A DNA stretch of 38,230 nt from Methanolobus sp. (lineage in GTDB: Archaea; Halobacteriota; Methanosarcinia; Methanosarcinales; Methanosarcinaceae). The stretch spans positions 1 to 38,230 of the forward strand of contig JASKKT010000021.1 of NCBI GenBank assembly GCA_030154025.1, read 5' to 3'. The notes beneath the pieces are model-generated. The model was not told the DNA's origin. It ran no database searches and worked only from the letters and a program-made list of their open reading frames with translations. A program made the translations under genes and the position numbers. Shown here piece by piece: positions 1 through 38,230 of the stretch. Each line of letters starts with the position of its first letter. Within the stretch, counting starts at the first letter, position 1.

Positions 1-1229
1 TCACTTTCTGTGATATACAGTTCTGGCCATGAAAAGTCCTCATCACCTTCAGTATATTCCATCTTTATGGATTTGCTGAGCAGATCCACAGTAGCAGAAG
101 AGTCTTCTTTCGAACCGGTGATTGGAAATGAATCTATTGTTTTGTCTTTTCCTTCCCAGTTCTCAGTACCTCCATTAGGTGCAGTATCCTCATACATAAC
201 TTGTATGGTCAACCTGTCATTAGCGCTTTTTTGCACATAATATGTCAAGGTCTTCGTACCGGATGTGGCTGTGATCTGGTAATTGTTCGGGTTCAGCCCC
301 TGACTTGATTTGGATTCCAGGTTCAATTTGAAATCCCACATCGGTGCAGTATTTTTCTGGTTGAGGGCACCGATCTTGAAAGTCTGTTTTAGCTGATCCT
401 TTCCCATTTCCGGAACCACTTCCAGTTCTACGATAGCAGTCTTGTTGGCATCGTCTGTTTCTGCACTGGCATAGGTGAGGGCATCGGCGTATTCAGCCCA
501 GGCAGTATAGAACTCACTTCTTATGTATATCAGTACTTTATCGGAAGTAAGGGGGTTTACCCTGCCTGCATTATCAGGATATAGTACTTCAGGTGTATTA
601 TCTGAGCTCACAGTCACCGCAACATCGGTCCTTCCGCTGAATACTTCATCTCCCTTGATCTTCATTATAGGCAAAGTGAGCGTTTCTCCATTATAATGGA
701 ACTCTGGCGGGGATATCATGACAGCTTTGCCGGTGGGGTACTTTGACCACACGCCACCGCCTTCGTAGCCTATGATACGGTCTCCCTGTGTGTAGGTGAT
801 ACTTCCCATGGATGCGTTGAACACTGTGACGTTTAACTCTCCCTCATAATCTGCCCAGCTATTCCATCTGTATTTGTTATTGCGGTAGTTAATATGCCAT
901 GGAGTGTTGTCCGCCTGGGTACACACTATAACCATCTGGCTGTTCTCATAGGAGCTGTTATCTCCATTAACATTGACACTTCCGTCCATTATCGAAAAAG
1001 ATGTGGTCTGGCTTGGAGATTCCCCAAGGGCCACCTTGCTTGTCCTGGAGTCGAACACAGTAAATGCCTGTTCGGCCCTCTGGGCATTGGCCATGTCCTG
1101 CATGTTCTTCATTGAAGGAGCTGAATACAGGAGGATAACGCTTGTAGATGTGATCGTCAGTGCAAGGATTATCATGACCCCCACTACTGCAGACACAGCT
1201 TTTTCAGACCGGAGTAAATCTTTGACCAC
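1..1229 (-). CDS. Type IV pilin-like surface protein, C-terminus beyond the window
   Basis: At least 409 codons are open from a GTG at 1229 to the window edge, so the C-terminus is missing. The N-terminus reads VVKDLLRSEKAVSAVVGVMI followed by a long hydrophobic stretch, the charged-then-hydrophobic layout of archaeal pilin N-terminal domains (EKAVSAVVG resembles the AVSPVIG motif of haloarchaeal and methanogen pilins). The rest is Thr/Asn/Ser-rich and beta-strand-like, as expected for an exported, possibly glycosylated domain. A GAGGT ribosome binding site lies 6 bases before the GTG, and the start is 10 bases after the stop of the preceding gene, so it is the last visible member of a six-gene operon. 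An in-frame TTG lies six codons upstream but has a poorer site. Role as minor pilin or pseudopilin is inferred; no subfamily was identified. Confidence 0.75.
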   Translation of the reverse strand, partial: MVKDLLRSEKAVSAVVGVMIILALTITSTSVILLYSAPSMKNMQDMANAQRAEQAFTVFDSRTSKVALGESPSQTTSFSIMDGSVNVNGDNSSYENSQMVIVCTQADNTPWHINYRNNKYRWNSWADYEGELNVTVFNASMGSITYTQGDRIIGYEGGGVWSKYPTGKAVMISPPEFHYNGETLTLPIMKIKGDEVFSGRTDVAVTVSSDNTPEVLYPDNAGRVNPLTSDKVLIYIRSEFYTAWAEYADALTYASAETDDANKTAIVELEVVPEMGKDQLKQTFKIGALNQKNTAPMWDFKLNLESKSSQGLNPNNYQITATSGTKTLTYYVQKSANDRLTIQVMYEDTAPNGGTENWEGKDKTIDSFPITGSKEDSSATVDLLSKSIKMEYTEGDEDFSWPELYITES

Positions 1230-1239
1230 TATAAAACCT

Positions 1240-2028
1240 CTACTCAATAGTTACACTCATGGGGGATATTGTCAGAAGCACGTCTATGTCTGGATTATAA
1301 TACCGCCTTCCGGATATGGTGTTATTCTGCGGGTCTACGCTGGTTATTTCCATCCCCAGTGTTTCGTTAAGGTAGCTTCCCCAGCCTTCGTAATAGTCGC
1401 TGGTGATAGTCATGTCAACCATGGATACGTTCTCATGCATTGATACTGATATCTGCCCTCCCTGTGAGACCACCCGAGTCAGGCCTGAGCCAGATATGCT
1501 CTTGGAGCCTGAAATGGTTACCATGGGGATGAGCAGTAGATTATCGTTGTACGCAAAATCCGGTTCCGAAATAGATACCGATCTTCCCTGCGGATATCTG
1601 GCCCATGTGCCTGTATTCTCGTAGGCTACGTAATTCTGGCCATACTGATTCTCGATAGTCCTCATCTGCCTTTCAATGGTAGGATAATCATAGCTAGAAT
1701 TGATGCTGTTCCATATCTGCATGCTCACATTCATACGGCTGGTCCCTGAGACAGATACCTGGCTCCCGTACATTTTAAGTTCCACAGATTGTGACGGTGC
1801 TTTCCCGTATGCCACTTTGTTGATATTGGGCTGGAGTACCGAGAAGCTCTGCTCAATGTTCAGGAGGTGCCCTCTCTCCTGCATGTGCTCAAGCATCGGG
1901 TATCCCGCAACACCAATCACGCCAAGCGCCAGTACCATGATCCCAAGGGTGAGGCTGAACCCAAGCACTTCCGAAAGAGCATCTTCGGATGCAACAATGC
2001 TTTTTCCTGTCCTTTTTCTGCTGTCCAT
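1240..2028 (-). CDS. Type IV pilin-like protein (fifth gene of cluster)
   Basis: 262 residues from ATG 2028, chosen because GAGGATG precedes it at good spacing; an in-frame TTG at 2052 would overlap the previous gene and has no ribosome binding site. N-terminal residues form a polar head ending in ASEDALSEVLGF and then a roughly 24-residue membrane segment, matching the pilin-type signal of its downstream neighbour. The ectodomain carries several N-x-S/T sequons. The paired sequences KVAYGKAPSQSVELKM here and KVALGESPSQTTSF in the next gene occur at the same distance after the helix, so the two look like diverged paralogues. Probable minor pilin or pseudopilin; function not demonstrated. Confidence 0.75.
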   Translation of the reverse strand: MDSRKRTGKSIVASEDALSEVLGFSLTLGIMVLALGVIGVAGYPMLEHMQERGHLLNIEQSFSVLQPNINKVAYGKAPSQSVELKMYGSQVSVSGTSRMNVSMQIWNSINSSYDYPTIERQMRTIENQYGQNYVAYENTGTWARYPQGRSVSISEPDFAYNDNLLLIPMVTISGSKSISGSGLTRVVSQGGQISVSMHENVSMVDMTITSDYYEGWGSYLNETLGMEITSVDPQNNTISGRRYYNPDIDVLLTISPMSVTIE

Positions 2029-2038
2029 GCTTTCATCC

Positions 2039-2512
2039 TCAGGATATCTCAATAGTGTTGTTCACGGGATTGTAAACCATCAGGAACTCGCCTTTCGAAC
2101 TGTACAGTATGGTGGGATTAACAGTGGTGTCCTGGGTTGAATAGGGTATCATGACCCTTGTTTCTACCCTGTCCCCGGACATGATGGTAATGTCATTTGT
2201 AGCGTTTGAGAATTCAATTGAGTACTCTTCCCCGGCGATCCTGTCCGGAAGGGATAGCCTGTAACTGATTCTTCCGATGGTGGACCCGGCATCTTTTGCA
2301 ATACCCACTGTTGTATCTATGGATGATATACGGGCTGCTATGTCGCTTCCATGTATCTCGAACTCATCCCGCATGACCGTTTGCTCTGCCTGTCCCATCA
2401 TCGAGTAGAAAGACGAAAGAGCGATAACAAGTACCAGGACCGTTATGGAAAAGGTGAGTATGAACCCCAGTGGGACCGATACTGCATTCTCGTCTCCTGC
2501 CAGTCCTCTCAT
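2039..2512 (-). CDS. Type IV pilin-like small protein (fourth gene of cluster)
   Basis: 157 residues. The N-terminus MRGLAGDENAVSVPLGFIL leads directly into a hydrophobic segment to about residue 38, again the pilin-type pattern with an acidic residue near the predicted processing point. The remainder is a small beta-rich domain ending in NPVNNTIEIS. The ATG overlaps the stop of the upstream gene by four bases (ATGA) and is preceded by a run of six G residues that can serve as a ribosome binding site, so translational coupling is likely. No family name is assigned with confidence; it resembles the short conserved companions found in archaeal type IV pilus clusters. Confidence 0.72.
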   Translation of the reverse strand: MRGLAGDENAVSVPLGFILTFSITVLVLVIALSSFYSMMGQAEQTVMRDEFEIHGSDIAARISSIDTTVGIAKDAGSTIGRISYRLSLPDRIAGEEYSIEFSNATNDITIMSGDRVETRVMIPYSTQDTTVNPTILYSSKGEFLMVYNPVNNTIEIS

Positions 2513-3363
2513 GATACCCCCCCCGGCAGGATAATGGGTACTGTCCGGTCAATGCTCATCTGGCTGGAACTCATCCTAAGCGTGGGGTTTGCAACATAGT
2601 GCCTCATAATTGTGAACGGCTGGCCGGATGTAAGATTACCGGATATTGTGCACATGCCAGCGGTGGTGTTGCCGTTATAGATGTTTATCGAATAGTCCTG
2701 GCCTGCAGATGTCGGATAGTTGAACGAGGGGACCCCAACTCCATTGATCTGGTTGCCTGTTACATTAATCTCCATAGGTGTTACTGCTGTTACATTACGG
2801 TAACTGGGTGCTGATGAGCTGACTATGACAGTTATATTTATAGTTCCGCTTGTATTGTACATTCTCATTAACCATAGACTACTTCCACTACTGTTTACTG
2901 CTTCAATGACAAGGGGATTGGATTCGTTTCCCATCACGGATGTGTTCGGAGTGATGAACAAGACTTCAGTTGTGTTAACGTTACTCACAAGGGTCCAGTT
3001 GCTTTTACCTTCTGCAAGCCCGTTCTGAGTGAAATAGGGTTCTGAGTACTGATGGTTCTGCAGGTGGAATGTAAAGCCTGCTGTCGCATAGTTCTGCAGG
3101 GCTTTCTTTGAGTAGGAGTCAATGTAGTTCTCATAGTCTCCATATGTACCACCATTAGAGTACCTGTAGGCGTCCTGATATGCCTCCGTGGTAGTCTGGA
3201 CAGCGTTGGCAATATCATGTCGTGAAGTATCTATACTTGATTCCGAGGCCATGTTGCTGGCGTATATCACATTGTTCAGCATGACCGTGATCACAACTAT
3301 GCCTACTCCTATGGCGAATCCTGCTATAAGCAGCAACTGGGCGGAATCATTGAAACTCTTCAT
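2509..3363 (-). CDS. Membrane-anchored pilin-cluster protein (third gene)
   Basis: 284 residues starting at ATG 3363, with GGAGG about a dozen bases upstream. The sequence begins MKSFNDSAQLLLIAGFAIGV, a very short polar head followed by a hydrophobic helix to about residue 32. The external part is Asn/Ser/Thr-rich with many potential N-glycosylation sequons (NTT, NTS, NSS, NVT), fitting an extracellular protein in an organism with AglJ-type glycosylation (see 16056). It may be a minor pilin or simply an N-anchored accessory protein; the usual G/A cleavage motif is not obvious. It is coupled to the next gene by an ATGA overlap. Confidence 0.7.
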   Translation of the reverse strand: MKSFNDSAQLLLIAGFAIGVGIVVITVMLNNVIYASNMASESSIDTSRHDIANAVQTTTEAYQDAYRYSNGGTYGDYENYIDSYSKKALQNYATAGFTFHLQNHQYSEPYFTQNGLAEGKSNWTLVSNVNTTEVLFITPNTSVMGNESNPLVIEAVNSSGSSLWLMRMYNTSGTINITVIVSSSAPSYRNVTAVTPMEINVTGNQINGVGVPSFNYPTSAGQDYSINIYNGNTTAGMCTISGNLTSGQPFTIMRHYVANPTLRMSSSQMSIDRTVPIILPGGVS

Positions 3364-3370
3364 GAGATCA

Positions 3371-3988
3371 CTACATCCTCCAGAGCATCATCTTTACATC
3401 AACGATGTTATAGAACTCTGTGCTATTATCTGCATCCGGGATGCCTGTATGTGTCACGAACTCGGTTGTGTTGCCAACATCGGCATCTGACAATTGCACT
3501 CTTTTTGATATCACCACGGCGTTGTTGGAGGGGTCCCCGTTATAGATGTATCTCCTGGATACGGAAACACCTTCCTCGTTGATCCAGCCGAAGTATACAT
3601 TGTGTGCTATCCCTCTTTTGACCGCGATGAATTCAAGTGTCTCTGCAAGTGAGCTTTGATTAAGATCATGGGTTGGCTTTCTGATTGTCTTGTAGACGGT
3701 ACCGTTCCAGACGTACTGCTCCCCGTCCCAGTTGATAATGTCCGTTTTCAGGGCCGAATCCTGCCCGTAAGGAGAATATGAAAGGGCATTGAGCATGTCC
3801 TGTCCCATGGTCTGGAGCTGGGCCTCTATATGGGCATTGGCTGTTGAGGAAGTAAGTGGGGTAAGTGAGGTTGCCTGAACTGTATACACGATAATGGCGA
3901 CCATGATAAGCGAGGCCATGATAGCCTCGAGTGTGTGCATCTGGGCAACTTCTTCTCTCTCCGGTCTGAACAGCAAATCTCTCTTCAA
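3371..3988 (-). CDS. Type IV pilin-like protein (second gene of cluster)
   Basis: 205 residues if translation begins at the TTG at 3988, one base after the stop of the preceding gene. An ATG at 3940 (MHTLEAIMASLIMV) is a possible internal start, but the charged segment MKRDLLFRPEREEVAQ before it is what a pilin-type leader needs, so the longer form is preferred. The motif Q-M-H-T-L-E-A followed by a hydrophobic helix has the Glu-5-like acidic residue of type IV pilins. The C-terminal domain contains several N-x-S/T sequons and a Tyr/Trp-rich core. Probably a minor pilin or pseudopilin; specific role unknown. Confidence 0.72.
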   Translation of the reverse strand: MKRDLLFRPEREEVAQMHTLEAIMASLIMVAIIVYTVQATSLTPLTSSTANAHIEAQLQTMGQDMLNALSYSPYGQDSALKTDIINWDGEQYVWNGTVYKTIRKPTHDLNQSSLAETLEFIAVKRGIAHNVYFGWINEEGVSVSRRYIYNGDPSNNAVVISKRVQLSDADVGNTTEFVTHTGIPDADNSTEFYNIVDVKMMLWRM

Positions 3989-3989
3989 T

Positions 3990-4466
3990 TTACCACACCC
4001 TGAATGAGAGGATCATCATTTCCGTACTGCCTGTGTTCTCATCCCGGCAGAGTATGATACGTCTTGTCTGCCCGACGTTCACCTGAGGGGGTATCTCCTT
4101 TCCGGCAGTATAGATAATGTTGCCACTGCTAATGTTCTCAGCCGTGACGTTCAGGTCATAGCGCAGATAGCTGCCGTTCATACCCAGGGAATCTATGGTG
4201 GACGGATAATTAGCATTATTGAGTTCACTGAAGAATTCGTTCATCTTTGTAGCGTTCACAAGGTTGGGAAGGCCTTCATCTCCGGCGCTGATCCTCTTTT
4301 CCACAATGTTTGTAGATACCCTGTCCGCTATCAGCGTCACCTCGTCCGAATTGGACTGGAATGGAGTGAAAATGCCTGAGGTATAATTGAACACGAAGAC
4401 AATTGCAAGCAAAAAGATCGTGATGCTTATCAGATAGTCTATGGTTATCTGGCCTTTATCGTCCAT
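3990..4466 (-). CDS. Type IV pilin-like protein, first gene of the cluster
   Basis: 158 residues from ATG 4466, which has AGAGGT five bases upstream; a TTG nine codons earlier is open but lacks a site. The N-terminus MDDKGQITIDYLISITIFLL is a textbook class III archaeal prepilin signal: basic residue, Gly at the cut, Gln at +1, acidic Asp at +5, then a hydrophobic helix. Cleavage by a PibD/EppA-type peptidase after Gly5 is predicted from the motif. The mature domain is small, with NVT and NIS sequons. It opens a minus-strand operon whose TATA-like element lies at about 4491-4505. No assembly ATPase or platform protein is visible, so these may lie to the left of the window or elsewhere. Confidence 0.78.
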   Translation of the reverse strand: MDDKGQITIDYLISITIFLLAIVFVFNYTSGIFTPFQSNSDEVTLIADRVSTNIVEKRISAGDEGLPNLVNATKMNEFFSELNNANYPSTIDSLGMNGSYLRYDLNVTAENISSGNIIYTAGKEIPPQVNVGQTRRIILCRDENTGSTEMMILSFRVW

Positions 4467-4486
4467 AAATACCTCTGCTACTATAA

Positions 4487-4506
4487 TACGCAATATTATA
4501 ATATTA
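4487..4506 (-). promoter_or_regulatory. TATA-like promoter of the pilin-type operon
   Basis: The minus strand reads AATATTATAATATTG centred about 4498, roughly 25 bp before a predicted start site near 4473. This would give a very short leader carrying the AGAGGT site of the first pilin-like gene. The element is nearly palindromic, so it could also serve the plus strand, but the plus-strand mre11 start is over 100 bp away. Confidence 0.5.
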
Positions 4507-4610
4507 CTGTTATTTGTATGTTCTCCTTGAGCCCGATATCCTCTTCCGAGGGCAGGACGATGCTTTTAACAGGCAATCTTAAAAACGGGGAGTGCATATC
4601 ATATGCCACG

Positions 4611-6218
4611 ATGGATGAAATAAGGATAATCCACACAGGGGATACTCATTTAGGTTACCGCCAGTACCACAGTGAAGTGCGCAGGCAGGATTTTCTCAAT
4701 GCTTTTGCAAAGGTCATAGATGATGCTATTGCAATGAGGGTCGACGCTGTGATACATGCAGGCGATCTTTTCGATTCCAGGAACCCGACCCTTGATGATA
4801 TACTGGAGACTATGAGATTGTTCTCCCGGCTGAAGGATGCACAGATACCTTTACTTGCGGTGGTGGGCAATCACGAGAGCAAGCAGAGCACTCAGTGGCT
4901 TGATCTCTACGAGAGCATGGGACTTGTCATACGCCTTGGCACCACACCCCACATGCTGGGAAATGTGGCTGTGTATGGGATAGACCACGTTCCCAAGTCG
5001 CGCATCCCTATGTTTGACTATTCTGTATTCAATTCTGATAATAATACTGCTGATAGTACTAACGGTGCTGCTTCTGCCGAGTACAGGCTGCTTGTCATGC
5101 ACCAGATGATGAAACCATTTGCTTTTGGGGAATGGGATGTGCAGGAGATCCTGAGTTCCCTTCCTTTCAAGATCGATGCAGTACTCCTTGGCGATAACCA
5201 CAAGCATGAGATAATCCGCCTGGGTGAGACCTGGGTGACATATTGCGGCAGTACGGAGCGCAACGGGATCTCCGAGCTTGAGCCCCGCTCCTACAACATT
5301 GTCACAGCAGGCAGTGAGGGTGTGGAAATAAGCAAAAGAGTGATACCTACCAGGGATTTTGTGTTCATACCTGTGAGTCTCAGCAAGGGGTCTCAGGCCT
5401 ACGAGGAGATATTCTCCGCCATCAAGGAGCGTGATGTGGAGGGTAAGGTAGTGTTCGTGAATATCTCCGGGGATCCTGAAATAAAGGTGAAGTTCAGTGA
5501 GATCGAGGAGTTCCTGCTCTCACGCAAGGCCCTGGTGCCTGGTATAAGGGACCTGAGGACAGGCGATATCTCCGTAGAGGACCCCTCGCTATCTTTCTGT
5601 TTTACGGATCCGGATGAGGCTGTCAAGAAGGAGCTTAGGGGAATGCATCTGACCAGAGGTGGCCTGATGCTGGATGAGATAATCAGGGACCCTCTGGTGG
5701 TAAAGAGCAGGGTCGATACTGAAGTGGAGGACCGGCTTGGCGAACTGCTCGAGGGGATGGATTTCACGGACAAGGTGGAGATCCCTAAAAGGCCGGCACT
5801 GCAGGAGGATGGGTCTGATGAGATGCCCCTCGCTGAACTAACGGAAGAGGCTGCCGTTGTGGAGAAGGGCAAAGCCGGACCTGCCAGCGACGATGATACT
5901 GCTGCGACACCACTACAGGTAGGTGAGGCACCGGCAGAAGATAAAGAAAGGGCAGGAGAAGATGAACAGTTACTGCCAGCAGATGAAACGGCAGGCTTAA
6001 AAGAGCCTGCTTCCGCGTACTGGACCCAGCCAGCCAGCCAGCAGCATCTGATCCCTGGCGGGGAAGATGTCCGGGATCATCCGGTAAGTGATAGTACCGC
6101 TCTTAAAAGTGCCCGGCAGCAAAAGGCCCGGCCTGAAAAAGGTTCCGAGCCTTCTGAAGATAATAAGAACAAGACTGCTTCCAAGCCACGGCAGTATAAC
6201 CTTGGTGACTACCTATGA
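4611..6218 (+). CDS. mre11: DNA double-strand break repair nuclease Mre11
   Basis: 535 residues from ATG 4611 (MDEIRIIHTGDTHLGYRQYH). Further in-frame starts upstream to 4518 add a non-conserved leader and are rejected; a TTAAAAA element about 30 bp upstream would fit a near-leaderless transcript. The calcineurin-like phosphoesterase motifs are complete: D11/H13 in GDTH, D52 in GDLFDSR, N87-H88 in GNHES, H164 in VMHQ, and D195/H197/H199 in GDNHKHE, which together bind the two Mn ions. Mre11 forms the nuclease part of the Mre11-Rad50 complex that processes broken DNA ends. After about residue 400 the protein becomes an acidic, Ala/Pro/Glu-rich tail, probably disordered, and it ends in QYNLGDYL, which fits a PCNA-binding pattern (see findings). 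The stop overlaps the rad50 start (ATGA), so the two are translationally coupled. Confidence 0.95.
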   Translation: MDEIRIIHTGDTHLGYRQYHSEVRRQDFLNAFAKVIDDAIAMRVDAVIHAGDLFDSRNPTLDDILETMRLFSRLKDAQIPLLAVVGNHESKQSTQWLDLYESMGLVIRLGTTPHMLGNVAVYGIDHVPKSRIPMFDYSVFNSDNNTADSTNGAASAEYRLLVMHQMMKPFAFGEWDVQEILSSLPFKIDAVLLGDNHKHEIIRLGETWVTYCGSTERNGISELEPRSYNIVTAGSEGVEISKRVIPTRDFVFIPVSLSKGSQAYEEIFSAIKERDVEGKVVFVNISGDPEIKVKFSEIEEFLLSRKALVPGIRDLRTGDISVEDPSLSFCFTDPDEAVKKELRGMHLTRGGLMLDEIIRDPLVVKSRVDTEVEDRLGELLEGMDFTDKVEIPKRPALQEDGSDEMPLAELTEEAAVVEKGKAGPASDDDTAATPLQVGEAPAEDKERAGEDEQLLPADETAGLKEPASAYWTQPASQQHLIPGGEDVRDHPVSDSTALKSARQQKARPEKGSEPSEDNKNKTASKPRQYNLGDYL

Positions 6219-8875
6219 GGATAAAACGGCTGAAGATAGAGAATATCAGGAGCTATAAGGAGCTTGATCTCTCCTTCCAGGACGGCGTCACTGTGGTCTC
6301 CGGGGTCAACGGGAGCGGTAAGTCCAGTCTTCTGGAGGCCTGCTTTACCTGTCTTTTCGGAAGCAAGACACTGGGCAAGGACTTTGTAATATCGGATATC
6401 ATCCGCAAGGGCGCCACGAAGGCTTCCATCATGCTTGAGTTCGAGCAGAACGGCCATAATTATTCTGTGGAGCAGTTCTTCAGGAACGATCCTGAGAAAG
6501 GACGCGCTTCAAACACCGGTGCTATTCTCAGGAGGGACTCGGAGATCCTCTTCGACCAGCCTACCCGCACCTATGACGCCATCCGCTCCCTGCTCAGCAT
6601 GGACGAAGAGGCGTACAGGAACTGCGTTTACATCAGGCAGGGTGAGATCGATGTCCTGATAAACTCCAGGCCGAAGGACAGGCAGAAGATGATAGATGAC
6701 CTGCTGCAGCTTGGAAAACTGGAAGAGTACAGGGAGAGGGCCTCAAGTGCGCGCATAGGGGTCGGGCGCCACCAGAAGGATACTGAGCGCCGTATCAGGG
6801 AAATGGATGCAGCTATCAGGGTCATAGAAGATTCAAATCCTGTAGACAGGCTTGCAGAGTTGCGCACCCTCTCCGGGAACCTTGAGAGGGAGATATCCTC
6901 GTTCAATGAGAAGAGGGATCGTGCGCTTTCATTGAAGGAGGAGACATCAAAGAAGATCGCGGAGTTCAGGGAACTGGCTGCCAGGAAGGCTTCTGTCCAG
7001 TCGCAGATAAAGGAACTCGCTGAGAAGAAGGACCGCGCCTACCTGCAGATAAGTGCCGCAGAGAAGAGTATTGTTTCTGCAGGAAAAACCCGGGAAGAGA
7101 TACTGGGCAGGATACAGGAAACACGCTCAGGTCATGGCTTTGGGGATGGTGATATAGAGGCCATCCTTTCGGGTATAGAGTCCGACGAGCGTTCCCTGAG
7201 GGAGCGCATAAGTGGTATCAGCAAGAACAAGGCAGTCCTTGAGAAGGAGCAGGCCAATCTTGCCGAATCCCTGACAGAGAACAGGAAGCAGGCTGGAGAA
7301 CTGGAGAGGTCGGTTTCCCAGGGGAAGGAAAAACTGGCAGGCTTACAGTCAGAAGCAGAGGCAGCACGCTCCAGGATCGTGCAGCTTGAAGAAAAGAGAT
7401 CCTCTGTTATCGCAAATCTTGAGCCACTGGGACTGACAGTGGAAAAACTGGATAATATTGAAGAGATATTCGATCTTGTCACAGATCAGCAAAAGAATCT
7501 TCACGGCAAGGAAAAAGAGCTGGCGGTAAAACTGTCTGAGCTACAGGAACGTATAAAAAGGTCCGGGGATCTCCTGAGCAAAGGTAAGTGCCCCACATGC
7601 ATGCAGGATCTTAAAGGTTCATGCATTGAAGAATCAACAGCTGCGGATTCACAAAAAGTGAAGGAGCTTCAGGCAGAGATGGCTGCACTGAAGAAGAAGC
7701 AGGAAAGCCTGGACTCCAAGCTGGGCCGTGTCAGGGAGGCCAGAACCTATCGGAACGATATCGAAACAGCCGTCAGGGAGATCAAATCTCTGGAGGACAC
7801 TATTAAGGGTCTTGAGAAAGTGGGCACAGAATACCGGTCCATGATGGCTGAATACGATAAGAGAAAAGAGGACCTGTCTTCCCGGAGGTCCCTTATTGAG
7901 GAATCTTCCAGGGGACTACAGGACCGGATACAAGTGCTCAAGCAAGAACTTGAGGCAAGTGAAAAAGAGCATGCTGCGTTAATGAAACTTCTCGAGGCTG
8001 CCCGCAAGGTTCGTACGGACCTTCTGGAAAGCGACAAGATAAAAGCTGAAATCTCCCAAACCGGGTACAGGATCTCCAGCCTGAGGGAAATGATCGTTAT
8101 CTTTGATTCCCAGATAGCTGAAAAACAGGAGTCTCTCAGGGAGATCGATTCCAAGACCGGGAATTTCGATATTGATAAGCTTCAGTCTCTCCTGAGGGAC
8201 TACGAAGAAGCGTTCGGGGTCATAGGCTCTGAGATCGAAAGGCTGCACAAGGAGAGGGAAAGTGTGTCAAAGCAAGCCGGGATGCTTGAAAATGAGCTCC
8301 GGCGGCTTGAGGAACTAAGGGCGACCCTTGGCCGGCTGAACAACAGGGTGGAATATCTGAATGCCATCTATGAAGATGCCGAAGAGCTCGAGGCTATGTA
8401 CATGCGCATCCGTTCCCAGTTGCGTTCCAACAACATAGGGGCCCTGGATACTTTCATCAATGAGATATTCGCATTCATGTACACTAACAATGCCTACTCG
8501 CATGTCCGGCTTGATGCGGAATATAACCTGACGGTCTTCGAGAAGGACGGGACTTCCCTTGAGCCCCGGCTTCTCAGCGGAGGAGAGAGGGCCCTGTTCA
8601 ATCTGGTACTGAGATGTGCAATTTATCGCCTGCTCTCCCTGGGTGTTGCAGGCAGGCAGGCGGGGCTTCCCCCGCTTATCATGGACGAGCCTACGGTTTT
8701 CCTTGACAGGGGGCATGTGAACCAGCTTATCAAGCTGATAGACATGATGCGCGATATAGGCGTTGGACAGATACTTGTGGTCTCACACGATGAATCACTC
8801 ATAGATTCTGCTGATCATGTTTTCACTGTGGAGAAGGACCCGGTGACTAACAGCTCGTCGATTACTGCAAACTGA
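6215..8875 (+). CDS. rad50: DNA double-strand break repair ATPase Rad50
   Basis: 886 residues, a normal archaeal Rad50 length. Walker A is GVNGSGKS at residues 30-38 region; two long Glu/Lys/Arg-rich coiled-coil arms flank a zinc hook with CPTC (Cys459, Cys462), which dimerises Rad50 through Zn; the ABC signature LSGGE is at 787-791; Walker B with catalytic Glu is MDEP at 823-826 (D824, E825), followed by a D-loop VFLD and a switch His in VVSHDE. All catalytic parts are intact. Rad50 drives ATP-dependent opening and closing of the Mre11 nuclease on DNA ends. It follows mre11 with a four-base overlap and is followed by a 134 bp gap with its own TATA-like sequence, so the mre11-rad50 pair probably forms one transcript and the smc group another. 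Confidence 0.97.
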   Translation: MRIKRLKIENIRSYKELDLSFQDGVTVVSGVNGSGKSSLLEACFTCLFGSKTLGKDFVISDIIRKGATKASIMLEFEQNGHNYSVEQFFRNDPEKGRASNTGAILRRDSEILFDQPTRTYDAIRSLLSMDEEAYRNCVYIRQGEIDVLINSRPKDRQKMIDDLLQLGKLEEYRERASSARIGVGRHQKDTERRIREMDAAIRVIEDSNPVDRLAELRTLSGNLEREISSFNEKRDRALSLKEETSKKIAEFRELAARKASVQSQIKELAEKKDRAYLQISAAEKSIVSAGKTREEILGRIQETRSGHGFGDGDIEAILSGIESDERSLRERISGISKNKAVLEKEQANLAESLTENRKQAGELERSVSQGKEKLAGLQSEAEAARSRIVQLEEKRSSVIANLEPLGLTVEKLDNIEEIFDLVTDQQKNLHGKEKELAVKLSELQERIKRSGDLLSKGKCPTCMQDLKGSCIEESTAADSQKVKELQAEMAALKKKQESLDSKLGRVREARTYRNDIETAVREIKSLEDTIKGLEKVGTEYRSMMAEYDKRKEDLSSRRSLIEESSRGLQDRIQVLKQELEASEKEHAALMKLLEAARKVRTDLLESDKIKAEISQTGYRISSLREMIVIFDSQIAEKQESLREIDSKTGNFDIDKLQSLLRDYEEAFGVIGSEIERLHKERESVSKQAGMLENELRRLEELRATLGRLNNRVEYLNAIYEDAEELEAMYMRIRSQLRSNNIGALDTFINEIFAFMYTNNAYSHVRLDAEYNLTVFEKDGTSLEPRLLSGGERALFNLVLRCAIYRLLSLGVAGRQAGLPPLIMDEPTVFLDRGHVNQLIKLIDMMRDIGVGQILVVSHDESLIDSADHVFTVEKDPVTNSSSITAN

Positions 8876-9009
8876 TTTCATCGATAAGGAAAGGCTTATT
8901 AACGATCTATTTTAAAAAAGCAACCATAAGTTATATTATACTATTGTCCATATAATATATCAGTATTTTTGAAACACCTGAGGGACCGAATGGATTTGCG
9001 AGGCTTTGC

Positions 9010-9831
9010 ATGAATGAGAACAGAGACTTTATCATTGAGCGGCTTGAACGCCAGTTGAAGGAAAAGGAAGCGGAACTCGAGGATATCAAGAGCACACTGC
9101 GTGATTCTATCCTCCGGGAGATACGCAGTGACCTTAAAAGTGATTTCGATATCAATAACCGTATTGTCAGCCTTGAGCACAAGATACAGGCGCTGACCAG
9201 CAACCTCAACGGCGTAATGGATGAACTGCTCGACCAGAAGTCAATGATCCGTTCCCTGAGTGAACTCTCGATACCCAGACAGAGGAAAGAAGAGGTCAAG
9301 CCACCAGCACCTGTGGAGAAACTTGTAGAGAGGCCAGCAGAGAAAATTATCGATCGTACGGAACCAAAACTATACAGGCCTGAACCGGAGCCGGAAGTGG
9401 CCCCTCCAAGAGTAAGCCCGCCCCCGAGTGCTCCTATAATCACAGCACCAACAAGACAGTTCGTTCCTCCCCAGCCCGCAGTTCCGGCTAATAAGGCCAA
9501 TGTCTCGGTCCGTTCAACAGAGCAGGCCCGGAACGATCCCCGCAACGCTGCTGCAAGGCCGGGAAATGTACGCCTGAATGTCAGGGAAGTGGCTCCCCCG
9601 GCTGAACCCCTGCCTCCCCAAAGACCGGAACCCCGCTCCGAGTACATAGTCGCAGAGACCGATGATGAGCGGCAGCTAAGGAAAACAAGGCAGCCACAGC
9701 GTAACTCCTGTGACTATATCGTTGCAGAGGATGAGAACGCGGCAAAGCGCAGGCAGAGTGAGACGGAATACGAAACTGTCGAGTCCCGCGATGATGAAGA
9801 TGCAGTGATAACCGTTACCCGCAGAAAATAA
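9010..9831 (+). CDS. Coiled-coil, proline-rich protein of unknown function encoded next to smc
   Basis: 273 residues, starting ATG 9010 with GAGG eight bases before. No known domain is recognised. Residues 1-90 are an amphipathic, charged helix with heptad spacing and probably a coiled coil. Residues about 95-200 are low-complexity, rich in Pro, Glu, Ala and Arg, and likely disordered. The last 65 residues hold three related peptides: EYIVAETDDE at 211, DYIVAEDENA at 235 and a weaker EYETVESRDD at 253, separated by basic linkers. The gene ends 25 bp before smc on the same strand, and upstream lie rad50 and a TATA-like stretch near 8930, so it likely heads the smc-scpA-scpB transcript. An adaptor or regulator of SMC is a reasonable guess from context only. 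Confidence 0.8.
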   Translation: MNENRDFIIERLERQLKEKEAELEDIKSTLRDSILREIRSDLKSDFDINNRIVSLEHKIQALTSNLNGVMDELLDQKSMIRSLSELSIPRQRKEEVKPPAPVEKLVERPAEKIIDRTEPKLYRPEPEPEVAPPRVSPPPSAPIITAPTRQFVPPQPAVPANKANVSVRSTEQARNDPRNAAARPGNVRLNVREVAPPAEPLPPQRPEPRSEYIVAETDDERQLRKTRQPQRNSCDYIVAEDENAAKRRQSETEYETVESRDDEDAVITVTRRK

Positions 9832-9856
9832 TCCTTTGTAATGAAAGGGGAATCAC

Positions 9857-12800
9857 GTGCATATTAAGGAAATTGAGTTCATAAACTTCAAGTCCTTCGG
9901 AAAAAAGGTCAGGATCCCTTTCTACGAAGGTTTTACCACCATATCGGGGCCAAACGGCAGTGGTAAATCCAATATAATAGATGGTATCCTCTTTGTGCTG
10001 GGCCTCTCAAGCTCACGTACAATGAGGGCCGAGAAGCTGACAGATCTTATATACAACGGTGACAGTGCAAAAAAACCGGACTTCGCCCAGGTCACTATCA
10101 AGTTCGATAATTCTGACCACAAGATGCCTGTGGCAAGTGATGAGATCTCTATCACCAGGAAGATACGTGAGACGGATACGGGCTACTATAGCTATTTTTA
10201 TTTTAACGGCAAGGCGGTGAGCCTCACAGATATCCATACCCAGCTGGCAAAGGCAGGGATCACTCCCGAAGGCTACAATGTCGTGATGCAGGGTGATGTC
10301 ACCCGTATTATCAATATGACGCCGGTGGAAAGGCGCAAGGTCATTGATGAGATAGCAGGTGTTGCTGAGTTCGACAGCAAGAAGGAAAGGGCCCTGAACG
10401 AGCTTGAGATCGTGCGTGAAAGGGTTGAACGTGTTGATATCATCATAGAGGAGGTTGGCCAGCAGCTTGGTAAGCTCAAGGAAGAGCGCGATCAGGCGCT
10501 TAAGTACCAGTCTCTCAAGGCAGAAAAGATGAAGTTCGAGGGTTTTGTGCTCCTTGCCAAGCTCAAGGATGCAAGGACGGAACTGGGCTCTGTTACTGCT
10601 GATATCGAGGCCAAGGAAGGTGTGCTCGTATCCCTCTCCTCCTCGCTTGCAGAGAGGCAAAGCAAGGTGGAAGAGCTTGAAAAAGCCCTGGAAGAGCTGA
10701 CATCCTCCATCCAGAAGACCGGTGAGGACGAGCAGATCCAGATAAAGAAGGAGATCGAAGGGATAAGGGGAGAGATATCCCGCTGCAGGGACAGCATCGA
10801 GCTTGCTGACAACGAGGTGGAGGATATCGAGGCCCGGCGAAGGAAGACCTTTGTGGAGATCGATGAGCTCAAGGGGAAACTCCAGGTGCTGGATTCCAAA
10901 ATATCAGAGGAATCCGAACGCAAGGAAGCTATCCTGGCCGAGATGTCCGAACGCAGAACGCAGCGGATGATACTGCAGAGCAAGATCGCGGATGTGGATG
11001 CCAAGTTCGCACAGACCCGGGATGAGATCTCCACTCTAAGATCGCAGCTGGAAACAGCGAAGAACGAGAAGAACGAGCTGATGCGCAGTGAGGACCGCCT
11101 GCTGGACTCCCTCAGAAGGAAATCCGCTGAAGTGCGTGATATCGAAAGTGAGATAGAGGACGCAAGATCGAAATCCCAGTCCTCCGAAAGTGACACCCTT
11201 TCGGTACAGTATGATATTGATAAGCTCAACGAGAAGATCGACTCCCTCACGAGGGACATTGACGATCTTGAGCGCAACCGTGCCCAGATACAGTCCGTGA
11301 TAAAGGACCTTGAGGCCGAACTGCGCAACTACGAGAAGGACTATGCCCGCATAGAAGTGCGTGTGAGAGGTGCCGAAGACCACAGTAACTACTCCAAGGC
11401 TGTGGAAATGGTGATGAATGAGAAAAAGCATCACGGCCTTCCCGGAATATACGGTACTATCGCAGAGCTTGGAAGTGTGAACCAGAAATACTCTACTGCC
11501 CTTGAGATAGCAGCAGGCGGCAAGATGCAGGCCGTAGTCGTGGAGAATGATGAGGATGCTGCAAGGGCTATTGATTATCTTAAGCAGAGGCAGGGTGGCA
11601 GGGCAACGTTCCTTCCCCTGAACAAGATGGAGCAGCGCAGGCCCTATAAGGATCTCTCCGACAGGCAGGGTGTTGTTGGTTATGCCATAGATCTCATTGA
11701 TTTTGACCCTAAGTTCGAGTCTGCATTCTGGTACGTTTTCAGGGACACTCTGATCGTCGACACGCTGACCAATGCCCGCCGCCTGATGGGTGGCCTGAGG
11801 ATGGTGACCCTGGAGGGCGATATGGTGGAGAAGAGCGGTGCAATGGTTGGAGGTTCCAAGCAGCAGCGCTCCGGTCTTTCGTTCGCGGCTTCAGAGAAGG
11901 ATAAGCTTGTGAAGCTTGCCGAGAAGATAACCGAGTTCGATTCAAGGCGCAGTACTGCTATCAAGAAGCTGGACCAGATCGAAGGGCATATCTCCCAGGT
12001 CAACCGTGAGATCAATGAACATGATAAGGAAATATCCAGGAAGGAGATGCAGCTCGAAGAGATAGCAGGAAGGGGCGAGCGCCTCATCCAGCTTATCGAA
12101 TCCAAGAATGCCGAACTTGCAGCTATTGAAGAATCCCGTAAGCAGCTCAGGGAGGAAATGGAAAGGATAGTCTCTGACAAGGAGGAGAAGGGCCTGGTTG
12201 TGGAATCACTGGAAAAGGACATCTCTATACTTGAAGAAAAGCTTGCAGGCTCTCAGGTTCCCGAGCTTAACCGCCAGGCAGAGCAGCTGGATGAGGAGAT
12301 CAGGCGCCTTGACAACAGGGTACGTGACATTGAATCAGATATAAATGCGCTTAAACTTGACAGGGATTATTCCAGCTCCAAGATGGAAGAGAACAGGGAG
12401 CTTATCAGGACAATGGAGGAGAAGAAATCCTCCCATAAGCAGCGCGTAAAGGATTTAAAAGACCAGATAGAGGAGCTCGAGAAGTCCCTCCTTGAGAAAA
12501 AGCAGCGTGAAGAAGAGCTTGCCGGAAAGCTGAAGGAAATGCAGCAGCAGCGTACTGCACTTCATGAGGAGCACATAGCTGCCAGGAAGCAGCTGGACGC
12601 TACCAGGTCCAAGTATGATGAGGCCCAGCGTCACAAAATGGCACTTGAGGCCACAAAAGTTGCCCTGCAAGAGCAGGTGGAAGAGCTGGGTGAGGAACTG
12701 CAGAGGCGTGGTATCGAGGACACAGATAAAGTTCCTAATTATGAGACCGTGCGCACAAGGATAGCTTCCATAGAAAAGGCTATGGAAAGGCTTGAGCCGG

Positions 12801-13381
12801 TCAACATGCGGGCTATTGACGAATACGATGAGGTGGAACTGCGGCTCAACGAGCTTGTCACAAGACGTGACACCCTTTCCCGGGAAAGGGAGCAGATACT
12901 TGAGAGGATCCAGCAGTATGAACAGCTCAAGAAAGATACTTTCATGGAGGCCTTCCATGGGATCAACGGGGCTTTCAAGGAGATATTCAACGAGCTCTCC
13001 GACGGATCGGGGGAACTTGTCCTTGATAGTTACGATGACCCCTTCTCCGGCGGGCTTACCCTGAAGGCGCAACCCAGGGAGAAGACCCTGCAGCGCCTGG
13101 AGGCTATGTCCGGAGGAGAGAAAAGTCTTACAGCACTGGCATTCGTGTTCGCTATCCAGCAGTACCGTCCTGCCCCCTTCTATGCATTCGATGAGATTGA
13201 CATGTTCCTTGACGGTTCCAATGCAGGGAAAGTTGCCCAGCGTGTGAAAAAGGCTGTGGAGAATGCCCAGTTCATTGTGGTCTCCCTGAGGAAACCCATG
13301 ATAGAGGCCGCAGAAAGGACAATAGGTGTTGCCATGCAGGAAAACAACATTACAAGCATCACAGGAGTGAAATTGCGTTGA
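9857..13381 (+). CDS. smc: Chromosome segregation ATPase SMC
   Basis: 1174 residues, the standard SMC length, from GTG 9857 with GGGG upstream. Walker A GPNGSGKS is at 31-38; the N-terminal head is followed by a coiled coil to about 500, a hinge domain at about 515-640 (including the Gly-rich segment near AAGGKMQ), a returning coiled coil, and a C-terminal head with the signature SGGEK at 1085-1089 and Walker B DEID at 1112-1115. A homodimer of SMC with kleisin ScpA and ScpB organises and segregates chromosomes. The 3' end overlaps the scpA start (TTGA), and scpB follows, giving a complete SMC-ScpAB operon. No sign of damage or transfer. Confidence 0.97.
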   Translation: MHIKEIEFINFKSFGKKVRIPFYEGFTTISGPNGSGKSNIIDGILFVLGLSSSRTMRAEKLTDLIYNGDSAKKPDFAQVTIKFDNSDHKMPVASDEISITRKIRETDTGYYSYFYFNGKAVSLTDIHTQLAKAGITPEGYNVVMQGDVTRIINMTPVERRKVIDEIAGVAEFDSKKERALNELEIVRERVERVDIIIEEVGQQLGKLKEERDQALKYQSLKAEKMKFEGFVLLAKLKDARTELGSVTADIEAKEGVLVSLSSSLAERQSKVEELEKALEELTSSIQKTGEDEQIQIKKEIEGIRGEISRCRDSIELADNEVEDIEARRRKTFVEIDELKGKLQVLDSKISEESERKEAILAEMSERRTQRMILQSKIADVDAKFAQTRDEISTLRSQLETAKNEKNELMRSEDRLLDSLRRKSAEVRDIESEIEDARSKSQSSESDTLSVQYDIDKLNEKIDSLTRDIDDLERNRAQIQSVIKDLEAELRNYEKDYARIEVRVRGAEDHSNYSKAVEMVMNEKKHHGLPGIYGTIAELGSVNQKYSTALEIAAGGKMQAVVVENDEDAARAIDYLKQRQGGRATFLPLNKMEQRRPYKDLSDRQGVVGYAIDLIDFDPKFESAFWYVFRDTLIVDTLTNARRLMGGLRMVTLEGDMVEKSGAMVGGSKQQRSGLSFAASEKDKLVKLAEKITEFDSRRSTAIKKLDQIEGHISQVNREINEHDKEISRKEMQLEEIAGRGERLIQLIESKNAELAAIEESRKQLREEMERIVSDKEEKGLVVESLEKDISILEEKLAGSQVPELNRQAEQLDEEIRRLDNRVRDIESDINALKLDRDYSSSKMEENRELIRTMEEKKSSHKQRVKDLKDQIEELEKSLLEKKQREEELAGKLKEMQQQRTALHEEHIAARKQLDATRSKYDEAQRHKMALEATKVALQEQVEELGEELQRRGIEDTDKVPNYETVRTRIASIEKAMERLEPVNMRAIDEYDEVELRLNELVTRRDTLSREREQILERIQQYEQLKKDTFMEAFHGINGAFKEIFNELSDGSGELVLDSYDDPFSGGLTLKAQPREKTLQRLEAMSGGEKSLTALAFVFAIQQYRPAPFYAFDEIDMFLDGSNAGKVAQRVKKAVENAQFIVVSLRKPMIEAAERTIGVAMQENNITSITGVKLR

Positions 13382-14217
13382 GCGAACTCATTGAAGATAT
13401 AGGTCCGGATATAGGTATGCCTCTGGATACTATACAGCCGGTGAAGTCTGTCCTGCAGGGATTCATAGACCCTGAATTTATGGAAACTCTCAGGGCACTG
13501 GGCGTTGACAGCTCCCGGATAGAGTTCTCGGAGGATGTGCTCAGCGAGCCTGTGGAGATACTGGTCAATCTTGCAAAGAACGGTGATATCAACCCATGGG
13601 ACATCGATATAGTGAGTGTCACCGATGTATTCCTTGAACGTATAGAGCAGATGCAGATGATGGACCTGCGCATTTCGGGCAGGACGCTGCTGTATGCTTC
13701 TATTCTCCTGAGGATGAAGTCAACAGGTATCATCCAGGAGGAACAGGAGGACGATGGGTTCGAAGATTTTGGGGATGACCTTGATTTCTATGATGTGGAT
13801 GACTATCCCGTGCCAAAACTTCCCATCCGCCGCCAGGCAACACGCCCGGTAACCCTGCAGGAGCTTATACTTGAGCTTCAGAAAGCTGAAAAGGTGGAGA
13901 CCCGGAGGAAAGACCGCAGCATCCGCAGGAGACTTGAGGAGCGCTCTGCCGTTACCACTGATGAGGTGCTGGGCATTGCCCACGAAGAGGACATCCTGGG
14001 ACGTGTCAAAAGCCTCGGAGAGAAGCTCAGGCGTGAGCTTGAGAGCCAGGAGTTCGTGAAGCTCTCCGATCTCCTGGGCGAGGACCGGTCCGAGAACATA
14101 ATGACCTATGTGTCCCTGCTCTTCCTTGCAACCGAGAAGAAGATATGGCTTACGCAGAAGGAATTCTTTGGCGAGCTGTACGTGTATCCGTTCAGTGGCG
14201 GCACTGGGGCAGTATAA
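13378..14217 (+). CDS. scpA: Segregation and condensation protein A (kleisin)
   Basis: 279 residues from a TTG at 13378 that overlaps the smc stop by four bases; AGGAGTGA sits seven bases upstream inside smc, supporting this start. The segment EPVEILVNLAKNGDINPWDI is the typical ScpA N-terminal helix region that contacts the SMC neck, followed by DVFLERIEQM and a conserved LLYASILLRMKS helix. The middle (about 115-145) is acidic and probably flexible, and the C-terminal 80 residues form the winged helix that closes onto the SMC head. Length and layout are normal for ScpA. Translational coupling should keep ScpA and SMC in proportion. Confidence 0.93.
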   Translation: MSELIEDIGPDIGMPLDTIQPVKSVLQGFIDPEFMETLRALGVDSSRIEFSEDVLSEPVEILVNLAKNGDINPWDIDIVSVTDVFLERIEQMQMMDLRISGRTLLYASILLRMKSTGIIQEEQEDDGFEDFGDDLDFYDVDDYPVPKLPIRRQATRPVTLQELILELQKAEKVETRRKDRSIRRRLEERSAVTTDEVLGIAHEEDILGRVKSLGEKLRRELESQEFVKLSDLLGEDRSENIMTYVSLLFLATEKKIWLTQKEFFGELYVYPFSGGTGAV

Positions 14218-14234
14218 AGAGGTGCACTGCAAGA

Positions 14235-15338
14235 ATGAGTGACAGGGAAGCAATCGAGGCGGCTCTTTTTGCTGCCGGTTCGGCTATTGATGCTGCAACA
14301 CTGGCAAGACTGATCAACAAGCCCAAAAAACAGGTAATTCCAATAGTCAGGAGCCTGGTCGATGATTATACGGCACGTGAAAGCGGCATCGAGATACTCG
14401 ACATTGGCGAACGCTACGTGATGCAGGTAAAACCGGCCTACACGGATGTAGTGCGTCCCTTCGCGCCCAAGGAGCTGAGCACCCCGATGCTGCGCACTCT
14501 TTCTATGATAGCGTATCACCAGCCTATTATCCAGTCGGACCTGATAGACCAGCGGGGTAACTCCGCTTACGATCACATACGTGAGCTTAAGGAAAGGGGA
14601 CTCATCGAGGCAGTTCCCCACGGAAGGACCAAATTGCTGAAGACGGCTCCTCTGTTTGCTGATTATTTCGGCCTCGAGTCAAATGACCCCGAGCTCATCA
14701 AAAAGAAGATTGTAGAGCTTTCCAGGCAGCAGAGCGGACAGAGCGGTCTCAACAAATGGCTTGGGCGCAGGTTCTTGGGAGTCACTCCCATGTACGAGTC
14801 CCTTATGGAGATGTGCGGCATCCGTGAATACAGGGTCATCAATGCCTACGATCCCACGGAAGAGGAACTGGAGGAACTTGCCGATATCTACAAGCTTGTG
14901 GTTTCCAGGGGCTACAGGGAGCGCGTCAGCAGGTACTATGACGGCGAGATCATAGAAGTGGGCTCCACAACGTTCAGCGACCTGACAGAAGCGATTAAGG
15001 CCCTGGAAAATATTTCCGATCCTGAGAAAGTGAGGGAGAGTATTGCTCTTATAGAGGACCTTGAGGAAAGGTATGTTTCAAAGGCCCTTGTTTTCAGTAA
15101 AAAGGTCAGGCCTGCAACCGAGATGGTTGCCCGCATCGTCAAGGACCTGAGGCTTGGGGTATCCTCGGAGGGTATAGTAATAGCTCCTGACTACGGCCTG
15201 TCCGGCGGGGGTATCAATGTAAGCGAGGGAGCCGATATACTTGTCCCCACACACAGGAACCTGGATGGCAGCCTTGTTGAGCGTGTGTGCAGCAAGTATG
15301 ATTCTATCCTTACGGGCCTCAAGAAAATGGAAGGGTAA
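14235..15338 (+). CDS. scpB: Segregation and condensation protein B with long C-terminal extension
   Basis: 367 residues from ATG 14235, preceded by AGAGGTG; longer in-frame starts inside scpA (from 14145) are rejected because the homologous region begins MSDREAIEAALFAAG. Residues 1-170 are the ScpB tandem winged-helix unit (landmarks LSMIAYHQPIIQSDL and ERGLIEAVPHGRTKLLKTA), which binds the kleisin. From about 172 onward there is an extra region of some 195 residues containing a KWLGRRFLGV segment, acidic helices, and an alpha/beta C-terminal part ending LKKMEG. ScpB proteins usually stop near 180-220 residues, so the extension is unusual in size; its role is not known to me. The gene is 17 bp after scpA and ends the operon. 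Confidence 0.9.
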   Translation: MSDREAIEAALFAAGSAIDAATLARLINKPKKQVIPIVRSLVDDYTARESGIEILDIGERYVMQVKPAYTDVVRPFAPKELSTPMLRTLSMIAYHQPIIQSDLIDQRGNSAYDHIRELKERGLIEAVPHGRTKLLKTAPLFADYFGLESNDPELIKKKIVELSRQQSGQSGLNKWLGRRFLGVTPMYESLMEMCGIREYRVINAYDPTEEELEELADIYKLVVSRGYRERVSRYYDGEIIEVGSTTFSDLTEAIKALENISDPEKVRESIALIEDLEERYVSKALVFSKKVRPATEMVARIVKDLRLGVSSEGIVIAPDYGLSGGGINVSEGADILVPTHRNLDGSLVERVCSKYDSILTGLKKMEG

Positions 15339-15400
15339 ATACTTTATATAGGATGTTGCCCTGTCTATGCATAGGTGGGTCGTGCCTCACTTGAAGGCAT

Positions 15401-15444
15401 TATTTAAAAAGATATATAAACAAGAGGGTATAAGTTTATATATC
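15401..15444 (+). promoter_or_regulatory. Tandem TATA boxes upstream of tbp
   Basis: Two A/T elements are present: TTTAAAAAGATATATAAA at about 15403-15420 and TTTATATATC at 15435-15444. The second lies about 25 bp before a predicted start near 15468 and so gives a leader of about 20 nt including the GAGG site of tbp. Because the gene product is itself the TATA-binding protein, the upstream copy could allow autoregulation; that part is inference. Confidence 0.6.
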
Positions 15445-15486
15445 CAATCGCTGAATATAACTCCGCTTTAAATACGAGGATATACC

Positions 15487-16038
15487 ATGTCAGATTATAA
15501 CATCAAGATCGAGAATGTAGTAGCGTCTACAAAGCTTGCAGAAGAGTTCGACCTTACCAAGATCGAGGCCGAGTTCGAGGGTGCAGAGTACAATAAGCAG
15601 AAATTTCCCGGCCTCGTTTACAGGGTTTCCGACCCGAAGGCTGCATTCTTGGTGTTCACATCTGGAAAAGTGGTATGCACAGGCGCAAAGAATGTGGATG
15701 ATGTCCATACCGTCATAGGCAACATGGCCAAAAAGCTCAACGCGATCGGCATCAAGACTATCGAAAAGCCTGAGATAACCGTGCAGAACATAGTCGCTTC
15801 CGCAGACCTGCAGGCAGTCCTTAACCTGAATGCAATAGCTATCGGTCTTGGTCTTGAGAACATCGAGTACGAACCCGAGCAGTTCCCGGGACTTGTGTAC
15901 CGTATCGAGAATCCCAAGGTAGTAGTGCTCATCTTCAGCTCAGGCAAGTTGGTCGTCACCGGCGGCAAGTCCCCTGAGAACTGTGAGCAGGGTGTTGAGG
16001 TCGTAAGGCAGCAGCTTGACAGCATGGGTCTCCTCTAA
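15487..16038 (+). CDS. tbp: TATA-box-binding protein (TBP)
   Basis: 183 residues, the normal archaeal TBP length. The two-fold repeat is clear: [10 protein letters not shown]...[18 protein letters not shown] in the first half and [10 protein letters not shown]...[18 protein letters not shown] in the second, each ending in SGK(V/L)V.TG. These halves form the saddle that bends the TATA box and recruits TFB and RNA polymerase. ATG 15487 is preceded by GAGG at eight bases. The C-terminus ends QLDSMGLL without an acidic tail. It is followed after 17 bp by the glycosyltransferase gene, which may share the transcript. Confidence 0.98.
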
Positions 16039-16055
16039 GCTCTAAGCGGACAAGT

Positions 16056-17003
16056 GTGAGTACATTGTCGAATGAAGAAGTGTGTGTCCTGATACCCACA
16101 CTGAACGAAGAAGCTACCATCGGACAGCTGATAAGGGATTTCAGGTCCGAGGGCTTTGATAATATCCTCGTGATCGATGGTCACAGTACTGACGATACAC
16201 GCCGCCTGGCAGAGGCCGAGGGCGCACGTGTCATCGTCCAGAGCGGCAAAGGTAAAGGTCAGGCCATCCAGGAAGCGTTCGCTATTATCAACAGCGAGTA
16301 CCTTGTAATGGTGGATGGTGACGGCACCTATCTTGCAAGCGATATACACGCGATCATGGAACCTCTCATGGACGGCACTGCCGATCATGTGATGGGCAAC
16401 AGGTTTGCGGATTATGAGGCAGGTGCATTTACGAAGCTGAACCACTTTGGCAACCGGGTACTTAACAAGCTTTTTGGCTTTGCTTACGGGGAATGGCTTG
16501 AAGACATCCTGACAGGTTACAGGGGATACACCCGCAAGGCGGTAAAGTCTTTTGAGCTGAGGGAGATAGGTTTTGAGATAGAGTCCGAGATGACTATTGA
16601 CAGTATCAAGAAAGACCACCGGATAAAGGTTGTTCCTATATCGTACCTCAAAAGGCATCATAAGGCTGATACCAAGCTCAATCCGCTCAAGGACGGCGCC
16701 AGGATAGCCAAGACCATATACCGCATGGCAAAGCTGCATAATCCGATGTTCTACTTCGGTATCATAGGTGTGGTATTCATGCTGGCGGGTCTTGTCACAG
16801 GTCTTTTCGTGGTCCTCCAGTGGGTGCAGGGCGTGACCCGCATACCCCTTACAATACTGACTGCCATTCTTCTTCTTGCAGGCTTCCAGATGTTCTTTTT
16901 CGGGATGCTGAGCGACCTGATGGTTTCCCTTCACAGGGAGAACATGCGCACGTTCCGTAAACTTGCGGAGGATATCGATTCCCTGCAGGAAAAAAAGGAA
17001 TGA
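16056..17003 (+). CDS. aglJ: AglJ-like dolichol-phosphate glycosyltransferase (GT2)
   Basis: 315 residues from GTG 16056. The N-terminal two thirds is a GT-A fold of family 2: nucleotide-binding PTLNEEATIG, DGHSTDDT, and the metal-binding DGDG motif in MVDGDGTY. Two membrane segments follow (about 225-252 and 262-285), giving the architecture of archaeal AglJ, which adds the first sugar to a dolichol phosphate carrier for S-layer N-glycosylation. DPM1/AglD-like enzymes are the main alternative, and sugar specificity cannot be read from the sequence. Sequon-rich surface proteins elsewhere in the window (1-4466, 19568) are possible targets. Oligo-T runs downstream suggest transcription ends there. 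Confidence 0.8.
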   Translation: MSTLSNEEVCVLIPTLNEEATIGQLIRDFRSEGFDNILVIDGHSTDDTRRLAEAEGARVIVQSGKGKGQAIQEAFAIINSEYLVMVDGDGTYLASDIHAIMEPLMDGTADHVMGNRFADYEAGAFTKLNHFGNRVLNKLFGFAYGEWLEDILTGYRGYTRKAVKSFELREIGFEIESEMTIDSIKKDHRIKVVPISYLKRHHKADTKLNPLKDGARIAKTIYRMAKLHNPMFYFGIIGVVFMLAGLVTGLFVVLQWVQGVTRIPLTILTAILLLAGFQMFFFGMLSDLMVSLHRENMRTFRKLAEDIDSLQEKKE

Positions 17004-17019
17004 CGGGCGTAGCCATACT

Positions 17020-17082
17020 TTCCTATTTCTTCAGTCCCTTTTCACATGGTCTTTTTCACTTTGGTCTGTTGTCTTTTTGAAG
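17020..17082 (+). terminator. Oligo-T terminator region after aglJ
   Basis: Several T-rich tracts (TTTCC, CCCTTTTC, GTCTTTTTC, GTCTTTTTG) follow the aglJ stop within about 70 bp without a strong hairpin. Archaeal RNA polymerase terminates at such T runs, so this is a likely end of the tbp-aglJ transcript. Confidence 0.45.
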
Positions 17083-17358
17083 GGGAAACCTGCCTGATTC
17101 TCCTGCCCGAGTAATTCTCTGGTCAACACAAAGCAAGTTTAGTTGGCCCATACACAAGTGAAGCTTATCCACGTCATGCGGGGCGATTATAATCTGTTAT
17201 ACGTTACTGAGCATAGCGATTTTTGCGAATGCCCAATCCGATGTTCTAATGCAGTTTATGAACTAAAGTTAACTTGAATTATGTTAAAGTAAAATTTTTA
17301 AAAAAAGTTATATATGATATGATTCTTCTAGGGTACATCAAACAGCGAGGAACAGATC
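17083..17358 (+). promoter_or_regulatory. thiC upstream region with TATA box and repeated TTAAAGT/AAAGTTAAC elements
   Basis: No gene is seen here. A TATA box, GTTATATATG, lies at 17307-17316 and predicts a start near 17340. Just upstream are TAAAGTTAAC (17264-17273) and GTTAAAGTA (about 17283-17291), which are related half-site-like sequences and could bind a thiamine-responsive repressor or activator. The conserved CUGAGA and ACCUGAU blocks of the TPP riboswitch are not found. The rest of the gap shows no clear structure. Confidence 0.45.
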
Positions 17359-18648
17359 ATGACTATAGTAACAGATGCAAAGAACGGTAAGATCACGGAA
17401 GAGATGAAGATCGTAGCCAAGAACGAAGGAAAGGACCCTGAGTTCATAAGGCGCGGAATTGCAGCAGGCAGGATCGTTATCCCAATGACCCCCTACAGGG
17501 ATATAAAGCTCTGCGGTATTGGTGAAGGCTTAAGGACCAAGGTCAATGCATCCATCGGTGCATCATCAGACATTGTTGATGAGGAAATGGAAGTTGCAAA
17601 GGCAAAGGCTGCAGAGGCAGCAGGCGCAGACACACTCATGGAACTCGGTACCGGCGGTGACTTCCTTGGGATAAGGAAGAAGGTCTGTGACGCAATCTCC
17701 CTTTCAGTAGGCTCTGTGCCGCTCTACCAGGCATTCATCACTGCAGCAAAGAGGGATGGTTCCATTGTCCACATGACCGAGGATGACCTCTGGTATGCAA
17801 CCGAGGAGCAGGCAAAGCTCGGTACCAACTTCATGGCCATCCACACAGGTATCAACAACATTGTCATTGACAGGCTGAAGGCACATGGCAGATACGGCGG
17901 TCTCTGTTCCCGTGGAGGTGCATTCATGAGCACATGGATGCTGCACAACGAGAAGGAAAACCCACTTTATCAGGACTTCGACTACCTTTGTGAGATCCTC
18001 AAGGAACACGAAGTTACTCTTTCAACCGGTAATGGAATGCGCGCAGGTGCAGTCCACGATGCAACTGACAGGGCACAGGTCCAGGAGCTCATCATCAACT
18101 CTGAGTGCGCACAGAAAGCACACGACAAATACGACCTTCAGGTAATCGTAGAAGGACCAGGTCACGTACCACTTGACCAGGTAGAGATGAACGTCAAGCT
18201 CATGAAGGCAATGAGCGGTGGAAAACCTTTCTACATGCTCGGTCCGCTCGTATCAGACATCGGTGCAGGTCGGGACCACATAGTGACAGCCATCGGTGCA
18301 TCAGCTTCTGCAGCAGCAGGCTGTGACTTCCTCTGTTACGTTACACCGGCAGAACACCTTGCACTTCCAAACCTCCAGGACGTAGTTGAGGGTGTCAAGA
18401 CATCAAAGATCGCAGCACACGTCGGTGACATGGTCAAGTACCCCGAAACCGCCCGTGAGATTGACCTTGCAATGGGCAGGGCACGTGCAAAACTCGACTG
18501 GGAAGGAATGTACAAGCTGGCACTCGACCCGGAACTGGCAAGGAGCATCAGGAACAGCAGAGCACCAGGCGATGAGGATGCATGCACAATGTGCGGTGAC
18601 TTCTGCGCGCTGAAGATCGTCAACAAGAGCTACAACCTCTTAAAGTAA
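17359..18648 (+). CDS. thiC: Phosphomethylpyrimidine synthase ThiC
   Basis: 429 residues, the size of the shorter archaeal/bacterial ThiC forms. It converts aminoimidazole ribotide to hydroxymethylpyrimidine phosphate, the pyrimidine branch of thiamine synthesis, using a radical SAM reaction. The C-terminal cluster-binding motif is CTMCGDFC (Cys409, Cys412, Cys416), the reverse-type CX2CX4C of ThiC. Substrate-region motifs include VEGPGHVPLDQVE, YMLGPLVSDIGAG and CDFLCYVTPAEHL. GAGG precedes ATG 17359. Its codon usage and lack of neighbours from the pathway suggest a single-gene transcript ended by the hairpin that follows. Confidence 0.96.
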   Translation: MTIVTDAKNGKITEEMKIVAKNEGKDPEFIRRGIAAGRIVIPMTPYRDIKLCGIGEGLRTKVNASIGASSDIVDEEMEVAKAKAAEAAGADTLMELGTGGDFLGIRKKVCDAISLSVGSVPLYQAFITAAKRDGSIVHMTEDDLWYATEEQAKLGTNFMAIHTGINNIVIDRLKAHGRYGGLCSRGGAFMSTWMLHNEKENPLYQDFDYLCEILKEHEVTLSTGNGMRAGAVHDATDRAQVQELIINSECAQKAHDKYDLQVIVEGPGHVPLDQVEMNVKLMKAMSGGKPFYMLGPLVSDIGAGRDHIVTAIGASASAAAGCDFLCYVTPAEHLALPNLQDVVEGVKTSKIAAHVGDMVKYPETAREIDLAMGRARAKLDWEGMYKLALDPELARSIRNSRAPGDEDACTMCGDFCALKIVNKSYNLLK

Positions 18649-18692
18649 TGCCTCCGGGCATTACTTTGTTTTCTTACCATTTTCTTTTTTGT
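18646..18692 (+). terminator. Hairpin plus T-rich terminator of thiC
   Basis: A perfect seven-base stem TAATGCC/GGCATTA (18646-18652 with 18657-18663, loop TCCG) begins at the thiC stop codon itself and is followed by TTTGTTTTC and TTTTCTTTTTTG. This is a rho-independent-like terminator. Confidence 0.7.
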
Positions 18693-18732
18693 TGCTTTCT
18701 CTTTCCAAGGTATCTTCTGTGTATCATGCAGG

Positions 18733-18740
18733 TTTTATAG
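18733..18740 (+). promoter_or_regulatory. TATA box of a probably leaderless gene
   Basis: TTTTATAG lies about 26 bp before ATG 18762, and there is no ribosome binding site between them, which is the arrangement of a leaderless archaeal transcript. Confidence 0.5.
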
Positions 18741-18761
18741 TGCCACGTAAATCCATCTATT

Positions 18762-19544
18762 ATGGCAATAGTGACCCTGACAACTGATTTCGGCACCCTC
18801 TACCCTGCATCGCTTAAGGCTGTGATACTCAGTATCTGTCCCGGCACGGATATCGTGGATGTCACCCACTCGGTACCTCATGCAGATATACGCGCAGGCG
18901 CCTTTGCGCTCTCTAGCGTTGTCGAGTATTTCCCTGCAGGGACAGTGCATGTAGCGGTTGTGGATCCCGGAGTGGGCACTCCCCGCAGGCCAATCGTTAT
19001 CCGCTCAGGGGGGCAGCATTTCGTGGGTCCTGACAACGGTCTCATGGTCCCTGCGGCAAGGAAGCTGGGTGCTCCGGAGGTATTCGAGATCACCAACAGG
19101 GATCTTCTGGGTGCAGTCTCATCCACCTTTCACGGCAGGGATATCTTTGCGCGTATAGGGGCCCTTATCGCAAAAGGTATGGATGTAAAGGAAGCTGGTG
19201 GCAGGATCGATGATCATGTCGATCTTGACATTTCAGGCGTGCTCGTGCGGGATGATTGCATAGGGGCAGAGGTCATCTTTATTGATGATTTCGGGAATGT
19301 GATCACTAATATCCCTCGTGACCTTATATCCCAAAAGGTCCCTTCCGGAACGATGCTGCAGATAAAGGACCGCAATATTCCCTTCCTGCAGACTTACGGA
19401 CAGACTGCTGTCGGTGACCTGCTTTGCCTTATAGGAAGCCACGGGTTTTTCGAGATCGCAGTTAACCAGGGCAGTGCAGCACGAACATTGGGCCTGCACA
19501 ATGGTGACCGGGTCTCTGTCAGGCTCCCGGGAAAGACTGCATAA
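18762..19544 (+). CDS. S-adenosyl-L-methionine hydrolase (adenosine-forming), DUF62 family
   Basis: 260 residues, normal for the SAM hydroxide adenosyltransferase family related to fluorinase and chlorinase. It is expected to split SAM with water into adenosine and methionine. Family motifs are present in order: TLTTDFG near the N-terminus, VVDPGVGT, FVGPDNGL, STFHGRDIFA, and the C-terminal-domain motif IDDFGNVITN. The water-orienting Asp-Arg-His set of the family appears to be represented by D9, R in GTPRRP and H in FHGRD, although assignment by eye is approximate. ATG 18762 is used without a Shine-Dalgarno site. No pathway partner is adjacent, so the physiological role (SAM turnover) is not evident from context. 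Confidence 0.92.
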   Translation: MAIVTLTTDFGTLYPASLKAVILSICPGTDIVDVTHSVPHADIRAGAFALSSVVEYFPAGTVHVAVVDPGVGTPRRPIVIRSGGQHFVGPDNGLMVPAARKLGAPEVFEITNRDLLGAVSSTFHGRDIFARIGALIAKGMDVKEAGGRIDDHVDLDISGVLVRDDCIGAEVIFIDDFGNVITNIPRDLISQKVPSGTMLQIKDRNIPFLQTYGQTAVGDLLCLIGSHGFFEIAVNQGSAARTLGLHNGDRVSVRLPGKTA

Positions 19545-19567
19545 ACATGTTCGCAGACAGTATAAGC

Positions 19568-20173
19568 TTACACTTTTCTCCTTGCAGCCAGCAGTAATCC
19601 AGCCAGTGCAAGAATTCCTAATGCCAGTTGCTGGTGACCTGCCTGCTTTGCCCCGTCTGACTCCTTTACGTTGCCTATGAGTGCTTTTCCGTTGGTGACT
19701 GAGACCGGCAGTTTTGCACCCGTGGAATTTGTGACCGTAACATCCCTGAGTTCTATGAGGGCTATATCTTCATTTCCCAGGGCAGTAAACTCTATGCTTG
19801 CGAACGTACCTGCTCTGAGTGCCCTTTCCCTGCCCAGCATGAACCCGTACACGCCACTGACCGTGCCATTGATATTATCAGTGGTGCCGGGCGAGAACAT
19901 GATCTGATCTCCGCTCTGCTTAAGGAAAGAGCCTTCTGAGACACGGGTGACCTCCAACAGTGAAGGGTCGTACGTCAGTGCGAACTCGGCACCTGAGACC
20001 GGTGCATCAGGCTCGATGAACACTTCGACTGAGAAGTTCCCGGTCTCGTTGACCCGCACCGATTCAGGGGATATCTGTACGGTGGTCTCTGCGCATGCGA
20101 TTGTTGTGACCGCCAAAGCCAAAAGGATGAACAATACGGAAATAGGGAGAATATGGGTTTTTGGAGATATCAT
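19568..20173 (-). CDS. Cohesin-domain surface protein with C-terminal membrane anchor
   Basis: 201 residues. A signal peptide (about 1-28, cleavage near IACAET) is followed by a cohesin-like beta-sandwich of about 120 residues: the pattern VRVNETGNFSVEVFI, GAEFALTYDPSLLEV and FASIEFTALGN is typical of type I cohesin modules. The C-terminus is a hydrophobic helix, LALGILALAGLLLA, then ARRKV, so the protein is anchored on the outer face of the membrane with a basic stop. Two N-x-S/T sequons are present. Such proteins are common in methanogen envelopes, where cohesin modules may mediate adhesion; a dockerin partner is not seen here. It has its own TATA box and lies convergent to the SAM hydrolase. 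Confidence 0.82.
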   Translation of the reverse strand: MISPKTHILPISVLFILLALAVTTIACAETTVQISPESVRVNETGNFSVEVFIEPDAPVSGAEFALTYDPSLLEVTRVSEGSFLKQSGDQIMFSPGTTDNINGTVSGVYGFMLGRERALRAGTFASIEFTALGNEDIALIELRDVTVTNSTGAKLPVSVTNGKALIGNVKESDGAKQAGHQQLALGILALAGLLLAARRKV

Positions 20174-20191
20174 GGGATCGACCTGCCACTG

Positions 20192-20216
20192 ATATCCCTC
20201 ATATTATTAATCAAAT
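20192..20216 (-). promoter_or_regulatory. TATA box region of the cohesin-domain gene
   Basis: The minus strand reads TAATTATATATAATTTG at about 20208-20224, roughly 40-50 bp before ATG 20173, giving a short leader. The core AATTATATATAATT is palindromic. Confidence 0.45.
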
Positions 20217-20249
20217 TATATATAATTAGTCTTTGTTTAATGCCCGGTC

Positions 20250-21224
20250 TTACATCCAGTCATAGTGACGCATGACCTCCAGATTGAAGTCATAGAGCAG
20301 GCTGTTCTCCACATAGCCGAAGAAAAGGCATTTTTCGCAGTTCTCTGCCTTACTCTTCCTTTCCTCACGTGTCCTCTCCCACACATTGGCAATGCCTTCA
20401 CTGATATTGCCAAGCGGCTGCCTGTGCACCCTGCAGTTCTCTATGCTGCCGTCTGCCGCCACGCAGAGTATCAGGTCGTTGGCGTGGCATTTATAGTCCG
20501 TCCGCAGGTCCCTTACCATGGCAAGATAGGTCAGGGAGTTAATTATGGGATAACCCTGTTTTTTCATTTCGATGATCATGTCCACGGTAGCGCGGTATTT
20601 GTCCATATCCCTTATCCCAAGCTCATCCCAGGTGTCTTCGGCAATGCCTCCGAATTCATACATTGGCTCAAAGGATATCTTCAGGTCATGGTCCCTTGCA
20701 AGCCCAATGAGCTCTCCGATGTCGTCAAGGTTCTTCCCGCTGATGACACAGTTCAGGAGCAGCGGCTTGCCTATGACTTGTCTTGCCTTGATGATGCCGG
20801 GAAGTATCCTGTCAAGGTCTATCCCCCGTATATCCTTATAACTGGAAGTGCCATCGACTGAGACGGAAAGGTAGTCAAGGTGAACAAGTTCCTCCGCTCT
20901 TTTTTCCAGGAGTAGGCCGTTGGTGATCATGGATGTGGTCATGCCGAGGGATTTTGCATGCTCGAATATCTGCGGCAGGTCGCTTCTCAATAACGGCTCG
21001 ACAGTCCAGGCATTGTAGACCTGTATGCCAAAATCCCTTGCCTCATCCAGTAACCGGAATATCTCTTCAAGTTCCATCTGGGGGCCTTTCTCTTTCCAGT
21101 ACTCGCAGAACCTGCATCTCATGTTGCATGAAGAGTTTACTGCATGGGAGAGGACGAAAGGTCTCTTTCTGATCCGCATCTGCCAGAGGGCCTTTGCGGC
21201 AGTGATCGGTGAAAAGTTTGCCAT
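20250..21224 (-). CDS. Radical SAM protein with C-terminal auxiliary cysteine cluster
   Basis: 324 residues. The radical SAM motif CX3CX2C is at Cys33, Cys37 and Cys40 (CNMRCRFC), followed by the usual TIM-barrel features, including the ITNGLLL strand and LSVSVDG. The C-terminal third contains further cysteines (YKCHANDLILC, ENCRVH, ENCEKCLFFGY) that look like a SPASM-type site for an additional Fe-S cluster, as in enzymes that modify peptides or membrane lipids. The substrate cannot be named; no small precursor peptide gene was recognised beside it. The ATG at 21224 is used; the downstream gene on the same strand has its own promoter. Confidence 0.85.
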   Translation of the reverse strand: MANFSPITAAKALWQMRIRKRPFVLSHAVNSSCNMRCRFCEYWKEKGPQMELEEIFRLLDEARDFGIQVYNAWTVEPLLRSDLPQIFEHAKSLGMTTSMITNGLLLEKRAEELVHLDYLSVSVDGTSSYKDIRGIDLDRILPGIIKARQVIGKPLLLNCVISGKNLDDIGELIGLARDHDLKISFEPMYEFGGIAEDTWDELGIRDMDKYRATVDMIIEMKKQGYPIINSLTYLAMVRDLRTDYKCHANDLILCVAADGSIENCRVHRQPLGNISEGIANVWERTREERKSKAENCEKCLFFGYVENSLLYDFNLEVMRHYDWM

Positions 21225-21284
21225 TGTGAATCTCTTTCTTTGGCCGGAATTATACCTTTCTACATGATAAATGTAATAGTCACT

Positions 21285-21420
21285 GGAGTGTTATACTGTA
21301 TGGATTGCCTGGCATCCTGCGCCATTGAGAAATATTACAGAACGCTTTTTAGTATTACGAACGTATAAAATTGTAGTCCAAAAGAAATATATACCATTGT
21401 ACCTGTATGCAGGAGTGTTA
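21285..21420 (+). promoter_or_regulatory. cbiM promoter region with repeated GGAGTGTTA elements
   Basis: A TATA box AAATATATACC at 21385-21395 predicts a start near 21415. GGAGTGTTA occurs at 21285-21293 and again at 21412-21420, the second right on the predicted start. A second pair, TATTACAGAACG (21333-21344) and TATTACGAACG (21353-21363), lies between. These paired elements are candidates for a metal-responsive repressor such as NikR. Two functions, one for the divergent radical SAM gene and one for cbiM, are possible. This is inference. Confidence 0.4.
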
Positions 21421-21489
21421 CAATATTTAGAATTTTTCATATCGAAGTTCAGACTAGATAACTGCTAAATCGGTTGGAGGATAAGCATA

Positions 21490-22149
21490 ATGCATATACC
21501 GGATTCATTCTTACCCCTAAGTCATGCCCTTGTTTACTGGGTCATTGCTCTTCCCTTCATCTACCTGTCATTCAGGTGGGCAAGGAGGGAGATGGATGAC
21601 ATGAAAGTGCCTGTCCTGGCAGCTCTTGCAGCCGGGATATTTGCCATACAGGCACTTAACATCCCAATAGGCATGGGCACCAGCGGCCACATGGTCGGCG
21701 CAACGCTTGTAGCTATAATCTTCGCAAGCCCAATGGCCGGAGTACTCGTATTGACACTGGTGCTGCTGGTCCAGGGTTTTGTCTTTGCGGACGGAGGCAT
21801 AACAGCAATGGGCGCCAATATCCTGAACATGGGTGTCATTTCAGGTTTCACGGGATACTATGCTTTCGTGACATTAAGGAAAATGAAACTTGGAATGAAG
21901 TCTGCCTCTTTCATAGGGGCCTGGGCCGGTCTTCTCATATCGGCCATTGCTGCATCCGTACAGCTGACAGTTGCAGGCCTGTTCCCTCTTGTTGCAGGCA
22001 TAACGGCGATGGGGACTTACCATCTGGTAATAGGCTTCGTAGGGGAAGGACTTATTACCGCCATAGCCATTGCGGCTATAGAGCGCTCAAGGCCCGACCT
22101 TCTTGAGAATTCCTTTCTGAACCCTGAACACGGAGGAAGTGTCGCATGA
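21490..22149 (+). CDS. cbiM: ECF-type cobalt/nickel transporter substrate-binding membrane protein CbiM/NikM
   Basis: 219 residues, almost all hydrophobic with about six membrane helices. The N-terminus MHIPDSFLP is the family signature; in NikM/CbiM the mature N-terminal Met-His loop enters the membrane and binds the metal. Other landmarks are HMVGATLVAI and GANILNMGVI. GGAGG in GGTTGGAGGATAAGC precedes ATG 21490. It recognises Ni or Co and works with CbiN-like, CbiQ and CbiO proteins. The four components are all here, but on two opposing transcripts. Ni versus Co cannot be decided from these motifs. Confidence 0.9.
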   Translation: MHIPDSFLPLSHALVYWVIALPFIYLSFRWARREMDDMKVPVLAALAAGIFAIQALNIPIGMGTSGHMVGATLVAIIFASPMAGVLVLTLVLLVQGFVFADGGITAMGANILNMGVISGFTGYYAFVTLRKMKLGMKSASFIGAWAGLLISAIAASVQLTVAGLFPLVAGITAMGTYHLVIGFVGEGLITAIAIAAIERSRPDLLENSFLNPEHGGSVA

Positions 22150-22460
22150 ACGCAACTATCTCGGGCAAACGCAATACCAAGTTTCTTTATGCAGGTCTAG
22201 TTATTGCCCTGGTGATCTCGATACTTGCACCATTCCTTGCCTCCTCGGACCCTGACGGTCTTGAGAGTGCGGCAGAAGGCGTGCTGGGTGAAGAACGAAT
22301 GAGCGCCCTGGAAGAGCTTGCTCCTGTGTTCGAGTCCCCTATGCCTGATTATTCCATTGAGGGTCATGGTAAGGCAGGAGAGGTAGGAGCCATTGTTATC
22401 GGCACTTTGATCATGCTTGGGATTGGCCTTGCCTTGGGTAAAGTAATGAAGAAAAGATAG
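22146..22460 (+). CDS. PDGLE-domain small membrane component (CbiN/NikN-like)
   Basis: 104 residues with two membrane helices (about 15-31 and 81-97) enclosing an extracytoplasmic loop that contains the diagnostic PDGLE motif (SSDPDGLESAAEG). This is the small auxiliary subunit associated with CbiM/NikM in nickel and cobalt ECF importers and needed for full transport. The start overlaps the end of cbiM by four bases (ATGA), so the two are coupled. A strong hairpin terminator follows. CbiN and NikN are hard to distinguish at this length. Confidence 0.88.
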   Translation: MNATISGKRNTKFLYAGLVIALVISILAPFLASSDPDGLESAAEGVLGEERMSALEELAPVFESPMPDYSIEGHGKAGEVGAIVIGTLIMLGIGLALGKVMKKR

Positions 22461-22484
22461 TGGATTAAACTGACTATCAGTACT

Positions 22485-22537
22485 AACGGCGGATGTTGCT
22501 GCATTGAGGCAGGACCGCCGTTGTCTCTTATCCTTTT
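22485..22537 (+). terminator. Hairpin terminator after cbiM-cbiN, between convergent operons
   Basis: An eight-base perfect stem AACGGCGG/CCGCCGTT (22485-22492 with 22515-22522) is followed by CTTTTTT-type T runs at 22532-22537. It can stop the plus-strand transcript before the opposing cbiQ gene. Confidence 0.7.
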
Positions 22538-22546
22538 TTCTGTGTC

Positions 22547-23380
22547 TCAAGCCAGAGCAAGTATTATGATCATTGCTGCTGTGGCTACGGAGAACAGCAT
22601 ATCCTTATAATCGAGTTTCCTTCTGTGCACATACATATTGGCAGCCTCGCCGCCATATCCCCTGCAAAGCATGCTGATGTAGGTCCTTTCACCCTGTTCA
22701 TAGGAGCGTACAAAGAGGGAACTGATGGTGTATCCGACCTGCTCGAGTATCCACCTGCGGGGTGTCTTTTTGTTCCAGATGTCAAAAAGGCGTGTCTGCT
22801 GGGCTACCCTGATGCGCTTGAGCACGATCCAGAACACAAAGAGGTATCTGACCATCATCGTAAGCAGCAGCGTGAATTCCCCGGGTACTCCAAGGCGCCT
22901 TGCCGAGACAACCATGTCGTTCATTTTAGTTGTCGAGGACAGCAGTATGATCGCTGTCACGCTGACCACATATTTTGCCAGCAGGTTGAGGCCGAAATAT
23001 ATGCCTTCGTAGGTAATCGTCAAGCCAAAGGGAAGAGCGACCGGATACAGTGTGAACGTATCAATGAAAGGCTGCCTGATGAAAGGCTGCACAAGGATCA
23101 TGGCAAGCCCGAAAGGTAACACAGCGAGGAACCTGAGAAGCACATACAGGGGATTGAGCCTTGCCAGCAATATGAGAAGTATCAGGTATATCTCGACTAC
23201 CAGCAGGCGGGTGAAATTACTGTCATCTATCCGGGGAAGACTTACTGCAAAAACTATAATGGCGATGGTAGCAAGTATCTTGACGCGCCCATCCAGATTG
23301 TGGACCGGACTGTCCTTATAGGATTCCCTCTCGATGTCGGTAAGAGTTATCTGCATTCTTTTGCCCTTGTCATTGTGCAT
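22547..23380 (-). CDS. cbiQ: ECF transporter transmembrane component CbiQ (EcfT)
   Basis: 277 residues from ATG 23380, which overlaps the cbiO stop by 11 bases; an ATG at 23356 (MQITLTDIERES) is an equally plausible start. About five to six membrane helices are visible. The conserved cytoplasmic coupling helices carry the Ala-Arg-Gly-like signatures in AQQTRLFDIW and MLCRGYGG, by which EcfT contacts the ATPase. The N-terminal SPVHNLDGRVKI pattern is typical of CbiQ. It would assemble with CbiM, the PDGLE protein and CbiO. Confidence 0.9.
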   Translation of the reverse strand: MHNDKGKRMQITLTDIERESYKDSPVHNLDGRVKILATIAIIVFAVSLPRIDDSNFTRLLVVEIYLILLILLARLNPLYVLLRFLAVLPFGLAMILVQPFIRQPFIDTFTLYPVALPFGLTITYEGIYFGLNLLAKYVVSVTAIILLSSTTKMNDMVVSARRLGVPGEFTLLLTMMVRYLFVFWIVLKRIRVAQQTRLFDIWNKKTPRRWILEQVGYTISSLFVRSYEQGERTYISMLCRGYGGEAANMYVHRRKLDYKDMLFSVATAAMIIILALA

Positions 23381-24227
23381 GTATCCTGAGCAGACGCAAT
23401 ATCTCGTCCCTGGCTTCGGATGGCGTTATCTGTATGTCTGCATCGATTCCGCTTTCCTGCAGCAGCCTGAATACCTCTGCTATCCTGGGCATCCGCAGGT
23501 GTGCATGTGTGAGAAGATCACATTTGCTGAATATCTCTTCAGGAGTTCCTTCTGCGCCAATCCTACCGTCGCGGATAACATATACCCTTTCAGCGAAAGA
23601 AGGCACTATATCGACATCATGGGTGGAAAGTATCACGGTGATCCCCAGCTGCAGGTTCATTTCCTCTATCATATTGATCACCTGGCTGGCTGTCAGGGGA
23701 TCCAGTCCTGCTGTAGGTTCATCAAGTACGACTACCCTGGGTCGCATGGCAAGTATCCCGGCAATGGCAACAAGCTTTTTCTGCCCTCCGCTGAGGTGAT
23801 GAGGTGAGCGTTCCTCAAAGCCGGACATGTGTACAAGTTCAAGGGCTTCAGCAACCCTTCTTTCAACTTCTTCCACGGGAAGCCCCATGTTCATTGGCCC
23901 GAAGGCAACATCCTGTTCCACCGTAGGAGCCAGTATCTGGTCGTCAGGATTCTGGAAGACCATCCCCACTGTCTGCCTTACCTGCTTTATGTTCTTGCGC
24001 GTGATCTCTTGCCCGTTGATAAGGACCTGGCCAGAGCTTGGTCTAAGTATGCCGTTGAGATGCCTGAACAGTGTCGACTTCCCGGCTCCGTTCGCCCCGA
24101 GGATAGCTATCTTCTCGCCGGGATAGATCTTCAGGCTGACACTGTCAAGAGCCTTTGTCTTACTGCTGGCGTAGAAGTACGAGATATCTTTGAGCTCTAT
24201 AATAGGTGCTTCAGTTGTCATGTTCAT
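23370..24227 (-). CDS. cbiO: ECF transporter ATPase CbiO/NikO
   Basis: 285 residues from ATG 24227 with GGGAAAGC before it. Complete ABC ATPase motifs: Walker A GANGAGKST at 44-52, Q-loop in VGMVFQNPDDQI, signature LSGGQKKLVAIAG, Walker B VVVLDEPTAGLD and H-loop STHDVD. The FQNPDDQI stretch is typical of ECF and cobalt/nickel ATPases. It powers the CbiMNQO importer. It heads the minus-strand cbiO-cbiQ operon, which converges on cbiMN. Confidence 0.95.
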   Translation of the reverse strand: MNMTTEAPIIELKDISYFYASSKTKALDSVSLKIYPGEKIAILGANGAGKSTLFRHLNGILRPSSGQVLINGQEITRKNIKQVRQTVGMVFQNPDDQILAPTVEQDVAFGPMNMGLPVEEVERRVAEALELVHMSGFEERSPHHLSGGQKKLVAIAGILAMRPRVVVLDEPTAGLDPLTASQVINMIEEMNLQLGITVILSTHDVDIVPSFAERVYVIRDGRIGAEGTPEEIFSKCDLLTHAHLRMPRIAEVFRLLQESGIDADIQITPSEARDEILRLLRIHAQ

Positions 24228-24360
24228 CGCTTTCCCTATGTGGATACAACGGCCGGAATCACTCTGTACATAAGAAGCCTGTTATAAATAGTTGTTTAGT
24301 GTTACCATTTGAAAAGGTCCTCATAAGGTGCCATCTTGTTAAAAGGGGCAGGAGAATACG

Positions 24361-24370
24361 AAAATATATC
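24361..24370 (+). promoter_or_regulatory. TATA box of the UbiB-family gene
   Basis: AAAATATATC lies about 27 bp before ATG 24393 with no ribosome binding site between, implying a leaderless transcript and selecting this ATG over the TTG at 24336, which would be upstream of the promoter. Confidence 0.55.
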
Positions 24371-24392
24371 TAGTTACAGGTCAAATAATAAA

Positions 24393-26015
24393 ATGATGTT
24401 CAAAAAACTCCGCAGATATATCACTATTTTCAGGGTATTCTACAAGTACGATCTTTTTAGTGTTCTTTACAGCGAAGTCAACAGTTACTATGTTTCAAAC
24501 AGGCGCAACCTGTGTACGGCAGACCTCAGGAACAGGAAGAATGCTGAGAATCTGCGGATGGCGCTGGAGGAACTTGGCCCCACCTTTGTCAAGCTTGGGC
24601 AGATGCTGAGCAAGAGGCCGGACCTTGTCCCTTCTGTTTATGTGGAAGAGCTTTCCCATCTCCAGGATAATGTGAGGAGGGTTGAGTTTGAGCTGATGAA
24701 GGTTTCTTTTGGCGGATTCGCTTGCAGGCCATCGGATGCTGCCGGCATTGGCAGGGACTTCGATGTGCTTGAGGTGTTCGATGAGTTCAATACCACTCCC
24801 ATTGCATGCGCCTCTATTGCACAGGTCTATGAAGCCGTGTACCAGGGTAAGAAGGTTGCTGTAAAGATCACAAAACCCGATCTTATCAACGTCATCAATC
24901 TGGACCTTGCAATCCTGGACGACCTCAAGCCCTTGATAGTGAGGGCACTGGGGCTTGGCAGTAATTTCGATATTGATGCCTTTCTTTTTGAGTTCAAGGA
25001 CGTGCTGAACAGGGAGCTGGACCTGAGGAACGAGGCAAGGAACCTTAAGCGCTTCAGGGATAACTTTGAAGGCGTGGAAGGGATACATGTACCTGGAGTC
25101 TATGAGGATTTCTCCACTGAGAATGTCCTTATCATGGATTATATGGAGGGCATACCTGTCAGGAAGCTTTCCCAGATACCTGCTGATAAAAGAAGATGGT
25201 ATGCAAAGCTGATCAGCAGCAGTTACCTCAAACAGGTCTATATTGACGGTTTCTACCATGCTGATCCGCATAGTTCCAATATACTCCTCCAGGAGGACGG
25301 TATAGCTTACATCGATTTTGGAGCTGTGGGCAGCATTGACGATGAACTGCGCCGCAATATGCTTAATCTTTTCTATGGCATATACAAGAAAAAAGTGGAT
25401 ATCGTTTTTGAGGCTTTCCTGAAAATATCCGGAATCTACAAGGAGGATATCGATGTCCGCCGTTTCAAGATAGACCTTGACGACATCATATCAAAACAGA
25501 ATTATTCCGTGGGTGAGAGGCAGAGTGATAACTATGCCACCCTGGGACTTAAGTACAACCTGTCCCTTCCAAGTGAGTTCTCAACCCTTGAAAGAGCTTT
25601 GATACTGATCGAGGCAAACTGCCTGGAGCTTGATCCGAAGTTCAACCTGCTGGAGGATGCCAGGCCTCTCATCACCCAGGTCTTTATGAAGAGGTATTCG
25701 CCCTTTGAGGCTGCCGAGTACCTGCAGCTGGAAGGGGACAGATATCTGGAGATAGTCAAGAACCTTCCGCAGGGCGTTAGTGATGTGATCGAGACAATTC
25801 GCGGCTACAGGATAGAGAAGTTAGAGAAAAAGAGCAGTGAGATCAAAAGATATAAGCTCGCAGACACTATCTCTAAATATGTCTTCCTGCTGGCAATCCT
25901 CATAACATCGACCTATCTGGCAGCCGAAGGAGCCGGATACCTGCCTCTGGTCGGGATAATAGGTTTCCTGAGTGCAATTGTACTCTTCGGGATAATGTTC
26001 TTTAAGAGGACTTAA
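24393..26015 (+). CDS. UbiB/ADCK-family atypical protein kinase
   Basis: 540 residues from ATG 24393 (see TATA box). UbiB-family landmarks are present: the KxGQ motif in GPTFVKLGQMLSKRPDLVP (about residues 62-80), the Ala-rich nucleotide loop in ACASIAQVYEA, VAVKITKP with the ATP-binding Lys, the catalytic HADPHSSNIL and metal-binding YIDFGAVG. Two hydrophobic helices at the C-terminus (about 485-520) place it in the membrane, like bacterial UbiB. In bacteria UbiB supports ubiquinone synthesis. Methanogens of this group use methanophenazine, another prenylated carrier, so a role in its synthesis or in lipid trafficking is conceivable but unproven. Confidence 0.93.
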   Translation: MMFKKLRRYITIFRVFYKYDLFSVLYSEVNSYYVSNRRNLCTADLRNRKNAENLRMALEELGPTFVKLGQMLSKRPDLVPSVYVEELSHLQDNVRRVEFELMKVSFGGFACRPSDAAGIGRDFDVLEVFDEFNTTPIACASIAQVYEAVYQGKKVAVKITKPDLINVINLDLAILDDLKPLIVRALGLGSNFDIDAFLFEFKDVLNRELDLRNEARNLKRFRDNFEGVEGIHVPGVYEDFSTENVLIMDYMEGIPVRKLSQIPADKRRWYAKLISSSYLKQVYIDGFYHADPHSSNILLQEDGIAYIDFGAVGSIDDELRRNMLNLFYGIYKKKVDIVFEAFLKISGIYKEDIDVRRFKIDLDDIISKQNYSVGERQSDNYATLGLKYNLSLPSEFSTLERALILIEANCLELDPKFNLLEDARPLITQVFMKRYSPFEAAEYLQLEGDRYLEIVKNLPQGVSDVIETIRGYRIEKLEKKSSEIKRYKLADTISKYVFLLAILITSTYLAAEGAGYLPLVGIIGFLSAIVLFGIMFFKRT

Positions 26016-26110
26016 GAATCTTGCAAAAAGCAAGGCAGTTCACGATTGCGGACTATCGGACCGTGCATCGATGGATCAGTCTTAGGATGCTGTTTGTTAA
26101 GCCTGAATCC

Positions 26111-26147
26111 GATGAAATAAAAAGAGAGTTGCTCGCACAAGGCGAGC
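26111..26147 (-). terminator. Terminator of the ribosomal stalk operon
   Basis: The minus strand after rpl12 has the stem GCTCGC/GCGAGC (26131-26136 with 26142-26147, loop CTTGT) followed by CTCTCTTTTTATTTC. The opposing ubiB gene ends about 100 bp to the left, so this separates the convergent units. Confidence 0.7.
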
Positions 26148-26162
26148 AGTAATGATACGTGT

Positions 26163-26477
26163 TTACCCGAAGAGTGCACCGAGACCGGCCATTCCGCTCT
26201 CTTCTGCCTCTTCCTTGTCTTCTTCTTCGCTCTTGGCTTCTGCTGCTGGTGCTGCTGCGGCTGCTGCTGGTGCTGCTGCGGCTGCTGCTGGTGCTGCTGC
26301 AACTGCTGCGGTTGCCATTGCTTCCTCGATGTCTACGCCTTCAAGGGCTGCGATGAGTGCCTTTGCGCGTGCATCGTTGACCTCTACACCTGCTGCCTGA
26401 AGTACGGCAGTGACTGTTGCTTCTGTAATCTCTTTACCTGCTTTGTGCAATAAAAGTGCTGCGTATATGTATTCCAT
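26163..26477 (-). CDS. rpl12: Ribosomal stalk protein L12 (aP1)
   Basis: 104 residues. The N-terminal dimerisation domain ([19 protein letters not shown]) is followed by an Ala-rich flexible hinge with repeated AAAAAPAA units, an acidic stretch and the C-terminal peptide [12 protein letters not shown], the element that captures elongation factors. Dimers of this protein bind the C-terminal helices of L10. GGTGA precedes ATG 26477. It is the last gene of the spt5-rpl11-rpl1-rpl10-rpl12 operon. Confidence 0.97.
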
Positions 26478-26529
26478 GTGAAATCACCTTTTGTTTATTA
26501 ATGTAAATCTGTAATTATATCCATCCTGT

Positions 26530-27555
26530 TCATCCGAAAAGAGCTCCGAGTCCGGCCATTCCTTCCTCTTCGCTGTTCTCTTCCTCTTCTTCCTTCTCTT
26601 CAACTGTCTCAGTTGCAGTTGTTTCGCTTACGACCGCTGCTGCTGACGCCCTTGCGCCAAGGGCATCTTTCAGCTCGTCGTCGATCGCTTCCCCGTTAAC
26701 ATCTGAAGCTGCAGATGCCACTGCAAGCATCTGTGAGTATGCTTTTCCAAGCAGGGCATCCATGATGTCAGGCTCGAGCACAGCTGCGTTGATACCAAGG
26801 TTGCGTGACTCTGTTGTAGCCTTTGCAATGATCGCGCGGATGTTGTCTGCGGTCGGGTATGCTGCATAGACTGAGAGGTTGAGTGCCTGCCGGGCTGCCA
26901 GCATAACATCTGACAAGAACTTTGTCTCATCGATGGCCAGTACGTCCGGTGTAAAGACTGAACCTGCCTCAAGGACTGCCCTGAGATCCAGACCCACTAT
27001 CATCGGGTAAACCTCAAGCCTTGTGAGCATGGCTGCAAGTTTCTGGGAGACGACCTCTCCTTCCTTTGCAACAGTCTTCGTTTCCCTGACCACTACTTTC
27101 CCGGCATCGATTGCAGCCGGTATGCCTACACTCTGCATCTCTCCGAGTATGGGTCCTGGCGGGAAACCAGTCGGACCTGCCTCAACGACAATGTCCTTGG
27201 GTGCAACAGTTCCTCCCTTTATGGGTGAGGGACTCTTGCTCTGTTCAAGCACTTTATAAAGTTTGAACGGATTCTGTTCGGTGAAGATAAGGGCTGTCTG
27301 CACGTCGATGTAATCATCCATCTTCATGACATCTTCGTGTGATTCGTCAAATGCCCTCTTGATGAGTGTGTTCCTTGCAACCTTCAAAACAGCAGTACCC
27401 TGAAGGTCCCTTCTCATTTTCTGAAGCTGCTTTGCAGGAATTCCGGCGACACCCACTACTCCGAACAGGGGATACTTCCTGATGAGTTCCTTGATCTCCT
27501 CAACTTCCTCTTTCTTCCATTGAGGTACGCGCTCTGCGTGGTGAATGTCTTCCAT
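26530..27555 (-). CDS. rpl10: Ribosomal protein L10 (aP0)
   Basis: 341 residues, the archaeal P0 length. The N-terminal rRNA-binding domain carries VAGIPAKQLQKMRRDLQG and AVLKVARNTLIKRA. A middle insertion domain, helical spine for L12 dimers, and an acidic tail ending in [11 protein letters not shown] follow; the tail shares its last dozen residues almost exactly with L12. The ATG directly follows the rpl1 stop (TAAATG), and GGTGGT lies inside the end of rpl1, so the two are translationally coupled. Confidence 0.97.
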   Translation of the reverse strand: MEDIHHAERVPQWKKEEVEEIKELIRKYPLFGVVGVAGIPAKQLQKMRRDLQGTAVLKVARNTLIKRAFDESHEDVMKMDDYIDVQTALIFTEQNPFKLYKVLEQSKSPSPIKGGTVAPKDIVVEAGPTGFPPGPILGEMQSVGIPAAIDAGKVVVRETKTVAKEGEVVSQKLAAMLTRLEVYPMIVGLDLRAVLEAGSVFTPDVLAIDETKFLSDVMLAARQALNLSVYAAYPTADNIRAIIAKATTESRNLGINAAVLEPDIMDALLGKAYSQMLAVASAASDVNGEAIDDELKDALGARASAAAVVSETTATETVEEKEEEEENSEEEGMAGLGALFG

Positions 27556-28197
27556 TTATACCACCTTCACGGATTTGCCCATGGTGGTCGTAACATAGAT
27601 CGATCTTATGTTATGCTTACCCTTCTCAAGAGCTTGCTCGACCCTGTTCAGGACAGTTTCTACATTGTCTGCCAGTTTGTTGACATCCATATCCTTACGT
27701 CCGACAGATACGTGGAACGTAAGCCTGTCTTTCGATCTTATCCTGATGGAGCTTTTTGCGTTGTTCACAAGATCGCCGACATTCTTGCCAGGTGGCAGGG
27801 GTGTTGGCATCTTTCCTCTCGGACCAAGGATCGCACCCAGATTCTTACCGATCTGGGCCATATACTGAACTTCGGCAATGAAGAAGTCACATTCGTTGGC
27901 AATAGCTCTTGCGCGTGCCTTGTCAGCACCGAGATCAGCGATGTCCGTGTCCGTGAATATGTACTGGACACCCGCTTCCTTTGCCTGGAGACCTACTTCT
28001 CCTTTCGCAAAAACAGCGATCTTGAGGTCCTTTCCTAAACCGTGCGGTAATAATATCTCTTCATCGACACGGTTTTTAGGCTGACTCATGTCAAGATTCT
28101 TCAGGTTTATAGCCAGGTCCACACTCTCAGCGAAATTGCGCTGTGGTGACTCCTGCAATAACCTGTTAATAGCTTCTACTATATTTTGTTCTGCCAT
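27556..28197 (-). CDS. rpl1: Ribosomal protein L1
   Basis: 213 residues. The family motif ILGPRGKMPTPLPPGKNV is present, with flanking domain I/II elements including AKGEVGLQAKEAG. L1 forms the L1 stalk at the ribosomal E site and in several archaea and bacteria represses its own mRNA. Upstream is a 158 bp gap from rpl11 with a strong secondary structure overlapping the GGGAGGT ribosome binding site (see 28208-28291), so autogenous control here is plausible. ATG 28197 is clear. Confidence 0.97.
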   Translation of the reverse strand: MAEQNIVEAINRLLQESPQRNFAESVDLAINLKNLDMSQPKNRVDEEILLPHGLGKDLKIAVFAKGEVGLQAKEAGVQYIFTDTDIADLGADKARARAIANECDFFIAEVQYMAQIGKNLGAILGPRGKMPTPLPPGKNVGDLVNNAKSSIRIRSKDRLTFHVSVGRKDMDVNKLADNVETVLNRVEQALEKGKHNIRSIYVTTTMGKSVKVV

Positions 28198-28207
28198 TCT
28201 TTACCTC

Positions 28208-28291
28208 CCGTAGTTTGAACAAACTGTTCAGGCAGGACCGTTCCGGTCTACTACGGCTTATTTAGAGTTTCAGTCATCTGGCTGAAACTCT
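28208..28291 (-). promoter_or_regulatory. Structured leader between rpl11 and rpl1
   Basis: Three perfect or near-perfect helices stand in 84 bases. An upstream hairpin AGAGTTTCAG/CTGAAACTCT (28264-28273 with 28282-28291, loop of 8) precedes an outer helix CCGTAGT/ACTACGG (28208-28214 with 28250-28256) that encloses two hairpins: GACCG/CGGTC (28236-28248) and TGAACA/TGTTCA (28216-28230). The 3' strand of the outer helix runs into the rpl1 ribosome binding site GGGAGGT. This looks like a regulatory three-way junction, perhaps bound by L1; no L1 consensus was tested. The upstream hairpin lacks a T tract and so is not a classic terminator. Confidence 0.6.
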
Positions 28292-28355
28292 GTCTAACGG
28301 GCACCTTTACTTAAACAACAGTTTTAAACCTATCGGTTAACCTGAGTAAGTACGG

Positions 28356-28841
28356 TTACCAGGATTCGGCTGCCAGCACGTCGTCAAACTTGCCTTCATC
28401 AATGGCCTTCTGACATTCCCTGGCATGCATTCCTTCAGCGGTAACTCCCATTGGCACACATGCCCCGAGGACTTCCTTGACAGCGGCCTTTAAGGTGTAT
28501 GCAAGCATATCATCCTTCTTCATGCGTGCTATCTTGGAGGCCTGCGGGATTGTGAGGTTGCCTACCATGGTGGTCCCTGCGGCTCCTGACCCCTTCTCAA
28601 GTCCAAGTTCCTTCAGGATCAGTGCTGCTGTCGGGGGTGTACCGACCTCTATCTCGAATGTCTTGTCCGCAGCAACTATTACCTTGATGGGGACCTGCAT
28701 TCCGTTGTAATCCTTTGTTTTCTCATTGATCTTATCGATCACGGCTTTTACGTTGATCCCCAGGGGACCAAGTGCCGGACCAAGTGGTGGTCCTGGGTTT
28801 GCCTTGCCTCCCGGGACCAGTGCTTCAACGACATTTGCCAT
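28356..28841 (-). CDS. rpl11: Ribosomal protein L11
   Basis: 161 residues, archaeal length. The N-terminal domain motif [20 protein letters not shown], which includes the GTPase-centre contact region, is intact, and the C-terminal 23S-binding domain has [13 protein letters not shown] and [12 protein letters not shown] 28841 with GGTGATG upstream. It lies 40 bp after spt5 and shares its transcript. The residue order [18 protein letters not shown] near the C-terminus is the usual archaeal form. Confidence 0.97.
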
Positions 28842-28881
28842 TTGAACATCACCATTGAATTTTGATTATAAATAAATTGTA

Positions 28882-29349
28882 TCAGGAATTGTTCTCTTCT
28901 TCTTTCCTGAGGACTCTTACAGTATCGCCACGAATAGTTATAGGTATCGGTACAACTGCATCGAATAGTTCCACAGTGATCTCCTCGTGGCCTTCGTCCA
29001 CTCTCTTGACACGTGCCCTTTCTCCCTTGAACGGGCCGGACGTGATCTCAATGATCGCGCCCTCTGTTATGCCTGTGACAGTGGGTTTCGGAGTAAGGAA
29101 GTGGGAAACCTCCTCGATACTTGACCTTCCCTTGACAACTGTCCTAGCGTGGGGGACTGTCTGGATGGCCTGCTCAACAACACCTGGTTCGGGTGCTTCG
29201 ATGAGGACATATCCTTTAAGCTCATCAGGGGCGATTATCGCCCTGATATCAAGATGTTCCTTGCGTGCGACCTGTGTGAGCATGTTTGCAACTGAGCGTT
29301 CCTGATTTGCAGTAGTCTTGACCACAAATATCGCAGAATCTTCGGCCAT
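28882..29349 (-). CDS. spt5: Transcription elongation factor Spt5 (archaeal NusG)
   Basis: 155 residues from ATG 29349 (MAEDSAIFVVKTTANQERS), with GGTGTGA upstream; a GTG two codons earlier overlaps the secE stop and is the alternative. The NGN domain (about 1-85) binds the RNA polymerase clamp with Spt4, and the KOW domain contains EITSGPFKGERARVKRV. Spt5 raises processivity and couples to the ribosome. Position between secE and rpl11 is the standard archaeal order. Confidence 0.96.
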   Translation of the reverse strand: MAEDSAIFVVKTTANQERSVANMLTQVARKEHLDIRAIIAPDELKGYVLIEAPEPGVVEQAIQTVPHARTVVKGRSSIEEVSHFLTPKPTVTGITEGAIIEITSGPFKGERARVKRVDEGHEEITVELFDAVVPIPITIRGDTVRVLRKEEENNS

Positions 29350-29351
29350 GT

Positions 29352-29567
29352 TCACACCATTCTCGGCAATTCAACCAATAACACGTATATAATGAACCCT
29401 ACAAATCCGATTGCGAGGATTCCCAGCCCGGCAACCTTTGCTATAGTCAGAAACTCTTCCCTGGAAGGTTTCTTTGTAAGCTTGAGCACCCTGAGGTAGG
29501 ACCTGAGGGTCTGGCCTATGTTACTGTTAAGTTCTTTAATATCAAATTCTTCTGCCAAGTACTTCAC
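29352..29567 (-). CDS. secE: Protein translocase subunit SecE (Sss1)
   Basis: 71 residues from GTG 29567, with a single C-terminal membrane helix (GLGILAIGFVGFIIYVLL) after an amphipathic helix containing LRVLKLTKKPSREEF, the usual SecE layout. It clamps the SecY channel. A TATA box lies about 33 bp before the GTG, giving a very short leader; a TTG three codons in (AEEFDIKEL) is the alternative start. The stop overlaps the GTG just before spt5. Confidence 0.92.
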   Translation of the reverse strand: MKYLAEEFDIKELNSNIGQTLRSYLRVLKLTKKPSREEFLTIAKVAGLGILAIGFVGFIIYVLLVELPRMV

Positions 29568-29593
29568 AACCGGTTAAGCTTGATAAGATGATA

Positions 29594-29606
29594 GGATAAT
29601 ATATTT
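29594..29606 (-). promoter_or_regulatory. TATA box upstream of secE-spt5-ribosomal operon
   Basis: The minus strand reads AAATATATTATCC centred about 29600, approximately 33 bp before the secE GTG and with another A/T element, TTATTATATACG, further upstream. It would start the secE-spt5-rpl transcript independently of ftsZ. Confidence 0.5.
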
Positions 29607-29673
29607 GGTAAATTCTTGCCAAACGCAATTTATAGAGCCATCTAAATAGCGTATATAATAAAATACCTTTCGA

Positions 29674-29700
29674 TTGAACAGTGCAGTCAGTACTGTTCAA
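29674..29700 (-). terminator. Inverted repeat between ftsZ and secE
   Basis: TTGAACAGT and ACTGTTCAA form a perfect nine-base stem (29674-29682 with 29692-29700) around a nine-base loop, 26 bp after the ftsZ stop. On the minus strand it is followed by GAAAGGTATTTTATT, a weak T-rich tail, so it may end the ftsZ transcript. The same TGAACA/TGTTCA arms occur before rpl1 (28216-28230), so a protein-binding site is an alternative. Confidence 0.55.
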
Positions 29701-29725
29701 CCGGTAGTCCGTCTTTATAAGGACT

Positions 29726-30835
29726 TCATTTGACAAAGTCTATGCCGTATCTCCTGGTGACGTTCTTTGCACCGCCGTGGCCGTAGATCTGCGGGGACTT
29801 CACTCCGGTAACCACGATCATGGTACGCACGGTATTCTCAAGGGAATTGTCCACCTGGGCACCCCATATCAGTCTTGCCTCCGGGTCGATCCTGTTGTAG
29901 ACTTCCTGCACGACACTCTCTGCTTCGGCAATGGTCATGTCCTGTCCGCCCACAACATTGACCAGGGCTGATGTAGCACCTGAGATATCAACGTCCAGCA
30001 GCGGGCTGCGAAGCGCTTTCTGCACGGACTCCACGGCCTTTGCCTCGCCCTCTGCCTCGCCAAGACCTATCATGGCAACTCCTCCGTTCTGCATCACGGT
30101 CCTTACATCGGCAAAGTCAAGGTTGACAAGTCCTGGTTTTGTGATGAGCTCTGTAATGCCTTTTACGGCTCTCATCAGCACTTCATCGGAAACCTTGAAT
30201 GCTGCCTGAAGGGGCAGCCTGGGGACTACTTCCAGCAGCTTGTCATTTGGTACGACGATGACAGTATCTGCCACATCCCTTAATCTCTCAAGGCCTGCTT
30301 CTGCGTTTGTGCGCCTCACATGGCCTTCCACACTGAAGGGCAGTGTCACGACTGCAATGGTCAGTGCGCCTGCATCCCTTGCAGCCTCTGCAACAATTGG
30401 GGCTGAACCTGTTCCAGTTCCTCCTCCGAGTCCGGCTGTAATGAATACCATGTCGCTTCCCTGTACTGCGCTGGCAATATCATCCACGCTCTCAAGGGCT
30501 GCGTCTTCTCCTATCTGCGGAAGGCTGCCTGCACCAAGTCCTCTTGTCTTCTTCCTTCCGATGAGTATCTTCCTGTCGGCACTTATGTTCAGGAGGTGCT
30601 GTGCATCCGTGTTGAGCGCAACAAGCTCTGCACCCTTTATTCCTTCGTCAGCCATCCTTTGCGTGCTGTTCGAACCGCCGCCACCACAACCAATTACCTT
30701 GATGTTGGTTTGCAGCTCACGCAGCATTTCTTCAAGTTCAGCATTGATGTCTCTCTGATCCTGGGTTCTAGCCGGGTTGCGAAGATGCGCTTCCTGTTCA
30801 GACCTTGCCAGTGCCTCTTCTACTATGGATTTCAT
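29726..30835 (-). CDS. ftsZ: Cell division GTPase FtsZ
   Basis: 369 residues with GAGGG before ATG 30835. The tubulin-type G-box is [10 protein letters not shown] at 137-146, preceded by [11 protein letters not shown] (47-57) and followed by the T7 synergy loop NLDFADV. An N-terminal extension of about 45 mostly charged residues precedes the first strand, longer than in bacterial FtsZ but common in archaeal FtsZ1. No C-terminal linker peptide is evident; the protein ends YGIDFVK. It polymerises at midcell. dtdA precedes it by 42 bp on the same strand and secE follows, a gene order typical of methanogens. Confidence 0.97.
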
Positions 30836-30877
30836 CTTTTTTCCCTCAGATGTCGTGTATTCAGTTACAGGTGATTG

Positions 30878-32284
30878 TTAGTGAATGGTCAATGGGATTT
30901 CTTTAATCTTTCGCATGTGGACCATTTCCGGCCCGATAACATTTCCATTGACTATAATTGTTTCCTTGTTGGCCAGCTTTCCATACAGAGGACCCGGACC
31001 GACACCAAGCCCCTTTGCCATCTCGGGACTGAACTTCTCAGTCACTATATAAATTAGATTCTCCTCTGGAATATATTTAACTTCATAATGCTCTTTTAGT
31101 ATTTTAATGCATTCATTTATGATATCCTGCGTCTTTATTCTTACCTTTTCCCCAAATCCCAGTATGTGTCCGGATACCGTGCCATTCTCCTTTTCAAGAT
31201 AAACGGGGGCAAACTCTTCCAGGGCCCGGTATAGCGCCTCCCTGTCAACAGAAGCTGTTTCCTGCAACAATTGCTCGTTCACCAATGCAGCACAGATCTT
31301 ACACTCCTGCCCTGCCTGCAGCGTACTGGTCGCTGCGCTCCTGAAACCCTCGTTTATCCTGAACCTTCCTCCGGGGCACAATTCTTCAGCCATCCTGCGG
31401 ATTTCCCGGAACAGTTCCCAGTCAAGACCTTTTAACTCCTTTATATCCCCTTCCCGCAATACTATGTATCCAAGTTCCTGAAGGAGGCCCTGTATCCTGT
31501 CCCTTTCCCCGGCAGGCATCGATTTCCGGTCCAGGTATGCGAACTTTGCCCCGGACTTGTCAAAAGCCTGCCTTATAAGTTCAATATCTATATCGCCCAG
31601 CTGGTGGTTTGGGAAATTATGCCCAAAAGTGATGTTCTCTTCAAGTAAAAGCGTTGTCTGCCTGCTTGCATAGTGCCCGCCTCCAAAACCAATCGCCACC
31701 GGCTGATTTAGCGGCTCAGCTTCCAGTATGGCCTTCGCAACGATCTCTCCTGCAACCGGATCGACCCATTGCTCCGGCCCACTGCCGATCTCGGCGTATA
31801 CCATTGGCGTGGCAACATCTGTGGGGCCGTGGTGAGTGGATTCCATATTTATCTCAAAGCCGGTCCCCTTTGCAAGATGCTGCATGTTGCGAAGAATGGG
31901 ACTGATCATAAAAGGGGCAGGTACGGACAACTCAAAAGGCCTCCCGCCAAAATCCGCACTTTTAATGTTGCCTGTGAAATGTGCTGTCAGGACTGCCCTG
32001 CCGTCACTGCTCTTATGCCTGGATGCCACAATGATGAGGTCGGTATCATATCCATGCTGTTCCATGGTCTCATCGATACGATCCTGGTATATGTGATGCT
32101 GTTCTATCTCGATTATCCTGTGGGTGTCAGTTTCGAGTATGCCGACGAGGCCTTCCCACGATCGTGGAAGCTCCTCCACGGGTTTCCATTCCCGGATCGA
32201 CAGTAACTTCTCTTTGATATTTCTGCTTGCCGGATCTGCTGAGGAGCAGAGGATGTTGGTTTTCTTGCAGTTCATGTCTTTCAT
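30878..32284 (-). CDS. dtdA: D-aminoacyl-tRNA deacylase DtdA (GEK1 type)
   Basis: 468 residues. It removes D-amino acids wrongly attached to tRNA. Family signatures are ESTHHGPTDVATPMVYAEIG and GFGGGHYASRQT with metal-binding His residues, NFPNHQLGDI and FAYLDRKSM. Shorter archaeal DtdA proteins stop near 270 residues; here about 190 extra residues follow, with a cysteine pair (ECKIC) and no recognised domain. Similar long forms exist in haloarchaea and other methanogens as far as I recall. ATG 32284 is used; a second ATG three codons later is equally possible. The gene is divergent from the beta-lactamase-fold gene, with TATA-like stretches between. Confidence 0.9.
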   Translation of the reverse strand: MKDMNCKKTNILCSSADPASRNIKEKLLSIREWKPVEELPRSWEGLVGILETDTHRIIEIEQHHIYQDRIDETMEQHGYDTDLIIVASRHKSSDGRAVLTAHFTGNIKSADFGGRPFELSVPAPFMISPILRNMQHLAKGTGFEINMESTHHGPTDVATPMVYAEIGSGPEQWVDPVAGEIVAKAILEAEPLNQPVAIGFGGGHYASRQTTLLLEENITFGHNFPNHQLGDIDIELIRQAFDKSGAKFAYLDRKSMPAGERDRIQGLLQELGYIVLREGDIKELKGLDWELFREIRRMAEELCPGGRFRINEGFRSAATSTLQAGQECKICAALVNEQLLQETASVDREALYRALEEFAPVYLEKENGTVSGHILGFGEKVRIKTQDIINECIKILKEHYEVKYIPEENLIYIVTEKFSPEMAKGLGVGPGPLYGKLANKETIIVNGNVIGPEMVHMRKIKEIPLTIH

Positions 32285-32452
32285 ACTGTCTTAAGGGGCC
32301 TGATGGTAAGTTATAGTATTCATTTACAATTTATCTGATATAACTGTCGTCGCAACTAGCCGGGTCAGCAAACTTAAGATATATCTGTCGTCATCTCTAT
32401 CTAATATAGTACTATTATAGTAGGACAGGCTCAAGGCTGGTGAAGTGATAAT
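32285..32452. promoter_or_regulatory. Divergent promoter region between dtdA and the MBL-fold gene
   Basis: This A/T-rich 168 bp holds TATA-like elements for both directions: on the plus strand TATCTAATATAGTAC near 32400 precedes GGTGAAGTG and the TTG start at 32453; on the minus strand GATAAATTG and ACTATAAC precede dtdA. Nothing else is seen. Confidence 0.4.
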
Positions 32453-33115
32453 TTGGGTAGCGTAACAATTGACAGTGTGACAATAGATTGGCTGGGACAT
32501 GCGGGTTTCATGATCAAAGGGGATGACAGGATAATCTACATCGACCCCTATCTGCCTGCTTATGATGTTCCCTTTGAGGATATGGGGGACATACTTCTTA
32601 TAACACAGGAATATGATGAGCACTGTCATCCGGAATCTATCCGGAAGGTCCGCAAGAGCGATGCAACAACTCTTGTGCCCGAAAATGTCAGCCTTGATTT
32701 CAGGGGGGATGCCAGAAGGGTCGCAGCAGGTGATTCCCTGACGGGTGAACTTGCGATAAAGGGTGTGGGTATAGATGTGGTTCCTGCGTATGGAGGTGAA
32801 ACCACCCCTGAGCCGGAAAACGGCTGGGTTGGATATATACTCGAAATAGGCGGCCTAAGGATCTATCACGCAGGCGATACTGCCGTAATACCCGAGATGC
32901 GCAACTTCTCAGTAGATGTAGCCCTTCTTCCTATAGGCGGTCGTTCTCCCATGAAAGAGGAACAGGCAGCGGAAGCTGCAGTTATTCTCTCTCCTAAGGT
33001 GGCCATACCTATGCATTATGACCCTGACCAACAGGATGCCGATCCGGATAAGTTCTCCAGGATAGTCGGATCAGGAGCGCCAAATACAGATGTTATCATC
33101 CTTGACCCTTTCTGA
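32453..33115 (+). CDS. Metallo-beta-lactamase-fold protein with altered metal-binding motif
   Basis: 220 residues from a TTG at 32453 (GGTGA nine bases before). The fold is that of the UPF0173-like MBL hydrolases: WLGHAGF at 13-19, IDPY at 30-33, HAGDTA at 139-144 and PMHYD at 186-190. The central HxHxDH metal motif, however, is replaced by TQEYDEHCHP (51-60): by alignment the first His is Gln52, the second Tyr54 and the Asp is Glu56, with only His57 kept. The protein may have lost one metal site or altered its chemistry. It overlaps nothing but is followed after 10 bp by RNase P protein 4, so the two are probably co-transcribed. The substrate is unknown. Confidence 0.85.
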   Translation: MGSVTIDSVTIDWLGHAGFMIKGDDRIIYIDPYLPAYDVPFEDMGDILLITQEYDEHCHPESIRKVRKSDATTLVPENVSLDFRGDARRVAAGDSLTGELAIKGVGIDVVPAYGGETTPEPENGWVGYILEIGGLRIYHAGDTAVIPEMRNFSVDVALLPIGGRSPMKEEQAAEAAVILSPKVAIPMHYDPDQQDADPDKFSRIVGSGAPNTDVIILDPF

Positions 33116-33125
33116 GGAAGGATCC

Positions 33126-33500
33126 ATGGCAAAACACAGACAGAAAAATAAAGCAGCTGCAAAGGACATCGCATATGAACGTATCGTATACCTGTTCGAT
33201 CTGGCAGGCAGGGAGTATGCTGAGAGTCCTGTAAGAAGCAACAGGTATGTTTCCCTGGCAAAAAGGATCGGGATGCGCTATCGGGTGAGCCTGCCGTCTG
33301 AATTGAAAAAGAAAATGTGCAAAGGCTGTGGTTCCTTCCTCTCTCCCGGGGCCAGTTGCAGGGCCCGCCTGAAAGACGGGCGCCTTAACATCACCTGCCT
33401 GAACTGTGGCAGAGTGCAGCGATATCCGCTGGCTGGTGAAAGGATAGCAACGAAGGAAAAAAATAAAAGGGTCGGCTCCACGGCCAAAGCGGACGAGTGA
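33126..33500 (+). CDS. rnp4: Ribonuclease P protein component 4 (Rpp21/Rpr2)
   Basis: 124 residues from ATG 33126, with AGGAAGG upstream; a longer in-frame start at 33090 lies inside the preceding gene and is rejected. The zinc ribbon has CKGC and CLNC separated by about 25 residues, and the basic helical N-terminus carries the AYERIVYLFDLA segment of Rnp4. With Rnp1, it helps the RNase P RNA trim tRNA 5' leaders. The C-terminus is Lys-rich. It sits next to the tRNA-Ser and SRP RNA genes, which may be chance. Confidence 0.93.
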   Translation: MAKHRQKNKAAAKDIAYERIVYLFDLAGREYAESPVRSNRYVSLAKRIGMRYRVSLPSELKKKMCKGCGSFLSPGASCRARLKDGRLNITCLNCGRVQRYPLAGERIATKEKNKRVGSTAKADE

Positions 33501-33502
33501 CC

Positions 33503-33736
33503 TCATCCGCTGATGTATGAAAGAAGTCGCATTATTCCGTAGGCTACTACGAACATAATGATCCCCATGGCAACGTACAGGAATATGACCCTGAACACCT
33601 CTTCCTTTTCAGATCCCTGCTTTATCCCGAAGCCGCCTCTACAACCTCCTGTGCCACATGAATTGCAGGACGCGGTCTTCTTCGTCTGGTTCCTTGGATT
33701 ACTGTTCAGAACCGGGAGGGGTATTTTCTCTGACAT
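33503..33736 (-). CDS. Small membrane protein with CNSCGTGGC motif
   Basis: 77 residues. The N-terminal half is polar and basic and carries three cysteines in CNSCGTGGCRGGFG (residues 24-37), a possible metal or Fe-S binding or redox motif. The C-terminal half holds one hydrophobic helix (about 49-70, VIFLYVAMGIIMFVVAYGIM). No family is recognised. It has no clear ribosome binding site and converges on rnp4 with two bases between. Being a short gene with a well-formed Cys motif and a helix, it is likely real, but its role is unknown. Confidence 0.6.
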   Translation of the reverse strand: MSEKIPLPVLNSNPRNQTKKTASCNSCGTGGCRGGFGIKQGSEKEEVFRVIFLYVAMGIIMFVVAYGIMRLLSYISG

Positions 33737-33808
33737 AACGTTGTTGGATAAGAGTTCATGTGATTAGTTCTTTTCGCCCTGATGCCTGAAGAATCAGAAA
33801 AATATGGA

Positions 33809-33893
33809 CGACGAGAGGGGGATTCGAACCCCCGTGATGCAAAGCACCACAGGATTAGCAATCCTGCGCCATACCGGGCTTGGCTATCTCGTC
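33809..33893 (-). tRNA. tRNA-Ser (anticodon GCT)
   Basis: The minus strand folds as a class II tRNA. Acceptor stem GACGAGA/TCTCGTC; D arm GCC/GGC; anticodon arm CAGGA-TTGCTAA-TCCTG with anticodon GCT at about 33855, reading AGC/AGU Ser codons; a long variable arm (GGTGC/CATC type) typical of Ser tRNA; T arm GGGGG-TTCGAAT-CCCCC. The 3' CCA is not encoded. No intron is seen. It lies about 50 bp after the SRP RNA on the same strand, and 7S RNA-tRNA-Ser linkage has been described in Methanothermus fervidus. Confidence 0.97.
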
Positions 33894-33944
33894 ACTATCA
33901 GAATGCGTCCCTAAATGCAAGCAATGTATTTAATGCTTCTGGAG

Positions 33945-34270
33945 TCAGGTAGCGGGCATGCCGCAAGTCGCTGCCCTTCACATCTTCAAATTATCTGTGG
34001 CCTCTTCTCCACCCCGCAGCCCTGCAAGCGATAGTTGCCCACGGTAGGTCTGCTCCCTTCCGGTCCTGAACTGGTTCCCGCAGTTAAGATATAAGAACAG
34101 GTTCTCCAACAAGCCCTTATACCAACACCATCCAAACAGGACGGGGCTTCTCAGTTGAGATCGCAGGTTTGAAAATGATCCAGACATCTCCTCTTGGCTT
34201 CGTCCCCCGCATATCGGCGATTTCGGGTTACAGGTAACGCCGGCCTACCCGGACTAGCCCGCCACACCTA
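33945..34270 (-). ncRNA. Signal recognition particle RNA (archaeal 7S RNA)
   Basis: About 325 nt on the minus strand, ends approximate. The domain IV core, GTTCAGGACCGGAAGGGAGC, lies at about 34051-34072 and has the GGAAG tetraloop-type tip and the AGCAG side of the SRP54 site. The Alu-domain part near the 5' end carries GGCGGGCTAG and a CCTGTAACCC loop, and the 5' GGTGTGGCGGGC can pair with the 3' GCCCGCTACC, closing helix 1 of the archaeal SRP RNA. A strong TATA box lies about 20-25 bp upstream. It binds SRP19 and SRP54 to target membrane proteins to SecYEG; secE is in this window. Confidence 0.9.
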
Positions 34271-34283
34271 GATATACATCACC

Positions 34284-34294
34284 GTTTATAAATG
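34284..34294 (-). promoter_or_regulatory. TATA box of SRP RNA gene
   Basis: The minus strand reads CATTTATAAAC, a near-consensus archaeal TATA box, placed about 22-25 bp before the apparent 5' end near 34268. It is among the clearest promoters in the window, fitting an abundant RNA; the tRNA-Ser downstream may use the same transcript. Confidence 0.7.
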
Positions 34295-34375
34295 TATCCT
34301 TAAGGCCTAGTAGTAGGTAAGCAGGTGTCGCGACTTCTTAAAACCTCTTTCTAATCTAATGGCACTAATTATCTG

Positions 34376-34538
34376 AGGTCCGTGTTCACCTGCGCAAATC
34401 CATGTCCTTGGATTAAAACGGACTACATCCCCATATCTATTTTTCAGACACGGATTAACACAGATTGCACGGATTTGACGTAGCAGGGGTTCTAAACCCA
34501 ATATTCTCTAAATCCGTGTTCATCCGTGTAAATCTGCC
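34376..34538. repeat. Modular repeat block 1 (related to block at 37654-37828)
   Basis: Three related modules: 34376-34407 (GGTCCGTGTTCACCTGCG...), 34445-34478 (CAGACACGGATTAACACAG...) and 34509-34538 (ATCCGTGTTCATCCGTG...). The module order and spacing, with a T-rich spacer ending TATCTATTTTT before the middle unit and GCAGGGGTTCTAAA after it, match block 2. The first and third units are in one orientation and the middle unit is similar to their reverse complement. They do not have CRISPR regularity. Such CGTGTTNATCCGTGT repeats are scattered intergenically in many genomes. Also nearby, 34271-34375 shows no gene. Confidence 0.8.
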
Positions 34539-34674
34539 TGAAACATACGTGGAAAAGCATAAGATGATGGCGAAAAACTTGTGTTTGGGCCGATATCTGA
34601 CCTGATGCTCTTTAATAAGGCATGAAGTGAGAAAATAATTATACTATGTCTTCCATATTCATATTGAGGATAAA

Positions 34675-34914
34675 ATGGAAGACATGATAGGATTTGTGAC
34701 AGGAAACAAGAACAGACAGAAACTTCTTTCCCTTCTTGGTTCAAAGCATGAACTGGACGTGGACCGCCTGGCAAAAAATATGCATGTAGCCAGTCCCTCT
34801 GTTAAGAAGATCATTGAGGAAATGCTGGAAAAAGGGCTCATAAAGCAGGATAACGGTTCCTATAGCCTGACAGAACTTGGTGACGCCGTAGAGAAGCGGG
34901 TACGCACTATCTGA
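34675..34914 (+). CDS. Small winged-helix DNA-binding protein
   Basis: 79 residues, with GAGGATAAA before ATG 34675. The sequence fits one winged helix-turn-helix: helix 2-turn-helix 3 in VDRLAKNMHVASPSVKKIIE (residues about 29-48), then a wing in LIKQDNGSYSLTELG. The whole protein is the domain, with no effector region, so it may be a regulator that responds through a partner. It faces the KaiC-like genes, whose 3' end is 21 bp from its stop, so it may regulate them or simply be convergent. A near-identical inverted relation (GGAAGACAT/ATGTCTTCC) flanks the start at about 34645-34685 and could be its own operator. Confidence 0.75.
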   Translation: MEDMIGFVTGNKNRQKLLSLLGSKHELDVDRLAKNMHVASPSVKKIIEEMLEKGLIKQDNGSYSLTELGDAVEKRVRTI

Positions 34915-34935
34915 TCTCTACTATCTTTTTCTTTA

Positions 34936-36315
34936 TTATCCCATAAGTGTATCAGTACGCAGTTTGATCCCTTCTTCCGTGATAGAATACTCCCTTACGG
35001 CATTCTTGTGCTTTGTACCCCTTGATTTTGTTATGCACATGTACATACGGTTGTTTGCATTGGAGCTGTGGAGGATCACCACGGAATCCATGATGTAGGC
35101 GAAATCGATTCTCTCGTCACCGGGACAATCGCAGGATTCAGTGTCCGTTGTGAACAGTGATGTGATATTCTTGCTTTTAAGGTAACTCGTAAGGGAATGC
35201 AGGTATCCGCGTAGTTTCAGGTGATCAGGTATGGATATTTCCAGGTTGTTGATGCCATCGAAGAACATTCTTGTTGCACCTGTTGCCTCGATGTCGTTCT
35301 TGATCCTGAGTGCGTGTTCTGCAGGATAGATACTGCCCGGATTGGTGCAGATGAAGCGTAATTGCCCGGTGTCGATATGGGGGAGCAGGTCCCATCCCAT
35401 TCTTTTCGCATCCATGAGTAACTGGTGGGGGGAGTCGTCGAAAGTCACTACCAGTGCGGACTCACCATTCTGCAGGCCCTGGCAGGTAAACTGAAGACCG
35501 AATATTTTCTTCCCGGTGCCAGGCTTTCCTGCAATAAGGGTACTGCTGTACCTTATCATCCCTCCTCCTAGCATGGCGTCAAGACCAGGGATCCCGGCCT
35601 CCACGCGTGAGTCATCCAGTCTGAAGTCCTTCTCAGGCTTAAGATGTGGGTAGACCGTAAAGCCTTTTGATGTTATGTCATAGAGGTGCTTGCAGGATGT
35701 GATCTCTGACCTCTTTCCGGGATCAATGCCCCTCATCTTGACAAATTCAAGGTAATGGTCAGCTCTTGCCCCCTTATCTGCACGTGAAAGATATATGATC
35801 CCGTCAGAGAGATGGCTGATGACTGACCTGTGCAGCTCTTCCCGTACTAGTTCTCCCACAAGCAGGGTAAGCATGTCCCTCTCCTGCAGCATCGAATCCA
35901 GAGTATAGAAGAAACGTCTGCGCTCCTGTTCCACAAACCCGAAGCCAAGAGGTGTGACAGGATCGATCACGAGCCTGTCGGGTTTGACAGAGTCTATGAC
36001 ATTGCCGATATCTATGAGCGTGGTCAGGGGGTCTTTTTCAGAAAGCTGGCGGTTGATCGGATGTACCCTGAATGAATCATCGAAGAAATCAAGCGTAGAA
36101 TGGTACATCCTGAGCTTATGTTCTTTCTCGGTGGTGATCGGGATATATAGCGTACTTTCCCCGTTACGGGCTGCCTCGGAGAGCATCTGCAAAGCCATGA
36201 TTGTCTTGCCGACCCCTGCTGTCCCTGCTATCAGCATAGTGGACGGTGACCTGAAGCCTCCCAGCAATTCATCCAGGCTTTTAATCCCACAGGATATCTT
36301 TTTCAGTTTTTCCAT
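34936..36315 (-). CDS. Two-domain KaiC-like RecA-superfamily ATPase, second P-loop degenerate
   Basis: 459 residues with two KaiC-type domains. Domain 1 (about 1-235) has Walker A GTAGVGKT at 31-38 and Walker B DRLVIDP at 113-119, with TEKE at 62-65 where KaiC-like proteins usually have two adjacent Glu. Domain 2 (about 240-459) has GKPGTGKK at 263-270: the last position, normally Ser/Thr that ligates Mg, is Lys. The usual TFEE is TFDD (291-294), and Walker B is MFFDGIN. Domain 2 is therefore likely impaired in ATP hydrolysis. A TATA-like TAATTTAAAG lies about 27 bp before ATG 36315, so the gene may be leaderless. Role unknown; KaiC-like proteins in archaea act in signal transduction. The clock partners KaiA/KaiB are absent. 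Confidence 0.85.
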   Translation of the reverse strand: MEKLKKISCGIKSLDELLGGFRSPSTMLIAGTAGVGKTIMALQMLSEAARNGESTLYIPITTEKEHKLRMYHSTLDFFDDSFRVHPINRQLSEKDPLTTLIDIGNVIDSVKPDRLVIDPVTPLGFGFVEQERRRFFYTLDSMLQERDMLTLLVGELVREELHRSVISHLSDGIIYLSRADKGARADHYLEFVKMRGIDPGKRSEITSCKHLYDITSKGFTVYPHLKPEKDFRLDDSRVEAGIPGLDAMLGGGMIRYSSTLIAGKPGTGKKIFGLQFTCQGLQNGESALVVTFDDSPHQLLMDAKRMGWDLLPHIDTGQLRFICTNPGSIYPAEHALRIKNDIEATGATRMFFDGINNLEISIPDHLKLRGYLHSLTSYLKSKNITSLFTTDTESCDCPGDERIDFAYIMDSVVILHSSNANNRMYMCITKSRGTKHKNAVREYSITEEGIKLRTDTLMG

Positions 36316-36493
36316 TTTACCGCTTCAACAGGTGGCTTTAAATTACCGGGACTTGGGAATCATGTGTAATGGCAGTTCTCTGAATTGCGTACATATCCTT
36401 TCCGATTCTCACTCTTCAATGAAGAAAAGTGGTGAACCGGTGCCAGGCAAATGAGATGGCTTTTGTTGTGGCTGGAGTCCTGGCCCCGTCCGT

Positions 36494-37273
36494 TCAGAAC
36501 ATGGAATATACTTCTTCGTGCGGATGAATGACGAAGCCGTCGGGGGTTATGTCATAGGGGTGGATCTTCTTGCTGTGGTCGGAGCCGCGCATCTTGTATA
36601 TCTCCATGCTTCTCATGCGCACGTTCTCGTGTCTCTTGTAGTAGAGCACAATGGTTCCGTCGGTAACGAAGTTCTCCACGCCGAACCTGGAAGGGTTCTC
36701 CTCTTCCACCAGCTCACAGGTCATCATGGATGTGAGGCCTATGACCTCCAGGGTGGTACTGAGCTTGAGGAGCTCTATCCTTATCTTTGCCGGGTCCTGC
36801 AGGTAGAAGCTTACGGATGTGGTGGAGTCGATTAGCGCACGACGGGCATTTATCTCTTCCTGGGTTGCGATTATCTGGTCCATCATGGAGCGGATATCGA
36901 AGGGCCGCACATCGACGTACTTCTCCTGGGAGGGGATGCCGATCTTGGTGGAACATGCGTCGATTATCACGAGCTTGTTCTCTTCCTCGAGTGCCTCAAG
37001 GTCCCAGCCGAACTTCAGGACGTTCTCCCGTATCTGTTCCGGCCGCTCCTCGGTAGCGACTATGATCCCGTTCTCTCCGTACTTGGTAATGCCGTTATAT
37101 ATGAACTGTATCGAGAAGTTGGTCTTCCCTGCACCCGATGTGCCGGATATCAGGTATGTCCTGTCCCTGATGAGCCCGCCACCGCATAGCTCATCAAAGC
37201 CGGGTATGCCTGTCTTGACCCGGTTTGCCGCGTCCTCCATCGAGATTACTTCAGAAACTGCACCATCGAACAT
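36494..37273 (-). CDS. Single-domain KaiC-like ATPase
   Basis: 259 residues from ATG 37273, with AAGGAGTG, a strong ribosome binding site. Walker A GTSGAGKT at 44-51, the catalytic pair in VATEERPEQI (E75, E76), and Walker B RRALIDS are all intact, so it should bind and hydrolyse ATP. The layout, N-terminal VKTGIPGFDELCGGGLI and C-terminal HPYDITPDGFVIHP, is the common archaeal form of this family. It precedes the two-domain KaiC-like gene by 178 bp on the same strand, and the pair may act together, one active and one partly degenerate. The TATA box is at about 37378-37395. Function remains unassigned. Confidence 0.9.
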   Translation of the reverse strand: MFDGAVSEVISMEDAANRVKTGIPGFDELCGGGLIRDRTYLISGTSGAGKTNFSIQFIYNGITKYGENGIIVATEERPEQIRENVLKFGWDLEALEEENKLVIIDACSTKIGIPSQEKYVDVRPFDIRSMMDQIIATQEEINARRALIDSTTSVSFYLQDPAKIRIELLKLSTTLEVIGLTSMMTCELVEEENPSRFGVENFVTDGTIVLYYKRHENVRMRSMEIYKMRGSDHSKKIHPYDITPDGFVIHPHEEVYSMF

Positions 37274-37377
37274 TTTACTTTTTCACTCCTTATGAGATCA
37301 ATAACTCCCTGTAGCAGGTATGTCATGTTTTGTATCAAAGCGGATGAATGATTTTAACGCTATGTCTTTTATTGTAC

Positions 37378-37396
37378 CGTATATATAAATATATTG
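37378..37396 (-). promoter_or_regulatory. TATA box of single-domain KaiC-like gene
   Basis: The minus strand reads AATATATTTATATATACG, predicting a start near 37360 and a leader of about 85 nt before ATG 37273. The leader has no obvious structure but is long for this region and includes the strong AGGAGTG site. Confidence 0.5.
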
Positions 37397-37520
37397 AGCT
37401 TATACTTATTATAATGAGGGGTTATCAGGTTAATCTGAGATCCTATCCTTATTTTAAATGTCCGAACACATATAAATAATACACATTCAGGCTTTGTAGA
37501 AAACCTGTCTCATAATTTGA

Positions 37521-37600
37521 ACCACAAGAGTTCACAGAGGACACAGGGAATGAAAACACATTGAAGTGATCCTCTGTGAACTCTGTGTCCTCTGTGGTTG
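37521..37600. repeat. Inverted repeat of GAGTTCACAGAGGA type
   Basis: GAGTTCACAGAGGA (37528-37541) and TCCTCTGTGAACTC (37570-37583) are a perfect 14-base inverted pair with a 28-base loop, inside longer arms starting ACCACA and ending TGTGGT. These CACAGAGGACACAG repeats are a known scattered type in many prokaryote genomes. It lies just left of modular block 2. A short ORF (37449-37646) overlapping it is not credible. Confidence 0.75.
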
Positions 37601-37653
37601 GTATTATGCATGCTGCATGAGCATTTCTACAGAGCCGTAAATCCAATATTCCT

Positions 37654-37828
37654 GGAATCCGTGTTCATCCGTGTAAATCTGTGTTTTTTTAGAATTATGG
37701 CCTATTGTATTTCCCTATTTATTTTTTCAGACACGGATTAACACAGATTTGCACGGGTTTGATGAGGCAGGGATTTCTAAATCCTCTCCATTCCTAAGTC
37801 TGCGTTCATGCGCGTAGACCCGTGTCTT
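37654..37828. repeat. Modular repeat block 2 (related to block at 34376-34538)
   Basis: Modules at 37654-37686 (AATCCGTGTTCATCCGTG...), 37728-37762 (CAGACACGGATTAACACAG...) and 37796-37828 (GTCTGCGTTCATGCGCG...) follow the same order, orientation and spacers as block 1. The third unit has drifted most. The first unit and the third unit of block 1 share 25 identical bases and a similar left flank (CCAATATTC). The two blocks therefore are copies and lie either side of the KaiC-like genes. Confidence 0.8.
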
Positions 37829-38054
37829 GAAAGAGATTGTGGAAAACGTCAGTCCGGATGAAAATACAGGCAGGCATTTATGGTATAACTCCAATCTGAT
37901 GTTCCTTGCATGGCAATTGCATGTGTTTAGTAAAACAGATCTAAAGATCAGCTACTGCCTGGCCCTATTAATTTAGATACAAGTACGATGGGCTTTTCTC
38001 CTATCATATATAAAAGAACCTCAACTCTCAGGTTTCCATCGTCTTTTATCGAAC
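37829..38054. other. Intergenic, no gene recognised
   Basis: No coding region is supported here. Near the right end, a TATA-like CATATATAAAAG at 38005-38015 could start a plus-strand transcript leading into the gene at the edge. Confidence 0.4.
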
Positions 38055-38204
38055 ATGGGACCTTACAATTCGACATTTACCGTCAAATGCATCGATACTT
38101 GCCAGTGCAGTGTGATAATTCCCCGGAATTTGACCACAAAAGATTTAAAACGGCAATTGTTTAATAGAACACTTGTAATCCAATATGACGGGATTAGGAG
38201 GGTG

Positions 38205-38230
38205 ATGAAGTCTCCTTCGGCAATAAACGA
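38205..38230 (+). CDS. 5' end of a gene that continues beyond the window
   Basis: AGGAGGGTG followed by ATG at 38205 (MKSPSAIN...) is a good but close-spaced translation start. The frame is open upstream as far as an ATG at 38055 (MGPYNSTFTVK...), which lies about 40 bp after the TATA-like element at 38005-38015; a second A/T element, AAAGATTTAAAAC, is near 38140. The internal start is preferred because of the ribosome binding site, but only eight complete codons are visible and no product can be named. Confidence 0.35.

Follow-up and report, generated by a model that had tools for sequence, protein, structure and literature searches.

A conserved leader RNA resembling the 23S rRNA L1 site precedes rpl1 in Methanolobus and related archaea

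The rpl11-rpl1 gap of the window

The window, by which we mean the whole 38,230-nucleotide stretch of Methanolobus sp. DNA that was analysed, carries on its minus strand, reading leftwards, the genes rpl11, rpl1, rpl10 and rpl12. The L1 genes closest to rpl1 of the window belong to Methanolobus, and a comparison of its product with the PDB returned archaeal L1 matches, including the chain sequence common to entry 1u63 (E 7.9e-49). A gap of 158 nt separates rpl11 from rpl1. Elsewhere in the window, an archaeal SRP RNA lies at 33950-34264 (minus strand), with a tRNA gene close behind it on the same strand (33809-33893).

Read along the minus strand, the gap contains a predicted promoter, the hairpin P0, the 5' strand of helix P1, UA, the hairpin P2, CUGCC, the hairpin P3, AA, the 3' strand of P1 (P1'), the Shine-Dalgarno sequence (SD) and the ATG of rpl1 (Table 1). 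A preliminary description of this DNA had drawn a helix enclosing two hairpins, with a ten-base hairpin just upstream, and all of these elements exist on the minus strand. It had also described the enclosing helix as merging with the rpl1 ribosome binding site, and P1' and the SD do have base 28208 in common. The end of P1' lies 10 nt from the ATG, with similar spacing in relatives. The 97-nt leader folds with -32.1 kcal/mol, compared with a mean of -19.3 (sd 3.0) for shuffled sequences (z = -4.25), and 0 of 200 shuffles folded as stably, in agreement with the earlier judgement that so many helices are unlikely by chance. Folding prediction leaves most of the SD of the window leader unpaired even when P1 is formed. 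As for P0, its outer AGAG/CUCU pairs are retained in most Methanolobus while the inner pairs vary. A hairpin of ~12-13 bp resembling the P0 of the window, CAGUGAGACAGG..CCUGUUUCACUG, stands directly 5' of P1 in two haloarchaeal-type loci (L144 and L145).

Table 1. Features of the rpl11-rpl1 region of the window
Feature	Position	Strand	Remarks
rpl11	28841-28356	minus	
Predicted promoter of the L1-L10-L12 unit, BRE/TATA type, ACCGATAGGTTTAAAAC	28321..28337	minus	TSS predicted near 28302
P0, 10-bp hairpin, 5' part of the leader	28264..28291	minus	AGAGUUUCAG 28291-28282 with CUGAAACUCU 28273-28264
Putative uL1-binding core (P1, UA, P2, 3' junction strand, P1')	28208..28256	minus	covariance model, parser, covariation, 23S pattern
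P1 5' strand CCGUAG	28251..28256	minus	pairs with 28213-28208; P1 is 6-7 bp, CCGUAG(U) 28256-28250 with (A)CUACGG 28214-28208
P2 hairpin GACCG-GAA-CGGUC	28236..28248	minus	GACCG 28248-28244 with CGGUC 28240-28236
P3 hairpin UGAACA-GUU-UGUUCA, inside the 3' junction strand	28216..28230	minus	UGAACA 28230-28225 with UGUUCA 28221-28216
Invariant A directly 5' of P1' (ACUA)	28214	minus	78/78 parsed leaders
P1 3' strand (P1') CUACGG	28208..28213	minus	one base in common with the SD
Shine-Dalgarno GGAGGU of rpl1	28203..28208	minus	complementary to the 16S 3' end ...GGATCACCTCCT (same-genus locus)
rpl1 (uL1), first gene of the unit	27556..28197	minus	ATG starts at 28197; C-terminal TTMG present

Most Methanosarcinaceae loci have the motif ACCRATARNTTTAAA upstream of the leader, and promoters of Methanolobus psychrophilus lie ~19-22 nt from the transcription start (PMC5378194). 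The promoter match in the window, taken together with these Methanolobus start-site statistics, suggests a leader of ~105 nt starting near 28302. With a promoter of its own, rpl1-rpl10-rpl12 would thus be a unit separate from rpl11. In the predicted full transcript of the window genome, the 5' end of the leader, CCCGUUAG (28302-28294, minus strand), can form an alternative pairing with P1' (CUACGGG) that outcompetes P1, which reaches a probability of ~0.3-0.4. This competing pairing is not conserved, and its reading as a switch was rejected because it is confined to the window genome and, weakly, to Methanohalophilus. At the predicted 5' end, Methanolobus and Methanohalophilus have a conserved G(A/U)GCCC..(U)AUAGACAG after the TATA box.

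Conservation, covariation and distribution of the core

The consensus core consists of NNNUAG, N-A, a P2 helix with four or more base pairs, a spacer whose last base is A, and CUANNN; the SD comes next. It was searched for with a structural parser in 80 relatives, 79 of which are testable (Methanosarcinaceae, Methanomicrobiales and Methanomassiliicoccales), L032 being left out because of a contig end. The parser placed the core directly 5' of rpl1 in 77 of the 79, as well as in the window, at a distance from the rpl1 start of 9-15 nt in the relatives. The gap before rpl1 is conserved, which removes one of the two refutations named in the preliminary description. By the same parser, the leader motif is absent from L043 and L049, two divergent euryarchaeal MAG loci encoding L1. 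Among dinucleotide shuffles used as a control, 23 of 2310 (1%) passed.

All parsed leaders, those of 77 relatives and of the window, have an A in front of CUA. P1 occurs as CCGUAG/CUACGG, CCAUAG/CUAUGG, UUGUAG/CUACGA, UCGUAG/CUACGA and UUGUAG/CUACAA, and it therefore covaries. Because MAFFT put P2 in the wrong place when aligning the mixed set, the loops were N-padded before modelling, which keeps P2 in register. In a 19-sequence alignment, 98.6% of the cells are paired and 7 of the 11 pairs show changes on both sides, counts that lean towards the structure, since the parser searches for pairing and the alignment is built on the structure. These changes, which answer the call for compensatory substitutions in relatives, fall in three of the six pairs of P1, where UAG/CUA is invariant, and in four of the five pairs of P2. 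The covariation score is 0.562 compared with at most 0.156 for slid controls, of which only 27-45% of the cells are paired, and this gap is large enough for the covariation conclusion to be safe despite a structure-guided parser and alignment.

A covariance model of the core (R1) matched 110 of 295 Halobacteriota genomes with exactly one match each. Three of these matches (G147, G238 and G133) are weak, lie elsewhere than at L1 and were taken as chance; otherwise the number is a minimum. The best 30 R1 loci all lie immediately 5' of an L1 gene. In addition, 25 further genomes picked by their L1 protein alone, most of them missed by the strict filters of R1, were read directly, and the core is present in 24 of them; the exception is L134, with a P2 of 3 bp. 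These 25 include lineages that we infer to be Methanosarcina and haloarchaea. Methanomassiliicoccales, which belong to another phylum, carry the core before L1 even where rpl11 is not adjacent. A search of Rfam with the leader gave no relevant match at the gathering score or at E up to 10. What would be the archaeal L1 feedback leader is now placed across most Halobacteriota methanogen lineages and Methanomassiliicoccales, and a covariance model is ready for it while Rfam is without a family.

Resemblance to known L1 sites and a feedback model

Since the assembly of the window contains no 23S rRNA, a same-genus 23S was used for comparison. Its L1 stalk reads GGUAG GA GAC .. GUC GCCGUUGGGACA CUACC, and the leader counterpart shows the same arrangement, CCGUAG UA GAC .. 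GUC .. A CUACGG; the invariant A is also found in the 23S (GGGACACUACC). The pattern GTAGNAGRC N(5-32) GYC N(5-24) ACTAC has one match in the 38-kb window, the leader (0.03 expected), and one in the same-genus 5.9-kb 23S locus, the L1 site (0.01 expected), these chance expectations serving as a guide only because the shared pattern was written after viewing both sequences. In the 23S site (helices 76-78), the 3' strand is unbranched and 12 nt long, and a long arm extends past P2, whereas in the leader P2 is a short hairpin and P3 is present. Archaeal L1 autoregulation via rRNA mimicry is established, with the 23S rRNA bound more tightly (PMC10931766). Because the core copies the 23S L1 site and such mimicry is established, the ligand of the leader is very probably L1, and not L10 or L11.

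In Methanococcus vannielii, the L1 site lies ~30 nt inside the L1 gene, and 1U63 is the structure for this uL1 autoregulatory site of the L1-L10-L12 mRNA. The site of the window is alike in its two helices, asymmetric junction, mimicry of the 23S L1 site (PMC10931766), operon and regulator. It differs in ending 10 nt short of the AUG, in overlapping the SD and in having an extra hairpin in its 3' junction strand. No intragenic L1 site of the Methanococcus type was found, the only R1 match in the window genome (28208-28256) being upstream of the ATG. Judged by its sequence, the window core is the Methanococcus L1 recognition motif, located before the start codon rather than within the gene. The preliminary description had proposed a different, undescribed r-protein element; the r-protein leader stands, but its difference from the Methanococcus kind does not, the core being an L1 motif that mimics 23S.

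Leader-located L1 sites are said to have been described by Kraft et al. in 1999 in Archaeoglobus (A. fulgidus) and haloarchaea, and an archaeal one reportedly by Shimmin and Dennis in 1989. Like the leader of the window, the A. fulgidus and haloarchaeal sites are placed in the untranslated leader just 5' of rpl1, so that the window leader would add one more case to these, with a more elaborate structure. The core before rpl1 was also obtained from several other families of the phylum, among them haloarchaea; where their leaders were read, P3 is mostly lacking and the 3' junction strand spans just ~3-8 nt. Bacterial L1 leaders (rplK/rplA) are alike in being L1-bound irregular stems with an internal bulge (PMC10931766), but they belong to another lineage and, according to phylum, precede rplK, rplA or both genes. 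The archaeal S15, eL15 and L4 leaders (Eckert and Weinberg 2020) differ from that of the window, whose downstream genes encode L1, L10 and L12, and the same r-leader survey gave no new archaeal L1 motif.

We propose, with a probability of about 0.9, that this RNA serves the L1-L10-L12 operon as its autoregulatory leader, which L1 in excess would bind, thereby blocking the 30S subunit. Transcription would begin at a separate promoter within the rpl11-rpl1 gap, and the leader of the mRNA would fold into a copy of the 23S L1 site made of P1, a short UA/GA strand on the 5' side of the junction, P2 and a 3' strand ending in the invariant A. Once in excess over free 23S rRNA, L1 would bind the leader and clamp P1. 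Since P1' holds one SD base and ends so close to the AUG, L1 bound around P1/P2 would exclude the 30S subunit, and L1, L10 and L12 would not be made. Release of the message would follow when free 23S rRNA recaptures L1. P1 alone would be a weak lock: with most of the SD unpaired when P1 is formed, repression must rest on the bound protein. This counts against L1 feedback, as do the competition that P1 meets from pairing with the 5' end when the whole predicted leader of the window genome is folded, and the two distant loci L043 and L049 without the motif.

Other explanations were weighed against L1 feedback. There is a slim chance that the structure serves RNA stability, processing or transcription attenuation and has no protein ligand, as leaders of r-protein mRNAs in Methanolobus psychrophilus are long, on average 165 nt (PMC5378194), and P0 is close to the predicted 5' end. 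However, invariant unpaired residues and an rRNA-like junction are unexpected in a plain stabilising stem, the window sequence shows no U-run 3' of the structure, and the spacing to the start codon is fixed within 9-15 nt. Slimmer still is the chance that the leader binds L10, the L10-L12 complex or L11. In its favour, the genes for L10 and L12 follow the leader and that for L11 precedes it, bacterial L10(L12)4 is autoregulatory (PMC10931766), and P3 might conceivably serve as a second protein site; yet the core matches the 23S L1 site, no Rfam L10 leader match was obtained, and the motif still precedes L1 where the L11 gene lies elsewhere, Methanomassiliicoccales being an example. That the helices are chance inverted repeats in an AT-rich gap is scarcely credible. 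Short helices are common and the probability of P1 in the full window leader is low, but this reading is already refuted by the covariation, and the folding z-score and the conservation across families and classes also stand against it.

Hairpins inserted in the 3' junction strand

An unbranched 3' junction strand is usual for uL1 mRNA sites without defining them, and in the window this strand is interrupted by P3. The strand is 5-8 nt long and devoid of P3 in Methanomicrobiales, Methanomassiliicoccales and Methanohalophilus. It holds one hairpin (GAAC..GUUC type) in Methanolobus, Methanomethylovorans and Methanosarcina, two in L023, and three in Methanococcoides and ANME-3; in the other families, L136 and L138 have separate insertions at the place of P3. 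The three-way-junction shape noticed earlier is present, but it does not mark a new element: it is a lineage-specific insertion of P3, in Methanosarcinaceae, into a known core. The sequence of P3 is conserved more than covarying, its only clear compensatory change being that of ANME-3 (AAAC..GUUU), and P3 is probably peripheral to the L1 contact. We know of no other L1 leader with a hairpin in the 3' junction strand, and the contact geometry could therefore differ.

A more speculative reading, which we hold to be unlikely, is that the Methanosarcinaceae L1 leader is a multi-branched composite RNA whose inserted hairpins tune the affinity for L1 or sense a second signal beyond L1 feedback, which might be, for example, temperature, salt or another protein. 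With zero, one, two or three hairpins in one junction strand, these leaders form a natural series for studying how additional RNA is accommodated or exploited by an r-protein site, and the series occurs in organisms with genetics (Methanosarcina). In one Methanosarcina-type leader (L128, ~1430-1490), the P3 segment is tandemly duplicated and folds as one longer hairpin.
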